From Mesorhizobium erdmanii USDA 3471 (GTDB lineage Bacteria > Pseudomonadota > Alphaproteobacteria > Rhizobiales > Rhizobiaceae): a stretch of 64,000 nt of DNA. The notes beneath the pieces were generated by a model. It made no database searches. It was given only the letters and a program-made list of their open reading frames with translations, and had not been told where the DNA came from. The position numbers and the translations under genes are program-made. The stretch spans positions 1 to 64,000 of the forward strand of contig NZ_KI421455.1 in NCBI RefSeq assembly GCF_000472705.1. Reading direction: 5' to 3'. This document shows, piece by piece, positions 1 to 64,000 of the stretch (position 1 is the stretch's first letter; the number at the start of each line of letters is the position of its first letter).

Positions 1-288
1 GCAAAAGCGCTTGTCGCCGACAAAGGCTACGACAGCTGGCGGTTGGTTGATCTCATCGCCAGAACCGGGGGCTGCGCCAACATTCCAACCCGCCGGCACG
101 TTAAGAATAAACGCGTGGTCCCGCCAGAACTCTATCGGGAGCGCAATCGCATCGAACGCTTCTTCTGCAGGCTCAAGCAATTCCGCCGCGCCGCAACCCG
201 CTTCGACAAACTCGCGCGAAATTACATGGCCACCCTCAACCTTGCCTCGCTCCGAATATGGCTACGGCATGTTGAGTCCACGCCCTAG
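1..288 (+). CDS. IS5-family transposase, C-terminal part (5' end outside window)
   Basis: The frame is open from base 1 to the TAG at 286-288 and begins inside the catalytic domain (AKALVADKGYDS). The Asp in ADKGYD and the Glu in the YRERNRIERFF block are spaced as the second Asp and the Glu of the DDE triad in IS5/IS427-type transposases. The RRAATRFDKLARNY tail is also typical of that group. The enzyme would cut and join the element's ends. The gene lies 59 bp from the polA stop, so the right end of the element should fall between 289 and 347. Whether the element is complete cannot be judged from this window. Confidence 0.88.
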   Translation, partial: AKALVADKGYDSWRLVDLIARTGGCANIPTRRHVKNKRVVPPELYRERNRIERFFCRLKQFRRAATRFDKLARNYMATLNLASLRIWLRHVESTP

Positions 289-347
289 GGTCTGCGCTGC
301 GTCGCTTAGCTCCTTGCTTCGCCCGTGGATGACGAGGCGGCCGAGTG

Positions 348-3299
348 CTAATGCGCCTCGTCCCAGTTGTTCGCCGCGCGGGCGTCGACGTGCAGCGGCA
401 CCGACATCGATACCGCCGGCATCGCGGCGTTTTCCATGACGTGGCGCACGACCGGGATTGTCGCCTCGACTTCCCCTTCCACCGTTTCGAAAATCAGTTC
501 GTCATGCACCTGCAGCAGCATGCGGGCCGATAATTTTGCCTCGTCCAGCGCTTCCTCCATGCGCACCATGGCGCGGCGGATGATGTCGGCGGCCGTGCCT
601 TGCAGGCGGGCGTTGATCGAGGCGCGCTCGTTGAATGCGCGCAGCGACGGGTTCGAGGACCTTATATCCGGATAATGAATGCGGCGGCCGAAGATCGTTT
701 CAACGAAACCGTGCTCGCGCGCATAGGCCTTGGTCTCCTCGATATAGTCGCGGATGCCGGGGAAACGCTCGAAATACTTCTTGATGTAGTTGCTCGCTTC
801 CTCGCGCGGGATCGACAGCTGGTTGGCGAGGCCGAAGGCCGAGATGCCGTAGATGATGCCGAAATTGATCGCCTTGGCACGGCGACGAATTTCCGATGGC
901 ATGCCCTCCACCGGCACGTTGAACATTTCCGAGGCGGTGATGGCATGAATGTCGGCGCCGTCGGCGAAAGCCTGCCGCAGTTGCGGGATTTCGGCGACAT
1001 GGGCAAGCACGCGCAGTTCGATCTGGCTGTAGTCGGCCGAAACCAGCTTGTTGCCCTTGTCGGCGATGAAGGCTGTCCTGATCTTGCGGCCTTCGGCGGT
1101 GCGCACCGGAATGTTCTGCAGGTTCGGGTCGGAGGATGACAGTCGGCCGGTCGTCGTCGCGGCCAGCGCGTAGGAGGTGTGGACGCGTTTGCTGTCCGGG
1201 TTGACGAAGCCGGGCAGCGCGTCGGTATAGGTCGATTTCAGCTTGGTCAGCTGGCGCCAGTCGACGACCTTGCGCGGCAGTTCGTGACCCTCGGCGGCGA
1301 GGTCTTCCAGCAGCTGCGCCGAGGTCGACCACTGGCCTGTCTTGGTCTTCGAGCCGCCGGGCAGGCCCATGCGGCCGAACAGGATGTCGCCGAGTTGCTT
1401 GGGCGAGCCGATGTTGATGCGCTCGCCGATGAGCTGGTAGATTTCCTCTTCGAGCCGGGCAGCACCTTGCGCCAGTTCGCCCGATAGCCTGGACAGAATC
1501 TGCCGGTCGACGGAGATCCCGCGCTGTTCCATGCGGGCCAGCACCGGCACCAGGGGCCGCTCCAGCCGCTCATAGACCGAGACCAGTCCTTTGGCGGCAA
1601 GCCTGGGCTTCAGCACCAGCCAGAGCCGCAGCGTCACATCAGCGTCTTCGGCGGCGTGCGCGGTCGCCCTGTCGATGTCGACCTGGTCGAAACCGACCGA
1701 GCTCTTGCCGGACCCGGTCACGTCCTTGAGCTGGAGGGGGGTGTGGCCGAGCCATTTCTCGGCCAGCGCGTCCATGCCGTGACCGTGAGGCGTGCCGGCG
1801 TCGAGCACGTAGGAGATCAGCATGGTATCGTCGAACGGCGCGACATCGATGCCGTAGCGGCTCATGATGACCAGATCGTATTTCAGGTTCTGCGCGATCT
1901 TGAGGACCGATTTGTCCTCGAGCAGCGGTTTCAGCACCGCCAGCGCTTCGCGCAGCGGGATCTGGTTTTCGAGCGTGCCACCGCCGAGCAGATCACCATT
2001 GCCGCTCTTGTGGGCGAAGGGAATGTAGCCGGCGCGGCCTGGTGCAGTGGCGATGGCCATGCCGATCAGTTCGGCCTGCATCGGATCGCTCGACGTCGCC
2101 CTGACGTCGAAGGCGGCGATGCCGGCCTCGCGCGCCTCGGCGACCCAGGCCTTCAGCGTCTCGATATCGCGGATGCAGTGATAGGCCGCCGTGTCGATCT
2201 TGCCGGTGGTCGCGCGCTCCAGCCGCAAGGCTGAGAGCAGGGAAGGGGTATCGCCTTGCTTGGCGGCGTCCGTCGCGGATGGCGCCGCTCCGTTGGCCTG
2301 ACCGGGCTCGACAGCGCCGCGGGCCGGCGCTCCGGCACCGACGTCAGGGCCATGCGCATTGTCGGCGCGTTCGACGGTCACCGCCACGGCCTGGACGTCG
2401 CCGGCCTCGGTGCTGGTCGCTTCCGCGACGCGGCGGGTCAGCGAGGTGAATTCCATGGTTTTCAGGAAGCCGATCAGCTTCGGCCCGTCCGGGGCATGCA
2501 GGACGAAATCGTCCAACCCCTCGGCCACCGGCACGTCGTTCTTCAGCGTCACCAATTGGCGCGAAATGCGCGCCTTGTCGGTATTGGCGATGATCGATTC
2601 GCGTCGCTTGTCCTGCTTGATCTCGCCGGCGCGGGCCAGCAGCGTGTCGAGGTCGCCGAACTGCTCGAGCAACTGCGCCGCAGTCTTTGGCCCGATGCCG
2701 GGCACGCCGGGGACATTGTCGACGGAATCGCCGGTCAGCGCCTGCAGGTCGACCATCTTTTCCGGCGGCACGCCCCATTTCTCGATGACTTCGGGAATGC
2801 CGATCTGACGGTCCTTCATCGGGTCGTACATGCCGACGGTGTCGCCGACCAGTTGCATCAGGTCCTTGTCGGAGGAGATGATGGTGGTATCGCCGCCCGC
2901 TTCGCAGGCAAGCCGACAGTAGGTGGCGATGAGATCGTCGGCCTCGAAGCCCTCCATCTCGATGCAGGGCAGGTTGAACGCCCTGGTGGCCTGGCGGATC
3001 AGGCCGAATTGCGGGATCAGGTCTTCCGGCGGCGCAGAACGGTTGGCCTTGTATTCGGGGTAGAGGTCATTGCGGAAGGTTTTGGAGGAATAGTCGAAGA
3101 TGACCGCGAAATGCGTCGGCACGATGCCTACATCGGTGTTGCGGGCATCGAGCATCAGCTTCCACAGCATGTTGCAGAAGCCGGAAACGGCGCCGACCGG
3201 CAAACCATCGGATTTGCGGGTCAGCGGCGGCAGCGCATGATAGGCACGGAAGATGTAGCCGGAGCCGTCGACAAGGAAGAGATGATCGCCTTTTTTCAT
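348..3299 (-). CDS. polA: DNA polymerase I
   Basis: 983 aa, starting at the ATG that gives MKKGDHLFLVDGSGYIFRAY, the usual Pol I N-terminus; the longer frame starting at 3362 adds 21 unconserved residues. Domains in order: 5'-3' exonuclease (about 1-290), an Ala/Gly/Pro-rich linker (about 296-350), a 3'-5' exonuclease fold (about 375-565) and the polymerase (about 570-983). Polymerase catalytic Asp residues are visible in SADYSQIELR (D756) and VHDELIFE (D933). The proofreading site is altered: the family's DxE motif reads D398-V-R400, and the Tyr of the YxxxD motif is H548, while D475 and D552 are kept. Proofreading may therefore be weak or lost. Role: gap filling, Okazaki primer removal and repair. 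Confidence 0.97.
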   Translation of the reverse strand: MKKGDHLFLVDGSGYIFRAYHALPPLTRKSDGLPVGAVSGFCNMLWKLMLDARNTDVGIVPTHFAVIFDYSSKTFRNDLYPEYKANRSAPPEDLIPQFGLIRQATRAFNLPCIEMEGFEADDLIATYCRLACEAGGDTTIISSDKDLMQLVGDTVGMYDPMKDRQIGIPEVIEKWGVPPEKMVDLQALTGDSVDNVPGVPGIGPKTAAQLLEQFGDLDTLLARAGEIKQDKRRESIIANTDKARISRQLVTLKNDVPVAEGLDDFVLHAPDGPKLIGFLKTMEFTSLTRRVAEATSTEAGDVQAVAVTVERADNAHGPDVGAGAPARGAVEPGQANGAAPSATDAAKQGDTPSLLSALRLERATTGKIDTAAYHCIRDIETLKAWVAEAREAGIAAFDVRATSSDPMQAELIGMAIATAPGRAGYIPFAHKSGNGDLLGGGTLENQIPLREALAVLKPLLEDKSVLKIAQNLKYDLVIMSRYGIDVAPFDDTMLISYVLDAGTPHGHGMDALAEKWLGHTPLQLKDVTGSGKSSVGFDQVDIDRATAHAAEDADVTLRLWLVLKPRLAAKGLVSVYERLERPLVPVLARMEQRGISVDRQILSRLSGELAQGAARLEEEIYQLIGERINIGSPKQLGDILFGRMGLPGGSKTKTGQWSTSAQLLEDLAAEGHELPRKVVDWRQLTKLKSTYTDALPGFVNPDSKRVHTSYALAATTTGRLSSSDPNLQNIPVRTAEGRKIRTAFIADKGNKLVSADYSQIELRVLAHVAEIPQLRQAFADGADIHAITASEMFNVPVEGMPSEIRRRAKAINFGIIYGISAFGLANQLSIPREEASNYIKKYFERFPGIRDYIEETKAYAREHGFVETIFGRRIHYPDIRSSNPSLRAFNERASINARLQGTAADIIRRAMVRMEEALDEAKLSARMLLQVHDELIFETVEGEVEATIPVVRHVMENAAMPAVSMSVPLHVDARAANNWDEAH

Positions 3300-3480
3300 G
3301 TCGGCAGGGATAGCGCGGGGCCGGCATCGCGTCCACTGACAAGGCTGGTTTTTTGCTGCCATCCAGCTTCGCGCATGGCAGTCGCGACTGACAGCGAGTT
3401 GACAGGTCCGCGTTGCTAGTCGGGCCGGTAACCGGTCCCGCGGACGGAACCGGCGGACAACCGGAAACCGAGGTTACAAT

Positions 3481-3945
3481 ATGATTTCACTACAGCATGT
3501 TCATCCTGTTCTCGTCCACTTTCCCATCGTTTTCTTTCTCACGCTCGCAGCGTTCGACATGGTCGCAGCATTTCGCGGCAAAGCGGTGACCGGACGTTCT
3601 TCCGCGGCAAATGCCTCGACCGGGTTGGCCCTCCTGGCCGGGCTTTCCGCTATCGTCGCGTACTTCTTCGGCGATCTGGCACTCACAATTGCCGAGAATG
3701 GAGGGTTCTCAAGTGACATTGCCGAGATTCATGAAAGTCTCGGCATGGCCACCGCGACTGCCTTTGTCATCTGGGCCGCTGTGCGTGCCTTTCTATGGTG
3801 GCGCGACATTCGCTTGAGCGGCCGGCTTGGCGCGGCAGTACCCGCCATGGAATTCCTCGGCGCGGCACTGGTCATGACCACCGCCTACTATGGCGGCCAA
3901 CTGGTTTATGAACTTGGGGTCAATGTCGCACACGCCGCTGGCTAA
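3481..3945 (+). CDS. DUF2231 family inner-membrane protein
   Basis: 154 aa. It opens with the family signature HPVLVHFPIVFF and has four predicted membrane spans, at about residues 7-30, 47-72, 87-107 and 117-147; the last contains the conserved GGQLVYELG stretch. A GAGG about 7 nt upstream of the ATG is a fair ribosome-binding site. The biochemical function of DUF2231 proteins is not established; some family members sit next to haem or cytochrome genes, but nothing of that kind is adjacent here. It is divergent from polA and followed by the sRNA candidate region. Confidence 0.85.
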   Translation: MISLQHVHPVLVHFPIVFFLTLAAFDMVAAFRGKAVTGRSSAANASTGLALLAGLSAIVAYFFGDLALTIAENGGFSSDIAEIHESLGMATATAFVIWAAVRAFLWWRDIRLSGRLGAAVPAMEFLGAALVMTTAYYGGQLVYELGVNVAHAAG

Positions 3946-3963
3946 CCGGCAGCGATCACGCCC

Positions 3964-3983
3964 ACGTTACAAAAGTGTAACGT
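3964..3983. promoter_or_regulatory. perfect 8-bp inverted repeat (operator or hairpin)
   Basis: ACGTTACA at 3964-3971 and TGTAACGT at 3976-3983 are perfect reverse complements separated by 4 nt. The site lies just after the DUF2231 stop. It slightly overlaps and precedes a possible promoter for the sRNA candidate (TTGAAT at 3992-3997, 17 nt, CAAATA at 4015-4020). The TTACA-N-TGTAA geometry suits a dimeric repressor, but no regulator is assigned. Confidence 0.4.
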
Positions 3984-4026
3984 TGACGCCCTTGAATCGC
4001 CACGTTCGCGGACCCAAATACACGTC

Positions 4027-4174
4027 ATCGGCAGTTTTCGCCGAAGTCCGGAGCAAGGCCCGTCCCCCGCCTATCCCGGACACCTGCGGCAGCCTATCCC
4101 CCCTCTCCGGGCTGCCGCATCGTTTCGAGTATGAGGCCGCCGTGGTTCCCCCTCCACCACGGCGGTCTTTTTTT
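4027..4174 (+). ncRNA. candidate small RNA with two C-rich hairpin loops
   Basis: Two strong consecutive hairpins lie in a 330-bp gap with no gene. The first has 9-bp perfect arms (4085-4093 with 4111-4119) around a 17-nt loop containing CCCCCCTC. The second has 9-bp perfect arms (4137-4145 with 4157-4165) around a loop containing CCCCCTCC, followed directly by TCTTTTTTT. C-rich loops complementary to Shine-Dalgarno sequences are a known feature of several alphaproteobacterial sRNA families. A possible promoter (3992-4020) would place the 5' end near 4027. I could not match it to a named family. The alternative is a long 3' or 5' untranslated region of a neighbouring gene. Confidence 0.4.
4137..4174 (+). 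terminator. Rho-independent terminator
   Basis: Nine GC-rich base pairs (4137-4145 with 4157-4165), an 11-nt loop and a run TCTTTTTTT at 4166-4174. It would end the candidate sRNA or readthrough from the DUF2231 gene, 102 bp before the peptidase start. Confidence 0.75.
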
Positions 4175-4275
4175 GCCTTGCGGCAGCATTTGCAGCCCGT
4201 GGTCCAACGATCGCGGGCTTTTCGTTTTGGCCCGCTCCCTTTACGGTTCCGGCACTGAATCGAAAGGCTTGCCAA

Positions 4276-5661
4276 ATGTCCGCAGTTTCCCCCGTCCTCG
4301 ACCGCCTCGACCAGAATCTCGACCAGAGCCTGGAACGCCTGTTCGGCCTGCTCAGGATCAAGTCGATCTCCACCGATCCGGCCTATGCCGCCGACTGCCG
4401 CAAGGCGGCGGAGTGGCTGGTGGCGGAACTCAAGCTGATCGGCTTCGACGCCAGCGTGCGCGACACGCCAGGCCACCCGATGGTGGTCGCGCATCATCAA
4501 GGACCGGCCGGTGCGCCGCATGTGTTGTTCTACGGCCATTACGACGTGCAGCCGGTCGATCCCATCGAGTTGTGGGAAAACGACCCGTTCGCGCCTGCGA
4601 TCAAGGAGGTCGGACCCGATCACAAGGTGATATCAGGGCGCGGCTCGGCCGACGACAAGGGCCAGCTGATGACCTTCGTCGAGGCTTGCCGCGCCTGGAA
4701 ACAGGTGCACGGCAGTCTGCCGTGCCGCGTCACCATCCTGTTCGAGGGCGAGGAGGAGTCCGGCTCGCCGTCGCTGAAGCCGTTCCTCGAGGCCAATGCC
4801 GAGGAGCTCAAGGCCGATTTCGCGCTGGTCTGCGATACCGGCATGTGGGACCGCGACACGCCGTCGATCTGCGTGGCGCTGCGCGGGCTGGTCGGCGAAG
4901 AGATAACGGTCAAGGCCGCCGACCGCGATTTGCATTCGGGCCTCTACGGCGGCGCGGCCGCCAACCCGATCCGCATCCTGTCCAAGATCCTGGCCGACAT
5001 CCACGACAAGGATGGCCACATCACCATCCCAAGCTTCTATGACGGCGTCGAGGAGACGCCCTCGCAGGTGCTGAAATCCTGGGAGACGCTGGGCGAAACC
5101 GCCGAGACGTTCCTCGGGCCTGTCGGCCTGTCGATCCCGTCGGGTGAAAAGGGCCGCTCGGTGCTGGAATTGACCTGGGCACGCCCGACAGCCGAGTTCA
5201 ACGGCATCATCGGCGGTTATACCGGCAAGGGCTTCAAGACGGTGATCGCGGCGGAAGCCTCGGCAAAGGTTTCGTTCCGTCTCGTCCACAAGCAGGACCC
5301 GGCCAAGATCCGCGACGCGTTCCAGAAATTCGTCGAGGAACGCATTCCCGCCGACTGTTCGGTCGAGTTCCATCCGCATGGCGGCTCGCCGGCAATCCAG
5401 CTTTCCTATGACTCGTCGTTCCTCGCCAAAGCCAAGGATGCACTTTCCGATGAATGGCCGAAGCCGGCGGTGACGACCGGCAGCGGCGGTTCCATTCCCG
5501 TGGTCGGCGACTTCCAGACCTATCTCGGTATGGAATCGCTGCTGGTCGGCTTCGGCCTCGATGACGACCGCATCCACTCGCCCAACGAGAAGTATGAGCT
5601 CTCCTCCTTCCACAAGGGCCAGCGCTCCTGGGCGCGCATTCTCGACGCACTGACGCGCTGA
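4276..5661 (+). CDS. M20 family metallopeptidase (dipeptidase-like)
   Basis: 461 aa, cytosolic. Metal-binding motifs of the ArgE/DapE/CPG2 family are in place: GHYDVQP (H88, D90), SADDKGQ (D127) and the Glu cluster EGEEES (about 157-161). The catalytic base/ligand Glu pair is visible, as is a lid (dimerisation) domain between about residues 200 and 340. A C-terminal His (GLDDDRIHSPNEKYE) completes the second metal site. Its length fits dipeptidases of the CNDP/DUG1-like branch rather than ArgE. It probably removes amino acids from dipeptides or related amides; the exact substrate cannot be read from sequence. It is monocistronic, and a terminator hairpin precedes it. Confidence 0.9.
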   Translation: MSAVSPVLDRLDQNLDQSLERLFGLLRIKSISTDPAYAADCRKAAEWLVAELKLIGFDASVRDTPGHPMVVAHHQGPAGAPHVLFYGHYDVQPVDPIELWENDPFAPAIKEVGPDHKVISGRGSADDKGQLMTFVEACRAWKQVHGSLPCRVTILFEGEEESGSPSLKPFLEANAEELKADFALVCDTGMWDRDTPSICVALRGLVGEEITVKAADRDLHSGLYGGAAANPIRILSKILADIHDKDGHITIPSFYDGVEETPSQVLKSWETLGETAETFLGPVGLSIPSGEKGRSVLELTWARPTAEFNGIIGGYTGKGFKTVIAAEASAKVSFRLVHKQDPAKIRDAFQKFVEERIPADCSVEFHPHGGSPAIQLSYDSSFLAKAKDALSDEWPKPAVTTGSGGSIPVVGDFQTYLGMESLLVGFGLDDDRIHSPNEKYELSSFHKGQRSWARILDALTR

Positions 5662-5739
5662 GCGGAGCCAAAGATGTTTTCCTGTTGATTTTTCACCGGA
5701 TCGCGGCGAGGACGGGGAACGCCGCGACCGGAGAAGACA

Positions 5740-6360
5740 ATGGCCGACATCCGTTTCCACAAGCATGATCTGCCCGACCTCACCCATTACAATGTCGGGG
5801 CGGTGGCCATCGATACCGAGACGCTGGGGCTGAACCCGCATCGCGACCGGCTCTGCGTGGTGCAGATTTCGCCGGGCGACGGCAGCGCCGACGTCATCCA
5901 GATCGCCCCCGGCCAGAAGAAGGCGCCGAACCTCGTCAGCCTGCTCAGGAACCGCAGCGTGACGAAGCTGTTCCACTACGGCCGCTTCGACCTTGCCGTG
6001 CTCTACAACGCGTTCGGTGTGATGCCCGAGCCGGTGTTCTGCACCAAGATCGCGTCACGGCTGACCCGCACCTACACCGACCGTCACGGGTTGAAGGATA
6101 TCTGCTTCGAGTTGCTCGGCGTCGGCCTTTCCAAGGCGCAGCAATCGTCGGACTGGGCGGCCGAGACGCTGTCGCCCGAACAGCTCGAATATGCCGCTTC
6201 CGACGTGCTCTACCTGCACCGGTTGCGCGATGTGCTGGCCGGGCGGCTGGCCCGCGAAGGGCGGACAAAGGAGGCCGATGCCTGCTTCCGCTTCCTGCCG
6301 ACGCGCGCGAAACTCGATTTGATGGGCTGGGCCGAAGAGGATATCTTCGCCCACAGCTGA
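5740..6360 (+). CDS. rnd: Ribonuclease D, short form
   Basis: 206 aa 3'-5' exoribonuclease of the DEDDy class. The four acidic residues and the Tyr are all present: D25 and E27 (AIDTETLGL), D84 (HYGRFDL) and Y151/D155 (YAASDVLYLH). The HRDC domains of E. coli RNase D are missing, as is usual for the short rhizobial form. GGAGAAG lies 6 nt before the ATG. Expected role: trimming of tRNA and other stable RNA 3' ends in the cytoplasm. The stop is 33 bp before the EcfG promoter of the next gene. Confidence 0.92.
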   Translation: MADIRFHKHDLPDLTHYNVGAVAIDTETLGLNPHRDRLCVVQISPGDGSADVIQIAPGQKKAPNLVSLLRNRSVTKLFHYGRFDLAVLYNAFGVMPEPVFCTKIASRLTRTYTDRHGLKDICFELLGVGLSKAQQSSDWAAETLSPEQLEYAASDVLYLHRLRDVLAGRLAREGRTKEADACFRFLPTRAKLDLMGWAEEDIFAHS

Positions 6361-6392
6361 CGGCTCGCGGCCGCTGCCGTGTCCGCTGCCAG

Positions 6393-6417
6393 GGAACCAG
6401 ACGCATACGGACGCGTT
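6393..6417 (+). promoter_or_regulatory. EcfG (RpoE2/SigT)-type promoter
   Basis: GGAAC at 6393-6397 and CGTT at 6414-6417 are separated by 16 nt. This is an exact match to the alphaproteobacterial general-stress consensus GGAAC-N16/17-CGTT. Transcription would begin about 20 nt before the start codon at 6443. Confidence 0.7.
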
Positions 6418-6442
6418 CTGTTGGGCTCGAAGAGGGGATGAG

Positions 6443-6643
6443 ATGACCGATCGAAAGCCGATATCGACCGCGCCGACCGATGGCTCCAAGGTTTCCGTCA
6501 TGTGGAAGAACAGCGACGGCGTCGTCAGCGAATCCATCGCGCAATATCGCGACGGCGGATGGTGGGTCTACACCGACAGCGACACCCAGAAAAAGGTCGA
6601 ACCGACCAGTTGGCGGCCCGCTTCCAGCGACGACGACGATTAG
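6443..6643 (+). CDS. 66-aa hypothetical acidic protein, predicted stress-induced
   Basis: MTDRKPISTAPTDGSKVSVM is the N-terminus; the protein has a WW pair near the middle (GGWWVY) and ends in an Asp run. There is no signal peptide or membrane span. The ISTAPTDG and SWRP motifs resemble small conserved proteins of rhizobia with no assigned function. A GGGGATGAG purine tract precedes the ATG. The exact EcfG promoter upstream, and the small stress-type membrane protein genes downstream, suggest it belongs to the general stress response. That role is inferred from the promoter alone. Confidence 0.7.
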   Translation: MTDRKPISTAPTDGSKVSVMWKNSDGVVSESIAQYRDGGWWVYTDSDTQKKVEPTSWRPASSDDDD

Positions 6644-6696
6644 CGCGGCTCACCGTTTCACAGAAACGGCGAGCTGCCGTAACTCGTTGTTTTGAT

Positions 6697-6762
6697 GCAA
6701 TCCCAAGGAAAAGCGCTGTGCGCTTTTTCCGGGAAAACCGCTTCACACTTTTCCTGGAATTG
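6697..6762. repeat. rhizobial intergenic palindrome, long form (copy A)
   Basis: About 66 bp, bounded by GCAATCCC at the left and GGAATTG at the right. It contains AAAGCGCTGTGCGCTTTTT and GGAAAACCGCTTCACAC. Its modules recur at 7157-7199, 42005-42047 (reverse orientation), 52935-53000 and, as a fragment, near 43598-43641. Confidence 0.75.
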
Positions 6763-6880
6763 GTTAGTGAGCGCCAAACTGGCGAGGCCGGCTGCTTTCG
6801 AATAGCCTGAAGCCGTTGATATCGGAGCCGATTCGGAGCCTTCCGCTGCGCGATCGTGCTCTTCCTCGGAGGAAATCGTC

Positions 6881-7135
6881 ATGGGTGTCGAAAGCCTGCT
6901 CGTCTTCATCATCATCGGTGCCATCGCCGGCTGGCTCGCCGGTCTCATCGTTTCCGGTTTCGGCTTCGGCCTGATCGGCAACATCATCGTCGGTATCGTC
7001 GGCGCGTTCATCGCCGGCTGGCTGTTCCCGCGGATCGGCTTCTCCATCGGCGGCGGCATCATCGCCTCCATTATCCATGCCACGATCGGCGCCATCATCC
7101 TGCTGGTGCTGGTCAAGGTCTTGAAACGAGCCTGA
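6881..7135 (+). CDS. GlsB/YeaQ/YmgE family stress-response membrane protein
   Basis: 84 aa, almost entirely hydrophobic, with three membrane spans (about 3-25, 29-50 and 58-80) and repeated Gly-rich stretches (GAIAGWLAG, GNIIVGIVGAFIAGWL). These are diagnostic of the family once called transglycosylase-associated proteins. CGGAGG lies 9 nt before the ATG. Members are small inner-membrane proteins induced by general or acid stress; no enzyme activity is proven. It may be reached by readthrough from the EcfG promoter at 6393, although palindrome A lies between. Confidence 0.88.
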   Translation: MGVESLLVFIIIGAIAGWLAGLIVSGFGFGLIGNIIVGIVGAFIAGWLFPRIGFSIGGGIIASIIHATIGAIILLVLVKVLKRA

Positions 7136-7156
7136 GGCTCGAGCTTTTCAACCAAC

Positions 7157-7199
7157 GCAATTCCTGTGGGAAAACCGCTTCACACCGTCCTGGAATTGC
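7157..7199. repeat. rhizobial intergenic palindrome, short form (copy B)
   Basis: 43 bp bounded by GCAATTCC and GGAATTGC, with the shared core GGGAAAACCGCTTCACAC. It lies between two small membrane-protein genes and ends 17 bp before the next start codon. Confidence 0.8.
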
Positions 7200-7215
7200 T
7201 TCAAAGGAGCGCGCC

Positions 7216-7362
7216 ATGAAGCAGAATACGCTCTATCTCATCATTGGCGCGCTCATCGTCGTGGTCATCGCGCTTGGCGTCTATGTCTACCGCGAGCAGA
7301 CCAAGCCGAAAGGCGTTGAACTGAAGATCGACGACAAGGGCATTTCGATCCAGCAGAACTGA
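7216..7362 (+). CDS. 48-aa single-span membrane protein
   Basis: MKQNTLYLIIGALIVVVIAL opens a single N-terminal membrane span (about 6-26). A short charged tail with the motif KGVELKIDDKGISIQ follows. AAGGAGC lies 5 nt before the ATG, a clear ribosome-binding site that decides this start over the longer in-frame reading. Small proteins of this pattern are conserved in rhizobia without known function. The tail, predicted to face the periplasm or cytoplasm, looks like a minimal beta hairpin. It follows the GlsB-like gene with palindrome B between them. Confidence 0.72.
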   Translation: MKQNTLYLIIGALIVVVIALGVYVYREQTKPKGVELKIDDKGISIQQN

Positions 7363-7812
7363 GCCCGGCGCCGATTGGGCGGCGACATCAACCGTATGAC
7401 GGTGACCTACGCGCTGGTGCCCGATCTGGCAAAGGCGGCGGGTCTCTCACCGTTATGGCCCAAACTCCTGCATTGCGCTTGACCGTCGGGGGCCGTGATC
7501 AGGCTTAGTCGGCGACATCGAAGCGGGGCAGGCAGCTGTCGATGACAGGGAGCAGTTGGACAGTTCGCGATCCCTGTGAGGACCAGACGCTGGCGTTTTG
7601 CTCGCGGGCGTCGATGACCGGTTCACGGACGGCGGTACCGCTTCCGTTTGAGGCGCCCGGCCAAAACCCAGCGCCAATGGCGGTGACGAATTTAGAAAAT
7701 CGTAAGGTTTTTCAAAAGGCTGCATAAACCTTGCTTTAACCCGCCCTTAAATCGCCGCATCTACTCTGCAACCGGAGCGCCATAGGCACCCCGGGGACAT
7801 CAAGCGCAGCGC
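7363..7812. other. 450-bp region without a supported gene
   Basis: No reading frame here has family resemblance or a ribosome-binding site. A minus-strand frame ending at the TAA at 7505-7507 reads plausibly protein-like but lacks a start codon. The last 120 bp are AT-richer (CCTTGCTTTAACCCG near 7730) and probably carry the promoter of the penicillin-binding protein gene; I could not fix its -10. Confidence 0.5.
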
Positions 7813-10095
7813 ATGGCGAACCGCAGAGACAGTCGCATCGAGCCCAGTTTCGAGGGACCGCCACAGGCGCGATCCGAGGCGGGTCTTTCGGTGAGCGAGG
7901 AGGACCGCGTCGTGCCGAGCAACCGCAAAGTCTCCGCCAAACGCAAATCGTCGAAGGCGAAATCGTCGCGCGGCGGACGCGGCAGAAGCCGGCGCGGCCT
8001 GTTCGGCCTGCTCGGCCGGCTGTTCTACTGGTGCTTCGTGCTCGCCATCTGGGGCGGCATCGCCGTGGCTGGCGTCGTCGTCTATTACGGCGCCAAGATG
8101 CCGGCGGCCACCACCTGGTCGATCCCCGACCGCGCCCCCAACATAAAGATCGTTTCGGTCGATGGCCAGTTGCTCGCCAACAGGGGCACGAGCGGCGGCG
8201 AGGCCGTCGGCCTGCACGAAATGTCGCCCTATATTCCGGAAGCCGTCATCGCCATCGAGGACCGCCGGTTCTATTCGCATTTCGGTGTCGATCCGATCGG
8301 CCTGTCGCGCGCCATGGTGACCAACCTGCTCGGCGGGCATTTCTCGCAAGGCGGTTCGACGCTGACGCAGCAATTGGCCAAGAACCTGTTCCTGAAGCCC
8401 GACCGCACGCTGGAGCGCAAGGTGCAGGAGGTGCTTCTGGCGCTGTGGCTGGAGCACAAGCACACCAAGGACCAGATCCTCGAAATGTACCTCAACCGGG
8501 TCTATTTCGGCTCCGGCGCCTACGGCGTCGAGGCGGCTTCGCGGCGCTATTTCGGCAAGAGCGCGCGCGATGTCACGCTGTCGGAGGCCGCCCTGCTTGC
8601 CGGCCTGTTGAAGGCGCCATCGAAATTGTCGCCGGCCCGTGATCCGAAAGCCGCCGAAGAGCGCTCGCAACTCGTGCTCGCCGCCATGCGCGAGGAGGGC
8701 AAGATCAGCGACAAGGAGCTGAAGACGGCGCTCAGCGCGCCGGCGACGCGCGCGCCGTCCTACTGGACCGGCTCGGAAAACTACGTCGCCGACACCATCA
8801 TGGAAGAACTGCCCGACCTGATCGGCGACGTGCGCGGCGACATCGTCATCGACTCGACCGTCGACCTGAATCTGCAGAAGCTCGCCGAGCAGTCGATCCG
8901 CCGGCTGATCGACGAGAGCGGCAAGAAGCTCAACGTCACCCAGGGCGCGCTGGTGTCGATCGACGATTCCGGCGCGGTGCGCGCCATGGTCGGCGGCTAC
9001 GACTATTCGACCAGCCAGTTCGACCGCGCCTCCGAGGCGCGCCGCCAGCCCGGCTCGGCGTTCAAGCCGTTCGTCTATATGGCGGCGCTCGAAGCCGGCC
9101 GCACGCCCGACAGCATCCGCAACGACGCGCCGATCAAGATCGGCAACTGGACGCCGGACAATTACGGCGGCAAGTATTTCGGCAAGGTGACGCTAGCGAC
9201 GGCGCTGGCAAAGTCGCTGAATTCGGTGGCGGCGCAACTGGCGATGGAAGTCGGGCCGAACGCCGTGGTCGAGGCGGCGCACCGCATGGGCATCCAGTCC
9301 GAATTGCAGGCCAACACCTCGATCGCGCTCGGCACCTCGGAAGTGACGCCGCTGGAACTGACCTCGGCCTATGTGCCGTTCGCCAATGGCGGCTACAAGC
9401 CCGACATCCATTTCATCCGCCGCATCACCTCGGCCGACGGCAAGGTGCTCTATGACAGCGGTGGCAGCGGCAGCGCGCCGCGCGTCGTCAAAACCGAGAT
9501 CGTCGGCATGATGAACTCGATGATGATGGGCACGGTCGAGTTCGGCTCGGCCAAGAAGGCGGCTTTTGCCTGGCCGTCGGCCGGCAAGACCGGCACGAGC
9601 CAGAATTCGCGCGATGCCTGGTTCGTCGGCTACACAGCCAATCTCACCACCGGCGTGTGGTTCGGCAATGATGATGGCACGGCGATGAAGAAGGTCACCG
9701 GCGGCGCGCTGCCGGCGCAGGCCTGGCACGAATTCATGGTCGCGGCACATGAGGGCGTACCCGTGCGGCCGCTGCCAGGCACCTGGAAATCGACGCCGGC
9801 CGACACGATCGTGCCCGACGACATACCCTCGGCCGACAACAACCAGCCGGCGCCGGTTCCGTCCGCGTCGGTTGGCCAGCAGGCTCCGGCGGCGCCGCGA
9901 GCCGCTCCCGTTGCTCAAGCGCCAACGCCGGTCCGCCCGGTGCGACCCGCCCAGACGGTCGATGCCGATGGTTTCGATATGCCGGCTGACAGTGGCACGA
10001 CCGCCTCGGTCGGGCATCCGGTGCCTCCGGGCAGTGTCGGCGGTCCGCTGAAGAAGAAGCAGACCTCGATCCTGGATATTCTGGGCGGCGGCTGA
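7813..10095 (+). CDS. Class A penicillin-binding protein (PBP1A-type)
   Basis: 760 aa bifunctional peptidoglycan glycosyltransferase/transpeptidase anchored in the inner membrane. A basic cytosolic tail (1-65) is followed by one membrane span (about 67-92). The GT51 domain has the catalytic EDRRFYSHFGVD (E149) and GGSTLTQQLAKN. The transpeptidase domain has SAFK (S415, K418), SLN (S468-N470) and KTGTS (K592). The C-terminus (about 660-750) is Pro/Ala-rich and probably disordered. It polymerises lipid II and cross-links the strands in the periplasm. It is monocistronic. Its length is within the usual range for the family. Confidence 0.95.
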   Translation: MANRRDSRIEPSFEGPPQARSEAGLSVSEEDRVVPSNRKVSAKRKSSKAKSSRGGRGRSRRGLFGLLGRLFYWCFVLAIWGGIAVAGVVVYYGAKMPAATTWSIPDRAPNIKIVSVDGQLLANRGTSGGEAVGLHEMSPYIPEAVIAIEDRRFYSHFGVDPIGLSRAMVTNLLGGHFSQGGSTLTQQLAKNLFLKPDRTLERKVQEVLLALWLEHKHTKDQILEMYLNRVYFGSGAYGVEAASRRYFGKSARDVTLSEAALLAGLLKAPSKLSPARDPKAAEERSQLVLAAMREEGKISDKELKTALSAPATRAPSYWTGSENYVADTIMEELPDLIGDVRGDIVIDSTVDLNLQKLAEQSIRRLIDESGKKLNVTQGALVSIDDSGAVRAMVGGYDYSTSQFDRASEARRQPGSAFKPFVYMAALEAGRTPDSIRNDAPIKIGNWTPDNYGGKYFGKVTLATALAKSLNSVAAQLAMEVGPNAVVEAAHRMGIQSELQANTSIALGTSEVTPLELTSAYVPFANGGYKPDIHFIRRITSADGKVLYDSGGSGSAPRVVKTEIVGMMNSMMMGTVEFGSAKKAAFAWPSAGKTGTSQNSRDAWFVGYTANLTTGVWFGNDDGTAMKKVTGGALPAQAWHEFMVAAHEGVPVRPLPGTWKSTPADTIVPDDIPSADNNQPAPVPSASVGQQAPAAPRAAPVAQAPTPVRPVRPAQTVDADGFDMPADSGTTASVGHPVPPGSVGGPLKKKQTSILDILGGG

Positions 10096-10185
10096 TGGCG
10101 GTCGCCCCGGCGGTCGGCAGCGGCGTCAATCCGCCTCTCGCCAGCGCCACGGTGTTCGGCTACATCTCCGGCCGGAGACCGTGAC

Positions 10186-10938
10186 ATGGCTGAACTCGAC
10201 ACCAGAAAAACCATCGTGCTGACCGGCGCCAGCCGGGGCATCGGCCATGCCACGGTCAAGCGTTTTTCGCGCGAGGGCTGGCGCGTCATCACCTGCTCGC
10301 GGCAGGCCTTTGCCGAGGACTGCCCGTGGCCGGCCGGTCCGGAAGACCACATCAAGGTCGACCTCGCCGACCAGGAAGATGTCGGCATCGCCGTCTCGGA
10401 AATCCGCCATCGGCTGGAAGCACATGGCGGCCAGCTCAACGCACTGGTCAACAATGCCGGCATTTCGCCCAAGCTCAAGGACGGCAACGGCCGCATGAAT
10501 TCGATCGACACGCCGATGCATGTCTGGCGCGACGTGTTCCAGGTCAATTTCTTCGCGCCGATCATGCTGGCGCGGGGTTTGTTTAAAGAGTTAGCCGCGG
10601 CCAAGGGCTCGATCGTCAACGTCACCTCGATCGCCGGCACCCGCGTGCATCCCTTCGCCGGCACCGCCTATGCGACCTCGAAGGCGGCGCTGGGCTCGCT
10701 GACGCGCGAGATGGCGCATGATTTCGGCCCGCACGGCATCCGCGTCAACGCCATCGCGCCAGGCGAGATCGACACGGCAATCCTGTCGCCAGGCACGGAA
10801 AAGATCGTCGAGACGATCCCGCTCAGGCGCCTCGGCACCACGGCGGAGGTCGCCGACATCATCTTCTTCCTGTGCTCGCAGCAGGCCTCCTACGTGACCG
10901 GCTCGGAAATTCACATCAATGGCGGCCAGCACGTTTGA
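10186..10938 (+). CDS. SDR family NAD(P)-dependent oxidoreductase
   Basis: 250 aa classical short-chain dehydrogenase. It has the cofactor motif TGASRGIG (13-20), NNAG (89-92), and the catalytic S148, Y162 and K166 (YATSK). The C-terminal block GSEIHINGGQHV is typical. The region around 94-112 carries a small insertion (KLKDGNGRMNS) relative to FabG-type enzymes. The substrate is unknown. It begins 90 bp after the penicillin-binding protein stop, which could allow co-transcription, but there is no functional link. Confidence 0.9.
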   Translation: MAELDTRKTIVLTGASRGIGHATVKRFSREGWRVITCSRQAFAEDCPWPAGPEDHIKVDLADQEDVGIAVSEIRHRLEAHGGQLNALVNNAGISPKLKDGNGRMNSIDTPMHVWRDVFQVNFFAPIMLARGLFKELAAAKGSIVNVTSIAGTRVHPFAGTAYATSKAALGSLTREMAHDFGPHGIRVNAIAPGEIDTAILSPGTEKIVETIPLRRLGTTAEVADIIFFLCSQQASYVTGSEIHINGGQHV

Positions 10939-10959
10939 GCCGTTCGGGCCAAAGCTTGC

Positions 10960-11880
10960 TCATCCGGTCATAGTGAGGACGGCCTTGCCGCTGAAGCTGC
11001 GCTGGCGCAGGGCGCCGAGAGCCTGGGCGATGTCCGTCCAAGGTACGGTCAAGGCGACACGGGTTTCCAGCCGGCCAGCTGCAACCAGGGCAAGCAGGGA
11101 GGCGATATCCGCGCCGATGCCCGCACCAGACGTGTAGTAGGCGAAAGTCTGAAGCCTCGCCCCCTCGTGGTCGGGAACGAACTGGCGGAATCCGACCGGC
11201 GTCAGTTCGCCGCTGCTCGAACCGAACATGACGATCGTCCCGCCAGGGGCGATGCGGTCGATCGCGCGGGCGAGGCTTTCGCCGCCGACCGACTCGGTGA
11301 TCAGCGAAAACGGCCCCTCGGCCTGATCGATCGCCCCGACAACTTGCCCGGCCCCGAGTCCGTGGAGATCCTCTTCATGCCGGGCGGCGGCGATCGCGGT
11401 CACCGAGGCACCTTGCTCGCGAGCGATCTGGATCTGGAAACGGCCGACCGCACCGCTTGCGCCGGTAATCAGGACCTTTTGGCCGGCGAGGTCACCACCG
11501 TGGCGCAAGGTCCTCAGCGCCGTCGTGCCCGCGACCGGAAGCGTGGCCGCGGACGCGAAGCCGACCTCATCCGGCATGATGGCGAGGCGATCGGTCGGAA
11601 TGGCGACGCGTTCGGCCCAGCCACCCTCGTCGACCAAAGCCGCCACCCGGGTGCCCACGGCCGGTCCGGAGCCGTCGGCCGCCGCCCGCTCGACGAACCC
11701 GACGACATCCTGGCCGGGTATCCAGCCGTCCGGGCGTATGGCGAGCAGGCGCAGCTCGCCGCGGTTCAAAGAGGTCGCGTGGACGGCGATCAGCGCTTCG
11801 TTCGCGCGAGGTCGTGGCTCATCGACCTCGGTGCGTTTCAATCGGGCTGCATCTTCGGAAGAGATGGTGAGGGCGAGCAT
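10960..11880 (-). CDS. Zinc-type alcohol dehydrogenase-like / quinone oxidoreductase (MDR family)
   Basis: 306 aa. GroES-like N-terminal part (about 20-120) and a Rossmann fold with ITGASGAVGRFQIQ. No structural zinc Cys cluster is seen, which points to the zinc-less quinone-reductase branch that uses NADPH. It is divergent from an AraC-type regulator 100 bp away, a common arrangement in which the regulator controls the oxidoreductase. The stop faces the SDR gene (convergent, 21 bp apart). The substrate is not predictable. Confidence 0.88.
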   Translation of the reverse strand: MLALTISSEDAARLKRTEVDEPRPRANEALIAVHATSLNRGELRLLAIRPDGWIPGQDVVGFVERAAADGSGPAVGTRVAALVDEGGWAERVAIPTDRLAIMPDEVGFASAATLPVAGTTALRTLRHGGDLAGQKVLITGASGAVGRFQIQIAREQGASVTAIAAARHEEDLHGLGAGQVVGAIDQAEGPFSLITESVGGESLARAIDRIAPGGTIVMFGSSSGELTPVGFRQFVPDHEGARLQTFAYYTSGAGIGADIASLLALVAAGRLETRVALTVPWTDIAQALGALRQRSFSGKAVLTMTG

Positions 11881-11980
11881 GGGTGCACCTTTGCCAATTG
11901 CGGCGAGAACGACCCAAGCCTATCGATTTGTGTGAACGAATAATTTAGATATAGAAGCAATCGATCGCTAAAAATCGGCA

Positions 11981-12790
11981 ATGATGAGACAGCCTCTTCG
12001 CTACCCATGGCTCAATTTCGACGTCGATGACGTTCTTGCTCCGGCGATCGCCGTGCGCGTCGACGTCACCGAGACCAAGGCCGAGGTGTCGCAGCACTGG
12101 CATCGCAAAGGGCAGCTCATCTTCGCGCTTGGCGGCGGCGTCACCTGCCGTGTTCCCAGTGGCCTCTGGATGGTGCCGCCGCATTGCGGCGTGTGGGTGC
12201 CGAGCACCATGGAACACAGCAACATCGCGACCGCCAATGCCCGGCTATTCTTCGTCTACATCGAGCCTGGGGCGGCCGAACTGCCGGATCGGTGCTGCAC
12301 GCTTTCGATCTCGCCGCTGCTGCGCGAACTCATCATCGAGCTGTCGGAGTGTGCTCCTGATGACGTACGGTGCGCTTTCCTGGGAAGCGTTCTGCTCGCC
12401 GAACTGCCTGATATGCCTGTCCAGCAATTGCATCTGCCGATCTCTTCCGAGCCGCGCCTGCGGCGGATCGCCGAAGCGTTGGCGCAAGACCCCGCGGACC
12501 GCAGCACGCTGGCGCAGTGGGCCAATCGCCTTGCGCTCAGCGAGAGCAGTCTCGCCCGTCTCGTCGTCAAGGAGACCGGCTTGAGCTTCGGCCGCTGGCG
12601 CCAGCAATTGCACTTGATCGTTGCGATCAGGGAGCTGGCTTCGGGCGCAAGTGTTCAGCGGGTTTCCGGCGATCTTGGCTATGGGTCCGTCACAGCCTTC
12701 ATCACCATGTTCAAAAAGGCGCTCGGCAAGCCTCCCGCACAATATCTCGGCAGCATCGCCCGTAATGGCGGTTCTGCGTTCGTGGCGTGA
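11981..12790 (+). CDS. AraC family transcriptional regulator
   Basis: 269 aa. The N-terminal cupin-like sensor domain has HWHRKGQLIFALGGGVTC (about 38-55) and HCGVWVPSTMEHS. The C-terminal AraC double helix-turn-helix (about 165-262) includes SFGRWRQQLHL and GYGSVTAFITMFKKALGKPP. It resembles regulators that respond to small hydrophobic or aromatic compounds. It probably regulates the divergent MDR oxidoreductase gene; that is inference from position. Its TGA at 12788-12790 directly abuts the stop of the convergent antiporter gene with no spacer. Confidence 0.9.
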   Translation: MMRQPLRYPWLNFDVDDVLAPAIAVRVDVTETKAEVSQHWHRKGQLIFALGGGVTCRVPSGLWMVPPHCGVWVPSTMEHSNIATANARLFFVYIEPGAAELPDRCCTLSISPLLRELIIELSECAPDDVRCAFLGSVLLAELPDMPVQQLHLPISSEPRLRRIAEALAQDPADRSTLAQWANRLALSESSLARLVVKETGLSFGRWRQQLHLIVAIRELASGASVQRVSGDLGYGSVTAFITMFKKALGKPPAQYLGSIARNGGSAFVA

Positions 12791-14572
12791 TCAGGCGGCG
12801 GACGGCTCAGTCGCGGAAGGCTTGTGACCGAGCACCTCTTCCACGATCCCGCGTGCGATCTCACGCTCGCCCATGATCACGGTGTCGGCCCCGAGCCCCT
12901 TGAGATGCTCGACCTCGGCATCGGAATGGGCGCGGGCGACGACGTTGATGCTGGGGTTGGCCGCACGGGCGCGCAACACAATCTGGCCGGCCTCGAACGC
13001 ATTGGGGATGGCGAGGATCAGCCGCCTGGCGCCTTCGGGATTGGCGGCGGCGAATACCTCGGCGTTGGCCGCGTTCCCGGCGACGGTCTCGATACCGTCG
13101 GCTTTCAACCTGGCCAGTGTCTTGTCGGCATCCTCGATGACGAGGAAGGGCTGCGCCGCTTCCTTAAGCGCCGCGCCGACGAGGCTGCCGACACGGCCAT
13201 AGCCAATCAGGATGGCATGGCCGGCAAGGGCCGTCTTCGGCGGTGGGCCATCTTCTTTGGACGCCGAAGCCACCGAGGCGACCTGACCGGGTTCCGTCGC
13301 CGGGCCGACCGGCTTGGCGTCCGCCGGCGGGGCTGTCCTGGCGGCACGGGCCTCAAGCCACGGCTTCATCCAATCAATGACCAGGAACATCAGCGGGTTG
13401 AGCACGATCGACAGAATGGCGCCGGCCAGGATCAGGTCGCGGCCCTGCTCGGGCAGAAGTTTCAGCCCAACGCCGAGTTCGGCCAGGATGAAGGAGAATT
13501 CGCCGATCTGGGCAAGGCTTGCCGAAATCATCAAGGCCGTTGCCACGGGATAGCCGAAGGCGACGACGATAACGAAGGCCGCCAGCGACTTGCCGATGAC
13601 GATAATTGCCAGCGTCGCCAGGATCGGCAGGCCGTTGCTGAACAGGCTGAACGGGTCGAACAGCATGCCGACCGAGACGAAGAACAGCACCGAGAAGGCA
13701 TCGCGCAGCGGCAGCGATTCTTCCGCCGCGCGGTGGCTGAGCTCGGATTCGCTCATGATCATGCCGGCGAAGAAGGCGCCCAGCGCCAGCGAGACGCCAA
13801 ACAGTTTCGCCGCGCCGAAGGCGACGCCGAGCGCAATGGCGAGCACGGAAAGGCGGAACAGTTCGCGCGACCCGGTATGGGCGACGTAGTGCAGGATCCA
13901 GGGAATGACCCGGCGGCCGACCACCAGCATGATGACGACGAAGGCGGCGACCTTGGCGAGGGTAATGCCGACGACGCCCCAGATGCCGTAGCTAGCCGGC
14001 AGCGACAGCAGGCCGTTTGCGTGCACATCCGCCTGTTCCTGGCCGCCGAGCACGCCGGCAAGAGCCGGCAAAAGCACCAGCGCCAGCACCATGGCGAGAT
14101 CCTCGACGATCAGCCAGCCGACGGCGATGCGACCGCGTTCGGTCTCGATCAACCGGCGTTCCTGAAGCGCGCGCAGCAGCACCACGGTCGAAGCGACCGA
14201 CAGCGCCAGGCCGAATACCACACCAGCGCCCATGGACCAGCCGAGCATCCAGGCAAGCCCGACACCGAGCAGAGTGGCAAAGCCGATCTGGACGATGGCG
14301 CCAGGCACGGCGATGGCGCGGACCGATAGTAGGTCCTTGAGCGAGAAATGCAGGCCGACGCCGAACATCAGCAGGATGACGCCGATCTCGGCCAGTTCAT
14401 TGGCAAGGCCGGCATCGGCCACGAAACCAGGCGTGTTCGGCCCGACCAGCACGCCGGCAACGAGATAGCCGACCAGCGGCGGGATGCGGAAACGATTGGC
14501 GAGAGCGCCGAAGACGAAAGCCAGCCCCAGACCGGCGACGATGGTGGCGATAAGGGGCGTGTCATGCGGCAT
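12791..14572 (-). CDS. CPA2 family cation:proton antiporter with RCK domain (YbaL/KefB-like)
   Basis: 593 aa. About 12 membrane spans occupy residues 1-400 (Na_H_Exchanger fold, opening PHDTPLIATIVAGLGLAFVF). A linker with Ala/Pro-rich sequence follows. The cytosolic TrkA-N domain (about 447-565) has the Rossmann motif GYGRVGSLVG. It would exchange K+ or Na+ for protons under nucleotide control. A glutathione-gated KefB/C assignment is less likely because the YbaL-like region and length fit better. Convergent with the AraC gene. Confidence 0.92.
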   Translation of the reverse strand: MPHDTPLIATIVAGLGLAFVFGALANRFRIPPLVGYLVAGVLVGPNTPGFVADAGLANELAEIGVILLMFGVGLHFSLKDLLSVRAIAVPGAIVQIGFATLLGVGLAWMLGWSMGAGVVFGLALSVASTVVLLRALQERRLIETERGRIAVGWLIVEDLAMVLALVLLPALAGVLGGQEQADVHANGLLSLPASYGIWGVVGITLAKVAAFVVIMLVVGRRVIPWILHYVAHTGSRELFRLSVLAIALGVAFGAAKLFGVSLALGAFFAGMIMSESELSHRAAEESLPLRDAFSVLFFVSVGMLFDPFSLFSNGLPILATLAIIVIGKSLAAFVIVVAFGYPVATALMISASLAQIGEFSFILAELGVGLKLLPEQGRDLILAGAILSIVLNPLMFLVIDWMKPWLEARAARTAPPADAKPVGPATEPGQVASVASASKEDGPPPKTALAGHAILIGYGRVGSLVGAALKEAAQPFLVIEDADKTLARLKADGIETVAGNAANAEVFAAANPEGARRLILAIPNAFEAGQIVLRARAANPSINVVARAHSDAEVEHLKGLGADTVIMGEREIARGIVEEVLGHKPSATEPSAA

Positions 14573-14706
14573 TGTCTATGGAGCGCCTTTCAAGTTTGCG
14601 ATGTCGGATGTGCGCCGCCCGAAGCCGCCGCCTGTTTGCAATATGGTGGAAGGGGTGACGGTGATGCAACCCGCACGGATGCGAAAATCGACAGTCAGGC
14701 CTCAAT

Positions 14707-14740
14707 ACTTTACCGGCGGCGGCGAGGCCGGCGGTAAAGT
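14707..14740. repeat. 9-bp inverted repeat upstream of the antiporter gene
   Basis: ACTTTACCG at 14707-14715 pairs perfectly with CGGTAAAGT at 14732-14740 across a GC-rich 16-nt loop. It lies between the antiporter start and the host-attachment stop. It could terminate the host-attachment transcript or act as an operator, but there is no strong T-run. Confidence 0.35.
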
Positions 14741-14787
14741 CTTTCACCAAGGCGCGGCGTCTTGATCGGCGCCGATCGGCCTGATGA

Positions 14788-15234
14788 TCAGGCCGCCTTC
14801 AGCAATGCCTCTATTTCGAATACAGCGTGATTGGTCAGTGTCTTTGGGATCTCGGCGGTGACCTTGTCCCCGACCTCCTTGTGCAGCTTCTTGCGCATCG
14901 TCCCAAGCACCAATGGCGGTGCGACGAGCACGATCTCGTCGAACTCGCCGCGATGGGCCAGCTTGTATAGCCAGGCGGCGATTTCGTCAGCGAAACGCTC
15001 CTTGCCGATCCGGTGCCAATCGGTGTCCTCGACCGCGCTGCGGTGCACTGACGGGCCATCATTGTACCGGCCCGGGCTGTCGGTGCCTTGTTCGCGGGTC
15101 GGCGGATTTTCCTGCTCCATCTGGTGCACGACTTCCAGGTTGGGATAGAGATTGTCGCCCGCATTTTTCAGGAAAAGCGCCTTCTCACCATCGGCCACCA
15201 TGACCCATATGCCGTGTCTCAGATTGATGCTCAT
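14788..15234 (-). CDS. Host attachment family protein
   Basis: 148 aa, soluble. WVMVADGEKALFLKNAGD at the N-terminus, the SPGRYNDG stretch and the C-terminal VAPPLVLGTMRKKLHKEV match the rhizobial host-attachment (Pfam Host_attach, BaeRF-like) family. The fold is related to archaeal release-factor/Vms1-type domains. The name comes from an Agrobacterium attachment locus; the biochemical role is unproven, and a ribosome- or peptidyl-tRNA-linked role is possible. A perfect EcfG promoter lies 82-107 bp upstream, so stress induction is likely. Confidence 0.87.
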   Translation of the reverse strand: MSINLRHGIWVMVADGEKALFLKNAGDNLYPNLEVVHQMEQENPPTREQGTDSPGRYNDGPSVHRSAVEDTDWHRIGKERFADEIAAWLYKLAHRGEFDEIVLVAPPLVLGTMRKKLHKEVGDKVTAEIPKTLTNHAVFEIEALLKAA

Positions 15235-15315
15235 AATGACGGGTTCCTTCTCAACAGGGTGGCGTTTGTGAATGCTTCGCCCGATGGTTGCTCTTCAGGC
15301 GATAGACGGATGGGG

Positions 15316-15341
15316 AACGCGCCCTGAAGCGGTAATGTTCC
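15316..15341 (-). promoter_or_regulatory. EcfG-type promoter for the host-attachment gene
   Basis: Read on the minus strand, GGAAC (15341-15337) is followed after 17 nt by CGTT (15319-15316), exactly the GGAAC-N16/17-CGTT consensus. The predicted leader is about 75 nt. Confidence 0.72.
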
Positions 15342-15411
15342 AACCGAAGGATCGCGCCGGGCGGCTCGCCATTCCATGCGAAACGGCACTCCCCATTGGC
15401 GGTCGCTTTAA

Positions 15412-15428
15412 TCTACTGAATTAGTAGA
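15412..15428. promoter_or_regulatory. palindromic operator candidate upstream of the sulfur operon
   Basis: TCTACT-GAATT-AGTAGA is a perfect 6-bp inverted repeat in an AT-rich patch, 234 bp before cysG. No other strong palindrome lies in this 427-bp gap. Control by a sulfur regulator (LysR or Rrf2 type) is an inference. Confidence 0.4.
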
Positions 15429-15661
15429 AATTAGAAAAATCTGTTTTGCGAAACCAGGGGTCGGCGGCTAAAAAGGCCTGAAATCAAGGCCCGTTTCAGC
15501 GGCTTGAATTCATTCATTCTCCAAATGTGGAATATTTTTCTCCTGCCTTTCGCAGTTGCGAAAAAGCGATTGCCTGCCATCGCAGGATGCGCGAGTGCTT
15601 TGCTTCTGGTTTTTCGCGCCCGGGCGTAAAACTGCGAAACTGTTCCCGGATTGCACTTCTC

Positions 15662-17110
15662 ATGCCGCAAGCCAATGCCAAGCTCAATGCCTTCCCCGTC
15701 TTCGTGCGGGTCGAAGGCGAAACCGTGGCCATTGTCGGCGGCGGCGAGGAAGCGCTGGCCAAGGCGCGGCTGATCGGACAGTCGAGTGCGGTGCTGCGCA
15801 TCATCGCCGAAAATGCCGAGCCGGAACTGCTTGCCTTCATCGCTCAGTTCGGAGCCAGCCATGTCGCGGCGCCTTACGATGCCTCGCAGCTCGACGGCGC
15901 GGTGATGGTGTTTGCCGCCAGCGGCGACGAGACGCTCGACCGTCAGGTTGCCGTGGACGCGCGTCGCTCAGGCATTCCCGTCAATGCAGTCGACCGTCCG
16001 GAGCTCTGCGATTTCTTCACCCCGGCGCTGGTCAACCGCGCGCCGGTCGCCATCGCCATCGGCACAGAGGGCGCGGGCCCGGTGCTGGCCCAGATGCTGC
16101 GCGGCCGCATTGACCAGATGCTGCCGCCGTCGCTCGGGTCGCTGGCGACGCTTGCCGCTTCGCTGCGAGGCGCGGCCGAGAAATTGCTTCCAAAGGGCAA
16201 TGCCCGCCGCCGCTTCTGGAACAGTTTCTTCCAGGGTGCGCCAGCCCATGCCGTGGAAGCCGGCCAGCTGTCGCGGGCGCATGACGCCGCGGTGGATCTT
16301 CTGCTGTCGAACGCACCGGCTTGCGGCCACGTCGCCCTGGTCGGCGCCGGTCCCGGCGCCGAGGATCTTTTGACGCTGCGTGCGCATCGCTTGCTGATGG
16401 AAGCCGATGTCATCGTCCATGACGCGCTGGTGCCGGAGGCGATCGTTGCCATGGGCCGCCGCGACGCCGAGCGCCTGCCGGTCGGCAAACGCAAGGGCTG
16501 CCACACCAAGAGCCAGGCCGAGATCAATGCGCTGCTGGTCGAACTCGGCCGCCAGGGCAAGCGCGTGGTGCGGCTGAAGTCGGGCGATCCGCTGGTGTTC
16601 GGCCGCGCCGGTGAGGAGATGGCGGCGCTGCGTGATGCCGGCATAGCCTATGAGGTGGTTCCAGGCGTCACCGCGGCCTTTGCCGCCGCCGCCGATTTCG
16701 AACTGCCGCTGACCTTGCGCGGTGTGTCGTCGTCGATGGTCTTCACCACCGGCCACGACCTCAAGGGCAATTCATTGCCGGACTGGGCCAAGCTCGCCAT
16801 TTCCGGCGCCACCGTCGCCGTCTACATGGGCCGCTCGGTGGCGGCCGAAGTTGCCGGTCGGTTGATCGAAGCCGGCCTGTCGCCGGACACGGCTGTCGCC
16901 GTGGTCGAGAATGCCAGCCTTGCCAACCGGCGCCGGTTCCACGGCACGCTTGCCGACCTGCCGTCGCTGGAAGCGCGTGGCGATCTTTCCGGCCCGGTCA
17001 TGACCATTATCGGCGATGCCGTCGCCGGCGCCAATTTCGAGCGGTCCGAGCCGCTTGCGGCATACAGGACTGCAAGTGCGTCCGTCGCCGCCGAAGGAGT
17101 TCAGCCATGA
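15662..17110 (+). CDS. cysG: Siroheme synthase (multifunctional CysG)
   Basis: 482 aa from MPQANAKLNAFPVFVRVEGE; the longer in-frame start at 15527 adds 45 unconserved residues. The N-terminal precorrin-2 dehydrogenase/ferrochelatase module has the NAD motif VAIVGGGEEALAKA (22-35). The C-terminal uroporphyrinogen-III methyltransferase module begins at about 217 with VALVGAGPGAEDLLTL and contains GDPLVFGRAGEE. It makes siroheme for the sulfite reductase encoded two genes downstream. Its stop overlaps the next start by 4 bp (ATGA), so the genes are translationally coupled. Confidence 0.95.
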   Translation: MPQANAKLNAFPVFVRVEGETVAIVGGGEEALAKARLIGQSSAVLRIIAENAEPELLAFIAQFGASHVAAPYDASQLDGAVMVFAASGDETLDRQVAVDARRSGIPVNAVDRPELCDFFTPALVNRAPVAIAIGTEGAGPVLAQMLRGRIDQMLPPSLGSLATLAASLRGAAEKLLPKGNARRRFWNSFFQGAPAHAVEAGQLSRAHDAAVDLLLSNAPACGHVALVGAGPGAEDLLTLRAHRLLMEADVIVHDALVPEAIVAMGRRDAERLPVGKRKGCHTKSQAEINALLVELGRQGKRVVRLKSGDPLVFGRAGEEMAALRDAGIAYEVVPGVTAAFAAAADFELPLTLRGVSSSMVFTTGHDLKGNSLPDWAKLAISGATVAVYMGRSVAAEVAGRLIEAGLSPDTAVAVVENASLANRRRFHGTLADLPSLEARGDLSGPVMTIIGDAVAGANFERSEPLAAYRTASASVAAEGVQP

Positions 17111-17400
17111 AGATACTGACCGCCAACCGCCTGACAGATGGCATAGCCGTCTGGTACGCCGATGGCGGTTGGGCCGAGACGGTGGGCCAGGCCGACCTTG
17201 CCCATGACAAGGCTGCCGAGGACCGCCTGGAGGCAATCGGCGCCAAGGCCTATGCCGACAATGAAGTGGTCGATGTCAATCTGATCGACGCGGACGTCGT
17301 CGACGGCGTCGTCGAGCCGGTGCGGTTGCGTGAAAAGATCCGCGCAGCAGGCCCGACCATCCGCGGCGATCTCGGCAAGCAGGCCGAGCGGGCGGCATAG
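17107..17400 (+). CDS. DUF2849 protein of the sulfite reductase operon
   Basis: 97 aa, soluble, with a Trp-rich N-terminal block (GIAVWYADGGWAETV) and an acidic middle (NLIDADVVDG). DUF2849 genes occur almost always between cysG and cysI in alphaproteobacteria. By position it is a likely accessory or electron-supply factor for sulfite reduction; no activity is known. It overlaps cysG by 4 bp and is 45 bp from cysI. Confidence 0.85.
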   Translation: MKILTANRLTDGIAVWYADGGWAETVGQADLAHDKAAEDRLEAIGAKAYADNEVVDVNLIDADVVDGVVEPVRLREKIRAAGPTIRGDLGKQAERAA

Positions 17401-17445
17401 CCAGGATTTGAGTGAAACGGGCGGACGCGCCCTGAAAGACGAAGC

Positions 17446-19116
17446 ATGTACCGTTACGATGAGTTCGACCACGATTTTGTCCAGGCCCGCGTCGCCGAGT
17501 TTAGCGACCAGGTCCAGCGCCGGCTGTCCGGCGAGATCACTGAGGAGCAGTTCCGGCCGCTCAGGCTGATGAACGGCGTCTACCTGCAGCTGCACGCTTA
17601 CATGCTGCGGATCGCGGTGCCTTATGGCACGCTCAACGGCAAGCAACTGCGCATGCTGGGCCACATCGCCCGCAAATACGACAAGGGCTACGGCCATTTC
17701 ACCACGCGCCAGAACATCCAGTTCAACTGGCCGGCGCTGTCGGATATTCCAGCGATCCTCGCCGATCTGGCCAGCGTCGAGATGCACGCCATCCAGACCA
17801 GCGGAAACTGCATCCGCAACGTCACCGCCGACCACTTTGCCGGTGCTGCCGCGGATGAAGTCGCCGATCCGCGCCCCTATGCGGAAATCCTGCGGCAATG
17901 GTCATCGGTGCATCCGGAATTCTCCTTCCTGCCGAGAAAGTTCAAGATCGCGGTGACGGGCGCAGAGCGCGATCGCGCCGCCATCCAGACGCACGATATC
18001 GGCCTGCATCTGAAGAAGAACGCCGCCGGCGAACTCGGCTTTGCTGTGTATATCGGTGGCGGCCAGGGCCGCACGCCCATGGTGGCGAAGAAGGTCCGAG
18101 ACTTCCTGCCGGAAGCCGATCTTCTGTCCTACTGCACGGCGATCCTGCGCGTGTACAACCTCTATGGCCGCCGCGACAACAAGTACAAGGCGCGCATCAA
18201 GATCCTCGTGCACGAGACCGGCGTCGAGGAGATCACCCGCCAGGTCGAGGCCGAATGGCAGGAATTGAAGGACGCCGAGCTGAAGCTGCCGGATGCCGAC
18301 ATCCGTGCCATCGAAGCCTATTTCGCCCCGCCGGCGCTGACCGACCGACCGGAAGGCGACCAGGCGGTCAAGCTGGCGCGCCTCGATTCCAAGGGCTTTT
18401 CCGACTGGCTCGACCAGAATGTGGTGACGCATCGCCATCCCGACTACGCGGCGGTGACGATCTCGCTCAAGGGCATCGGCGAGGTGCCTGGCGACGCGTC
18501 CGACAGCCAGATGGAAGCGGTCGCCGACATCGCCGAAAAGTACGCTTTCGACGAGCTGCGCGTCAGCCATGAGCAGAACCTGATCCTGCCGCACGTGGCG
18601 CGCGCCGACCTCAAGGCGGTTTATGACGCGCTGGTCGACATCGGGTTGGCGACGGCTAATTCCAATTTGATATCTGATATAATCTCGTGCCCAGGCCTCG
18701 ACTATTGCGCGCTGGCGACGGCCCGCTCGATCCCGATCGCACAGGAGATATCGCAGCGCTTCGCTTCGATGGAGCGGCAGCGCGAGATCGGCGAGTTGAA
18801 GCTGAAGATCTCCGGCTGCATCAATGCCTGCGGCCATCACCATGTCGGCCATATCGGCATCCTTGGGGTCGAGAAGAAGGGCTCCGAGCTCTATCAGGTG
18901 ACGCTGGGCGGTTCGGCCGACGAGAATACGTCGGTCGGCGAGATAATCGGCCGCGGCTTTTCTTCGGAAGAGATCACCGACGCCATCGAGCAGATCGTCG
19001 AGACCTATCTCGGCCTTCGGCTCAATGCCCAAGAAAAATTCATCGACGCTTACCGCCGTGTCGGTCCCGCGCCGTTCAAGGAGGCGCTCTATGCTGGCGA
19101 AGCCAAGGCCGCTTGA
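17446..19116 (+). CDS. cysI: Sulfite reductase hemoprotein (nitrite/sulfite reductase family)
   Basis: 556 aa. The four Cys ligands of the coupled siroheme-4Fe4S centre are present: C415-x5-C421 (SCPGLDYC) and C458-x3-C462 (SGCINACGHHH). Two ferrodoxin-like half domains and the Arg/Lys-rich substrate pocket are apparent (TTRQNIQFNW). It reduces sulfite to sulfide with six electrons. No flavoprotein subunit gene (cysJ) is nearby, so a ferredoxin-type donor or the DUF2849/DUF934 partners may supply electrons. The 3' end overlaps cysH by 26 bp. Confidence 0.95.
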   Translation: MYRYDEFDHDFVQARVAEFSDQVQRRLSGEITEEQFRPLRLMNGVYLQLHAYMLRIAVPYGTLNGKQLRMLGHIARKYDKGYGHFTTRQNIQFNWPALSDIPAILADLASVEMHAIQTSGNCIRNVTADHFAGAAADEVADPRPYAEILRQWSSVHPEFSFLPRKFKIAVTGAERDRAAIQTHDIGLHLKKNAAGELGFAVYIGGGQGRTPMVAKKVRDFLPEADLLSYCTAILRVYNLYGRRDNKYKARIKILVHETGVEEITRQVEAEWQELKDAELKLPDADIRAIEAYFAPPALTDRPEGDQAVKLARLDSKGFSDWLDQNVVTHRHPDYAAVTISLKGIGEVPGDASDSQMEAVADIAEKYAFDELRVSHEQNLILPHVARADLKAVYDALVDIGLATANSNLISDIISCPGLDYCALATARSIPIAQEISQRFASMERQREIGELKLKISGCINACGHHHVGHIGILGVEKKGSELYQVTLGGSADENTSVGEIIGRGFSSEEITDAIEQIVETYLGLRLNAQEKFIDAYRRVGPAPFKEALYAGEAKAA

Positions 19117-19855
19117 CCATATAGCCGACGTCGATGACGGCGTCGCCGCCAAGGCGGCGGGGCTCGATGCGCTCTATGGCCATCTGAAGCCGCTCGAGAT
19201 CATCGAACGTTCGGCGCGCGAACTGTTTCACGACGAAATCGCCGCCGTGTCGTCCTTTGGGGCGGACTCGGCGGTACTGCTGCACATGATCGCGGAGATC
19301 GACCGCACGCTACCGGTCATCTTCCTCGACACCGGCAAGCATTTCGAGGAGACGCTCGGCTATCGCGACGCGCTCGTCGCGGATTTCGGGCTGACCAACA
19401 TCCAGGTCATCAAACCCGAGGAAGCGGCGCTCGCGCGGATCGACCCGGCGGGCAATCTGCATCAGAGCAACACCGACGCCTGCTGCGACGTGCGCAAGGT
19501 CGAGCCGTTGGCTAGGGGCGTGGCGCCGTTCCGGGCCTGGTTCACCGGCCGCAAGCGCTTCCAGGCCTCGACGCGGGCGGCACTGCCGGTGTTCGAGGCG
19601 GTCGGCGCGCGTATCCGCATCAATCCGCTGGCGCATTGGACGACATCGGACCAGGCGGACTACATGCGCGCGCATGCGCTGCGCGAAAATCCGCTGGTCG
19701 CCTATGGCTATCTGTCGATCGGCTGCTTCCCGTGCACGCAACCGGTGCAGCCGGGTGAGGACGCGCGCAGCGGCCGCTGGGCCGGTCATGCCAAGACCGA
19801 GTGCGGCATTCACCTGTCGGGACTGGAAGTATCGCTGACCGACGCATCCCTCTAG
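19091..19855 (+). CDS. cysH: Assimilatory adenylyl-sulfate (APS) reductase
   Basis: 254 aa from MLAKPRPLDH. AAGGAGG 6-7 nt upstream supports this start, inside the end of cysI, over the longer frame at 19025. The PAPS/APS reductase fold has SSFGADSAVLLHM for nucleotide binding. C131-C132 (DACCDVRK) and C212-x2-C215 (CFPC) form the 4Fe-4S site that marks the APS-using branch. C238 in ECGIHL is the catalytic Cys that forms the thiosulfonate with thioredoxin. It reduces APS to sulfite for cysI. No ATP sulfurylase gene lies nearby. Confidence 0.95.
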   Translation: MLAKPRPLDHIADVDDGVAAKAAGLDALYGHLKPLEIIERSARELFHDEIAAVSSFGADSAVLLHMIAEIDRTLPVIFLDTGKHFEETLGYRDALVADFGLTNIQVIKPEEAALARIDPAGNLHQSNTDACCDVRKVEPLARGVAPFRAWFTGRKRFQASTRAALPVFEAVGARIRINPLAHWTTSDQADYMRAHALRENPLVAYGYLSIGCFPCTQPVQPGEDARSGRWAGHAKTECGIHLSGLEVSLTDASL

Positions 19856-19866
19856 GATGTGCTGAT

Positions 19867-19984
19867 ATTCAGGTGAGGCTGGCCTGCAAACGGCAGCTTC
19901 CTACGCTTCCGGTGCTGACGTAGTTCAAGTACGCTCCGCTCCGGTTCTCGGAAGCCGCCATTTTCGGCGCAGCCTGACCTGAAT
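19867..19984. repeat. 118-bp palindromic element inside the sulfur operon
   Basis: The outer arms ATTCAGGTGAGGCTG (19867-19881) and CAGCCTGACCTGAAT (19970-19984) are inverted and match at 14 of 15 positions. Inside are further inverted segments such as GGCAGCTTCC near 19893 and GGAAGCCGCC near 19950. It fits a folded RNA or a non-autonomous palindromic element of the kind scattered in Mesorhizobium genomes. It separates cysH from the DUF934 gene. Confidence 0.75.
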
Positions 19985-20025
19985 CTCAACACGTCCTTGG
20001 CTCGTTTGAATATTTAGGACCTTTT

Positions 20026-20559
20026 ATGACTGAAACGACGACACCGGAGACCCGGCTCTGGACCCCGGAGGGTTTTCGCGAGGACGAATGGGCTCACGCC
20101 GAAAGTGCGGACGCGCTTTCGGGCAATGGCCGCTTCATCCTGCCGTTGCAGGCATTCCTCGGTCTTGATCCGGAGGTGCGCCGGTCCGCCAAGGAGCGGC
20201 TCGGCGTGGTACTGCAGCCCGGCGACCAGCTCGAGAAGATCGCCGACCTGCTCGACCAGCTGTCGCTGGTGGCGCTGGTCTTCCCGGCCTTCAGCGACGG
20301 CCGCTCCTTCTCCAAGGCTGAGCTGCTGCGTAGCCGCTATCATTTCGAAGGCGTCGTTCGCGCCACCGGCCAGGTGCTGGTCGACCCGTTGCCGCATATG
20401 CTGCGGCTGGGCTTCGATGAGTTCGAGATCTCGAACCCGGTGCTGTTGAAGCGCCTGGAAGAGGGCCGCACCGGCGGGCTGGGTCTTTATTACCAGCCGA
20501 CCGCCGTGGCGGAGCCAAAAGGGCCGAAATATTCTTGGCGGCGCGTTCGCGAGAGCTGA
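20026..20559 (+). CDS. DUF934 protein of the sulfate-assimilation operon
   Basis: 177 aa, soluble. The core LVFPAFSDGRSFSKAELLR, followed by GQVLVDPLPHMLRLGFDEFE, is the DUF934 signature. The family is conserved next to cysI and cysH in proteobacteria and is thought to act as an accessory (electron-transfer or assembly) factor of sulfite reduction, without biochemical proof. It sits 171 bp after cysH because of the palindromic element, so it may be only partly co-expressed. Confidence 0.87.
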   Translation: MTETTTPETRLWTPEGFREDEWAHAESADALSGNGRFILPLQAFLGLDPEVRRSAKERLGVVLQPGDQLEKIADLLDQLSLVALVFPAFSDGRSFSKAELLRSRYHFEGVVRATGQVLVDPLPHMLRLGFDEFEISNPVLLKRLEEGRTGGLGLYYQPTAVAEPKGPKYSWRRVRES

Positions 20560-20654
20560 CGCAGCGGTAATCGAGCGCGTCTTTACATCAGCTCTGATCA
20601 GGCCTTCTCTTGGCTGTCCGGACGGAAACATCCGCCGGGCGCGAGGAGGAAACC

Positions 20655-22262
20655 ATGGCTTTCGACTATGTCATCGCAGGCGGCGGGTCGGCCGGTTGCG
20701 CGCTTGCTTCACGGCTTTCCGAAGACCCTTCGAAGACGGTCTGCCTGATCGAAGCCGGCGGCGAGGGCAAGGATTTTCTGATTCGCGCTCCTGCGGGGGT
20801 GATCGCACTGCTGCCGGGCCGACCGAAGATCAACAACTGGGCCTTCGACACGGTGCCGCAGCAAGGTCTCGGCGGCCGCAAGGGCTACCAGCCACGCGGC
20901 AAAGCGCTGGGTGGCTCCAGTGCCATCAACGCCATGCTTTATGTCAGGGGCCATCGCAGCGACTACGACGGATGGGCCGAACTAGGCTGCAGCGGCTGGT
21001 CATGGGACGAGGTGCTGCCCTATTTCCGCCGCGCCGAAGGCAACCAGCGCGGGGCTGACGCGCTGCACGGTGACGATGGGCCGTTACGGGTCGCCGAGCA
21101 GCAGGATCCGCGTGAACTCTCCAGGGCCTTTGTCGAGGCCTGCGGCGAAAACCAGATACGCCGCAATGATGATTTCAACGGCATCGAGCAGGAAGGTGCC
21201 GGGCTTTACCAGGTCACGCAATTCTGGGGTGAGCGCCGCAATGGCGAGCGCTGTTCGGCTGCGGCCGCCTATCTGCACCCGGCGATGAGCCGGTCGAACC
21301 TCACCGTCATCACTGGAGCGCGTGCCACCGGCGTCGTCCTTGACGGCAAGCGGGCTACGGGCGTGCGCTATAGCAAGGGCAAAAGCGAGGCCATCGCGAA
21401 GGCCCGGCGCGAGGTCATCGTCTGTGGCGGAGCCTTCGGCTCGCCTCAGCTCCTGCTGCTGTCCGGGATCGGTCCGGCGGTCGAGCTTGCCGCGCATGGC
21501 ATTGCGGTTGCGCACGAACTGCCAGGCGTCGGCAAGAACCTGCAGGATCATCTCGATTTCATCATGGGCTGGACGTCTAGGAATGCCGACATGATGGGCA
21601 TCGGCCTGCGCGGCCTGCCCGGCCTGTTGCGGCACATGCTGCGCTGGCGCAAGGATGGCGGTGGCATGATCGCGACGCCCTACGCCGAAGGTGGCGCTTT
21701 CCTCAGATCCGATCCGGCGATCGACCGGCCGGACCTGCAACTGCATTTCTGCATCGCCATCGTCGACGATCATGGTCGCAAGCTGCATATGGGCTACGGC
21801 TTTTCCTGCCATGTCTGTGTGCTGCGTCCGCATTCGCGCGGCGAGGTGGGGCTGTCGTCACCGGACCCGCTGGCGCCACCGCGCATCGATCCGCGTTTTC
21901 TGTCCGACCAGCGCGATGCCGACCTGTTGCTCAAGGGCGCCAGAATGATGCGCGCCATATTGGAGGCGCCGGCGCTGGCCAGATATCGCGACAAGGAAAT
22001 CTACACCGCCGGCGTTTCCAGCGACGCTGACTTGATGTTGCATATCAGGGCTCGCGCCGACACCATCTATCACCCCGTCGGCACCTGCAAGATGGGCGTC
22101 GACGACATGGCCGTGGTCGATCCTGAACTCAGGGTGTACGGGCTTGAAGGGCTGCGGGTCGTCGACGCCTCGGTGATGCCGACGCTGATCGGCGGCAACA
22201 CCAATGCGCCGACGATCATGATCGCCGAAAAGGCGGCCGACATGATCAAGGCGGCTGCCTGA
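20655..22262 (+). CDS. GMC family oxidoreductase (choline dehydrogenase-like)
   Basis: 535 aa FAD enzyme; the start at MAFDYVIAGGGSAGC has GAGGAGG 8 nt upstream. The dinucleotide motif is at residues 8-14 (GGGSAG). GMC signature 1 (GGSSAINAMLYVRGHRSDYD) and signature 2 (GAFGSPQLLLLSGIG) are both present. The active-site His (YHPVGTCKMG) and Asn (GGNTNAPTIMIAEKA) are in the C-terminal domain. It oxidises a primary alcohol; choline itself is unlikely because there is no bet operon around it. It stands alone between the sulfur operon and the DJ-1 gene. Confidence 0.92.
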   Translation: MAFDYVIAGGGSAGCALASRLSEDPSKTVCLIEAGGEGKDFLIRAPAGVIALLPGRPKINNWAFDTVPQQGLGGRKGYQPRGKALGGSSAINAMLYVRGHRSDYDGWAELGCSGWSWDEVLPYFRRAEGNQRGADALHGDDGPLRVAEQQDPRELSRAFVEACGENQIRRNDDFNGIEQEGAGLYQVTQFWGERRNGERCSAAAAYLHPAMSRSNLTVITGARATGVVLDGKRATGVRYSKGKSEAIAKARREVIVCGGAFGSPQLLLLSGIGPAVELAAHGIAVAHELPGVGKNLQDHLDFIMGWTSRNADMMGIGLRGLPGLLRHMLRWRKDGGGMIATPYAEGGAFLRSDPAIDRPDLQLHFCIAIVDDHGRKLHMGYGFSCHVCVLRPHSRGEVGLSSPDPLAPPRIDPRFLSDQRDADLLLKGARMMRAILEAPALARYRDKEIYTAGVSSDADLMLHIRARADTIYHPVGTCKMGVDDMAVVDPELRVYGLEGLRVVDASVMPTLIGGNTNAPTIMIAEKAADMIKAAA

Positions 22263-22455
22263 CTGATATTTTGGTCGAACCAGAGGTGCTGTTTTCGTCC
22301 ACCAGGGAGGGTTGTGTGTCGTCTTTTGCCGATCGCAAATCAGGCTGGTCGGACCAATTGTGCGATTTATGCTTTTCCTTTTGACATCCGCCCCCTAGGA
22401 TACGGGTATTATTTCGTGACCAGAAATAAATATGGCCACAAGGGAGGAACCGGGA

Positions 22456-23076
22456 ATGGCTGGCAAGAAGATATTGATGCTCGTTGGCGAGTTCAGCGAG
22501 GAGTATGAGATTTTCGTCTTTGAACAGGCCATGCACGCCGTCGGCCACACCGTGCACGTCGTCTGCCCGGACAAGAAGGCGGGCGAGGTGCTGAAGACCT
22601 CGCTGCATGATTTCGAAGGCCACCAGACCTACACGGAAAAGCCCGGCCACGACTACATCCTCAACAAGACGTTCTCCGAAGTGGACGTGGCCAAATATGA
22701 CGCCGTCTATGCGGCGGGCGGGCGCGGCCCCGAATACATCCGCATCGACAAGCGGGTGCAGGCCCTGGTGCGGCATTTCCACGAGGCGGGCAAGCCGATC
22801 TTCACCATCTGCCATGGCGTGCAGATCCTGATCGCGGTCGACGGCGTGGTGCGCGGCAGGGAAGTGGCGGCGCTGCACTATTGCGAGCCGGAAGTGACGC
22901 TGGCCGGCGGCATCTACATCGACGTCGCGCCGACCGGCGCCCATGTCGACGGCAATCTCGTTTCAGCCAAGGGCTGGCCTGGCCTGTCCAACTTCATCCG
23001 CGAATGCCTGAAGGTGCTGGGTACCGAAATCCGTCACGGCGAAATCCTGATGCGTGACGAGCGCCAGGCGGCTTGA
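22456..23076 (+). CDS. DJ-1/PfpI family protein
   Basis: 206 aa from MAGKKILMLVGEFSEEYEIF, with GGGAGGA 8 nt upstream; the in-frame ATG at 22432 is less likely. The nucleophile elbow ICHGVQIL places the reactive Cys at 119 with His 120. The acidic residue near the active site (VGEFSEEYE) is the usual Glu of the family. Members include deglycases/glyoxalase III and stress chaperones; PfpI-type protease activity is less likely. The upstream 190 bp are AT-rich and probably hold the promoter. The 3' end shares a bidirectional terminator with the desaturase gene. Confidence 0.88.
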   Translation: MAGKKILMLVGEFSEEYEIFVFEQAMHAVGHTVHVVCPDKKAGEVLKTSLHDFEGHQTYTEKPGHDYILNKTFSEVDVAKYDAVYAAGGRGPEYIRIDKRVQALVRHFHEAGKPIFTICHGVQILIAVDGVVRGREVAALHYCEPEVTLAGGIYIDVAPTGAHVDGNLVSAKGWPGLSNFIRECLKVLGTEIRHGEILMRDERQAA

Positions 23077-23088
23077 TCCGATGGCAAG

Positions 23089-23110
23089 CTGCCGCGCCAT
23101 GGCGCGGCAG
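23089..23110. terminator. perfect palindrome, shared bidirectional terminator
   Basis: CTGCCGCGCC (23089-23098) and GGCGCGGCAG (23101-23110) are perfect 10-bp arms around AT. It sits between the convergent DJ-1 and desaturase stops. There is a T-containing stretch only on the plus side (GCTTTCT). Confidence 0.6.
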
Positions 23111-23115
23111 GCTTT

Positions 23116-24138
23116 CTACGCCAAGGCGCGTGCCTCGCGGAACGACACCAGCTTACGGCGGTTTTCGTCCCACAAGGCCAGTTTGACGCAGCGCAGGCTG
23201 TCGAGCAGCGTGACGCGGCCAATGCCACGCAGTTCCGGATAATCCCGCAGCACTTCCTGCAGCCGGTAGCCCGGCACCTTGGCGGAGAGGTGATGGACGT
23301 GGTGGACGCCGATATTGCCGGTGAACCAGTTCAGCACCGGCGGCAGGTCGTAATAGGACGAGCCGTGCAGGGCGGCATGCTGGAATTCCCAGTCGTCATC
23401 CTTCGCCCATTCCGTCTCCTCGAACTGGTGCTGGACGTAGAACAGCCAGATGCCGGCCGAACCGGCGAGAACGACGATCGGCAAGTGGACGACCAGGAAC
23501 GCACCCGGGCCGACGGCCCAGATAAGCAGGGCCGCCGCAAGCGCGATGGCGAGATTGGTGGTCATCGATGACACCCAAGGCGTCAAGCCGCCGCGCATCA
23601 TGCCGATCGGCAGCCTTTGCGAGAAGATGAACAGCCAGATCGGTCCAAGACCGAACATCACCAGCGGGTGGCGATAGAGACGATAGCCAAGGCGCCCGCG
23701 CCAGGACAATTGCCTGTACTCGGCAACCGTCAGCGTCCTGATGTCGCCCATACCGCGCTCATCGAGATTGCCGGCGCTGGCATGATGTGTCGCGTGGGCG
23801 CGCCGCCAGCAATCGTAGGGCGTCAGTGTGAGCACGCCGAGCGCGCGGCCGATCCAGTCGTCGGCGTAGCGGTTGGCGAAGAAGGAGCCATGGCCGCAAT
23901 CGTGCTGGATCATGAAGATGCGCACCAGGAACCCGGCCGCCGGAAGAACCAGGATCAGTCCCCACCAATGGCCATAGGCATAGGCCGCCGCGGACATGGC
24001 CCAGAGCGTGGCGAACGGAATGAGGGTGATGGCGAGTTCGACGGCGCTGCGTCGCCGGTCCGGCTTCTTGTAGCGTGCCAGAATCTTCAGCCAGGCACGC
24101 TTGCTGTTGGCGGCCGCGTCGGGGGAAATCATGTTCAT
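23116..24138 (-). CDS. Fatty acid desaturase, membrane type
   Basis: 340 aa integral membrane di-iron enzyme. The three His boxes are HDCGH (79-83), HATHH (115-119) and HHVHH (279-283), with four hydrophobic segments between them (about 34-75 and 195-235). This arrangement matches the acyl-lipid omega-type desaturases (DesA-like). It introduces a double bond into membrane acyl chains, typically in response to cold. A palindrome about 50 bp upstream (24189-24205) may be its operator. Two start codons, Met1 and Met3, are equally possible. Confidence 0.92.
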   Translation of the reverse strand: MNMISPDAAANSKRAWLKILARYKKPDRRRSAVELAITLIPFATLWAMSAAAYAYGHWWGLILVLPAAGFLVRIFMIQHDCGHGSFFANRYADDWIGRALGVLTLTPYDCWRRAHATHHASAGNLDERGMGDIRTLTVAEYRQLSWRGRLGYRLYRHPLVMFGLGPIWLFIFSQRLPIGMMRGGLTPWVSSMTTNLAIALAAALLIWAVGPGAFLVVHLPIVVLAGSAGIWLFYVQHQFEETEWAKDDDWEFQHAALHGSSYYDLPPVLNWFTGNIGVHHVHHLSAKVPGYRLQEVLRDYPELRGIGRVTLLDSLRCVKLALWDENRRKLVSFREARALA

Positions 24139-24188
24139 CAGGAATCATAGGCGGGGCGTGTGGCCGCCGCAAGGCGACCATCACGTAA

Positions 24189-24205
24189 AATTACTGTGCG
24201 TAATT
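24189..24205. promoter_or_regulatory. operator candidate upstream of the desaturase gene
   Basis: AATTAC-TGTGC-GTAATT has perfect 6-bp arms with a 5-nt centre, starting 51 bp before the desaturase start codon, in an AT-rich stretch. Confidence 0.4.
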
Positions 24206-24272
24206 GTCGCGCGAAAGACGATTTTGAACCGCTCCTTGCGTCCTGAGAGGCGGCGATTGACCGGTCGGCTGC

Positions 24273-24473
24273 CTATCGGCGACCGCCGCCAAGGCTTTTG
24301 CTCTCCATCCGATCGAGATGGTCAAGCAATTCCCTGAAGCGATTGGGAATGTCGGCTTCCGCACGGAAAGCCGGCAAGGTGCGCAGAAAGCGCGTCATCG
24401 CCTCGGCACCGAACTGGCGCCTGACTTCGGCGGCGAGCCTTTCTCCTTTTTCAGCCTTGTCGCGGGTCATCAT
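24273..24473 (-). CDS. 66-aa hypothetical protein with a NepR-like C-terminal motif
   Basis: From MMTRDKAEKGERLAAEVRRQ, charged and helical, ending IPNRFRELLDHLDRMESK. That block recalls the PxPDRFLDLLxxLD signature of NepR anti-sigma factors, but the N-terminal half does not clearly match, so the identity is open. ACAGGA about 9-10 nt upstream is the ribosome-binding site. An EcfG-like promoter (one mismatch in CGTT) lies directly upstream at 24498-24523. If real, it would be a small stress-regulated regulator. The alternative is an unrelated small helical protein. Confidence 0.5.
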   Translation of the reverse strand: MMTRDKAEKGERLAAEVRRQFGAEAMTRFLRTLPAFRAEADIPNRFRELLDHLDRMESKSLGGGRR

Positions 24474-24497
24474 TTCAAAATCCTGTGTCGGCTCCAA

Positions 24498-24523
24498 AAC
24501 TCCTCCAGCAAGGGAATGGTTCC
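24498..24523 (-). promoter_or_regulatory. EcfG-like promoter with one -10 mismatch
   Basis: On the minus strand GGAAC (24523-24519) is followed after 17 nt by AGTT (24501-24498); the consensus is CGTT. It is placed about 25 nt before the start codon of the 66-aa gene. Confidence 0.4.
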
Positions 24524-24640
24524 CCCATCACGCTTCCGTGGCAAGCCAAGCTGGCAAGCACGGTAAAATTTGAATTAAAATCGAGGCATCCCCATTGATC
24601 GCCTTCCAGGTCCGGTCAAAGCTTCAATGGTGGCTTGCCC

Positions 24641-24669
24641 CTTGATTTTTGACCGCCAAACCTCGATAT
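24641..24669 (+). promoter_or_regulatory. grpE promoter, housekeeping or RpoH type
   Basis: CTTGAT (24641-24646), 17 nt, CGATAT (24664-24669). This is close to both the rhizobial vegetative consensus and the RpoH type (CTTGA with a C-rich -10). It lies 42 bp upstream of the grpE start. Confidence 0.5.
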
Positions 24670-24711
24670 CGGGCACAAAATCCATACCATTCAAGATGAC
24701 GGGAAACGGCG

Positions 24712-25344
24712 ATGAGCGACCAGGCAAAAGACGAACGCGCGCCCAGTGAAGCCGAGGCGGCCGAGGCCAATGCCGAGCGCACGGAAGGCGGCATTGACGG
24801 CGATTATGAAGCGCTTGTGCGGCTGTTGAAGGAAAATGAAGAGCTGAAGGACCGCGCGCTGCGCGTAGCGGCGGAGATGGAGAACCTGCGGCGCCGCACC
24901 GCGCGCGACGTGCACGACGCGCGCACCTATGCGGTTGCGAATTTCGCCCGCGACATGCTGTCGGTGTCGGACAATCTGCGCCGCGCGCTGGACGCCATCC
25001 CCGCCGAGGCCAAGGCGTCTGGCGACGCCGGCTTCAAGGCGCTGATCGAAGGCGTCGACCTGACCGAGCGCGCCATGCTGTCGGCGTTGGAACGGCACGG
25101 GGTCAAGAAACTGACGCCGGAAGGCGAGAAGTTCGATCCGAACTTCCACCAGGCCATGTTCGAGATTCCTAATCCGGAGGTTCCCGCCGGCACTGTCATC
25201 CAGGTGGTGCAACCGGGCTATTCGATCGGAGAGCGCGTGCTGCGGCCGGCCATGGTGGGCGTCGCCAAGGGCGGCCCGAAGATTGCCGCCGAGGCGCCGG
25301 TCGAGCCGGGGCCGGTCAACGAGCAGGCGGAGAAGGATGCTTGA
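24712..25344 (+). CDS. grpE: GrpE nucleotide exchange factor
   Basis: 210 aa. An acidic N-terminal tail (1-40) leads into the long paired coiled-coil helix with [19 protein letters not shown]. The C-terminal beta domain has [19 protein letters not shown] and [19 protein letters not shown], both signatures of the family. It releases ADP from DnaK in the heat-shock chaperone cycle. The gene stands alone: hrcA and dnaK are not adjacent. The promoter at 24641 could be read by RpoH. Confidence 0.97.
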
Positions 25345-25453
25345 TAGGGATTAGGCAGTAGGCAGTAGGGAAATAGGCAGTCGTATCAATCGCGCGGCTT
25401 CGTGCTATGCATATGCCCCATTCCTAATTCCTAATTCCTAATCCCTACTGCCT
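25345..25453. repeat. modular direct and inverted repeats between grpE and the TRIC-like gene
   Basis: AGGCAGTAGGG (25360-25370) and CCCTACTGCCT (25443-25453) are perfect 11-bp inverted arms. The left side holds tandem TAGGCAG units. The right side holds three tandem ATTCCTA units (25420-25440). The right arm ends 1 bp before the next start codon. Confidence 0.7.
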
Positions 25454-25454
25454 C

Positions 25455-26093
25455 ATGCCCTTTAACCCCATCGCCCTTCTCGACTACGCCGGCGTCGCCG
25501 TTTTTGCGGCGACCGGGGCGTTGGCCGCGTCGCGCAAGCAGCTCGACATTATCGGGTTCCTGTTCCTGGCCAGTGTCACCGGTATTGGCGGCGGCACGTT
25601 TCGCGATCTCATCCTCAATGTGCCTGTCTTCTGGGTGGGAAACCGCGACTATGTGCTGATCTGCGCGGTGGTGGCGGTCCTGGTCTTCTTCACCGCGCAC
25701 CGCGTCGAATCCCGCTACAAGCTGCTTTTGTGGCTCGATGCCATCGGCCTCGCCGCGTTTTCTGTGATGGGCGCGGCCAAGGGGCTGGCAATCACCGGTT
25801 CGCCGGTGGTTTCGATCATCACAGGCATGCTGACCGCGACCTTCGGCGGCATATTGCGCGATCTCCTGGCGGGCGAGCCGTCGGTGCTGCTGAGGCCCGA
25901 AATCTACGTCACGGCCGCCCTGGCCGGCGCCGCCATCTTCACGCTGGGCGACGTTGCCGGATTGCCGCAGATTGTCTCGGGCTTGGCCGGCTTCGTCGTG
26001 GCGTTCGTTGTGCGCGGCGGCGCGCTGCGTCTCGGCTGGTCGTTTCCGTCGTACAAAAGCCGGCCGGGAAGAAGGCCTGAAGACATTCCGTGA
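25455..26093 (+). CDS. TRIC-like (UPF0126/YicG) membrane channel protein
   Basis: 212 aa, seven membrane spans, made of two tandem UPF0126 domains. Each has the Gly-rich motif GTFRDLILN or GGILRDLLAGEP (about residues 52-60 and 134-145). Prokaryotic members are trimeric monovalent cation channels. There is no Shine-Dalgarno sequence, because the start codon follows immediately after an inverted-repeat arm; the start is kept because the first span opens at once (ALLDYAGVAVFAATG). It may be translated poorly or from a leaderless RNA. Confidence 0.87.
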   Translation: MPFNPIALLDYAGVAVFAATGALAASRKQLDIIGFLFLASVTGIGGGTFRDLILNVPVFWVGNRDYVLICAVVAVLVFFTAHRVESRYKLLLWLDAIGLAAFSVMGAAKGLAITGSPVVSIITGMLTATFGGILRDLLAGEPSVLLRPEIYVTAALAGAAIFTLGDVAGLPQIVSGLAGFVVAFVVRGGALRLGWSFPSYKSRPGRRPEDIP

Positions 26094-26101
26094 AAAGGAA
26101 A

Positions 26102-26163
26102 GCGAATAGCGAATAGGGCATGACGGCCAGCAAGATTGCCGCGGAGCCCTCGCTACTCGCTAT
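26102..26163. repeat. inverted repeat, likely shared terminator
   Basis: GCGAATAGCGAATAGGGC (26102-26119) is inverted as GCCCTCGCTACTCGCTAT (26146-26163) with a few mismatches. It sits between the convergent TRIC-like and olsB genes; the right arm covers the olsB stop codon. Confidence 0.55.
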
Positions 26164-27047
26164 GCGGCGAAACGCTGCGCTTCGCCGCCATAATAGTTGA
26201 CGTAGCGGGCACCGATCTCCTTGACCGGCATCACCACGAAGACGTCGACGGTCGAGAATTCGCGGTCGATGACGCAGCCGTCGCCGATGCGGGCGCCAAC
26301 CCTCAGATAGCCCTTGACCAGAGGTGGCATCGCCGCGATCGCCGCCTTGGTGTTGACCGCCTCGATAGGCATCAGGTCCATGGAACAATAGCGCCCCGAC
26401 ACCGCACGCACGTCCCAGGCGGAGTTGGTGCGGCAGTGATGAGCGAGATAGGTGAGCGCCTCGGCATGCGCCGCCGGCACGGTGCCATGGAAGGAGGCAC
26501 AGCCGGTCATCACGCCGATTTCGTAGTGGTTGATGTAGGCCCAGATGCCTTGCCAAAGCGCCTCGATGGTGCGCTTCGAGCGGTATTCCGGCAAAACGCA
26601 GGAACGTCCGAGCTCAAGAAAACGCTGGCCGGGATGGCGGGCGATGAGCTTGGTCAGCTCGAATTCGCCTTCTGAATAGAAGCCGCCGGCGGTGGCCGCG
26701 ATTTCTTGCCGCAGCAGGCGATAGGTGCCGACGATACGGCGGTGTTCGGGACCGGAAAGCGTCGTGTCCAGCACCAGCAGATGGTCGCAAAGCGGATCGA
26801 ACCGGTCGGCGTCGCGGCGGTCCTGCGCCTGGAACAGGTCCTTCCTGGCGCCAAGCTCGTCATAAAATACCCGGTAGCGCACTTCCTGCGCCGCCGCGAT
26901 CTCGGCCTCGTTGCGGGCGAGCCGCACTTCGAGATTGCCGATACGGCCGAGCGCTGCGCCTTTTATGACGCAATCGACATTACGTCCGGCAAGCAAGGCG
27001 CTGCCGGCGTTCGGCCGAGTGTCACATTCAGGCATAACTGTATGCAC
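26160..27047 (-). CDS. olsB: L-ornithine N-alpha-acyltransferase OlsB
   Basis: 295 aa GNAT-fold enzyme. It aligns in length and motifs with rhizobial OlsB: YRVFYDELGA, DPLCDHLLVLD, FELGRSCV-type block (FLELGRSCVLPEYRSKRTI) and the Trp-rich segment LWQGIWAYI. It transfers a 3-hydroxyacyl group from acyl-ACP to the alpha-amino group of ornithine, giving lyso-ornithine lipid. The second acylase gene (olsA) is not in this window. In rhizobia olsB is induced by phosphate limitation through PhoB; I did not find a clear Pho box upstream. Confidence 0.85.
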   Translation of the reverse strand: MHTVMPECDTRPNAGSALLAGRNVDCVIKGAALGRIGNLEVRLARNEAEIAAAQEVRYRVFYDELGARKDLFQAQDRRDADRFDPLCDHLLVLDTTLSGPEHRRIVGTYRLLRQEIAATAGGFYSEGEFELTKLIARHPGQRFLELGRSCVLPEYRSKRTIEALWQGIWAYINHYEIGVMTGCASFHGTVPAAHAEALTYLAHHCRTNSAWDVRAVSGRYCSMDLMPIEAVNTKAAIAAMPPLVKGYLRVGARIGDGCVIDREFSTVDVFVVMPVKEIGARYVNYYGGEAQRFAA

Positions 27048-27322
27048 GAGTGATTCTCCTTCGAGCCATCCCTCTTGGCACGGGGATACGGTGTAGGTGC
27101 AACAGGATTATGACAGTACCGTGATACGGCGTCGCGGGCAATACTTCGTCGGCTGGCGAAAACGGTCAACCGGCTACGTTGGGTCAGGAAAAAGCAAGCG
27201 CGTCGCGTTTGCACCGATCCGCACGAGCCGCTTCAGTTTCTCGTTTTCATGCGTGCCGTCGCGGCAAAACCGCGACAATTTTTGATCGACATAGGGCAGC
27301 CTTGCACCTGAAAACAGGCCGC

Positions 27323-29608
27323 TCAAGCGGCGGCCTGGCCCTCGACGGCGTTGACCAGGGCGTCGGGGTCGAGCGGCTTGGTGACGAAGCCGGAGGCGCC
27401 GTGGGCAAGCACCGTATGGCGGGTCTTTTCCTGGCTGTCGGCCGAAAGCACCATGATCGGCACCGGCGGCGCGGATATTTCCTCCTCATGGCGGCGGATC
27501 GCGGCAATGGCGTCCAGACCGTCCATGACCGGCATATGCAGATCCATCAGCACCACGTCGAAGCGGTGCTTGTGCCCGGCACTGGTGACGGCCTCGACCG
27601 CGGCCTTGCCGTTGCCGACCACCGTGACGCGGTGCCCCGCCTTCAACAGCGTGGCGCGGGCCAGCATGGCATTGATGTCGTTGTCTTCAGCGATCAGCAC
27701 GGACAAGCCCTGCTGGCGGCCGCTCGAGGCACTGGCCGGGGCACGGCGCTTCTCCGGCTGCGGCTGAGCGAGGGCCGATGCATGGCTGGTCAAAAGCACA
27801 CGCAAAAGTGTCCCCCCGCGCACCGGTCGAGCCAGGAAAGTCGCGTAGCCGCTGGCGCGGAACTCGCCGAGCATGCCGCGGTCGGTCGGCGCGATCAGGG
27901 TGATGGCTTCGCAATCGGAAAAACCGCTTTGGCGCAACCGCTTGAGCAGCCTTCCGTCACTCTCTTCCATGGCCGCATCGACGAGAAGCGCGTCGCAGCC
28001 CTCGGCCAGCGGCGCCGCCTGCGCCATGGTGCTGGCAATACCGGCGGTACCGCCATTGGCACGGATGGTGCGGGCGATGGCCTCGGCCTCGACGGCATTC
28101 CTGGAGAGGATTACCGCGTGCCTGCCGGCAAGCGCGTTCTGCCGGCCCTGTGGCGCCTCGGTGGCCTCCCTGGCCGGGATCTCGAAAACGAATTCCGAGC
28201 CTTGACCAAGCCGGCTGGAGACCGAAATCGTGCCGCCCATGGCAGCCACCAGGCGCTTGGAAATGGCAAGCCCCAGCCCCGCTCCGCCATGCGCGCGCGT
28301 CGAGGTGCCGTCGGCCTGCTCGAACTCCTCGAAGATGCGCTCCATGTCCTCGTCGCGCAGGCCGGGCCCGGTGTCGGTAATGGTGAAGCAGATGCGGTCG
28401 CTGTTTTCGGTGCGGGCGCGCGCGACGCTGACCAGCACGCCGCCGCCGTCGGTGAACTTGATGGCATTGCCGATCAGGTTGAGCAGCACCTGACGGACCC
28501 GGCCCGGATCGGCGGTGATCAATTGCGGTACATCCGGCTCGACGTGGCAGCCGAGGCCGATACCCTTGGCGAAGGCGCGCGCGGCGAGCAATTCGATGAT
28601 GTTGTCGGCGATCTCGCGCACCGACATCGGTTGCGGTTCCGGGTCGAAGCGACCGGCCTCGATCTTGGAATAGTCGAGCAGGTCCTCGATCAGGGCGAGC
28701 AAGGCACTGGCCGAGGTCGAGATGGCACCGACATAGGTCTGCTGTTCCGGCGACAGGCTGGTGTCGGCGAGCAGCCTCGCCATGCCCATGATGCCGTTCA
28801 TCGGCGTGCGGATTTCATGGCTGACGGTGGCGAGAAAGCGCGATTTGGCCTGGCTTGCGTATTCGGCCCGTTCGCGCGCGGTGATCAGCGAGGATTCGGC
28901 GCGCTTGCGGGCGGTGATGTCGCGGGCGATGGCGCGATGCGAAACCGCACCGCTGTCCTTTTCGCGCACCGAAAGCTCGATCCAGGAGAACCAGCGCGAG
29001 CCGCCCGGCGCGCGGATGGCGACATCGGTGGAACTCAGGCACTCGTGGTCGGAAAAGGCGGCGTCGGGAACGATGCCGACCTCGATGCCGAGTTCGGCCA
29101 GCGTCTTGCCGGCAAGATCGCGCGGATCGGTTTCAACGAGATCGGCGAATACCTTGTTGGCATAGACGATGTAGCCGTCACGGTCGCGGTGGATGACGAG
29201 ATCGCCAAGCGCGTCGATGAGACCGCGAAAGCGCTCCTCGCTTTCCTGCATTTCCCACATGCGGTCGGCCAGCGTCTCGATCTCAGCGCGGCTGCGAGCG
29301 GTGGTCTCGTCGAGCAGCACCACGGTCCGGTGGACGCGGCGTCTGGCATGCAGGTGCATTCCCAGGCCGGCGAGGCCGGTTGCCAGCAATGCGAGACTGA
29401 TGAAGATTGGCGCCCCAGTGAGATACGCAAGGCCCGCCAGGATCATGATGGCAACGAAGGTGAGCGGCGGCAGGCCTTCCCGTCTGACCAATTGCTGCTC
29501 GGGCACCAGCGGCGGCGCGGCGATAAACCGCCGTCCCGGCGCCGGCACGGCAACTGCGTCGACGTCGTCGCCCTTGTCCACCTGCTGGCTGTCGGATTCC
29601 GCGATCAT
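27323..29608 (-). CDS. Hybrid sensor histidine kinase with two receiver domains
   Basis: 761 aa, inner membrane. Two spans (about 47-72 and 68-88) precede a PAS domain (about 120-235). HisKA has H264 in [10 protein letters not shown]. HATPase_c has the N box [12 protein letters not shown] (377-388), G1 DTGPGL (412-417) and G2 GGAGLGLA (441-448). Receiver 1 (about 497-608) is degenerate: the acidic pair is S502-R503 and the Lys is R594. Receiver 2 (about 635-755) is intact with E641/D642, D689 and K744. No partner response regulator is adjacent, so phosphotransfer to a distant HPt protein is likely. Confidence 0.92.
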
Positions 29609-29746
29609 GCGAAACCCTTGGCAGAGAGAGATTATGGAAAATTGCGGCGGATCGTTCGAATTTTAGCGGATGCGCCGCTTTTTGCCCGCGGCGCCCGATT
29701 TGTCGTCGCAGAGTGTCAATTCCGCCAACCTTCCGGCCTGGCGAAC

Positions 29747-30736
29747 TCACATGTCGACGACGACGCGACCGCGGATCTTGCCGTCGACGATGTCGCGCGC
29801 GGCATCGATGATGCCGTCGAAACCAATGGTCGTGGATAGGCTGGCGAGCTTCTCCAGGTCGAGATCGGCGCCGATGCGCCGCCAAGCCTCGAGGCGAACG
29901 GCCTTCGGCGCCATCACCGAATCGATACCAAGAAGCGAGACGCCGCGCAGGATGAAGGGGGCGACGCTCGACGGCAAATCCATGCCGCCGGCCAGACCGC
30001 AGGCCGCGACCGCGCCGCCATAGGAGGTCATCGACAGCACATTGGCCAGTGTGTGGCTGCCGACCGAATCGATCCCGCCCGCCCAGCGTTCCTTGGCCAG
30101 CGGCTTGGCCGGCTGGCTCAGTTCGTCGCGCGAGATCACCTCGGCGGCGCCGAGGTTGATCAGATAGGGGCTTTCGGCATTGCGCCCGGTCGAGGCAATG
30201 ACGTGGTAACCGAGGCTGGACAGGATGGAGACCGCGACCGAACCGACGCCGCCGGCCGCACCCGTCACCACGACCGGACCGCGATCGGGCAGGATGCCGT
30301 GACGCTCCAGCGCCATGACGCTGAGCATGGCGGTGTAGCCGGCGGTGCCGACCGCCATGGCGTCATGCGCGCTGATGCCCTCCGGCAGTGGCACCAGCCA
30401 GTCGCCCTTGACTCGGGCACGCCCCGCATAGGCGCCAAAATGCGTCTCGCCGACACCCCAGCCGTTGAGGATGACCTTGTCGCCCTTGCGCCAGTCGGGA
30501 TTGGAGGACGAGATGACCGTGCCAGCAAAGTCGATGCCCGGCACCAGCGGCCAGCGGCGGACCACCGGCGCCTTGCCTGATATGGCCAGTCCATCCTTGT
30601 AGTTCACCGTCGTTGCCTCGACCGCGACGGTGACGTCACCCTCCATCAGGTCGGCTTCGGTCAGATCCGTCACGGCGACCGACTGCTTCTTGTCGGCGTC
30701 GCGCGAGACGAGAATGGCTTTGAAGGTTTGCGACAT
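29747..30736 (-). CDS. AcuI/YhdH-type acryloyl-CoA reductase (MDR family)
   Basis: 329 aa. The N-terminal GroES fold has VNYKDGLAISGKAPVVR and VPGIDFAGTV, both characteristic of the YhdH/AcuI branch. The NADPH motif is VTGAAGGVGSVAVS. No zinc ligands are seen. AcuI reduces acryloyl-CoA to propionyl-CoA, protecting the cell from toxic acryloyl-CoA formed from DMSP or 3-hydroxypropionate. No DMSP genes are near. A role in general acryloyl-CoA detoxification is more likely. The stop is 138 bp from the histidine kinase start. Confidence 0.88.
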   Translation of the reverse strand: MSQTFKAILVSRDADKKQSVAVTDLTEADLMEGDVTVAVEATTVNYKDGLAISGKAPVVRRWPLVPGIDFAGTVISSSNPDWRKGDKVILNGWGVGETHFGAYAGRARVKGDWLVPLPEGISAHDAMAVGTAGYTAMLSVMALERHGILPDRGPVVVTGAAGGVGSVAVSILSSLGYHVIASTGRNAESPYLINLGAAEVISRDELSQPAKPLAKERWAGGIDSVGSHTLANVLSMTSYGGAVAACGLAGGMDLPSSVAPFILRGVSLLGIDSVMAPKAVRLEAWRRIGADLDLEKLASLSTTIGFDGIIDAARDIVDGKIRGRVVVDM

Positions 30737-30793
30737 CTTTTTCTCCGCGAGCTTGCTTGGCGTCCTGGACTGTGCGGCGATGGCCGCGCGCGG

Positions 30794-31321
30794 TCAATCT
30801 TTGGAAGGCTTGGCTTTGGAAGGCGTGGCGTTCGAAGGTTTGGGCTCGCGCCGCCAGCCGATGAGTTCGTCGAAGACGACAAGAGCCGCGCCCACGGAAA
30901 TGAAGGCGTCGGCGAGGTTGAAGACGGCAAAGGACCAGACCGGCGTGTGGAACAGGATGTAGTCGATGACGTGGCCGTAGACGGCGCGGTCGATCAGATT
31001 GCCCAGCGCACCGCCGATGATCAGGGCAAAGCCTATACGGGCGACGACATGGCCTGACGGCGTGTGGGTGGCAAGGTAGAGCACGAAAGCGACGACCAGC
31101 GCGGCGATGACCACCAGGCCGGTGTCGCCGAAGGAGGAGAACATCGAGAAGGCGATGCCGGTGTTGTAGGTGCGAAACAGCGCCAGGAACGGGACCAGAT
31201 CGAGCTTTTCCTGAAAGGGCAGGCCGGTCTCGACCAGATGCTTTATCCACTGATCGAGCGCGATGGCCGCGACGACGAGAAGGGCGTAGGGGGACCATGA
31301 TCTCAAGGCGGCAACCTTCAT
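30794..31321 (-). CDS. lspA: Lipoprotein signal peptidase (signal peptidase II)
   Basis: 175 aa with four membrane spans. The catalytic Asp pair is D120 (GNLIDRAVYGHVIDY) and D138 (FNLADAFIS). It cleaves the signal peptide of diacylglyceryl-modified prolipoproteins. The C-terminal 18 residues (about 158-175) form a repeated Lys/Pro/Ser tail (PSNATPSKAKPSK) that the E. coli enzyme lacks. Its start overlaps the upstream methyltransferase stop by 4 bp, so the two are translationally coupled. Confidence 0.95.
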   Translation of the reverse strand: MKVAALRSWSPYALLVVAAIALDQWIKHLVETGLPFQEKLDLVPFLALFRTYNTGIAFSMFSSFGDTGLVVIAALVVAFVLYLATHTPSGHVVARIGFALIIGGALGNLIDRAVYGHVIDYILFHTPVWSFAVFNLADAFISVGAALVVFDELIGWRREPKPSNATPSKAKPSKD

Positions 31322-32175
31322 TGTTGGTCGGCGATCGGTTCAAGCTTCAGCGCGCCGCGCCGGATCTCGAACAGCATGATGCCGGTGGCGACGGCGAGAT
31401 TGAGCGAATCGGCACGGCCCGCTTGCGGAATCCTGAGCAACCTGTCGCAGCTCGCCGCCAGGCTTTCGGGCAGGCCTTGCTGCTCATTGCCCATCATCAA
31501 CAGCACCGGCCCACGGGAAAAATCGACCGAGCGGTAGTCGACGGCTCCTTTCAGATGCGTGCCGGCGACCAGACCTGAAAACCCGCCGCGCCAGGCAAGG
31601 AACGCCTCGGTATTTGCCCTCGCCACCGGCACGGCGAAAATGGAACCCATGGTGGCGCGCACCGTCTCCACGGAAAACGGATCGGTGGTGTCGCCGACCA
31701 GGATGACGCCCTTGGCGCCGACGGCATCGACGGTACGGATGACGGTGCCGAGATTACCGGGATCGCGCACCCGGTCGAGCGCCACCCAGACATCGCCATT
31801 GTCGGCGCGGATGTCCTTCAGGGCCAGGAATTTCTGCGTAAAGACACCGACCACCATCTGCGGATTGTCGCGGCGGGTGATGGCGACAAGCACTTTTTCC
31901 GACACTTCGAGCACCGTGCCGCCGGCGGCAACCGTGCGCGCCGCGACCTTTTCCACCGCGGCATTGCCACGCCCGGCCTTGGCAAACACCAGCGTCCTGA
32001 TCTGCCAGCCGAGGTCGAGCGCATCGATGACCAGCTTCAGCCCCTCGGCCATGAAGGCGTTCTGCTGGTCGCGGAATTTCTTCAGGGCGAGCGCCTTGAT
32101 GTCCTTGATCAGCGGATTGGCGAGGCTGGTGACTTCCTTCACCTGGCCGGGTGCACCGACGTGCCGTTCGTTCAT
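31318..32175 (-). CDS. TrmH/SpoU family RNA 2'-O-methyltransferase
   Basis: 285 aa, starting at MNERHVGAPG with GGGAG 6 nt upstream; the longer frame at 32205 starts with TTG. An N-terminal substrate-binding domain (L30e-like) precedes the SPOUT knot, with motif 1 DPGNLGTVIRTVDAVGAKG, motif 2 LMMGNEQQGLPESL and motif 3 SLNLAVATGIMLFEIRR. It methylates a ribose 2'-OH in rRNA or tRNA; the position cannot be predicted. It is followed by lspA with a 4-bp overlap. Confidence 0.92.
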   Translation of the reverse strand: MNERHVGAPGQVKEVTSLANPLIKDIKALALKKFRDQQNAFMAEGLKLVIDALDLGWQIRTLVFAKAGRGNAAVEKVAARTVAAGGTVLEVSEKVLVAITRRDNPQMVVGVFTQKFLALKDIRADNGDVWVALDRVRDPGNLGTVIRTVDAVGAKGVILVGDTTDPFSVETVRATMGSIFAVPVARANTEAFLAWRGGFSGLVAGTHLKGAVDYRSVDFSRGPVLLMMGNEQQGLPESLAASCDRLLRIPQAGRADSLNLAVATGIMLFEIRRGALKLEPIADQQ

Positions 32176-32192
32176 TCGGGACTCCCGGGCAT

Positions 32193-33365
32193 TCAGGCCA
32201 ACCAACGCGAAAACAGTGAGGTCGAAAGCGCCCGGCCGGCGGACTTTTCGCGGATGATCAGCTCACCCGATTCAACCCTGCCGCCCATACCGGCAAAGGT
32301 GTCGCGCATCAGAGCATGGATGGCGAAGAAGGAGGCGCGGATCGAGTAGGCGGTCAGCACCACGGCAAGCGGTTTCGGCGTCAGGATCGCCCGGCATAGA
32401 TCGGTCAATGCCGGGAGGTCCTCGAACAGTTGCCAGACCTCGCCCTTGGGACCGCGACCATAGGCCGGCGGATCGAAGAGCACGATGTCGTAGCGGCTGC
32501 CGCGGCGCTCCTCGCGCTCGGCGAATTTCACCGCGTCGTCGACGATCCAACGGATCGGCTTGCCGCCGAGCCCGGCCATCTGCTGGTTTTCACGCGCCCA
32601 GCCGATCGCCTTCTTCGAGGCATCGACATGAGTGACCTCGGCACCTGCGCGGGCCGCCACCAGCGAGGCAAGGCCGGTATAGCCGAACAGGTTGAGCACC
32701 TTGACCGGCCGCCTGGCCGCCGCGATCAAGCCCGCCATATGGCCCCAGTGCGAGGCCTGTTCGGGAAAGACGCCGACGTGGCGAAACGAGGTGAAGCGGC
32801 CGAGATAGTCGATGCCGTCGTGCTTCATCGGCCAGGTTTCGCCGAGCGGCGCTTTCGGGAAGCGCCAGCGTCCGATGCCTTCCTCGTCTGTGTCGCCGGT
32901 GAAGATGGCGTCGACGCGTTCCCAGTCCCTCGCCGGCAAGGCCTTCTGCCAGATTGCCTGGCCCTCGGGCCGCACGATGCGGTAGGGTCCATATCGTTCG
33001 AGTTTCTGGCCGGTGCCGCTGTCGAGCAGCGCATAATCGGCGTTGGGCGCCACTTCGAGGATTACCGGAAGCTGCTCGGCTGGCAGTGACCCTTCGCGGC
33101 GGGCGAGGATGCGGGGTGCGGATTTCGGTTCGGCGCGATCATCGGTTCTGGTCTCATGCCGCTCGCGCGGCCTGGCATCCGGTCGTGCGGCTCCACGGGG
33201 CTCGTTCGGACGCAATTCCGCGGTTCCGCCTTTCGCGGGCGGGCGGTTGTCGCGGCGTTTGTCGCGAAAAGACTTCAAGCGGGAGCATCTCCGAGCGGCG
33301 TGCCGCTTTTGGCATAGGGCAACCGGCTTCGCAACCAAGTCCGCTGCGGCCGTTCTAATGCTCAT
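32193..33365 (-). CDS. RlmI/RlmK-like class I SAM methyltransferase
   Basis: Up to 390 aa; the first about 80 residues are Arg-rich and low-complexity (RERHETRTDDRAEPKS), so the start is uncertain and an internal start is possible. The SAM motif is NLFGYTGLASLVAARAG (about 223-239) and the catalytic motif FDPPAYGRGPKGE. The Cys-containing motif VI of m5C enzymes is absent (VLTAYSIRASF), which argues for N- rather than C5-methylation. Substrate is probably 23S rRNA. It lies 17 bp upstream of the TrmH-type gene, suggesting one RNA-modification operon with lspA. Confidence 0.82.
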   Translation of the reverse strand: MSIRTAAADLVAKPVALCQKRHAARRCSRLKSFRDKRRDNRPPAKGGTAELRPNEPRGAARPDARPRERHETRTDDRAEPKSAPRILARREGSLPAEQLPVILEVAPNADYALLDSGTGQKLERYGPYRIVRPEGQAIWQKALPARDWERVDAIFTGDTDEEGIGRWRFPKAPLGETWPMKHDGIDYLGRFTSFRHVGVFPEQASHWGHMAGLIAAARRPVKVLNLFGYTGLASLVAARAGAEVTHVDASKKAIGWARENQQMAGLGGKPIRWIVDDAVKFAEREERRGSRYDIVLFDPPAYGRGPKGEVWQLFEDLPALTDLCRAILTPKPLAVVLTAYSIRASFFAIHALMRDTFAGMGGRVESGELIIREKSAGRALSTSLFSRWLA

Positions 33366-33412
33366 GTCGGTCAGAGATGGACCGATGTCAAAGAAACAGG
33401 CAAATCTGCTGG

Positions 33413-34102
33413 ATGTCCCGCTCCGAACGCCTGCTCGACCTCATTCAGTGCCTGCGGCGGCATCGCCGGCCGGTGAGCGGGCAGCTGCTGGCCGCTGAGC
33501 TCGGGATTTCGATCCGCACACTCTACCGCGACATCGCCACGCTGCAGGGGCAGGGCGCGCCGATCGAGGGCGAGGCGGGTCTGGGCTACGTGCTGAAGCC
33601 CGGCTTCATGCTGCCGCCGCTGATGTTCTCGGACGAGGAGATCGAAGCCATCGTGCTCGGCTCACGCTGGGTCGCCAGGCAGCCGGACCGGCGTCTTTCC
33701 GCCGCCGCCGTCAATGCGCTGGCCAAGATCGCGGCCGTGCTGCCGGACGATCTGCGTGAAGATCTCGATGCCTCGACGCTGCTGGTCGGGCCATCGGCGC
33801 AAGCCATCGAGGGCATCGATCTCGGCACCGTTCGGCAGGCCATCCGCAACGAACGCAAGATCGGTTTTCTCTACCAGACCGCCGGCGGTGCCGCGTCACA
33901 GCGTGTGGTCTGGCCGTTTGCGCTCGGTTTCTTCGACAAGGTGCGGGTGGTGGTGGCGTGGTGCGAGATGCGGCAGGATTTCCGGCATTTTCGCGCCGAT
34001 CGCATATCCGGCCTCAACGCCACCGAGACGCGCTATCCGCGCCGCCGCCAGGTGCTGCTCAAGGAATGGCGGGCGACGTTCGACAAGCCGCGTGAGTCAT
34101 GA
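33413..34102 (+). CDS. WYL domain transcriptional regulator (YafY-type)
   Basis: 229 aa from MSRSERLLDLIQCLRRHRRP, the typical YafY N-terminus; earlier in-frame starts at 33377 are unlikely. The winged helix (1-65) contains LGISIRTLYRDIATLQGQG. The WYL-like effector domain (about 135-220) has IRNERKIGFLYQT and VVWPFALGFFDKVRVVVAWCE. Such proteins bind small ligands or nucleic acids and regulate adjacent genes. Immediately after its stop lies a strong 27-bp palindrome, and then a VOC gene, the classic neighbour. There is no visible Shine-Dalgarno sequence. Confidence 0.88.
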   Translation: MSRSERLLDLIQCLRRHRRPVSGQLLAAELGISIRTLYRDIATLQGQGAPIEGEAGLGYVLKPGFMLPPLMFSDEEIEAIVLGSRWVARQPDRRLSAAAVNALAKIAAVLPDDLREDLDASTLLVGPSAQAIEGIDLGTVRQAIRNERKIGFLYQTAGGAASQRVVWPFALGFFDKVRVVVAWCEMRQDFRHFRADRISGLNATETRYPRRRQVLLKEWRATFDKPRES

Positions 34103-34103
34103 C

Positions 34104-34130
34104 GGCTACTGCCAGAATCTGACAGTAGCC
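34104..34130. promoter_or_regulatory. 27-bp near-perfect operator candidate
   Basis: Arms GGCTACTGCCAGA (34104-34116) and TCTGACAGTAGCC (34118-34130) are inverted with one mismatch around a single A. It lies between the WYL regulator stop and the VOC start, so binding by that regulator is probable. Confidence 0.55.
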
Positions 34131-34176
34131 TGCTCTAGGTTCAGCGCATCGAAACGCTGACCTTTGGAGAGCAGAC

Positions 34177-34570
34177 ATGACCACCCCGAATTTCGTCATC
34201 CTCTGTCGACCAGCCATTGCGGAGCGGTGCCTTCTACAGCGCCCTGCTCGGACGCGAGCCGGCCGAAAGCGCGCCGACCTTCGTGCTGTTCGTGCTCGAC
34301 AACGGCTTCAAGCTCGGCCTCTGGTCGCGTCATACGGTCGAACCGGCGGCGGCCGCGACGGGTGGCGGCGGCGAGATCGTGTTCGCAATGGAGACGTCTG
34401 ATGCGGTCGACGCCACCCATGCCGACTGGTCCGGCCGCGGCCTTAAGATCCTGCAGACGCCGACCGATCTGGATTTCGGCCGCACTTTCGTCGCGCTCGA
34501 TCCTGACAGTCACCGCCTGCGTGTCTACTGGCTGTCCGATGGGAAACAGGCCAATGGGGAACAGAAATGA
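34177..34570 (+). pseudogene. VOC (glyoxalase-like) family protein, frameshifted near the N-terminus
   Basis: The start MTTPNFVIL is in one frame and the rest (RSGAFYSALLGREPAESAPT onward, to [10 protein letters not shown]) is in another. The break is at about 34203-34206: CTCTGTCGAC replaces an expected CTC-TAT-GTC-GAC, a 2-nt deletion. With AT restored, the protein reads VILYVDQPLRSGAFYSALLG, a normal VOC N-terminus of about 131 aa. VOC members are small metalloenzymes or binding proteins (glyoxalase, antibiotic resistance). It may be a real pseudogene or a sequencing error. Its stop overlaps the EVE gene by 4 bp. Confidence 0.75.
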
Positions 34571-35001
34571 GCGCGTGTTGGATCGCGGTCGCATCGGCCG
34601 AGCACGTCCGGCGCGGCCGCAGGGACGGCTTCATGCAGGTCAACCACGGCAAGGCGGCGCCGCTGCGCCGCATCAAGCCCGGCGACGGCATCGTCTATTA
34701 TTCGCCGACTACAATTCTCGGTGAAAAGGATGGCCTGCAGGCCTTCACGGCAATCGGCACCGTGCGGGAAGGCGAACCCTATCAGGGCGATATGGGCGGC
34801 GGCTTCACCCCGTTCCGGCGCGACGTCGACTGGGCACCTGCGCAGGAAGCGCCGATCAAGCCGCTGCTCGAAGAACTGGCCTTCACAGCTGGCAAGTCGA
34901 ACTGGGGATATCAGCTGCGCTTCGGCCTGTTCGAAATCACCGATCACGATTTTCGTCTGATCGCCGACGCGATGGGCGCAGGAATGGAGACGGCGAGTTA
35001 G
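34567..35001 (+). CDS. EVE domain-containing protein
   Basis: 144 aa. The EVE fold is recognisable from [24 protein letters not shown] and [19 protein letters not shown] domains are related to YTH and bind modified bases in DNA or RNA; single-domain forms may be tied to RNA metabolism or defence. It overlaps the VOC gene by 4 bp (ATGA), so it is coupled to the frameshifted gene and its expression may suffer from the break. Its stop lies 1 bp from the convergent cyclodeaminase stop. Confidence 0.88.
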
Positions 35002-35002
35002 A

Positions 35003-35968
35003 CTACGCTTTCAGCGCGTCATAAACGGCAATACCGACGGCGAGGTCCTCGAGTGCCGCGCCGACCGATTTGAACAGCGTGATCTCGTTGGGGCTCTGGC
35101 GGCCTTTCTTCTGGCCGCGCGCCAGTTCGTGCAAATCGGCGACTATGGCGTCCGGCTTCAGCAGGCCGGAGGCCAGCGGCTGGACGATGTCGCCGGCCTC
35201 CTTGGTGGCGCCGGCGCGGGTGTCGACATAGACGCGGCCACGCGTGATCGCGTCATCATCGCTTTCGCGCATCGTTGGTGTAAAGCCGCCGACCAGGTCG
35301 ACATGGGTTCCCGGCCGCAACAGTGCTCCCTTGATCAGTGGCGTCGTGGAGATCGTGGCCGAGGAGACGATGTCGGCGTCGCCAAGCTCGGTATCGAGAT
35401 CGGTCGCGGCGCTGGCCGCGAAACCTTCCGCGCGCAAATCGGCCGCGACCTTCTCGGCGTTTGCCAAGGTGCGGTTCCAGATGCGGATGGTCTTGATCGG
35501 CCGCACCGCGCAATGCGCCTTGGCGAGGAACGGCGCCAGCGCGCCGGCGCCGACCACGAGCAGCCGCGAGGCATCGTCGCGGGCCAGGTAGGACGCCGCC
35601 AGCGCCGACGCGCAGGCGGTGCGCCACTGCGTGAGGCGCTGGCCGTCGATCAGGGCTTCCGGTTCGCCGGTGCTGCCATCGAGCAGGAGATAGAGCCCCA
35701 TCACCGCCGGCTTGCCGATGGCGTTGTTGTCGGGCGAGACGGTGACGATCTTGACGCCGATATGGCCACCGGCCGAGCTGCCGGCGGCGTTGAAATCGGT
35801 CCATGCCGGCATCAGCAGCAAGGTCGAGGCCGCACCATCCGGCCGCTCGACCGCGTGATGATGCCTGACGGGCTGTACGGCGCCGTCACGGAAAGCCGTG
35901 CGCAACGTCTCGACCAATCCGGGGAAGGTCAGCGCATGATCGACCTCGGCGGCCGAAATGGTCAGCAT
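35003..35968 (-). CDS. Ornithine cyclodeaminase / mu-crystallin family protein
   Basis: 321 aa NAD-binding protein. HPLS-like N-terminal block (HHHAVERPDGAASTLLLMPAW), then GLYLLLDGSTGEPEALIDGQRLTQWRTACASALAASYLARDDA-region features, and the Rossmann segment RLLVVGAGALAPFLAKAH (about 132-149). Members include ornithine cyclodeaminase, alanine dehydrogenase and delta-1-pyrroline-2-carboxylate reductase; which applies here is not decidable. It is convergent with the EVE gene (1 bp between stops) and 37 bp downstream of the LapA gene. Confidence 0.88.
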   Translation of the reverse strand: MLTISAAEVDHALTFPGLVETLRTAFRDGAVQPVRHHHAVERPDGAASTLLLMPAWTDFNAAGSSAGGHIGVKIVTVSPDNNAIGKPAVMGLYLLLDGSTGEPEALIDGQRLTQWRTACASALAASYLARDDASRLLVVGAGALAPFLAKAHCAVRPIKTIRIWNRTLANAEKVAADLRAEGFAASAATDLDTELGDADIVSSATISTTPLIKGALLRPGTHVDLVGGFTPTMRESDDDAITRGRVYVDTRAGATKEAGDIVQPLASGLLKPDAIVADLHELARGQKKGRQSPNEITLFKSVGAALEDLAVGIAVYDALKA

Positions 35969-36005
35969 GACAAGCTCCGTGGAAGAAAAGGCGCCGGCCG
36001 GCTCA

Positions 36006-36386
36006 TCAATTGGTCGGCTTTGGCAATGCCGATCCTTGGGCCGATCCTTGGCTCAGTCCCTGAGCTGATCCTTGGGCTGGCCCCTGTGGCGCCGCCGGCG
36101 CGCGGCTGACCGCCTGGCGCAGGTTTTCCGCCTCGACGCCGCGCTGGCGCGCCAGCTTGCGGTAGCGGCCCTGCTTGACCCAGGTCGCCAGGCTGCCGAC
36201 GATCATGCCGATGGCGAGCGCCAGGAACAGGAAAATGAACAGCGGCAAGGTGAGCGTCAGCTTCGGATTGCCGGGATTGAAAGGGTCCAGCGTGAAGGCG
36301 ACGAGTTCGCGGTTGGCGACGGCGAGCGCGATCAGGATGATCGCAAGAGGCACGAAGACCACGATGAGCATGAAACGATTGAGCAT
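36006..36386 (-). CDS. LapA (DUF1049) family membrane protein
   Basis: 126 aa with two membrane spans (about 4-22 and 43-66), the pattern of LapA/YciS proteins, which act with LapB in regulating LPS synthesis in enterobacteria. A C-terminal tail repeats Gly-Ser-Ala-Gln units (GSAQGLSQGSAQGSA), a low-complexity stretch. It is downstream of ihfB by 36 bp; the ihfB-lapA order is common in proteobacteria. Confidence 0.85.
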   Translation of the reverse strand: MLNRFMLIVVFVPLAIILIALAVANRELVAFTLDPFNPGNPKLTLTLPLFIFLFLALAIGMIVGSLATWVKQGRYRKLARQRGVEAENLRQAVSRAPAAPQGPAQGSAQGLSQGSAQGSALPKPTN

Positions 36387-36422
36387 TATGTTTTCCGTCG
36401 GAAGCCGGCGCTGAGACCGCGC

Positions 36423-36707
36423 CTACTTGCCGCCGTTCAGCCTTTCGCGCAGTTCCTTGCCGGTCTTGAAGAACGGCACCCATTTCTCCTCGACCTCGAC
36501 GGATTCTCCGGTGCGCGGGTTGCGGCCGGTGCGGGCGGGTCGGTTTTTCACCGAAAAAGCACCAAAACCGCGCAACTCGACCCGATTGCCTTCGGCAAGG
36601 GCGTCGGTGATCTCGTCGAAGATCGCGCCGACGATGTTTTCGACGTCGCGCAGGAAAAGATGCGGATTGCGCGTGGCAATAATCTGCACAAGTTCGGACT
36701 TGATCAT
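36423..36707 (-). CDS. ihfB: Integration host factor subunit beta
   Basis: 94 aa HU/IHF fold. The DNA-minor-groove arm GRNPRTGE (Pro at 64) and the N-terminal [11 protein letters not shown] are IHF-beta signatures. It heterodimerises with IHF-alpha, bends DNA and assists sigma-54-dependent promoters, which is relevant because rpoN is in the same window. It sits downstream of sppA and upstream of lapA on the same strand, with its own promoter candidate at 36753-36780. Confidence 0.95.
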
Positions 36708-36752
36708 CAGACGTGTCCCCGTGAAAGCAGTGCGGTCAAAATTATGAGGATG

Positions 36753-36780
36753 ATTTTATTGGCTTTTTCAGCTGTCCCAA
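36753..36780 (-). promoter_or_regulatory. ihfB promoter candidate
   Basis: Minus strand: TTGGGA (36780-36775), 16 nt, TAAAAT (36758-36753). It lies 46 bp before the ihfB start. A flanking inverted pair, AGTGCGGT (36729-36736) and ACCGCACT (36781-36788), brackets it. Confidence 0.4.
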
Positions 36781-36787
36781 ACCGCAC

Positions 36788-37744
36788 TCAAGGGTGCCAG
36801 ACGGAAACGAGGCCGTCAAGAAACAAGCGGTCGGCGCCAAGTTCGTGGATGACATCGCCGCTGGAGTCCGGCAGGCCGAGTGCGCTGCCGACCATTTTCA
36901 CCATGGCTTTCGACCACAGGAAGCTGCCGCGCCGGTCGGTGTCCTTCCATTCAACCACCTTGAGCTTGGCGTCGACACCCTTGGTCGCCAGCCAGTCGAT
37001 CGCCTCGGTCTCGCCGCCGACGGCGTCGATCAGCCCGTTGGCGACACCCTGGCGGCCGGTGAAGATCGACCCGTCGGCAAGCGCCAGTGCCTGTTCGCGG
37101 GTCATCTTGCGGCGTTCGGCGACAATGCCGACAAACCAGTCGTAGCTGTCGAGGATAAGCTTGCGGACCATGGCGCGCTCGTCGTCATTGGTCGGCTTGA
37201 AGGGAGAGGGCGAGGCCTTGAGCGGCGAGGATTTCACCTCCTCCAGCTTGACGCCAAGCTTGTCCATCAGGCCGCTGACGTCGGGGTACTGGATCAGCAC
37301 GCCGATCGAGCCGACGATCGAGGTCTTGCGGGCGACGATGTGATCGGCGGCGCTGGCGATCATGTAACCCGCCGACGCGGCGAGCGTGCCGACTTCGGCC
37401 ACGACCGGCTTGTCGGCTGCCACCTTGCGCACTTCCTCATAGATCGATTCACCGCCGACAGTCGTACCGCCGGGTGAATCGATCGCCAGGATCACGCCCT
37501 TCACCTTCGACGACTTGCGGATGTCCTCCAGGCGCTTGATCAGTTCCTCGTCCTCGGTGATCGTGCCTTCGATCCTGACCTTGGCGATATGGTCGACGGA
37601 CGAGCCGCCGAGATCGTCGCGATAGAACCAGGCCGACAGCGCAATCACTCCGAGCGCGACGATGCCGATGGCCGCAACACGCCAGAATGTCAGCTTGCGC
37701 CGCAAGCGGCGGCGGTCGATCAGGTCGTCGGCTCTCAATGCCAT
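36788..37744 (-). CDS. sppA: Signal peptide peptidase SppA
   Basis: 318 aa from MALRADDLIDRR, with GAGG about 7 nt upstream; the frame from 37756 begins with GTG. A single N-terminal membrane anchor (about 20-40) is followed by a ClpP-like serine protease domain. The Ser/Lys dyad is S124 (AASAGYM) and K176, exactly the 52-residue spacing of the short (B. subtilis type) SppA. Cleaved signal peptides are degraded in the membrane. It is upstream of ihfB in the same direction. Confidence 0.93.
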   Translation of the reverse strand: MALRADDLIDRRRLRRKLTFWRVAAIGIVALGVIALSAWFYRDDLGGSSVDHIAKVRIEGTITEDEELIKRLEDIRKSSKVKGVILAIDSPGGTTVGGESIYEEVRKVAADKPVVAEVGTLAASAGYMIASAADHIVARKTSIVGSIGVLIQYPDVSGLMDKLGVKLEEVKSSPLKASPSPFKPTNDDERAMVRKLILDSYDWFVGIVAERRKMTREQALALADGSIFTGRQGVANGLIDAVGGETEAIDWLATKGVDAKLKVVEWKDTDRRGSFLWSKAMVKMVGSALGLPDSSGDVIHELGADRLFLDGLVSVWHP

Positions 37745-38102
37745 GGTCAGCCTCACGGTCGGCGGGAAGAGACGCTTTTAGACCATGATGAACGCATCGG
37801 GAAGCGGTTCCGTCTTGCCGATGGCGCGGCAATCCGCCCGCCGCGATCCCGGCGCTGTCTGTTTTGTGACTGGCCCGCGCAAGGGACGCGAGATAAGGGA
37901 GGAAAGGCGGCGATGAAAAAACGGCGCAGGCGTGCCCATTTCTGCTATGAAGTACCGGTTGTTGTGCCGACCTCGTTTTCGTTTGTTCAACCACAGTTGT
38001 CACATTTTTGCGGTTTTCGTGGGCTTGTGCTTGCCTGAAGGCACCGGCCCCCCACCTATAGGCGGTGCTTCCTGGCGGGCAGGGGGCTAGAAGAAAGCAG
38101 TC
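37745..38102. other. 358-bp divergent intergenic region
   Basis: It must hold the promoters of sppA (minus) and lptC (plus); neither could be fixed. No gene is supported. A hairpin at 38038-38070 (arms AAGGCACCG and CGGTGCTT with one bulge) carries a C-rich loop (CCCCCCACCT), 33 bp before the lptC start. Confidence 0.5.
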
Positions 38103-38816
38103 ATGTTAGCGCGATCCAATGAACCGACCAGCCCGGAGACGGAGTTGGCTCCCCCGGCGGATGGCTGGACGCGGGGCGAAGCGTTCGACCGTGCCCAGCG
38201 CCATTCGCGCCGCGTGCGCGTGCTCAAATTCGCCGTGCCGCTGGCCGCGGCGCTGATCGCAGTCGCCTTCCCGGTCTATTCCTATCTGGCCGCACCCGTC
38301 TCCGTGGCGGTGCAGTCGGAAGGCACCGCCTTTTCCAACGGCAAGCTGGTGATGGCCAACCCCAAGCTCAACGGGTTCACCAAGCAGAAGCAGCCCTATT
38401 CGATGACCGCCCTGCGGGCGATACAGGATGTCAGCACGCAAGGCATCATCGAACTCGAAGGGATAGATGCCAAGGTGCCGGTCGGGCCGGACAATGTCGC
38501 TGCGATCAAGGCCTCGCGCGGTACCTATGATCGCAACGGCAATACGATGAAAATGACCAGCGACGTCATCATCACCACGACCGACGGCATGCAAGCCAAG
38601 TTCAAATCGGTCTTCCTCGACATGGGCAAAGGCACTATGAAGACGGATGATCCCGTCGATGTCAGCCGTGGCGGGTCACAGATCACTGCGAATTCCCTGA
38701 CGGTCCAGGACAATGGCAAGGTCCTGGTGTTCGAGAACAGGGTGCGCGTCAACATCGATCCTGCCGCTCTGAAGGCGGCTGAGGCAGAGGGCAAAGAAGC
38801 GAATGTGGCTCAATAG
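38103..38816 (+). CDS. lptC: LPS export protein LptC
   Basis: 237 aa. A short basic cytosolic segment leads to one membrane span (about 41-63). The periplasmic beta-jellyroll contains FSNGKLVMANPKLNGFT and ALRAIQDVSTQG. It passes LPS from LptBFG to LptA. AAGAAAGC precedes the ATG. It overlaps lptA by 14 bp, consistent with one lptCAB operon that runs on to rpoN. Its length is longer than E. coli LptC (191 aa), as usual in rhizobia. Confidence 0.9.
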   Translation: MLARSNEPTSPETELAPPADGWTRGEAFDRAQRHSRRVRVLKFAVPLAAALIAVAFPVYSYLAAPVSVAVQSEGTAFSNGKLVMANPKLNGFTKQKQPYSMTALRAIQDVSTQGIIELEGIDAKVPVGPDNVAAIKASRGTYDRNGNTMKMTSDVIITTTDGMQAKFKSVFLDMGKGTMKTDDPVDVSRGGSQITANSLTVQDNGKVLVFENRVRVNIDPAALKAAEAEGKEANVAQ

Positions 38817-39408
38817 TTCGACACGGCTTGCGGCCGCAACTTCGGCGTTGCTTCTGCTGGGCCTTGCGCCGTCGCTGGCGCAGTCCGGCGCCACCAGTCA
38901 GGTGTCGGGCCTCAAACTGGCGGGCGACAAGCCGATCCAGATCGAAAGCGACAAGCTGGAAGTCCGGCAGGCGGAAAATGTCGCCATCTTCACGGGCAAT
39001 GTCACCGTCGTCCAGGGACCGACGCTGATGAAGGCCGGCAAGATGATGGTCTACTACATCAAGGATCCGAATGCGGCGGCCAAGGGCACGGAAGCTGCCG
39101 GCGCGGCGATGACCGGCTCGGCCAACATCGACCATCTGGAGATCTCCGACAAGGTCTACATCAAGTCGGATCAGCAGGTAGCTACCGGTGATCAAGGAAG
39201 CTTCGACATGAAGAGCCAGGTGCTGGTGCTTTCAGGCAAGAAGGTCGTCCTTTCGCAAAACGACAACGTCCTGGTCGGCTGCAAGCTGACCGTCCAGATG
39301 AAAAGCGGGCTGGCCCAGGTTGATCCATGCGCCGGGCAGCGCGTCCAGATGTCGATCACGCCGCCGCCGAAATCGGATGCGCCGAAATCGGGAGCGACGA
39401 ACCCCTGA
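38803..39408 (+). CDS. lptA: LPS export periplasmic protein LptA
   Basis: 201 aa. Sec signal peptide 1-26 ([19 protein letters not shown]). The OstA domain follows with [20 protein letters not shown] and GNVTVVQG, the standard LptA start. It forms the periplasmic bridge carrying LPS to the outer membrane. The C-terminal 20 residues are Pro/Lys-rich ([12 protein letters not shown]). It overlaps lptC by 14 bp and lptB by 1 bp. Confidence 0.93.
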
Positions 39409-40226
39409 TGGCCAGCCTGTCATCGCTGACGGCGCGTCTTCCGGGACGAGCCGCGGCTAAGGTTTCGGCTCCGGCCACGATCAACGTCGACAAGGCGAAG
39501 TTCAAGGGAACCTTGATCGCCAAGGGCCTGACCAAGAGCTACAAGGGCCGCAAGGTGGTCAGTGGCGTCACGCTGGGCGTGCGTGCCGGCGAAGCCGTCG
39601 GGCTGCTCGGCCCCAACGGTGCCGGCAAGACGACCTGTTTCTACATGGTCACCGGCCTGGTGCCGGTGGATGAAGGCACGATCGAGATCGACGGCTTCGA
39701 CGTCACCTCGATGCCGATGTACCGCCGTGCGCGTCTCGGCATCGGCTACCTGCCGCAAGAGGCGTCGATCTTTCGCGGCCTCAATGTCGAGCAGAATATC
39801 CGCGCGGTGCTCGAAGTGGTCGAACAGGACCGCAAGGCGCGCGAGCGCAGTCTCGACGAACTGCTCGAGGAATTCCACATCAGCCATCTGCGCAAGGCGC
39901 CATCCATGTCGCTCTCCGGCGGCGAGCGGCGGCGCCTGGAAATCGCGCGCGCGCTGGCGACTCGCCCGGCCTACATGCTGCTCGACGAGCCTTTCGCCGG
40001 CATCGATCCGATTGCGGTCGCCGATATCCAGCAGCTAGTTCGTCACCTGACGGCGCGCGGGATCGGTGTCCTCATCACCGACCACAATGTGCGCGAGACG
40101 CTCGGGCTGATCGACCGCGCCTACATCATCCATGCCGGTCAGGTGCTGACCCATGGCCGCGCCGACGAAGTGGTGGCAAATCCAGATGTGCGGCGTCTTT
40201 ACCTCGGCGAGGGTTTTACGCTCTGA
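39408..40226 (+). CDS. lptB: LPS export ABC transporter ATP-binding protein LptB
   Basis: 272 aa; the ATG overlaps the lptA TGA by one base, which selects this start over the longer frame at 39327. Walker [10 protein letters not shown] (68-76), Q loop in YLPQEASIF, signature LSGGERRR and Walker [14 protein letters not shown] are all intact. An N-terminal extension of about 30 residues relative to E. coli LptB is present. It energises LPS extraction with LptFG. The LYLGEGFTL terminus matches the family. Confidence 0.96.
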
Positions 40227-40362
40227 CTTTTCCATGCAATCGCGGACGGCGGGACCGCTTCCGGGATTTTGCCCTGGGCGTGAAATTTGTTTCCTGACAC
40301 GATTTTTTGGGTGTGACGGCCTGATTTTCGGCGATTTTGCTCCGGGATAACGCTCCGGTAAG

Positions 40363-40413
40363 CGGCTTTTGCTAGGCTTTGCCTTGACAAGCAAAAGCCG
40401 GGCCAGTTTCTAT
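40363..40413 (+). promoter_or_regulatory. rpoN promoter candidate with palindrome around the -35
   Basis: CGGCTTTTGCT (40363-40373) and AGCAAAAGCCG (40390-40400) are perfect 11-bp inverted arms. The 16-nt loop ends in TTGACA (40384-40389); TTCTAT (40408-40413) follows after 18 nt as a -10. The rpoN start is 64 bp further. Confidence 0.5.
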
Positions 40414-40476
40414 GGCCAGCCGCGAAATTCATTTGCGGCAAGTCCGGACGCTAGAGGAGGCGTTTGAAACCGAACC

Positions 40477-42003
40477 ATGGCGTTGGCGGCGAAACTACAA
40501 CTCCGACAGTCGCAGTCGCTGGTGATGACGCCGCAGCTGATGCAGTCGATTCGGCTGCTGCAGTTCACCCATGTCGAGCTCGAGCACTTCATCGACGAGG
40601 AGATCGAGCGCAACCCGCTTCTGGAGCGCGCCGAGCCGCAGGACGACGCCGCCAGCGACCAGGCGCAGAAGACCGAGGCGGAGCCGCAGGCGGCGGCCGA
40701 TGGCGACTGGTTCGAGAACGAGGCGGGATGGAGCGCAGAGGCGATCTCGGAAAAACTCGATACGTCGCTTGAGAACCTGTTTCCCGATGATCCCGGCACC
40801 AGCGAGCGGCTCGGACCCGACCTGACGGCGCAATGGAAATCGGCTTCCGGCAATGGCGGCGGCTCCTCGTCCGAGGGGCTTGACGCCGGTGACATGGCAG
40901 CGGGCGCCATCACCTTGCGCGACCATGTCGGCGAGCAGGTCGCACTTGCCTTCGCCGAACCGGTGGCGCGGCTGATCGCCGCCGACCTTGCCGACGGGCT
41001 CGACGAGGCCGGTTATCTGCGCGCGGACCCGGCCGAGGTCGCAGCAAGGCTTGGCACCGACGCTGCCACCGTGGCCAAGGTGCTGGCGGTGTGCCAGACG
41101 TTCGAGCCGGCCGGCCTGTTCGCCCGCGACCTTGCCGAGTGCCTGTCACTGCAGCTTGCGGCGCGCGATCGCCTCGATCCGGCGATGAAGGCCCTGGTCG
41201 CCAATCTCGAACTCCTGGCGCGGCGCGATTTCCAGACGCTGAAGCGGATTTGCGGCGTCGACGAGGAGGATCTGCTCGACATGCTGGCTGAGATCCGGGC
41301 ACTCGATCCGCGTCCGGGCATGGCGTTTTCGGGCGGCGTCAGCGACGCCATCGTTGCCGATGTCGAGGTGCGCGCGGCCAATGACGGCAGCTGGACCGTC
41401 GAACTCAACGCCGAAACGCTGCCGCGCGTGCTGGTCGACCATATCTATTTCGCCCAGGTCTCGCCGCACGCTAAGAATCAGGCGGAAAAGGATTTCCTGG
41501 CCGAGTGCCTGCAAAACGCCAACTGGCTGACGCGCAGCCTCGACCAGCGGGCAAAGACCATCCTCAAAGTGGCCTCGGAAATCGTGCGCCAGCAGGATGC
41601 GTTCCTGGTCCATGGCGTGCGCCATCTGAAGCCGCTCAACCTGCGCACGGTGGCCGACGCCATCGGCATGCACGAATCGACCGTCAGCCGCGTCACCGCC
41701 AACAAATACATACTGACCCCGCGCGGCGTGTTCGAACTGCGCTATTTCTTCACAGCCTCGATCGCCGCGTCGGGCGGCGGCGACGCGCATTCCTCGGAAG
41801 CGGTGCGCGACCGCATCAAGCAGTTGATCGACGAGGAGAAACCCGTCGATGTCCTTTCCGACGACGCGATCGTCGATATGCTCAAGGAGAGCGGCGTCGA
41901 TATCGCCCGGCGCACGGTCGCCAAGTACCGGGAAGGCATGAATATTCCGTCTTCCGTGCAGCGCCGGCGCGAAAAGCGGGCGCTTGCCAGCGCCGGTCGT
42001 TAA
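40477..42003 (+). CDS. rpoN: RNA polymerase sigma-54 factor
   Basis: 508 aa. Region I is Gln/Leu-rich (LRQSQSLVMTPQLMQSIRLLQF, residues 8-29). The acidic region II follows (about 50-130). The core-binding domain contains RPGMAFSGGVSD, and the HTH and RpoN box ARRTVAKYREGMNIPSS (about residues 473-489) recognise the -24 element. It directs nitrogen, dicarboxylate and other sigma-54 genes and requires AAA+ activators. The lpt-rpoN-hpf-ptsN order is conserved in proteobacteria. Confidence 0.97.
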   Translation: MALAAKLQLRQSQSLVMTPQLMQSIRLLQFTHVELEHFIDEEIERNPLLERAEPQDDAASDQAQKTEAEPQAAADGDWFENEAGWSAEAISEKLDTSLENLFPDDPGTSERLGPDLTAQWKSASGNGGGSSSEGLDAGDMAAGAITLRDHVGEQVALAFAEPVARLIAADLADGLDEAGYLRADPAEVAARLGTDAATVAKVLAVCQTFEPAGLFARDLAECLSLQLAARDRLDPAMKALVANLELLARRDFQTLKRICGVDEEDLLDMLAEIRALDPRPGMAFSGGVSDAIVADVEVRAANDGSWTVELNAETLPRVLVDHIYFAQVSPHAKNQAEKDFLAECLQNANWLTRSLDQRAKTILKVASEIVRQQDAFLVHGVRHLKPLNLRTVADAIGMHESTVSRVTANKYILTPRGVFELRYFFTASIAASGGGDAHSSEAVRDRIKQLIDEEKPVDVLSDDAIVDMLKESGVDIARRTVAKYREGMNIPSSVQRRREKRALASAGR

Positions 42004-42004
42004 A

Positions 42005-42102
42005 GCAATTCCGGCGAAGTGTGAGGCGGTTTTCCAGAAGGAATTGCGTCAAGACAAAGAGATGGAGCGGTTCAACGTTTCCCTGAAACGATGAACTGCT
42101 CC
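42005..42102. repeat. compound palindromic element after rpoN (copy C plus a second hairpin)
   Basis: The first module (42005-42047) is the short palindrome with GCAATTCC and GGAATTGC ends in reverse orientation relative to copy B. A 16-bp linker follows. The second module has arms GGAGCGGTTCA (42064-42074) and TGAACTGCTCC (42092-42102, 10 of 11 matching), with an inner GTTTC/GAAAC stem. The remaining 267 bp to hpf hold no gene. Confidence 0.75.
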
Positions 42103-42369
42103 AGGCCTCGGGCATTTCCACAGCTTTCGAGCTTCATTGACAAGCCGCGGGGAAGTGTCTAGAAGCCCGCCCGCATGAGACGGGCCCGATGCCCGCTAGC
42201 GGATGGTCCGTCACGACAATGGCCTCGGGACGGTCAAAAAGGCGGCTTGCGATCAACCGGAAAGTTCGGATTTAAATCGGCGCGAGTGACGCCGCAAAGC
42301 TTGTGCGCACGGATCACGAGTATAAACTCAGGCCAGTTTGAAGCCTGAGCAAGGAAGGTCAGTTTTCAG

Positions 42370-42954
42370 ATGAATCTGCGCATATCGGGAAAACACATGG
42401 ATATCGGCGATGCGTTCCGCACACGCATCAACGATCGTGTCGGCGAAGCGATCGGCAAATATTTCGATCGCGGCTTTGCGGGACACGTCACCGTCATCAA
42501 ATCGGGCTCGCGCTACCAGGCGGATTGCATGATCCGGCTGGATTCCGGCGCCTCGCTGCAGGCCACCGGCGATGCCCAGGACCCAACCTTGGCCTTCGAG
42601 GCCGCGGCCGATCGGCTGGAGACCCGGCTCCGGCGTTACAAGCGCCGTCTCAAATCGCACAACTCCGGCAATGCCAACGGCGATCTGACCGACATCGCCT
42701 ATACGGTGATGGCGCCGCTTGCCGATGACGACGAGGATATCCCGGAGGATTTCGCACCGGCCATCGTCGCCGAATCAACCATGACGCTGAAGACCATGTC
42801 GGTGGCCTCGGCGGTAATCGAGCTCGATAACAAGGACAGCCCGGTGTTCGTTTTCCGCAACGCCGGAACCGACCATCTCAATATCGTCTATCGCCGGCCC
42901 GACGGAAACATTGGCTGGATCGACCCGTCCACGACCAAGGTCGCACAAGCGTGA
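42370..42954 (+). CDS. hpf: Ribosome hibernation promoting factor, long form
   Basis: 194 aa. The N-terminal S30AE domain (1-105) has ISGKHMDIGDAFRTRINDRV and LETRLRRYKRRLKSH. The C-terminal dimerisation domain (about 135-190) has FVFRNAGTDHLNIVYRRPDGNIGWIDP. The long form dimerises 70S ribosomes to 100S particles in stationary phase. In the rpoN cluster it is often sensitive to sigma-54 or stress control; no clear promoter was found in the 366-bp gap upstream. A tandem repeat begins in its last codons. Confidence 0.95.
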   Translation: MNLRISGKHMDIGDAFRTRINDRVGEAIGKYFDRGFAGHVTVIKSGSRYQADCMIRLDSGASLQATGDAQDPTLAFEAAADRLETRLRRYKRRLKSHNSGNANGDLTDIAYTVMAPLADDDEDIPEDFAPAIVAESTMTLKTMSVASAVIELDNKDSPVFVFRNAGTDHLNIVYRRPDGNIGWIDPSTTKVAQA

Positions 42955-42994
42955 CGACCAAGGTCGCACAGGTGACGACCGAGATCGCACAGGG
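42931..42994. repeat. three imperfect 20-23-bp tandem repeats across the hpf stop
   Basis: Units start with ACGACC at 42931, 42954 and 42975 and share ACGACCAAGGTCGCACA; the third has two changes (ACGACCGAGATCGCACA). The first unit encodes the last residues of Hpf. Confidence 0.8.
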
Positions 42995-43056
42995 ATAAAG
43001 CCAGCCGCACGAGGGGTGGGGACTGGTGACGGCAGGCGAACAAGGGATTTTCAAGC

Positions 43057-43521
43057 ATGGATCTGAGCGATCTTATCAGCGTTCCGGCGATTTTGCCGGC
43101 GTTGAAGGCGAACTCCAAGAAGCAGCTTCTGCAATTGCTGTCCGAACGGGCAGCGGCGATTTCGGGCATTCCGGAGAGGGAAGTGTTCGACACCATCCTG
43201 CAGCGTGAACGGTTGGGCTCGACCGGTGTCGGCAACGGCATTGCCATTCCGCATGGCAAGCTCGCCGGCGTGAAGCGCATCGCCGGCGTTTTCGCCCGGC
43301 TGGAAACGCCGGTCGATTTCGAGTCGCTGGATGACCAGCCTGTCGACCTGGTGTTTCTGCTGCTGGCGCCGGAAGGGGCGGGCGCCGATCATCTGAAGGC
43401 CCTGTCGCGCATTGCCCGCGTGCTGCGCGACGCCGACACGGTGGCCAAGGTCAGGGGCACGCGCGACGCCGCTGCGATCCACGCGCTGTTGTCGGATACC
43501 CAGGCCTCGCACGCGGCCTGA
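43057..43521 (+). CDS. ptsN: PTS IIA-like nitrogen-regulatory protein PtsN
   Basis: 154 aa EIIA-Ntr. The phosphorylated His is H66 in GNGIAIPHGKL; downstream FLLLAPEGAGADHLKALSRIARV is the standard signature. In the Ntr-type PTS it controls potassium transport and central regulators by its phosphorylation state. In rhizobia lacking sugar PTS this is regulatory only. The preceding GAACAAGG provides a weak ribosome-binding site. A good terminator follows. Confidence 0.95.
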   Translation: MDLSDLISVPAILPALKANSKKQLLQLLSERAAAISGIPEREVFDTILQRERLGSTGVGNGIAIPHGKLAGVKRIAGVFARLETPVDFESLDDQPVDLVFLLLAPEGAGADHLKALSRIARVLRDADTVAKVRGTRDAAAIHALLSDTQASHAA

Positions 43522-43546
43522 CGCCATTTTTGAGTGTGACCGCCAA

Positions 43547-43575
43547 GGGCCGCCTCAAGCGGCCCTTTTTGTTTT
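43547..43575 (+). terminator. Rho-independent terminator of the lpt-rpoN-ptsN block
   Basis: GGGCCGC (43547-43553) pairs with GCGGCCC (43559-43565), followed by TTTTTGTTTT. Confidence 0.85.
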
Positions 43576-43597
43576 AGCCAACCGATCGCCTCTCGAC

Positions 43598-43641
43598 GGA
43601 ATCCCGCAGGGAAAGCGCGAGGTGCTTTTCGCCGGAAAAGG
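43598..43641. repeat. fragment of the rhizobial palindrome family (copy E)
   Basis: GGAATCCC followed by GGGAAAGCGCGAGGTGC matches the left half of copies A and D (6697 and 52935); the right half is missing. It lies between ptsN and the DUF1150 gene. Confidence 0.5.
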
Positions 43642-43643
43642 TC

Positions 43644-43901
43644 TTAATGAATGGCGACGGTGGTCAGGTCGTTTTCCATGGCGCCGGCCAGTGCGCGGTC
43701 GCGCGCATCGGAAAGCAGGATCGGCTGGCCATTGGCCGCAAACAGCGCCCACAGCGTCATGCCGGGCGCTAGCTCGCCGATGTTGGGGAAACGACCAAGC
43801 AGATCGTCGCTCGAGACCTTGCGGAGGTAAGCGACCGAGCCTTCGCCGAGATGGGCGAATTCGCCGCTGGTCATTGTGATGGTTTCGTCAGTTCTGGTCA
43901 T
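43644..43901 (-). CDS. DUF1150 family protein
   Basis: 85 aa from MTRTDETITM, with AGGAGG 7 nt upstream. The core GSVAYLRKVSSDDLLGRFPN and MTLWALFAANGQPILLSD is the DUF1150 signature. DUF1150 genes are found next to small heat shock genes in rhizobia; the function is unknown, and a role as Hsp20 partner is inferred. It follows the Hsp20 gene by 63 bp and would share its heat-induced transcript. Confidence 0.87.
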   Translation of the reverse strand: MTRTDETITMTSGEFAHLGEGSVAYLRKVSSDDLLGRFPNIGELAPGMTLWALFAANGQPILLSDARDRALAGAMENDLTTVAIH

Positions 43902-43964
43902 TTCAAGCCTCCTTGGCGCGCGGACGCCACGATTGGCCGCCCCGCACAGAGCCATCGGCGAAGA

Positions 43965-44390
43965 TCAGTCTTTCACCGATATGTTTATTTTCCGTACCAG
44001 CCGTTCGGACTCCGGCCGATCGAGGTCGATCGACAACAGGCCGTTCTTCAGCTCCGCCGCGATCACCCGCATGCCGTCGGCCAGCACGAAACAGCGCTGG
44101 AACTGGCGCGCGGCGATGCCGCGATGAAGGAATTCGCGCTCGGTGTCGTCGGTTTGACGGCCGCGCACGACCAACTGGTTTTCCTCCGTGGTCACATCGA
44201 GATCGCTTTCGGCGAAACCGGCGACGGCGAGCGTGATGCGCAACCTTTCGGCCTTGCCGTCGGCGCCGCTGAGCCGTTCGATGTTATAGGGAGGGTAGCT
44301 GTCGCCGGATTTCGCCAGGCGCTCCAGGGTCTTTTCCATGGCGTCGAAACCAAGGAGAAGCGGGCTGGAAAAAGGCGTCATTCGGCTCAT
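43965..44390 (-). CDS. Small heat shock protein (Hsp20/IbpA type)
   Basis: 141 aa from MSRMTPFSSPLLLGFD. The start is fixed by GAGGACA about 8 nt upstream and by the RNA-thermometer hairpin that contains it; the longer frame from 44507 would run through the promoter. The alpha-crystallin domain (about 45-130) has YNIERL, LAVAGFAESDLDVT and GIAARQFQRCFVLADG. It holds unfolding proteins during heat shock. Class A (IbpA-like) rhizobial type. DUF1150 is co-transcribed downstream. Confidence 0.93.
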   Translation of the reverse strand: MSRMTPFSSPLLLGFDAMEKTLERLAKSGDSYPPYNIERLSGADGKAERLRITLAVAGFAESDLDVTTEENQLVVRGRQTDDTEREFLHRGIAARQFQRCFVLADGMRVIAAELKNGLLSIDLDRPESERLVRKINISVKD

Positions 44391-44398
44391 GTTACACT

Positions 44399-44415
44399 GT
44401 CCTCTCAAGAGCGAC
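44399..44415 (-). promoter_or_regulatory. ROSE-type RNA thermometer hairpin
   Basis: In the mRNA the leader reads GUCGCUCUUGAGAGGAC. GUC/GAC and CUC/GAG pair around UUGA with a bulged G, masking the AGGA of the ribosome-binding site. The UYGCU motif (UCGCU) opposite AGGA is the ROSE signature. Confidence 0.65.
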
Positions 44416-44458
44416 ATAAACTGGAAAAACCCGGATGGCATTTTTCCCGATGCTCTTG

Positions 44459-44487
44459 ATATGGTCCGCCCCGCGACCAAGTTCAAG
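44459..44487 (-). promoter_or_regulatory. RpoH-type heat-shock promoter
   Basis: Minus strand: CTTGAA (44487-44482), exactly 17 nt, CCATAT (44464-44459). This fits the sigma-32 type. It predicts a leader of about 60 nt that contains the ROSE hairpin. Confidence 0.65.
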
Positions 44488-44646
44488 CCACCAGAAGACC
44501 CGCCCAAAAAGACCAGGCCTTGGACTCACAGGAATAATCGAGATGGCGCTTGAAATGACGCTTGGATGCAAGGAGAAGCGCCAAGGTCCTGCTTCGGGCG
44601 TGCTCTCGATCCGGTGAGTCCACGGCCAGCCAAACAAGGAATTGAA

Positions 44647-45588
44647 ATGCCCCAACCACGCAAGATCATCATCGACACCGATCCTGGACAGGACGATGCC
44701 GTCGCCATTCTGTTGGCGCTCGGCAGCAGCGAACTGGAGATCGTCGGCATATCAGCCGTTGCCGGAAACGTGCCGCTGAAGCTTACCGAAAAGAATGCCC
44801 GCAGGATCTGCGAACTGGCCGGCCGGCCTGACATCAAGGTCTATGCCGGTGCCATCCGCCCGCTGGCGCGCACACTGGTCACCGCCGAGGAAGTGCATGG
44901 CAAGACCGGCCTCAACGGGCCGCAACTGCCCGAGCCGACGATGCCGCTGCAGGAGCAGTATGCCGTCGACTTCATCGTCGAGACGCTGATGAAGGAAGAG
45001 AGCGGCACCATCACGCTCTGCCCGCTCGGGCCGCTGACCAACATCGCGCTGGCGCTGATCCGCGAACCGCGCATCGCACCGCGCATCAAGGAAATCGTGC
45101 TGATGGGCGGCGGCTTCTTCGAGGGCGGCAACGTCACGCCGGCGGCCGAGTTCAACATCTATGTCGATCCGCAGGCCGCCGATCTGGTGTTCAAATCCGG
45201 CATCCCGATCGTGATGATGCCGCTCGACGTCACCCACAAGGCACTGACCACCACGAAACGCATCAAGGCCTTCCGCGACCTCGGCACCAAGGTCGGCATC
45301 GCGACCGCCGAGATGCTGGAATTCTTCGAGCGCTACGACGAGCGCAAGTACGGCACCGATGGCGGGCCGCTGCACGACCCCTGCGTCATCGCCTATCTGT
45401 TGAAGCCGGAACTGTTCAAGGGCCGCAACTGCAACGTCACCGTCGAGACCGCCTCGGAGCTAACCATGGGCATGACCGTCATCGACTGGTGGGGTGTCAC
45501 AGCCAGGGAAAAGAACGCCATGGTGATGCGCGACATTGACCATGACGGTCTCTTCGCATTGCTGGTGGGGAGGCTGGGAAGGCTGTGA
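44647..45588 (+). CDS. Nucleoside hydrolase (IunH/RihA family)
   Basis: 313 aa from MPQPRKIIIDTDPGQDDA; AAGGAA precedes by 5 nt. The Ca2+-binding cluster DTDPGQDD (D10-D17) is complete. The C-terminal GGPLHDPCVIAYLLKP provides the catalytic Asp/His region. It splits purine or pyrimidine nucleosides to base plus ribose in the cytosol. Ribokinase is encoded 2 kb downstream on the other strand, which could phosphorylate the ribose, but other genes lie between. No regulator is adjacent. Confidence 0.92.
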   Translation: MPQPRKIIIDTDPGQDDAVAILLALGSSELEIVGISAVAGNVPLKLTEKNARRICELAGRPDIKVYAGAIRPLARTLVTAEEVHGKTGLNGPQLPEPTMPLQEQYAVDFIVETLMKEESGTITLCPLGPLTNIALALIREPRIAPRIKEIVLMGGGFFEGGNVTPAAEFNIYVDPQAADLVFKSGIPIVMMPLDVTHKALTTTKRIKAFRDLGTKVGIATAEMLEFFERYDERKYGTDGGPLHDPCVIAYLLKPELFKGRNCNVTVETASELTMGMTVIDWWGVTAREKNAMVMRDIDHDGLFALLVGRLGRL

Positions 45589-45598
45589 AAACTCCTTT

Positions 45599-45736
45599 CT
45601 CCCCGTTCACGGGGAGAAGGTCCCGGCAAGGGGATGAGGGGCAGCGCAACCGCCGAGAGTATGCCTGCATCCTCGGCGCTGCCCCTCGCTCGATCGCTTC
45701 GCGACCACCTCTGCCCGTACACGGGCGAGGGAAGGG
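45599..45736. repeat. complex palindromic element between convergent genes
   Basis: CTCCCCGTTCACGGGGAG (45599-45616) is a hairpin. GAGGGGCAGCGC (45636-45647) is a perfect inverted partner of GCGCTGCCCCTC (45676-45687). A further CCCGTACACGGGCGAGG segment follows to about 45730. Such multi-hairpin units are scattered in rhizobial genomes and may end both transcripts. Confidence 0.7.
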
Positions 45737-45742
45737 CCGCTA

Positions 45743-46357
45743 TTACTTCGACCGTGAAAAAGCCAGCCACAGGCCGCCGCCGACCATGAAGCTGCCACTG
45801 ATCCTGGACAGGAGCTTGACGCGGCGGGCCGACAGCATGCGGCCGGCGCGGCCGGCGGCCAATGCATAGGTCGAGTCCGACATGGCGGCGAAGATCATGG
45901 CGGTCAGGCCCATGACGACGATCTGCAGCGAATAGTTGCCTTGCGGTGCTATGAACTGCGGGAAGAAGGCGCCGAAGAAGATCAGCGTCTTGGGATTGCT
46001 CAGCGCCACCAGCAGGCCCTGCAGGAAAAAGCCGCCACGCGGCTTTCTCGCCGTTCCGTCGGCATTCAGCGTTCCCTTGGAGCGGAACATCTGCACGCCC
46101 ATCCAGATCAGGTAGGCGGCGCCGATCAGCCTGACCCATTCGAACCAGTGGCCCATGCCCGAGATCAGCGTGTTGAGGCCGATGCCGACGATGGCGATCA
46201 TGATGGCAAGGCCGGCCTGGGTGCCGGCGACATTGGCAAGACCAGCGCGGGCGCCATGGCGGATGCTGTTGGCGATGATCAGCGTGACTGTCGGTCCGGG
46301 CACCAGGATGATGACGATGCAGGCGAGGACATAGGCGGCGTAGAGTTCCAGCGACAT
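45743..46357 (-). CDS. LysE family amino-acid exporter (RhtB-type)
   Basis: 204 aa with six membrane spans; LVPGPTVTLIIANSIRHGARAG (about 19-40) is the family signature, as are GAAYLIWMGVQMFRSK and LLVALSNPKTLIFFGAFFPQF. It exports amino acids or homoserine/lactones. The substrate is not predictable. It is convergent with the nucleoside hydrolase across a palindromic element. Confidence 0.92.
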   Translation of the reverse strand: MSLELYAAYVLACIVIILVPGPTVTLIIANSIRHGARAGLANVAGTQAGLAIMIAIVGIGLNTLISGMGHWFEWVRLIGAAYLIWMGVQMFRSKGTLNADGTARKPRGGFFLQGLLVALSNPKTLIFFGAFFPQFIAPQGNYSLQIVVMGLTAMIFAAMSDSTYALAAGRAGRMLSARRVKLLSRISGSFMVGGGLWLAFSRSK

Positions 46358-46463
46358 AAGTTTTCCTCAAAAATTCTGCCGATGCGGCGCAACCGGGAAC
46401 AATCAATGCATGGCGGCAGCCGGGTACGCAAGCCATCGGCGAAGCGCCGCGCCGATGGGCGCT

Positions 46464-47909
46464 TCAGGCGCCGACGGGCCAGGGCAGCGTCGCCTCATAG
46501 GCCGCCGCCGCCCTCAGCACGGCAAGGTCACTGCGCGGCCGTCCGATCAGCTGCATGCCCATCGGGCGGCCCTGGCCGTCGAAGCCGACCGGCACGTTGA
46601 CCGCCGGGCAGCCGCCTAGCGTAGCGTAGGCGGAAACCTGCATCCAGCGGTGATAGCTATCCATCGCCTGTCCGGCGACCTCGCGCGGCCAATGGGTGCC
46701 GACATCGAAGGGGAAGACCTGCGCCGTCGGCAGCGCGATGAGATCAAAGCGGTCGAAGATCGACAGCAGCGTGCGATGCCAGGAAGTACGGACGACCGAG
46801 GCCGCGCGGATCTGCGGCCCCGTCAGCCGCATCGCATTTTCCACCTCCCAGACGGCTTCCGGCTTCAGCAGGCCGCGCCTGGAGGGGTCGTCATAATGGA
46901 CTTTGAGGGCGCAGCCACTGCTGGCCTGGCGCAGTGTGACGAAGGCCTGCCACAGTGCTTCGAAATCGAAATCCGGCAGCAGCGGCTCGGTCACGAAGGA
47001 TGCGTCCGCGAACCGACGAAGCGCCGCCTCGCACAGATCAAGGATGCCGGGTTCGAGAGGCAAATGGCCGCCGAGGTCGCCGAGCCAGGCGATGCGGCCG
47101 CCAGTCGAGGGAGCTGCAAGCCCTTCGAGGAACGAGCCCGGTTTCTCATAGGACAATGGTGCCTGGGGATGGTGGCCAGCCTGCACGTCGACCAGCAGCG
47201 CCATGTCGGCGACGTTGCGGCCCATCGGCCCGTCGACACCCATCTGCGCGTGAAAAACCTCGACGTCCGGCCCGCCGGGCACAAGCCCCTGCGAGGGCCG
47301 AAAACCGTAGACATTGTTCCAGGCCGCCGGATTGCGCAGCGAGCCGCCGAAATCGCTGCCGTCGGCGACAGGCACCATGTCGAGCGCCAGTGCCACCGCC
47401 GCACCGCCGCTCGAACCGCCGGCGGTGAGTGCCGGGTCGAATGCGTTCAGCGTCGGCCCGAAGACAGTGTTGTAGGTGTTGGATCCCAGCCCGAATTCGG
47501 GGACATTGGTCTTGCCGATGATGATGGCGCCGGCGTCGCGGATGCGCTCGACGAAGAAATCGTCTTCCCGCGGCACGAAATCGGCGAAGATCGGCGAGCC
47601 GAAGGAGGTTCTGAGGCCCGTGGTCGAGGCGAGGTCCTTGATGGCTATCGGCAGGCCAAAGAGCGTCCCGGTTTCGGGTCCCCGTCTGGCATCGGCGGCA
47701 TCGGCCTCGCGCAGGATGTCGCCGCGTTCGCGCAACGAGACGATGGCGTTGACCAGCGGGTTGACCGCATCGATGCGGTCGAGGAAAGCCGTCACCACCT
47801 CGCGTACGGAAAGGCTCTTGCGACGGATCGACTCGGCCAGTTCTACAGCCGACAGGCGGCAGATATCGCCGGCCGGCGGCACGGCGTGTTTGGTGCGGGG
47901 ACGCGTCAT
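46464..47909 (-). CDS. Amidase (amidase signature family)
   Basis: 481 aa from MTRPRTKHAV, starting 1 bp after the ribokinase stop; an ATG 33 bp upstream (47942) is also possible. The catalytic triad is K91 (AIKDLAS), S166 (AGGSSGG) and S190 (DFGGSLRNPA). It hydrolyses a carboxamide; members range from GatA to plant-amide or herbicide hydrolases, and GatB/C are not adjacent, so GatA is unlikely. It forms an operon with rbsK on the minus strand. Confidence 0.9.
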   Translation of the reverse strand: MTRPRTKHAVPPAGDICRLSAVELAESIRRKSLSVREVVTAFLDRIDAVNPLVNAIVSLRERGDILREADAADARRGPETGTLFGLPIAIKDLASTTGLRTSFGSPIFADFVPREDDFFVERIRDAGAIIIGKTNVPEFGLGSNTYNTVFGPTLNAFDPALTAGGSSGGAAVALALDMVPVADGSDFGGSLRNPAAWNNVYGFRPSQGLVPGGPDVEVFHAQMGVDGPMGRNVADMALLVDVQAGHHPQAPLSYEKPGSFLEGLAAPSTGGRIAWLGDLGGHLPLEPGILDLCEAALRRFADASFVTEPLLPDFDFEALWQAFVTLRQASSGCALKVHYDDPSRRGLLKPEAVWEVENAMRLTGPQIRAASVVRTSWHRTLLSIFDRFDLIALPTAQVFPFDVGTHWPREVAGQAMDSYHRWMQVSAYATLGGCPAVNVPVGFDGQGRPMGMQLIGRPRSDLAVLRAAAAYEATLPWPVGA

Positions 47910-47910
47910 T

Positions 47911-48816
47911 TCAGCTGGCTTCTTGCAATGCCTGGTCGACATCCTTGGCCAGCGGGATCGCCGGCTGGGCGCCAGGCTTCAGACAAGCCAGCGAACCGGC
48001 CGCACCGGCGCGCGCCAATGCCTTGTCGAGCGCGAGGCCGGACGACAGGCTGGCAGCGAAATAGCCGCAGAAGGTGTCGCCGGCGCCGACCGTGTCGACA
48101 GGCGTGATTTTCATTGCCGGAACGGTCAGGAAGTCAGCAGGTGTCGCCGCCATGACGCCGTCGCCGCCGAGCGTGACGACGATGGTGCGGCCGGTTTTCG
48201 CCGCGAAGTCGCGCATGCGTGCCGCCCGGTCGCGGCCGTTCAACGCCAGCGCCTCGCCATAGAGGTCGAACTCGGTCTCGTTGGCGACGGCATAATCGGC
48301 CTTGCCGAGGAAAGCCGCCGCATCGCCCTGGAAAGGAGCGGTGTTGAGCACGGTGATGGCGCCGGCCGCGCGGGCCTGCTCGAGCGCGGCATCGACGGTC
48401 GCCAGCGGGATTTCATGCTGCAAAAGCACGACATCGCCCTTTTTCAGAAAAGCTTTGGACAGGTCCCCGGGCAACACGGACGCATTGGCGCCGGGAACCA
48501 CGGCGATGATGTTCTCGCCGTCGTCGCCGACCATGATCAGCGCCGTGCCGGTCGAGGCAAAGGTTTCCCCCACGCCCGACAGGTCGACCTTGGCCTCGCG
48601 CAACAAAGCCAGCGCCTCGGTGGCGAAACTGTCCCTGCCGACGGCGCCGACCATGCGCACCGGGACACCGGCACGTGCAGCGGCCAGCGCCTGGTTGGCG
48701 CCCTTGCCGCCGGGCGCCGTGGTGAAACCGGAGCCGCTCACCGTTTCGCCGGGGCTCGGCAGGCGGTCGACTTTGGCGATGAGGTCGAGGTTGATCGAGC
48801 CGATGACGATGATCAA
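47911..48816 (-). CDS. rbsK: Ribokinase
   Basis: 301 aa with a TTG start: AGGAGG lies 6 nt before the TTG at 48816, which excludes the longer frame from 48879. PfkB fold: GSINLDLIAKVDRLP at the N-terminus, GGKGANQALAAARAG (about 36-50) and the catalytic DTVGAGDTFCGYF (about 234-246). It phosphorylates D-ribose. The gene is 1 bp upstream of the amidase. With the nucleoside hydrolase it could return nucleoside ribose to the pentose phosphate pathway; this link is inferred. Confidence 0.93.
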   Translation of the reverse strand: MIIVIGSINLDLIAKVDRLPSPGETVSGSGFTTAPGGKGANQALAAARAGVPVRMVGAVGRDSFATEALALLREAKVDLSGVGETFASTGTALIMVGDDGENIIAVVPGANASVLPGDLSKAFLKKGDVVLLQHEIPLATVDAALEQARAAGAITVLNTAPFQGDAAAFLGKADYAVANETEFDLYGEALALNGRDRAARMRDFAAKTGRTIVVTLGGDGVMAATPADFLTVPAMKITPVDTVGAGDTFCGYFAASLSSGLALDKALARAGAAGSLACLKPGAQPAIPLAKDVDQALQEAS

Positions 48817-48958
48817 GCAAGGCCTCCTGTCGGTACAAAAACGTGTTGGCGCGTTCCGGCCAGATGCACGTCGCTCCAATCGCGCGGGAAGCTAACCTGT
48901 AAGGCAGCAGCTTGCCAGACCACACGGATGGGTCCAGTCGGTTTTGTGTTATATCAAC

Positions 48959-49441
48959 CTATTCGCATAGCACCGTGACCGTGCCCTGATAGGTGCCGGC
49001 AGGAAAGATGCCGCTCGACTTGGTGGCGGAGAGATCGACCTGCATGGAGTGGGTGCCGTTTGTGACCTTTTGCGGCACGCTTCCCGATATGTCGACCCCG
49101 GAGCCGTCGAGGCGGAAGACCGAGGCGAAGGTCACATTGGTGCCGCCGCCGCTCGGCGCGGACGAAAATGCGGCAGGCGCAGGCGCCGAAACCGAATAGC
49201 AGTCAAGCAAGTCGAACAAGGAACACAGCAGTGAGCTTGCCACGATGGTGGCGTTCGCACTCGATCCGCCTGCTTGTTTGGAGCCCAGTATACTGATGGC
49301 GGGATTTGCCTTCATCGTTCCCGATGTCCCGACCATGATGGTGCAGGTGCCGATAATCGCGGCCGGCGCTGGCTGGCAGAAGCCGGCCAGCGCCGCCACC
49401 GCAAGCAGCGCGCGGCTATTTCCTCTTCTTTTTCTTGCCAT
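48959..49441 (-). CDS. Spore coat protein U (SCPU) domain protein, second copy
   Basis: 160 aa from MARKRRGNSRALLAVAALAG, a Sec signal peptide ending near APA-A (27-28); GGAA lies 6 nt upstream. The SCPU fold opens with GTCTIMVGTSGTMKANPAI and ends SGIFPAGTYQGTVTVLCE, the canonical terminal strand. Two internal Cys (LLCSLFDLLDCYS) are additional. It is predicted to be a secreted pilin-like subunit. It overlaps the upstream KKKKRK gene by 26 bp. Confidence 0.85.
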   Translation of the reverse strand: MARKRRGNSRALLAVAALAGFCQPAPAAIIGTCTIMVGTSGTMKANPAISILGSKQAGGSSANATIVASSLLCSLFDLLDCYSVSAPAPAAFSSAPSGGGTNVTFASVFRLDGSGVDISGSVPQKVTNGTHSMQVDLSATKSSGIFPAGTYQGTVTVLCE

Positions 49442-49940
49442 TGGCATTTCCGGTTCTGAGGCTCCAGCCCTCATTGGCCCATCCGGGTGACGCGGTCGCG
49501 GCAGCGGCGGGAGCGGTGGCGGCCACGCTCCCGGTCTGGCCGTCGGCGCCGAGACCCATTTTGAGGAGTTTCAACTCCAACTGCAGGCGCTGGACCTCGA
49601 GTTCGTACAGGCGGCTGCAGTCGAGACGCTTCGGCGTACGTCCGATCGGGATCACCACCCGGCCATAGGTGGCGACGCCATTGTCCGTCTGGCCGTTACC
49701 CCTGATAACGCCGAGATCGACGTAGGCACCTGAACCGGAGACTGCGGAACGGCAAGTGGTGCCGTCCGCGGCATGCACCTCGTCCTGGCCTTGGGGCAAG
49801 GTGACACCGGGCAAATTGAACCCGTTCTCGTTCTGGTTGAGATTATAGATCTGGTCCTGCGCCTGGGTTGGAGCGGTGTTTGTCACAGCAACTGCAAGTG
49901 CCAGCGTCAGGACTTGCGATGCCCAAAAAACTTTCCGCAT
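49416..49940 (-). CDS. Secreted protein of the coat-U cluster, unknown function
   Basis: 174 aa. Signal peptide 1-28 (LTLALAVAVTNTAPTQA). The middle has Gly/Asn-rich segments (LNQNENGFNLPGV, VIRGNGQTDNG) and two Cys. A predicted coiled coil (LYELEVQRLQLELKLLKMG, about 111-129) is followed by an Ala/Thr-rich linker and a Lys-rich end (KKKKRK). I do not recognise the family. Position between a chaperone and a coat-U gene suggests a structural or assembly part of the same surface structure. Overlaps the next gene by 26 bp and the chaperone by 34 bp. Confidence 0.7.
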   Translation of the reverse strand: MRKVFWASQVLTLALAVAVTNTAPTQAQDQIYNLNQNENGFNLPGVTLPQGQDEVHAADGTTCRSAVSGSGAYVDLGVIRGNGQTDNGVATYGRVVIPIGRTPKRLDCSRLYELEVQRLQLELKLLKMGLGADGQTGSVAATAPAAAATASPGWANEGWSLRTGNANGKKKKRK

Positions 49941-50299
49941 ATCTGTGCCTTTATCTGCGTCTGTTGATTGGGGAAGGGGATGCTTTCGGTACAGATACGG
50001 ACTTTGCGCTCGACGGCGCCGCCGAAGGGGACGACCACGAGGACGGATCGGGAGGCCTGGGAGCCGAGTTGGAAGACACTCGGAGAGATCCTGGCGTCAA
50101 CCGGCTGAAAGTCCTGATCGTAGACGTGGATTTCGACCCTGATCTTCTGGTCGTAGGGATTGGCCGGGAAGACACGGACGGCGAAGACGTCGGTGAAACT
50201 GTTGATCTCGCCACGCATCGGCGACATCGACTGGGCGCCGGCGGCAATAGGCATCAGCGCCACGGCCATTGCCGTCGCCAAGGTTCGAACATGTGTCAA
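49907..50299 (-). CDS. Short PapD-like periplasmic chaperone (one domain)
   Basis: 130 aa with a TTG start (AAGGAGGGG 3-6 nt upstream), then the signal peptide LATAMAVALMPIAAGAQ. The body matches the N-terminal domain of pilus chaperones: DVFAVRVFPANPYDQKIRVE and VFQLGSQASRSVLVVVPFGG, with the R-x-C pattern VRICTESI at the end. The C-terminal immunoglobulin domain of normal chaperones (about 230 aa) is absent. It is 20 bp downstream of the first coat-U gene and overlaps the coiled-coil protein gene. Confidence 0.7.
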   Translation of the reverse strand: MTHVRTLATAMAVALMPIAAGAQSMSPMRGEINSFTDVFAVRVFPANPYDQKIRVEIHVYDQDFQPVDARISPSVFQLGSQASRSVLVVVPFGGAVERKVRICTESIPFPNQQTQIKAQICGKFFGHRKS

Positions 50300-50319
50300 G
50301 GACCCCTCCTTCCTGAGGG

Positions 50320-50790
50320 CTATTCGCAGCGCAGCGTCACCGTTGCCTGATAGTTTCCGTTCGAGAAGCGGTTGCTGCCGCTCTTGGTGCCGGCCAGATT
50401 GACCGAGACGAGATCGGCGCCGGGTGTGGTGATTGCGGTGGCCGAGCCTGTCTCCACGATCGAATGCGCGCCCGCGGCCGAATAGGTCGGTGTCCAGGTG
50501 GTCGACGTGGTGTCGGCCGACGGCACCGTCGTGGTGGTCACCGGATCGACGCTCAGCGACACGCCGCCGGTCGTCGTCAGAGTGACGGTTCCGGCCGAGC
50601 CGCCGCTGTTGTGGGAACTGAGGGACTGGAGATCGGGACTGACCGTCATCGTGCCATTGGTGGCGATGACAAGCGTGCAGGTCGGGCTGATTGTGCCATT
50701 GAAAATGACATTTTGCGTCGTGGCCGACGCGGCCTGGCCCATGCACGCGACCAGCAATGTTGCACCGATGGCGGTGCCGAACGACTTCAT
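50320..50790 (-). CDS. Spore coat protein U (SCPU) domain protein, first copy
   Basis: 156 aa. Signal peptide 1-23 (FGTAIGATLLVACMGQAASA). TISPTCTLVIATNGTMTVSPD is the donor/subunit start and SNGNYQATVTLRCE the C-terminal strand of the SCPU fold. The Thr/Ser-rich central loop (VTTTTVPSADTTSTTW) is unusual. AGGAGG lies 7 nt before the ATG. It heads a four-gene minus-strand operon that includes a chaperone but no usher. Confidence 0.87.
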   Translation of the reverse strand: MKSFGTAIGATLLVACMGQAASATTQNVIFNGTISPTCTLVIATNGTMTVSPDLQSLSSHNSGGSAGTVTLTTTGGVSLSVDPVTTTTVPSADTTSTTWTPTYSAAGAHSIVETGSATAITTPGADLVSVNLAGTKSGSNRFSNGNYQATVTLRCE

Positions 50791-51011
50791 CGCGCCCCTC
50801 CTATCAAATCGGATTGCCCGAATTAACAGGAGTCATGATCGCTTTATCATGGTTAATTTAGCGTAAACTTAAATAACGCACTGAAATAACACCAGTGAAT
50901 AAACCGACGGTTGTCCCAGGTTGTAATCCGAAATTCGTAGAATAAATCGCACTAATACTTAGAGATGCGAATATTCATATATTCATTCGCTGAAGACTGA
51001 AAAATCGATAT

Positions 51012-51890
51012 TCAGGATGACACTTGCCCCGCCTCCCAGCCCAATATGGCGCGTTTGCGGGTCAGGCCCCAGTGATAGCCGGTGAGGTCGCCGGACTTGC
51101 CAATGGCGCGGTGGCAAGGCACGACGAAGGAGAGCGGGTTGGCGCCATTGGCGGCGCCGACCGCCCGGCTGGCGCTCGGCGCGCCGATGCTGGCGGCGAT
51201 CGAGGAATAGGTACGGGCCTTGCCCATCGGAATCCGCAGCAGAGCCTCCCAGACGCGAACCTGGAAGTCGGTGCCGATCATGACGACATGCAGCGGCTGG
51301 TCGGGGCGCCACAGCGTCTGGTCGAAGATGCGCGCAGCATAGGGACCGGTCGCCGCCATGTCCTCGACATAGATGGCGTTCGGCCAGCGGCTGGACATGT
51401 CGGCGAACGACGCGCGTTCCTCGCCTGGATCGCTGAAGGCGAGGCCGGCAAGGCCACGGTCGGTGGCCATGATCAGGGCGGTGCCGAAAGGCGAGGGATG
51501 GTAGCCGTAGCGGATGGTGAGACCGGCGCCGCGCGTCTTGTAGTCGCCCGGCGACATCGCCTCGTGGGTGACGAACAGGTCGTGCAGCCGACCGGGACCG
51601 GACATGCCCAGTTCGAACGAGGTTTCGAGCAGCGGCATGCCGGAATCGAGCAACCGGCGGGCGTGATCCAGCGTCACCGCCTGCAGAAACGCTTTTGGCG
51701 ACAGGCCGGCCCAGCGGGTGAAAAGTTTCTGCAGACCAGTCGGCGTCTCGCCGACCTCCTCCGCAAGCTCCTCGAGCGAGGGCTGATCGCGATAGTCGAG
51801 GCTGATCTTCTCGATTGCGCGGCGCACGATCTCATAGTCGCTGCCTTGCGGCGTGATGTCCTTCTTGAGGATTGCTGTCTGTGTGCTCAT
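51012..51890 (-). CDS. Ada-like regulator/DNA alkyltransferase (AraC HTH fused to Ogt)
   Basis: 292 aa from MSTQTAILKKDITPQG, with AAGGAGA about 8 nt upstream. An AraC HTH (about 20-118; LQKLFTRWAGLSPKAFLQ) precedes the 6-O-methylguanine transferase domain with the active Cys C259 in VVPCHRAIG. The N-terminal phosphotriester-accepting Cys domain of E. coli Ada is missing, so the signal must differ. It repairs O6-methylguanine and may autoregulate. A perfect 22-bp palindrome lies 110 bp upstream. Confidence 0.92.
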   Translation of the reverse strand: MSTQTAILKKDITPQGSDYEIVRRAIEKISLDYRDQPSLEELAEEVGETPTGLQKLFTRWAGLSPKAFLQAVTLDHARRLLDSGMPLLETSFELGMSGPGRLHDLFVTHEAMSPGDYKTRGAGLTIRYGYHPSPFGTALIMATDRGLAGLAFSDPGEERASFADMSSRWPNAIYVEDMAATGPYAARIFDQTLWRPDQPLHVVMIGTDFQVRVWEALLRIPMGKARTYSSIAASIGAPSASRAVGAANGANPLSFVVPCHRAIGKSGDLTGYHWGLTRKRAILGWEAGQVSS

Positions 51891-51999
51891 CGGACTGTCT
51901 CCTTGGCCAGGAATATCGCCCCTTGGGGCGCCGATCGCCACCCGAAACTTGCCTTCTTGCCGCGCATACCCAGATAGACTCGGGTTTCGTGAGCCTGTT

Positions 52000-52021
52000 C
52001 CATCCCGACGTGTCGGGATGG
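52000..52021. promoter_or_regulatory. perfect 22-bp palindrome between ada-like and methyltransferase genes
   Basis: CCATCCCGAC (52000-52009) and GTCGGGATGG (52012-52021) are perfect reverse complements around GT. It lies between divergent starts and could serve either gene. Confidence 0.45.
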
Positions 52022-52039
52022 GGCTCTATCTTTGTGTTC

Positions 52040-52088
52040 GAGCATGATCTTTTCCGAATCCCGGCATCCACATTTCGGGATCATGTTC
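52040..52088. repeat. CATGATC-type rhizobial hairpin repeat
   Basis: GAGCATGATCTTTTCCGAA at the left and TTTCGGGATCATGTTC at the right form nested arms (CATGATC/GATCATG and ATCCCG/CGGGAT). This pattern is a known dispersed rhizobial palindrome. It ends about 17 bp before the methyltransferase start. Confidence 0.65.
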
Positions 52089-52104
52089 TTGCGAGGAGTC
52101 GCTC

Positions 52105-52920
52105 ATGGCCGGCGAGAAAGTGCATCTGACCGGGGCAAGGGAAACCTTGCTGATGACGCTCTACGGCAAGGCGTTGGAAAGCCGGCTGCCCGATTCGCTG
52201 CTCGGTGATCATTTCGCCGACAAGGCGGTGCGCAAGATCGACTATGATTTTGCCAGGCTCAAGGTCGACGAGAATCTCGGCATCGGCCTGGCGATCCGGG
52301 CCAAGACACTGGACGTTCGTGTCGAGGATTTCCTGGCGAGAAATCCCGGCGCCATCGTGCTGCATCTGGGCTGCGGGCTCGATACGCGCATCTTCCGTGT
52401 CGATCCGCGACCGGGCGTGGACTGGTTCGATGTCGACTATCCAGAAGTTATCGAGCTCAGGCGCAAGCTCTACCCGTCGCGCGACCATTACCACCTCATC
52501 GCTTCGTCGGTGACCGAGCCCGGCTGGCTGGCCGAAGTGCCTCGCAACCGCCCGGCCATCGTCGTGGCGGAGGGGCTGACGCCCTATCTCCCCGCCGACG
52601 AGGGGCTGCGTCTGGTTTCTCGGCTTGTCTCGCATCTTGCCGGCGGCGAGTTGATGTTCGACGCCTATAGTCGTTTCGGCCTGACGCTGCTTCGCCTCAA
52701 TCCGACCATCAAGGCGACAGGCGCAGAAGTTCACTGGGCGATCGACGATCCGCACGAGTTGGAGCAGGCGGTTCCCAAGCTGCGGTTCGTCGAGGACATC
52801 TCCGCCTACAAGCCTGAACATGCCGCCCGCATGGGCTGGTCCGCCAAACTGTTCGTTCGCCTTTGGAAACACATTCCGGCGCTGCGCAAGGTCGGCAGGC
52901 TTTTGCGGTATCGGTTCTAA
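52105..52920 (+). CDS. Class I SAM-dependent methyltransferase (LCMT/TcmP-like)
   Basis: 271 aa. SAM motif VLHLGCGLDTRIFRVDP (about 90-106), then WFDVDYPEVIELRRKLYP and VVAEGLTPYLPADEGLRLV are signatures of the leucine carboxyl/TcmP O-methyltransferase family. It probably methylates a carboxyl or hydroxyl on a small molecule; no biosynthetic neighbours are visible. GCGAGGAGT lies about 6 nt upstream. The gene ends just before palindrome copy D. Confidence 0.87.
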   Translation: MAGEKVHLTGARETLLMTLYGKALESRLPDSLLGDHFADKAVRKIDYDFARLKVDENLGIGLAIRAKTLDVRVEDFLARNPGAIVLHLGCGLDTRIFRVDPRPGVDWFDVDYPEVIELRRKLYPSRDHYHLIASSVTEPGWLAEVPRNRPAIVVAEGLTPYLPADEGLRLVSRLVSHLAGGELMFDAYSRFGLTLLRLNPTIKATGAEVHWAIDDPHELEQAVPKLRFVEDISAYKPEHAARMGWSAKLFVRLWKHIPALRKVGRLLRYRF

Positions 52921-52934
52921 GCACTTTGTCTGTC

Positions 52935-53000
52935 GCAATTCCCAAGGGAAAGCGCTGCGCGCTTTTCTAGGGAACCGCTTCACGCTTTTCCGGGAATTGC
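52935..53000. repeat. rhizobial intergenic palindrome, long form (copy D)
   Basis: GCAATTCCC to GGGAATTGC, with AAAGCGCTGCGCGC and GAACCGCTTCACGC modules; it closely resembles copy A. It ends 2 bp before the DUF2244 stop and lies between convergent genes, where it may act as a terminator. Confidence 0.8.
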
Positions 53001-53002
53001 TT

Positions 53003-53497
53003 CTAGCGCGTCTTGGCGGTTGCCAGCGCCCGCGAAAAGGCGGTGGCAAAGCTCTCGCGGGACTCAGGATCGAGAAAGCCGCCGATCGGCACGTTCTGGC
53101 CTTGCCCTTCAACCGTCATCTTGGTGATACCGATCTCGGCGTGCCGGGCGACCGAGAATCGTGCCCAGAATGGGTTGAAGCGGTGCGCTTCCGATTTTCC
53201 CGAGGGAGTTGTCTTGCGGATGTCGAGGCTGGTGCGCGAGACCGACACTTCCTCACGGGCGCGGGCGGCGCGGTAGTTGGCGCGGAAGGCGATGTAGACG
53301 GCGACCACGTCGAGGCCGAAGAAGCCGAACACCGGCCAGGCGCCACGCGACAGGAAAAACGCGCCTGTCACCAGCCAGCCGAACAGCAGCGCGCCCATCA
53401 GGACCAGAAAACCCGTCCTGCCCAGCGACCGGTGCGGGGTCAGCAATGCGCGGAAGAAGGGTTCGTCGGCCTGGAATGAGGCGTTTGTGTCGCTCAT
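53003..53497 (-). CDS. DUF2244 family membrane protein
   Basis: 164 aa with two membrane spans (about 25-50 and 53-72), then a soluble domain ending RESFATAFSRALATAKTR. HRSLGRTGFLVLMGALLF and FWARFSVARHAEIGITKM are DUF2244 signatures. Function unknown. It overlaps by 11 bp the alternative upstream start of nth, with which it is divergent; the two share a very short (23-bp) start-to-start region. Confidence 0.85.
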   Translation of the reverse strand: MSDTNASFQADEPFFRALLTPHRSLGRTGFLVLMGALLFGWLVTGAFFLSRGAWPVFGFFGLDVVAVYIAFRANYRAARAREEVSVSRTSLDIRKTTPSGKSEAHRFNPFWARFSVARHAEIGITKMTVEGQGQNVPIGGFLDPESRESFATAFSRALATAKTR

Positions 53498-53519
53498 GAC
53501 TGGATATTATAGGAAGGGA

Positions 53520-54332
53520 ATGGCGCGCCCCAAGTCCAAAGAGTCTCCGATGCCCAAAAAAGAGCGGTTCCCCGGCCGACGCGATGGCTCGAACGCCAAG
53601 CCGCGCCCACGGCCGGTGCGGCGGACTTCGCGCTACAGTCCGGCCGAAGTGCACGAGATATTCCGGCGCTTCTGCGTCCAGCGGCCAGAGCCGAAGGGCG
53701 AACTCGAACATGTCAACGCCTTCACCCTGCTGGTGGCGGTGGTGCTTTCGGCGCAGGCGACGGATGCCGGCGTCAATAAGGCGACACGGGCGCTGTTCAA
53801 GGTCGCCGACACACCGCAGAAAATGCTGGCGCTGGGTGAGGCAAAGATCGGCGAATACATCAGAACCATCGGGCTCTGGCGCAACAAGGCCAAGAACGTG
53901 ATTGCGCTGTCGCAAGCGCTGATACGCGACCATGGCGGCGCGGTGCCTGATGACCGCGATGAACTGGTCAAGCTGCCGGGCGTCGGACGCAAGACCGCCA
54001 ATGTCGTGCTCAACATGGCCTTCGGCCAGCACACGATGGCGGTCGACACGCATATCTTCCGCATCGGCAACCGGCTGGGCCTGGCGCCTGGCAAGACGCC
54101 TGAGCAGGTCGAGCAAGGGCTGCTCAGGATCATCCCGGACGAATATATGCGCCATGCACATCACTGGCTGATCCTGCATGGCCGCTATGTCTGCAAGGCG
54201 CGCAAGCCGGACTGCCCAGCCTGCGTCATCGCCGATATCTGCAAGGCCGAGGAGAAGACGACCGACGTGCCGGCGCCGCTGGTGCCGATCGCCTCGCTTG
54301 AAACGGCGTCAGCGGAAAATCAAATGCCGTAA
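53520..54332 (+). CDS. nth: Endonuclease III
   Basis: 270 aa with an N-terminal basic tail of about 40 residues (GRRDGSNAKPRPRPVRRTS) not in E. coli Nth. Helix-hairpin-helix LPGVGRKTANVVL with catalytic K158, D176 in AVDTHIFRIGNR, and the 4Fe-4S loop CKARKPDCPACVIADIC. It removes oxidised pyrimidines and nicks AP sites. AGGAAGGG precedes the ATG closely. The 3' end overlaps the convergent DUF2214 gene by 13 bp. Confidence 0.95.
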   Translation: MARPKSKESPMPKKERFPGRRDGSNAKPRPRPVRRTSRYSPAEVHEIFRRFCVQRPEPKGELEHVNAFTLLVAVVLSAQATDAGVNKATRALFKVADTPQKMLALGEAKIGEYIRTIGLWRNKAKNVIALSQALIRDHGGAVPDDRDELVKLPGVGRKTANVVLNMAFGQHTMAVDTHIFRIGNRLGLAPGKTPEQVEQGLLRIIPDEYMRHAHHWLILHGRYVCKARKPDCPACVIADICKAEEKTTDVPAPLVPIASLETASAENQMP

Positions 54333-54775
54333 CCGCGTGCCATCGCCGCCGCGAAGACCGGGATCAGCAGGAAGACGAAGGCCTCGGCGCGGATATAGGC
54401 ATTGACCGAGACCAGCTCGCTCGCGGGTACAGCGAAGGAGGGATTGGCGCCAGCCTGCCGGTTCCAGGAAATGAAGCGCACGGTCGGGACGATCGATAGC
54501 AGGCCGACAACGCCGAAGGCCGCCATCTTGGCCCAGAACACCCAGTTGTGGATATAGAACTCCCAACCTTTCAGGCCCCAGAAGACCCGGCCGATGCCGA
54601 CGATGATGATCAGCGCGGCGATGATACCATAGTGACGGTCGATGCCGGCGAGCCGCTTGAGCGTCGCCGCGGGCAGGTCGCCGCGGATCAGAACGAATTC
54701 GGCGCCGATGATCCCGGCCAGGGAAAACACCAGCAGGTGATGGACAATGGCAAGCGCAAGGTCGGTCGTTTCCAT
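54320..54775 (-). CDS. DUF2214 family inner-membrane protein
   Basis: 151 aa, four membrane spans (about 7-27, 47-67, 78-100 and 125-147). LAIVHHLLVFSLAGIIGAEFVLIR, with a His pair in the first span, and GRVFWGLKGWEFYIHNWVFWAKM are family signatures. The His residues in membrane spans recall haem- or metal-binding proteins, but the function is not known. It is convergent with nth, with a 13-bp overlap of the coding ends. Confidence 0.85.
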   Translation of the reverse strand: METTDLALAIVHHLLVFSLAGIIGAEFVLIRGDLPAATLKRLAGIDRHYGIIAALIIIVGIGRVFWGLKGWEFYIHNWVFWAKMAAFGVVGLLSIVPTVRFISWNRQAGANPSFAVPASELVSVNAYIRAEAFVFLLIPVFAAAMARGYGI

Positions 54776-55002
54776 GCTTCTTCCCTTGGGTTGAGCACCA
54801 GCCGCGTCAGAAAAATCCCACGCCGGCAGCTGCTGAATCAGCCTGCCTGGAAACTAACACCGCCGGGCAGAATTCCCATAACGGACTTGCCGCTTCTGAA
54901 CGTTGTCCGTCGCTGCTTGCCTGGATGATGGCGCATCTTCCGCTGGCCCTTGCACCGCAGGGGCGATTTGCTAAGCGCAGGCACCATCAGCGAGGCAGTC
55001 CC

Positions 55003-55542
55003 ATGAACAACAGCCAACCGACCGTCGCCCCCGTCATCGAGACGCAACGAACCATCCTGCGGGCGCACCGGCTGGACGATTTCGATGCTTATGTCGCCAT
55101 GTGGGCCGATCCGGCCGTCACCCGTTTCATTGGCGGCAAGCCGCGTACGCGCGAGGAAAGCTGGATGCGCTTCCTGCGTCACGCCGGCCTGTGGTCGCTG
55201 CTCGGCTACGGCTTCTGGGCGATCGAGGACAAGGCGACGGGCCGCTTCGTCGGCGAGGCCGGGTTTCACGATCTGAAGCGCGACATCGCGCCGCCGATCG
55301 AAGGCATTCCCGAGGCCGGATGGGCATTGGCTCCGGCCGTGCACGGTGCCGGCCTTGCTACCGAGGTCGTCAGCCGTATCCTGGCTTGGGGTGAAGAAGC
55401 ATTTGGACGGGCGAGAACCGTCTGCATCATCGATCCCGAGAACACCGCCTCGTTGAATGTGGCTGGCAAGGTCGGTTATCGCGAAGTGCTGCGAACCACT
55501 TATCACGACGCCCCGACCGTCCTGCTGGAGCGGCTGTCCTAA
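55003..55542 (+). CDS. GNAT family N-acetyltransferase (RimJ-like)
   Basis: 179 aa from MNNSQPTVAPVIETQRTILR, with GAGG 7-8 nt upstream; the frame from 54925 adds 26 unconserved residues. RLDDFDAYVAMWADPAVTRFIGG and the acetyl-CoA loop HGAGLATEVVSRILAW identify the ribosomal-protein acetyltransferase-like subgroup. The substrate is unknown. It stands between the DUF2214 gene (divergent) and the GGDEF-EAL gene (convergent, 21 bp). Confidence 0.9.
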   Translation: MNNSQPTVAPVIETQRTILRAHRLDDFDAYVAMWADPAVTRFIGGKPRTREESWMRFLRHAGLWSLLGYGFWAIEDKATGRFVGEAGFHDLKRDIAPPIEGIPEAGWALAPAVHGAGLATEVVSRILAWGEEAFGRARTVCIIDPENTASLNVAGKVGYREVLRTTYHDAPTVLLERLS

Positions 55543-55563
55543 ACAGGGATTGCGGTTCCCGGG

Positions 55564-58059
55564 CTAGCCGGCCTTGCGGCGCAGCTTCCGCGCCACGTCG
55601 GCCCATGGATCGGCGCTCCCGGCGGCTGGCGTGACGCCGCGGCCAAGCAGCACCATCGAAGCATCGAATGGTTTCGGCCTGGCGATCCCATAGCCCTGGG
55701 CATAGTCGACGCCAATCGCCTTCAGCGCGGCGGCGATGCCGTCGCTTTCGACGAATTCGGCGATGGTGCGCTTGCCCATGACCTTGCCGATGTGGTGGAT
55801 CATCTCGACCATGGCGCGGTCGATGCGGTCGTCCAGCATGTCCTTGACGAAGCTGCCGTCGATCTTGAGGTAGTCGACCGGCAGATGCTTCAAATAGGCG
55901 AAGGACGACATGCCGGAGCCGAAATCGTCGAGCGCGAAACGGCAGCCAAGCCCGCGCAGATCGGCGATGAAGCGCATGGCGTTGGTGAGATTGGCGATGG
56001 CGCTGGTTTCGGTGATCTCCAGGCAGATCATGGCAGGCGAAATGCGGTGGACGAGGAATTGCTCCAGCAGGAAGCCGAGGAAAGTCTCGTCGCCGAAGGT
56101 CGCGCCGGAAAGATTAATGGCGCATGTGGCGATCGGCGGCGTGCCCGGATCCGCCTGCCGGGCGGCCAGGATGCGGAAGGTGTTGCGCACCACCCAGCGG
56201 TCGATCGACGGCATCAGGCCGTAGCGCTCGGCAGCCGGAATGAAGCTCTGCGGGGTGACGAAGCTGCCGTCCTCGTCGGTCAGCCGCAACAGGATCTCGA
56301 TATGCGCGCCCGCCTCGGCGACGTCGTCGTTGAGCGGCCGGATTTCCTGGGCATGCAGCCTGAAGCGGTTTTGCTCCAAGGCGGCGTGCAGGCGCTGTAC
56401 CCACGTCATCTCGCCGAAACGCTCTCGCAAGGCCACGTCGCCGTCGCTGTGGATCTGGACGCGGTTTCGGCCCTTCTCCTTGGCCATGTAGCAGGCGACA
56501 TCGGCGGCCCGCAGTGTCTCCTCGATCGTCACCTGCGCGTTGGCGATCTCAACCATGCCGATGCTGACGCTGGTGTTGAATGGCCTGCCGTCCCAGGCGA
56601 AATGCAGGTCCTGCACGCCCGCGCGCAGCCGTTCGGCGATGTCGGCCGCATCATCGGCTTCACAATCGACCAGCAGCACGCCGAACTCGTCGCCGCCCAG
56701 ACGCGCCAGCACGTCGCCCGGCCGCAATTCGTGGGTCAGCAGTGCCGAGATCTGGCGCAGCAACTGGTCGCCCGCGGCATGGCCACACGTATCGTTGACC
56801 AGCTTGAACTGATCGAGATCGAGATACATCAAAGCGTGCTGCCGGGGCTGGCCCTGCAAATCGACGATCGCCCTTTCCAGCCGGCTTTCGAAATCGCGCC
56901 GGTTGGCGAGCCCGGTCAACGCATCATGCGAGGCCTGCCATGAGAGCCGCTCAATATAGTCCTCTTCGCGCGTCATGTCGTGGAAGGCGAGCACGGCGCC
57001 GACGACCTCACCGGCAACGAGCAGCGGCGCGCCGGTCAGCGCGACGGGAACGACGGACCCGTCTGGCCGCTGCAGCAATTGCGGACGGGCGCTGGAACGG
57101 CGCGCTTCGCCGGCCAGGAGACGCTCAATCAGCTGCGTTTCCTCTACACTGGTGTCCTTGTCGACGAGACGAAACAGCGATGCGATCGGTCTGCCCCTGG
57201 CGGTGCCGAACGGGCAGGCTAGCAGTTTTTCGGCAACCGCGTTCATGTAGTCCAGCCGCCCGTCACGGCCGGTGCTGATAACGGCCTGGCCGATCGAAGC
57301 AAGTGTGACCTGGGCGCGCTCGCGCTCGGCATTGAGCGCCAGCTGGAAGGCCTGCCGTTGCGCCAAGAGCTTGCGCGTGCGCCAAACGGCAAGAAGGATC
57401 AACGAGGCGGCGGTGACGAGATTGGCAAAGGTGAGCCTCCGGATGAAGCGCGATCCCTCGCCCAGACTGTCCGAGAAGGCCTTGGACAATGGCGTGACCT
57501 GACGGTCGAGCCGATGGATTTCCGCCTTCCAGGCGCTGATCTCGGCCGCCGACGCCGGCCCCTTCACCAGCGTCGCATGCATCGTGTCGCCGAGCCGCTG
57601 GATGGCGAGGATCATCGTATCGGCCGCCGCCCAGTCCCGGATGGCTGTGTCGAGATAGCTGAAATTCCGGAAATTCTGGAACAGCCAGATCAGCCCGGCG
57701 ACGTCGTCCGGATGATTTCTGCCCTGCAGAAAGCCCGCGCGCGCTGCCTCTGCATCGGGGGTGGGCTGCTCGAGCGCCAGGCGGGCCGAGCGGTCGGCCA
57801 ACGGAACGGCGATCGCTTGGCGATATTCGCCGAAGAATTGATCATTGCCGGTGTCCGCGTAAAGGCTGAGGAAATAGATGGCGTGCTTTTGTCCCTTGGA
57901 CCAATGGCTTTCGCCGCCGACATAGGCGCGAACCGCCGAAAGCGTGTAGAGGCTGAGGCTGGCGACCAGCGCCTGGATCAGGACGACGGCGATGAACGGC
58001 CAGACGAGCCCGAGAAGACGGGGGCTGGCGTCTATCGATGACAGCTTCATAGACTTCAT
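55564..58059 (-). CDS. Membrane GGDEF-EAL protein with PAS domain
   Basis: 831 aa. Two membrane spans (about 16-40 and 207-228) flank a periplasmic helical sensor of about 165 residues. A PAS domain (about 245-365) follows. The GGDEF domain has an intact RLGGDEFGVLL and an inhibitory I-site RPGD five residues before it. The EAL domain has EILLRL in place of EALLR, DDFGSGMSSFAYL and LKIDGSFV, so phosphodiesterase activity is possible. It would adjust cyclic di-GMP in response to a periplasmic signal. Confidence 0.92.
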   Translation of the reverse strand: MKSMKLSSIDASPRLLGLVWPFIAVVLIQALVASLSLYTLSAVRAYVGGESHWSKGQKHAIYFLSLYADTGNDQFFGEYRQAIAVPLADRSARLALEQPTPDAEAARAGFLQGRNHPDDVAGLIWLFQNFRNFSYLDTAIRDWAAADTMILAIQRLGDTMHATLVKGPASAAEISAWKAEIHRLDRQVTPLSKAFSDSLGEGSRFIRRLTFANLVTAASLILLAVWRTRKLLAQRQAFQLALNAERERAQVTLASIGQAVISTGRDGRLDYMNAVAEKLLACPFGTARGRPIASLFRLVDKDTSVEETQLIERLLAGEARRSSARPQLLQRPDGSVVPVALTGAPLLVAGEVVGAVLAFHDMTREEDYIERLSWQASHDALTGLANRRDFESRLERAIVDLQGQPRQHALMYLDLDQFKLVNDTCGHAAGDQLLRQISALLTHELRPGDVLARLGGDEFGVLLVDCEADDAADIAERLRAGVQDLHFAWDGRPFNTSVSIGMVEIANAQVTIEETLRAADVACYMAKEKGRNRVQIHSDGDVALRERFGEMTWVQRLHAALEQNRFRLHAQEIRPLNDDVAEAGAHIEILLRLTDEDGSFVTPQSFIPAAERYGLMPSIDRWVVRNTFRILAARQADPGTPPIATCAINLSGATFGDETFLGFLLEQFLVHRISPAMICLEITETSAIANLTNAMRFIADLRGLGCRFALDDFGSGMSSFAYLKHLPVDYLKIDGSFVKDMLDDRIDRAMVEMIHHIGKVMGKRTIAEFVESDGIAAALKAIGVDYAQGYGIARPKPFDASMVLLGRGVTPAAGSADPWADVARKLRRKAG

Positions 58060-58238
58060 GGACGTGCCATGATCCTGTCAGCGTCTGTCCGACCGTTTCA
58101 TCCGCCGGTTGAGACGATTTTCTTCCCCACATGTCGCTCGATGGCGACAACAAACCGGGTATCATGAGGGGCTTAACAGCAAATAAATGGTTTCGTTTTC
58201 TAAGACGACTTTTCTTGCTGGCGCAGCCGAATATTACG

Positions 58239-58264
58239 CAACGTCAAGTGAATGCTTGAAGTTG
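58239..58264. promoter_or_regulatory. inverted repeat in the gap between the GGDEF-EAL and IclR genes
   Basis: CAACGTCAAG (58239-58248) and CTTGAAGTTG (58255-58264) are inverted with one mismatch. The 270-bp gap around it is AT-rich and holds no gene; the site lies 180 bp upstream of the GGDEF-EAL start and just after the IclR stop region. Confidence 0.35.
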
Positions 58265-58329
58265 AATCAGTTTGTATTCGAAGCGTATCGGTCTTTTACC
58301 GGCCCGTAACAACGCGGGCTGGGCTGAGC

Positions 58330-59088
58330 CTACGCGGCAAGACTTGCCTGTTCCAGCAGGGAGGCATCCTCGCCGAAGGCGCGGGTGGCGCGGGCCGCCG
58401 CCTCGAGCAACGGACGTTTCATGCGTTGAAGGAAGGCGGCATCGACGCGCGTGCTCGGGCCAGCCAGCGTCAACGCACCGAGCAGGATGTGTCCCGGTCC
58501 GAATACCGGCGCCGAGACGCCCGCCGTGTCGGGGTCGCGATCGCCGACGGCAAGGCAGTGGCAGTTTTTTCGGATGGTCTCGTAGGGTTCACCGGGCTGG
58601 CCGGAAAACGCCGCAAGCACGCGTCCGCCCGAACCGACAAGCAAGGGCAAGACGTCGCCCTCGCGAATGGTGTAGCGGATCGGATGTTTGGATTCGACGC
58701 GGTATAGACAGGTGCGGACATCGCCTGAACGGACATAGAAGGCAACGCTTTCCCAACTTCGCTCGGAGAGGTCGCGCATGATCGGCAGCAGGATGTCGAC
58801 CGCCACGACCGAACGCTGATAGAGCGCGCCCAACCGGAATGCAGCCGGCCCGACGCGGTAGCGCCCGTCGTCCAGGCGTTCGAGCAGTTGCCCGCGCAGC
58901 AATGAGTTCGCCAGCCGCAGGATCGTGCTCTTGTAGAGGCCGGTGCGGGCGGCGAGTTCGGCCAGGCTGAGCGAACGGTCAGCCGTGGTGAAGGCATCGA
59001 GGATGGCGATCGCCCGATCCAGGGCCGCAACACCTTCGGCCGACGCGAGCCGGTTTTCCACATCAGTCGATCTGTCTGGCAAGTCCAT
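58330..59088 (-). CDS. IclR family transcriptional regulator
   Basis: 252 aa. The winged helix (about 18-85) has ALDRAIAILDAFTTADRSLSL and RTGLYKSTILRLANSLL. The effector domain (about 100-245) has VLPLLVGSGGRVLAAFSG, and the C-terminal MKRPLLEAAARATRAFG is typical. IclR members usually control the operon they diverge from, here tctCBA with the CoA-transferase and lyase, by binding repeats near 59126-59181. The ligand is probably the transported acid or its CoA product. Confidence 0.92.
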   Translation of the reverse strand: MDLPDRSTDVENRLASAEGVAALDRAIAILDAFTTADRSLSLAELAARTGLYKSTILRLANSLLRGQLLERLDDGRYRVGPAAFRLGALYQRSVVAVDILLPIMRDLSERSWESVAFYVRSGDVRTCLYRVESKHPIRYTIREGDVLPLLVGSGGRVLAAFSGQPGEPYETIRKNCHCLAVGDRDPDTAGVSAPVFGPGHILLGALTLAGPSTRVDAAFLQRMKRPLLEAAARATRAFGEDASLLEQASLAA

Positions 59089-59125
59089 TGCGGTTCCCAG
59101 TTCGGTGAAACCCGAGCGGAGCCAC

Positions 59126-59181
59126 TCTGTCGCGCCACCAAAGTGTTCTGTCCAGCAGAATATCGTTCCCGTTGACAGAAC
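59126..59181. promoter_or_regulatory. three TCTGTC half-sites, IclR operator candidate
   Basis: TCTGTC at 59126-59131 and 59147-59152 are direct repeats exactly 21 bp apart, two helical turns. GTTCTGTC (59145-59152) is also inverted as GACAGAAC (59174-59181). TTGACA (59172-59177) of a possible tctC promoter overlaps the last half-site. Confidence 0.5.
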
Positions 59182-59273
59182 TCGGTAACATCTGCTTGAA
59201 CTCGATCACGGGTCTGTGAATGCAGGCGCGTTTGGCAGGCACCGGGGGAGGTGTCGTGATCTGGAGGAATCCC

Positions 59274-60251
59274 ATGCTGAACAGACGCAGATTTTTGATG
59301 AGCACGGCGGCGGCAAGCGCTGCCGGCCTTGCAGGACTTCATCACACGCCCGCTTTCGCCGAAGGCGCACCGCAGATCCAGATTTTCGTGCCGGCCGCTC
59401 CCGGTGGCGGCTGGGATCAGACAGGGCGCACGATGGATCAGGTGCTGCGCTCAGAGAAGCTGATCTCCGGCTCGCAGATCACCAATGTCGGCGGTGCCGG
59501 CGGCACGGTCGGGCTGCCGCAGTTCATCAGCCAGTGGAACGGCAAGGGCAATTCGCTGATGGTCGGCGGCATGGTCATGGTTGGCGCCATCATCGCCAAC
59601 AAGGCCGCCAACAATCTGACGCAGGTGACGCCGATCGCCCGTCTCACCGGGGAATTCGAGGCCCTGGTGGTGCCGGCGGAATCGCCATTCAAGACCGCCG
59701 CCGATTTCGTCGCCGCGCTCAAGGCCGATCCGACGAAGGTTCCCGTCGCCGGTGGTTCGGCCGGCGGCTCCGATCACATCCTGTTTGGCCTGATCGCCAA
59801 GACGGTCGGCGTTCCGGCGGCCAATCTTTCCTATGTGCCGTTCGCCGGTGGCGGCGAGGCCCTGTCGGCGCTTCTCGGCAATCAGGTGGCGGCCGGCATC
59901 TCCGGCTTTGGCGAATTCTCCGAACAGGTCAAGGCCGGCGCGCTCAGGCTGCTGGCCATTTCGGCCGACAAGCGCCAGGACGGCATCGATGCGCCGACGC
60001 TGAAGGAAGCCGGCATTGATGTAGAACTGTTCAACTGGCGCGGGGTTTTCGCGCCTCCCGGCGTGTCCGACGCGGACAAGGCGGCGATGATCACGATGGT
60101 CGAGGCCATGGCCAAGAGCGATGCCTGGGCGACCGAATGCAAGAACCGCAACTGGACATCCATCCTCCTCACCGGCGACGACTATGCGAAATTCGTCGCC
60201 GAGGATTCGGCACGCATCGAAGCCATCCTCAAGGATCTCGGCCTCGCCTGA
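59274..60251 (+). CDS. Tripartite tricarboxylate transporter substrate-binding protein
   Basis: 325 aa from MLNRRRFLMSTAAASAAGLA, with GGAGG 7 nt upstream. The twin-Arg motif RRRFLMS and Ala-rich core indicate export by Tat. The mature protein starts near residue 30 with QIQIFVPAAPGGGWDQTGR, the Bug/TctC signature; the second signature GGSAGGSDHILFGLI follows. It captures a carboxylate in the periplasm for TctAB. The acid is not predictable from sequence, although CoA-linked enzymes downstream suggest a di- or tricarboxylate or hydroxyacid. Confidence 0.93.
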   Translation: MLNRRRFLMSTAAASAAGLAGLHHTPAFAEGAPQIQIFVPAAPGGGWDQTGRTMDQVLRSEKLISGSQITNVGGAGGTVGLPQFISQWNGKGNSLMVGGMVMVGAIIANKAANNLTQVTPIARLTGEFEALVVPAESPFKTAADFVAALKADPTKVPVAGGSAGGSDHILFGLIAKTVGVPAANLSYVPFAGGGEALSALLGNQVAAGISGFGEFSEQVKAGALRLLAISADKRQDGIDAPTLKEAGIDVELFNWRGVFAPPGVSDADKAAMITMVEAMAKSDAWATECKNRNWTSILLTGDDYAKFVAEDSARIEAILKDLGLA

Positions 60252-60384
60252 TTTTCGCCAAGGGGGCGGCGCGAGCCGTCCCTCAGTTTTCCGATCGAGC
60301 CGATCGCAGGAGCGAGTGCGGTCAGTCAACGCGTGAAGGTACGTGAAGCCGGCGGCGGATGCCGGCTGTCTTGGGAGGACATTC

Positions 60385-60921
60385 ATGAGCACCATCAACC
60401 AGCCGGCGGCGCCATCACGACTTGCCGTGCCGGAATTGCTTGTTGGCATCGGCCTTCTCGCCTGTGCCGGTGCCGTGGCCTGGCAGACGCTGGCGATCCC
60501 GGTGTCGCCGCTCTATTCCAAGGTCGGCCCGACCGTCTTCCCCTATCTCACCATGGTCGGCCTGGCGGTGCTCTCGCTGCTGCTCATCCTCGCGGCGTTT
60601 CGCGGCGGCTGGCAGCCCGAGGAGGAAAAGGAGACGCCGACCGACTGGAAGGCGATGGGTTTCGTCATCATCGGCCTTCTGGCCAATTTGCTGCTCATCC
60701 GGCCACTCGGCTTCACCGCGGCATCGGTCATCATGTTCGTTCTCGTCTGCTACGGCTTCGGCAGCAGGCATACGCTGCGTGACGCACTCACCGGCCTAAT
60801 CCTGGCGCTGGCGGCCTATTTCGGCTTCGCCAGGGCGCTCGGCGTCAACATCGGCGCCGGTTTCATCGAGAACCAGCTGAACGCGGCGATCGATACGATC
60901 ATCGGCGCGCTGGGAGGTTGA
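60385..60921 (+). CDS. Tripartite tricarboxylate transporter small membrane subunit
   Basis: 178 aa from [20 protein letters not shown], with GGGAGGA 5-6 nt upstream. Four membrane spans (about 17-37, 52-75, 93-112 and 120-150) with a soluble loop ([14 protein letters not shown]). This matches TctB in size and layout. It joins TctA to form the permease. It ends 4 bp before tctA, so the two are translated together. Confidence 0.88.
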
Positions 60922-60925
60922 TGCC

Positions 60926-62449
60926 ATGGAAACGCTTGGCCATCTCGCCCACGGATTTTCGGTCGCTTTCACGCCGATGAACCTGATGTGGTGCCTGCTC
61001 GGCACCACGCTCGGCACCGCCATCGGCGTGTTGCCCGGCCTCGGGCCGGCACTGACCATCGCGCTGCTTCTGCCGATCACCTACCAGGTGGCGCCGGAAG
61101 CCTCCTTCATCCTGTTCGCCGGCATCTATTACGGTGCCATGTATGGCGGCTCGACGACATCGATCCTGCTCAACACGCCAGGCGAAAGCGCCACCATCGT
61201 CACCGCCCTGGAAGGCAACAAGATGGCGCGGTCCGGGCGTGGCGGCGCGGCCCTCGCCACCTCGGCGATCGGCTCCTTCGTCGCCGGCACGCTGGGCACG
61301 CTGGGCGTCGCCTTCCTGGCGCCGGTGGTGGTCAAGTTCGCGCTGGCCTTCGGCCCGGCCGAATATTTCTCGCTGATGGTGCTGGCCTTCATCACGGTGT
61401 CGGCCGTGCTCGGCTCATCGTCGGTACGCGGGCTCACCAGCCTGTTTGCCGGCTTCGTCATCGGCATGATCGGCGTCGACCTGCAGACCGGCCAGCCGCG
61501 CTTCACCTTCGGCTCGACCGAACTGCTCGACGGCGTCGACGTCATCATCGCCGCCGTCGGGCTGTTCGCCGTCGGCGAGACGATTTACATGGCCTCGCGC
61601 CGCTATGCCGGCAAGGACGAGATCGTACCGCTCAAGGGTTCGCTCTATATGACAGCGGCCGAATGGGGCCGCTCGTGGAAGGCCTGGTTGCGCGGTGCGG
61701 CGATCGGCTTCCCGATCGGCGCCATGCCGGCCGGCGGCGCCGAAATCCCGACCTTCCTGTCCTACGCCGTCGAAAAGAAACTGTCGAAGCACAAGCAGGA
61801 GTTCGGCACGGTCGGCGCCATCGAGGGCGTTGCGGGTCCCGAGGCCGCCAACAATGCGTCCGCCGCCGGCGTGCTGGTGCCGATGCTGACGCTCGGCCTG
61901 CCGACCTCGGCAACGGCGGCGATCATGCTGTCGGCGTTCCAGAGCTATGGCATCAACCCGGGACCGCTGCTTCTGACGACGCAGGCCAATCTGGTCTGGG
62001 GGCTGATCGCCAGCCTGTTCATCGCCAACGTCATCCTCGTCGTCCTCAACCTGCCATTGATCGGACTGTGGGTGCGGCTGCTGAAGATCCCGGCGCCGCA
62101 TCTCTATGCCGGCATCCTGGTGTTCGCGACCGTCGGCACTTATGGCATCTCGCAATCGCCGATAGACCTGGTCATCCTTTATCTCCTGGGAGCGGCCGGC
62201 TTCCTGATGCGGCGTTTCGATTTCCCGACCGCGCCCGTCATCATCGGCATGATCCTGGGACCGCTCGCCGAAACCCAGTTCCGCCGGGCAATGACCATCT
62301 CGAATGGCGATTGGTCGGTGTTCTACAAGCATCCGCTGTCGCTGACGCTGCTGACGCTCGCCTTCATCGGCCTTGTCGGACCGCATATCTGGGCCTTCAT
62401 CGAACATCGCCGGCGGCGCGGAACAGAGCATGTGCCGGGCGATGCCTGA
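60926..62449 (+). CDS. Tripartite tricarboxylate transporter large permease subunit
   Basis: 507 aa with about 11-12 membrane spans. The family signatures [20 protein letters not shown] (about 33-52) and [20 protein letters not shown] (about 72-91) are present, and the second-half repeat [16 protein letters not shown] and [13 protein letters not shown] mirrors it. It uses the proton or sodium gradient to import the acid handed over by TctC. It is 4 bp after tctB and 15 bp before the CoA-transferase gene. Confidence 0.95.
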
Positions 62450-62464
62450 CCGATTTGAGAAGAT

Positions 62465-63649
62465 ATGACCGACCTGCTTTCCGGTATCCGCGTGCTCGAT
62501 CTGACCAATGTTCTGGCCGGGCCTTATTGCGCCTATCAACTGGCGCTGCTGGGTGCTGACGTGATCAAGGTCGAGGCGCCGCAAGGCGGCGACTTGGCGC
62601 GCCAGCTCGGCGGTTCGCCAAAGCTCAACCAGGCTGGCATGGGCGCCTCCTTCCTGGCACAGAACGCCGGCAAACGATCTGTCACGCTCGACCTGAAGAC
62701 GGCAGCCGATCGCGAGCGCTTCCTCGACCTTGTCGCCAGTGCCGATGCCCTGGTGGAGAATTTCCGACCCGGCGTGATGGATCGGCTCGGCCTCGGCTAT
62801 ATCGAGCTGAAGGCGGTCCGCCCCGGTCTCGTCTATTGTGCGATATCGGGTTTCGGCCAGACCGGGCCGATGCGCGACAATCCCGCCTATGACCAGATCA
62901 TCCAGGGTCTTTCCGGCATCATGAGCATCACCGGCACGCCGGAAACGGCGCCGCTGCGCGTGGGTTATCCGGTCGCCGACACGCTGGGCGGGCTGGTCGG
63001 CGCCTTCGCTATCGCATCGGCGCTGGTCAGGCAGAAGACATCGGGCGAGGGCGCCTTCCTCGACGTGTCGATGCTCGAATGCACGCTTTCGGCGCTTGGC
63101 TGGCCGGTGTCGAACTATCTGACGGCAGGGCTCGATCCCAAGCCGATGGGCAATGAGAACATGACGGCGGCGCCCTCCGGCGCCTTTCGTACCGGCGATG
63201 GGCTGCTCAACATCGCCGCCAACAAGCAGGAGCAGTTCGTGACGCTTTGCCGGCTGATCGGGCGGCCGGAACTGGCGTCCGATCCTCGCTTCGCAGAGCG
63301 CGAGACGCGCAAGAAGAACCGTGCGGCGCTGAAGGTCGAGATCGAGGACGCCCTGAGGGCCGCGCCGGCGGCTGCCTGGGAAGAGACGCTCAATCGTGCC
63401 GGCGTGCCGGCGGGCAGGGTGCTGACGATCCCGCAAGTGCTGGCCGAGCCGCAAGTGCTGGAACGTCAGCTGACAGCGAATTTTGACGATGTTGCCGGGA
63501 TGGATACGCCGCTGACCGTGCTGCGTGGAGGCTTCATGGTCGATGGTGAGGCGCCTTTGCCGACGAAGCCGCCACCAGCGCTCAACGCGCATATGGACGA
63601 GATTTTCGCCGGTCTGCCGCCGCGTGCCAAGGCCGGAGCACGGGCATGA
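62465..63649 (+). CDS. CaiB/BaiF family (class III) CoA-transferase
   Basis: 394 aa. GIRVLDLTNVLAGPYCAYQL at the N-terminus and the catalytic Asp in NPAYDQIIQGLSG (D143) are the formyl-CoA-transferase signatures. GYPVADTLGGLVGAFAIASAL is the second family block. It activates a carboxylate by transferring CoA from an acyl-CoA donor such as succinyl-CoA. Position after a tricarboxylate transporter and before a citryl-CoA-lyase-like gene suggests that the imported acid is its substrate. It overlaps the next gene by 4 bp. Confidence 0.93.
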   Translation: MTDLLSGIRVLDLTNVLAGPYCAYQLALLGADVIKVEAPQGGDLARQLGGSPKLNQAGMGASFLAQNAGKRSVTLDLKTAADRERFLDLVASADALVENFRPGVMDRLGLGYIELKAVRPGLVYCAISGFGQTGPMRDNPAYDQIIQGLSGIMSITGTPETAPLRVGYPVADTLGGLVGAFAIASALVRQKTSGEGAFLDVSMLECTLSALGWPVSNYLTAGLDPKPMGNENMTAAPSGAFRTGDGLLNIAANKQEQFVTLCRLIGRPELASDPRFAERETRKKNRAALKVEIEDALRAAPAAAWEETLNRAGVPAGRVLTIPQVLAEPQVLERQLTANFDDVAGMDTPLTVLRGGFMVDGEAPLPTKPPPALNAHMDEIFAGLPPRAKAGARA

Positions 63650-64000
63650 GCGGCGCGGAGAAGAAGTCAGGCCGTGAACTGGGCGAGGAATGGTGGCAGA
63701 CCGCAATCATCGAGATGAGCCCCGGCATCATCCGGCTGCGCGGCTATGAAATCCAGGACCTGATCGGTCGCGCCAGCTTCCCGGCAGTCGTCTGGCTGAC
63801 GCTGCGTGGCGAATTGCCCAGCGAGGACCAGGCCTCCTTGCTCGGCATCGCGCTGGGTGCCGCCGTCGACCACGGACCGCAGGCGCCGTCAATCGCCATT
63901 GCGCGCATGGCTGTGACCTGCGGCGTTGGCATCAACAGCGCCATGGCCTCGGCCATCAACGTGCTCGGCGACGTGCATGGCGGCGCCGGCGAACAGGCGC
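63646..64000 (+). CDS. Citrate synthase family protein / citryl-CoA lyase (3' end outside window)
   Basis: The frame begins at the ATG overlapping the CoA-transferase TGA and stays open to the window end (118 codons). It reads MSGAEKKSGRELGEEWWQTA, then GIIRLRGYEIQDLIGRASF, a citrate synthase small-domain block. Near the end NVLGDVHGGAGEQA carries the HGGA motif that in citrate synthase contains a catalytic His. The compact spacing matches the short (about 260-270 aa) citryl-CoA-lyase branch. It would cleave or form a CoA ester of a hydroxy-polycarboxylate; with the CoA-transferase it suggests activation then cleavage. Confidence 0.82.
   Translation, partial: MSGAEKKSGRELGEEWWQTAIIEMSPGIIRLRGYEIQDLIGRASFPAVVWLTLRGELPSEDQASLLGIALGAAVDHGPQAPSIAIARMAVTCGVGINSAMASAINVLGDVHGGAGEQA

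Follow-up and report, generated by a model that had tools for sequence, protein, structure and literature searches.

A conserved, usher-free gene set for pilin-like subunits and a putative one-domain PapD-type chaperone in Mesorhizobium, with relatives in phages

Gene set and layout

For donor-strand pili the usher counts as the export gate, and a cluster that combines pilin-like subunits with a pilus-type chaperone and no usher raises the question of how its subunits could be exported. Such a cluster is located at 48959-50790 on the minus strand of the window, the 64,000-nucleotide stretch of Mesorhizobium erdmanii USDA 3471 DNA analysed here. The reading of open reading frames confirmed the original prediction, made from the sequence alone, of four genes in one direction; they are intact and consecutive, in the order F2a, F1, F0, F2b:

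F2a, 50320..50790, minus strand: secreted pilin-like subunit, 156 aa (ORF and family comparison)
F1, 49907..50299, minus strand: secreted protein, predicted one-domain PapD-type chaperone, 127-130 aa (AlphaFold model and PDB fold matches)
F0, 49416..49940, minus strand: secreted protein, 174 aa (ORF and broad family)
F2b, 48959..49441, minus strand: second secreted pilin-like subunit, 160 aa from the ATG at 49441

The start of F1 may be a TTG with a good ribosome-binding site, giving 130 aa, or a GTG (50290), giving 127 aa, and the F2b frame stays open from 49474. A ribokinase gene flanks the set on one side and an AdaA/Ogt-like gene on the other. The start of F0 overlaps the end of F1 by 34 nt and the start of F2b sits within the end of F0, thus the genes look translationally coupled. 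All four proteins carry a signal-peptide-like N-terminal segment, as judged by eye. When the window genes were compared with 19-20 Mesorhizobium loci, each of the four had 2.2-4.4 times as many differences at the third codon position as at positions 1 and 2; the set is intact, conserved and under purifying selection. Its core unit is a trio made up of a pilin-like subunit (F2), the one-domain chaperone (F1) and F0. Pfam offers no family name for any member of the trio, and the public annotation of Mesorhizobium sp. B2-1-8 lists all four proteins as 'hypothetical'. It is plausible that the four-gene set is a surface-assembly system.

F1, a putative one-domain chaperone

F1, F2a and F2b had no significant match in sequence searches of Pfam, NCBIfam, PHROG and PDB; F1 matches no Pfam (including PF00345) or NCBIfam family, and 13 members of its family scanned in Pfam were likewise unmatched. 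An AlphaFold model of F1, built on 59 aligned sequences (pLDDT 90, pTM 0.77), gave 102 Foldseek matches in the PDB with E values from 0.001 down to 1e-6, and the best 50 of these 102 were all pilus chaperones or complexes thereof. On structural re-alignment the highest score was obtained with Caf1M (Z 11.0 over 101 residues, 2.6 A), followed by DraB (10.9), FimC (10.6), PapD (10.5) and CsuC (9.8), and the matches to pilus chaperones all fall on the N-terminal domain, over 88-103 residues. The model thus agrees with the earlier claim of a chaperone that keeps only the N-terminal PapD domain. Unrelated Ig-like folds reached Z 9.6, 9.5 and 8.8, the top one being only 1.4 under the best chaperone. 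A kinship of the F1 sequence profile with usher-linked chaperones was tried and failed (P 4-7%, E 0.005-0.01); since the structure comparison succeeded where the profile comparison failed, it is the fold and not the sequence that carries the chaperone claim.

Residues 24-127 of the F1 model pair with FimC 6-119 and, judging from these alignment end points, R26 and K120 of F1 would fall on R8 and K112 of FimC, the basic pair that clamps the subunit C-terminus in PapD and FimC. Position 26, which follows SPM, carries R in 84 of the 86 relatives and K in the other 2, and position 120, two past the last Cys, is K or R in all of them. The same 86 proteins have exactly two mature Cys each (100 and 118 in the window F1) and are 121-145 aa long; one F1 (L047), which reads about 40 residues beyond the usual end, was excluded from this set. 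Thus, the absence of the second domain is a family trait, and none of the 86 has the length of a two-domain periplasmic chaperone. One-domain chaperones are also present in three usher-linked operons of the same bacterial family, two of them matching PF00345, so a one-domain chaperone alone is not decisive. The modelled fold, with the clamp residues kept, makes F1 a well supported candidate for a PapD-type N-domain chaperone. F1 might also be an Ig-like structural subunit that shares the fold by chance: single Ig-like domains are common, F1 has no Pfam PapD_N match and unrelated Ig-like rows occur among its fold matches. This is nevertheless quite unlikely, as its best PDB matches are pilus chaperones, aligned at the N domain, and the rhizobial F1 family has retained both clamp positions.

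Pilin-like subunits F2a and F2b

Ahead of its first Cys, F2a has an extension of 14-15 residues that is a candidate donor strand, and its penultimate residue is a Cys, while the mature part of F2b begins about 5 residues ahead of the first Cys and lacks a donor extension. The corresponding Mesorhizobium N-termini are ..A/TTQNVIFNGTISPTCTL for F2a and ..A/AIIGTCTIM for F2b. Among 105 of 119 subunit candidates, those that passed a crude filter, the median distance from the hydrophobic signal core to the first Cys is 20 residues for the 68 upstream subunits and 11 for the 37 downstream ones (p 6e-9, which is optimistic because the sequences are related). In donor-strand pili the segment ahead of the first strand is the donor; F2a therefore looks like a polymerising subunit and F2b like a tip or terminator, for which it is a candidate.

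Both subunits had been predicted to be secreted SCPU-domain proteins. They are of the secreted type, but neither matches Pfam SCPU (PF05229) at the curated cut-off, and their own genome encodes no protein that does. In profile-profile comparison with true SCPU pilins, F2 reached P 58% and E 1e-4 with signal peptides included. Local alignment of the mature parts gave E 0.0066-0.026 versus 0.017-0.15 for controls, a likeness no better than that of the local control of F2 against F1 (E 0.017), and global alignment gave E 7e-4 to 2e-3 (P 5-11%) versus 0.15-0.87 for controls. The likeness fell once signal peptides were removed, and the name SCPU was dropped for F2; 'pilin-like' is used here, the SCPU label being weakly supported by these profiles.

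Search for an usher

The window's own assembly (7.02 Mb, 50 contigs, 99.99% complete) gave 0 matches in a search for the usher family PF00577; among 14 control genomes only E. coli matched. An HMM built from 15 ushers of the same bacterial family found both of its two positive controls and no usher in 128 cassette loci, searched as a rule within about 5 kb and including some overlapping stretches of the same contigs, and its sole marginal match (E 0.02) was an F0 protein itself. The original prediction had described a two-domain chaperone and an usher as both missing, had proposed a genome search for a distant usher and had named a linked usher in relatives as the mark of a decayed remnant. 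The one-domain F1 and the PF00577 search bear out the description, and the linked usher was sought and is absent from the 128 loci.

In a sample of the same bacterial family, F1 occurs in 26 of 199 genomes (24 of the 186 of good quality) and in 15 of 109 genera, five weak second matches (26-33% identity) not being counted as cassettes, and an usher occurs in 22 of 199, apparently the same sample. Two genomes (G021 and G040) possess both, on different contigs. As 2/26 is close to the expectation from 22/199, cassette and usher are not associated; a mutual exclusion of the two was rejected on the same grounds, the overlap being about what chance gives. Pfam SCPU was found in 12 of 61 genomes, 11 of these 12 being in the usher list. 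The 15 same-family usher loci (L142-L156) resemble ordinary archaic clusters, and at E 1e-3 none of F0, F1 and F2 finds a match in them. Ushers accompany true SCPU proteins but not the F2-F1-F0 cassette.

An usher or another outer-membrane protein encoded elsewhere might still export F2, and hosts of the phages described below, such as Klebsiella, possess ushers, which counts in favour of this explanation. Our search for outer-membrane exporters was confined to ushers (PF00577), and these are absent from the window genome and from 24 of the 26 cassette genomes, where F0 accompanies the F1-F2 pair instead. Export by such a distant protein is in our view unlikely.

Conservation among Rhizobiales

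F0 was present in 23 of 23 loci around F1, taken from the 26 F1 genomes (the other three F1 genes lie on short contigs or contig ends). The common orders are F2-F1-F0-F2 and F2-F1-F0-F2-F2, and the set is doubled in G123 and G040 and partly doubled in G136. Eight of the 23 loci share the same two chromosomal neighbours, and the rest differ. A scan of named genomes with F0 revealed at least 79 loci, with 95 stretches encoding a relative, mainly in Mesorhizobium, Aminobacter, Aureimonas, Nitratireductor, Chelativorans and related MAGs; among the matches listed, the closest named relatives are from Mesorhizobium, at no more than 90% identity. F1 is located directly upstream in 80 of the 83 F0 genes listed, always overlapping, by 31-94 nt; one of the three F0 genes lacking it lies at a contig end. 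According to a simple pattern, F2 is upstream of at least 75 of the 83 and directly downstream of at least 40. F0 is the constant partner of F1, a link absent from the original prediction, as is the sharing of the trio with gammaproteobacteria and phages. The cassette is not universal, since five of nine same-genus genomes of a phylum sample carry it. Within Rhizobiales F1 is more conserved than F0 (mean column identity 56% versus 35%), whereas across distant groups F0 is the most easily recognised member of the trio.

A decayed chaperone-usher cluster would explain why the usher and the second chaperone domain are missing. It would hardly explain the occurrence of F1 in 15 of 109 sampled genera and of the trio in phages, the excess of third-position differences, the uniform one-domain length or the absence of a linked usher from all 128 loci, and we regard such a remnant as highly improbable. 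Thus, where the original prediction spoke of a reduced or new system, 'new' is supported and 'reduced' is not.

The F0 protein

F0 had been described as a coiled-coil protein with a Lys-rich end. Its predicted helix (108-130) does read as a coiled coil, but a KKKK tail is rare among relatives, being found in 3 of 25 rows, all from the same genus. It carries the motif LPGV.LPQG.DEVRAADGTTC, given here as the family consensus, and RLDC..LY.LE. AlphaFold placed a hairpin (73-80/89-96) ahead of the helix 108-130 with low scores (pLDDT 63, pTM 0.32), and a fold search with this model found no match; the weak model could reflect an obligate oligomer.

An alignment of 57 F0 sequences shows 27 invariant residues, which include both Cys, D75, G77, Y92, R94, P98, R105, C108, Y112, L114, E115, R118, L119 and E122, as well as V96 of the hairpin, while residues 74, 78, 95, 97 and 99 are nearly always V, L, I, M or A. 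D75, G77, Y92, R94 and P98 alternate with hydrophobic residues, as in a membrane-facing strand pair. The faces are unclean: residue 76 is Ser in 15 of the 57 sequences, and I79 and V96 lie on the 'polar' side. The hairpin could equally pack on the protein's own helix.

In Pfam and PDB sequence searches F0 gave sub-threshold matches only, such as DUF3551 over the signal region (E 0.0038), and these together with the fold searches revealed no homology to a known outer-membrane family. Among PHROGs it matched phrog_37374 (E 4.8e-11) and phrog_29264 (E 0.0026). A barrel-strand stretch of the usher HMM was matched by the F0 of a Vibrio plasmid (E 0.02), and the phage F0 profile aligned to those positions too (E 0.41), a weak hint from sequence profiles at a resemblance between F0 and the usher barrel.

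Relatives in phages, plasmids and other bacteria

The window F0 matches 176 Vibrio phage records out of 50,697, and separate searches with F1 and with F2 found 179 each; two V. nigripulchritudo plasmids also carry an F0 relative. Three adjacent phage genes pair one to one with rhizobial F2a, F1 and F0. Profiles of 12 phage loci, many of them closely related, matched the rhizobial ones with E 4e-17 for F2 (P 98.9), 1e-17 for F0 and 4e-5 for F1 (122 columns, in register), against 0.0076 at best for wrong pairings within the trio. In several phages the F0 start is mis-annotated, and the frame upstream of it encodes a signal-peptide-like stretch and overlaps F1. The phage families of F2, F1 and F0 are PHROGs 25895, 25455 and 37374, all marked as of unknown function; the window F2b matches phrog_25895 weakly (E 0.12). 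When the F1 fold was searched against viral models, two small proteins came first (E 8e-5 and 3e-4), and Vibrio phage Ceto, which carries the cassette, came in at rank 23 with a 100-aa protein. Of 12 phage F1 rows, 10 have a non-basic residue after PM, and all 12 have a K near the last Cys; the F1 of phage Miami has D at the second clamp position.

The phages with the trio are diverse and include T5-like Thalassa and VPG01, the Queuovirinae phage pVco-14 and other phages of 59-84 kb. In the Vibrio phage loci read, the trio directly follows one or two long genes that look fibre-like by eye; three of four of these scanned belong to or touch phrog_10818, and the fourth falls in another family of unknown function. 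The F0 of Miami used as a query found 177 records, 24 of them outside Vibrio (Klebsiella 13, Serratia 6, Erwinia 3, Stenotrophomonas 1, Raoultella 1), and the trio was read in three of these 24 (Miami, pEa_SNUABM_56 and Kp24). The main text of the Kp24 jumbo-phage paper (PMC9700779) does not mention gp141-gp143. In the viral_contigs set the rhizobial F0 found no relative and the phage F0 found five, one being a 23-residue fragment.

In the phylum sample, 11 of 398 genomes contain an F0 match; that of G837, a fragment with two stops, was discarded. Five of the genomes kept are non-rhizobial. In four of them, G871, G1091, G1108 and G1003, F1 adjoins F0 with an F2 gene alongside, and in the fifth, G1017, a shorter ORF takes the place of F1. 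Gammaproteobacterial loci have one or two F2 genes, and a gene flanking the set in G871 is shared with Vibrio sp. THAF190c, hence the label 'Vibrio-type' for this locus. A gammaproteobacterial set (chromosomes, plasmids, jumbo and Erwinia phages) matched the rhizobial profiles with E 7e-23 for F0, 9e-6 for F2 (151 columns) and 8e-5 for F1 (110 columns); G1017 was left out of this test, its short ORF in the F1 place being unlike the rest. For G1003, another alphaproteobacterium, the values were 1e-27 for F0, 3e-15 for F2 and 1e-8 for F1. Gammaproteobacterial F1 matched phage F1 at 6e-4 and an off-target signal peptide at 3e-4, and several off-target pairs, aligned over about 20 columns of signal peptide, gave E 3e-4 to 2e-3. 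The 4e-5 and 8e-5 obtained for F1 with the signal peptide included are therefore modest evidence, and F1 is the weakest point of these comparisons. The identity of F1 across groups is further backed by its place next to F0, its size and its Cys pattern. In G1017 F0, F2 and the ORF in the F1 place all lack Cys where the others have them, and this joint absence fits a joint function of the trio. From Rhizobiales to the chromosomes, plasmids and phages of gammaproteobacteria, F1 and F0 have remained adjacent, with F2 as a neighbour.

Possible mechanism and significance

The chances are about even that the cassette is a conserved, functional chaperone-subunit system of the donor-strand type, in which F0 stands in place of the usher as the outer-membrane base. 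All four proteins would be exported by Sec, and F1 would hold unfolded F2 by donor-strand complementation via its G1 strand. The F2a units would then join by donor-strand exchange, with F2b capping or tipping the fibre. F0 would oligomerise via its helix, and its amphipathic hairpins together with a C63-C108 disulfide would form a small outer-membrane base or pore replacing the usher. For the phage-borne trio the site of action would be the host's periplasm or cell surface during infection, and one guess at its purpose is receptor masking or superinfection exclusion.

A serious, though less likely, alternative is that no fibre is formed: F1 would fold F2, and F2 and F0 would stay together as a small periplasmic or outer-membrane complex that might serve, for instance, in receptor masking, exclusion or protection of the envelope. 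Such a complex would suit a role in phage infection, the trio being present in phages of several kinds and following, in the Vibrio phage loci read, one or two long genes that look fibre-like by eye and match no named family, and it agrees with the lack of an export gate and with the one or two F2 genes of gammaproteobacterial loci. A polymer is a better fit for the donor-type extension that F2a has and F2b lacks, and for the two or three F2 genes per cassette in many Rhizobiales loci.

If the cassette does assemble a fibre on an F0 base, a conserved trio that replaces both the usher and the second chaperone domain by F0 would show the minimal needs of assembly. Tentatively, F2-F1-F0 may even be a separate, minimal and horizontally spread secretion-assembly pathway, in which the one-domain chaperone passes Ig-like subunits on to F0 hairpins that assemble themselves into an outer-membrane ring. 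If true, a three-gene module of about 1.3 kb would do the work of an 800-residue usher, and phages might use it to cover or remodel the host surface during infection, or to furnish virions with sub-fibres at lysis. That phages, jumbo phages among them, carry the trio ties pilus-type chaperoning to their biology and suggests what three PHROG families and many 'hypothetical proteins' are likely to be, and the trio is small enough to be tested in a laboratory strain.

A literature search on usher-free systems, phage-encoded pilus chaperones and one-domain chaperones, judged from listings and with most subscription journals outside its reach, returned no description of an F2-F1-F0 trio and no link between phages and pilus chaperones. 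In the text of an overview of jumbo phages, a search for the terms 'usher', 'pilus' and 'periplasm' found none of them (PMC7824862).

Comparison with known systems

The archaic (sigma) chaperone-usher systems, such as Csu of Acinetobacter, share with the cassette a PapD-type chaperone, CsuC being among the fold matches of F1. Csu subunits resemble F2 in being secreted, in their donor-type extension and in having a Cys close to the N-terminus. Unlike these systems, the F2-F1-F0 set has no usher and no second chaperone domain and possesses F0 in addition. The FGL chaperones provide the best fold match of F1 (Caf1M), and the two conserved Cys of F1 are placed like the F1-G1 disulfide of this group, but the window F1 has one domain and no usher partner.

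The nearest published precedent found is the CccS/CccP pair of Synechocystis, an SCPU and a PapD_N protein encoded in an operon without an usher; according to the passages that describe the pair, which make no mention of an F0, the Synechocystis genome does encode an usher outside this operon (PMC4390875). The two systems also differ in that CccS and CccP carry the Pfam domains SCPU and PapD_N, neither of which is matched by F2 or F1, so far as those passages describe the pair (PMC4390875).

Neighbours of the cassette in phages and plasmids

Long uncharacterised genes are located upstream of the trio (secreted pilin-like subunit F2, one-domain chaperone F1 and partner protein F0) in different Vibrio phages:
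L168, 4747-8106: long gene(s) before the trio
L169, 3689-8085: long gene(s) before the trio
L170, 2118-7103: long gene(s) before the trio
Part of them belongs to the phrog_10818 group, according to a family scan that covered L168 and L169. It looks as if the five genes travel as a single module.

The cassette of a V. nigripulchritudo plasmid carries two further genes, and an EAL-domain gene is also found near that of Mesorhizobium plasmid pB2-1-8 (L167):
L166, 6796-7584: additional secreted protein (262 aa), inserted between F2 and F1
L166, 8365-9087: EAL-domain gene, overlapping the end of F0

In the non-rhizobial genome G1017 (L231), the conserved cysteines are absent from F0, F2 and the ORF in the place of F1.

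Single-domain chaperones outside the cassette

Some genomes that possess the cassette also encode, outside it, secreted proteins of a single domain that are more distantly related to F1 (28-37% identity):
L053, near 8209-8517
L056, 8341-8784

The chaperone is just ~141-146 aa long in three operons of the archaic chaperone-usher type that encode a full usher:
L146, 3253-3678
L153, 142 aa
L155, near 3887
The two scanned matched PF00345 (PapD_N; 2.6e-15 and 2.5e-16); thus, one-domain chaperones may also operate with an usher.
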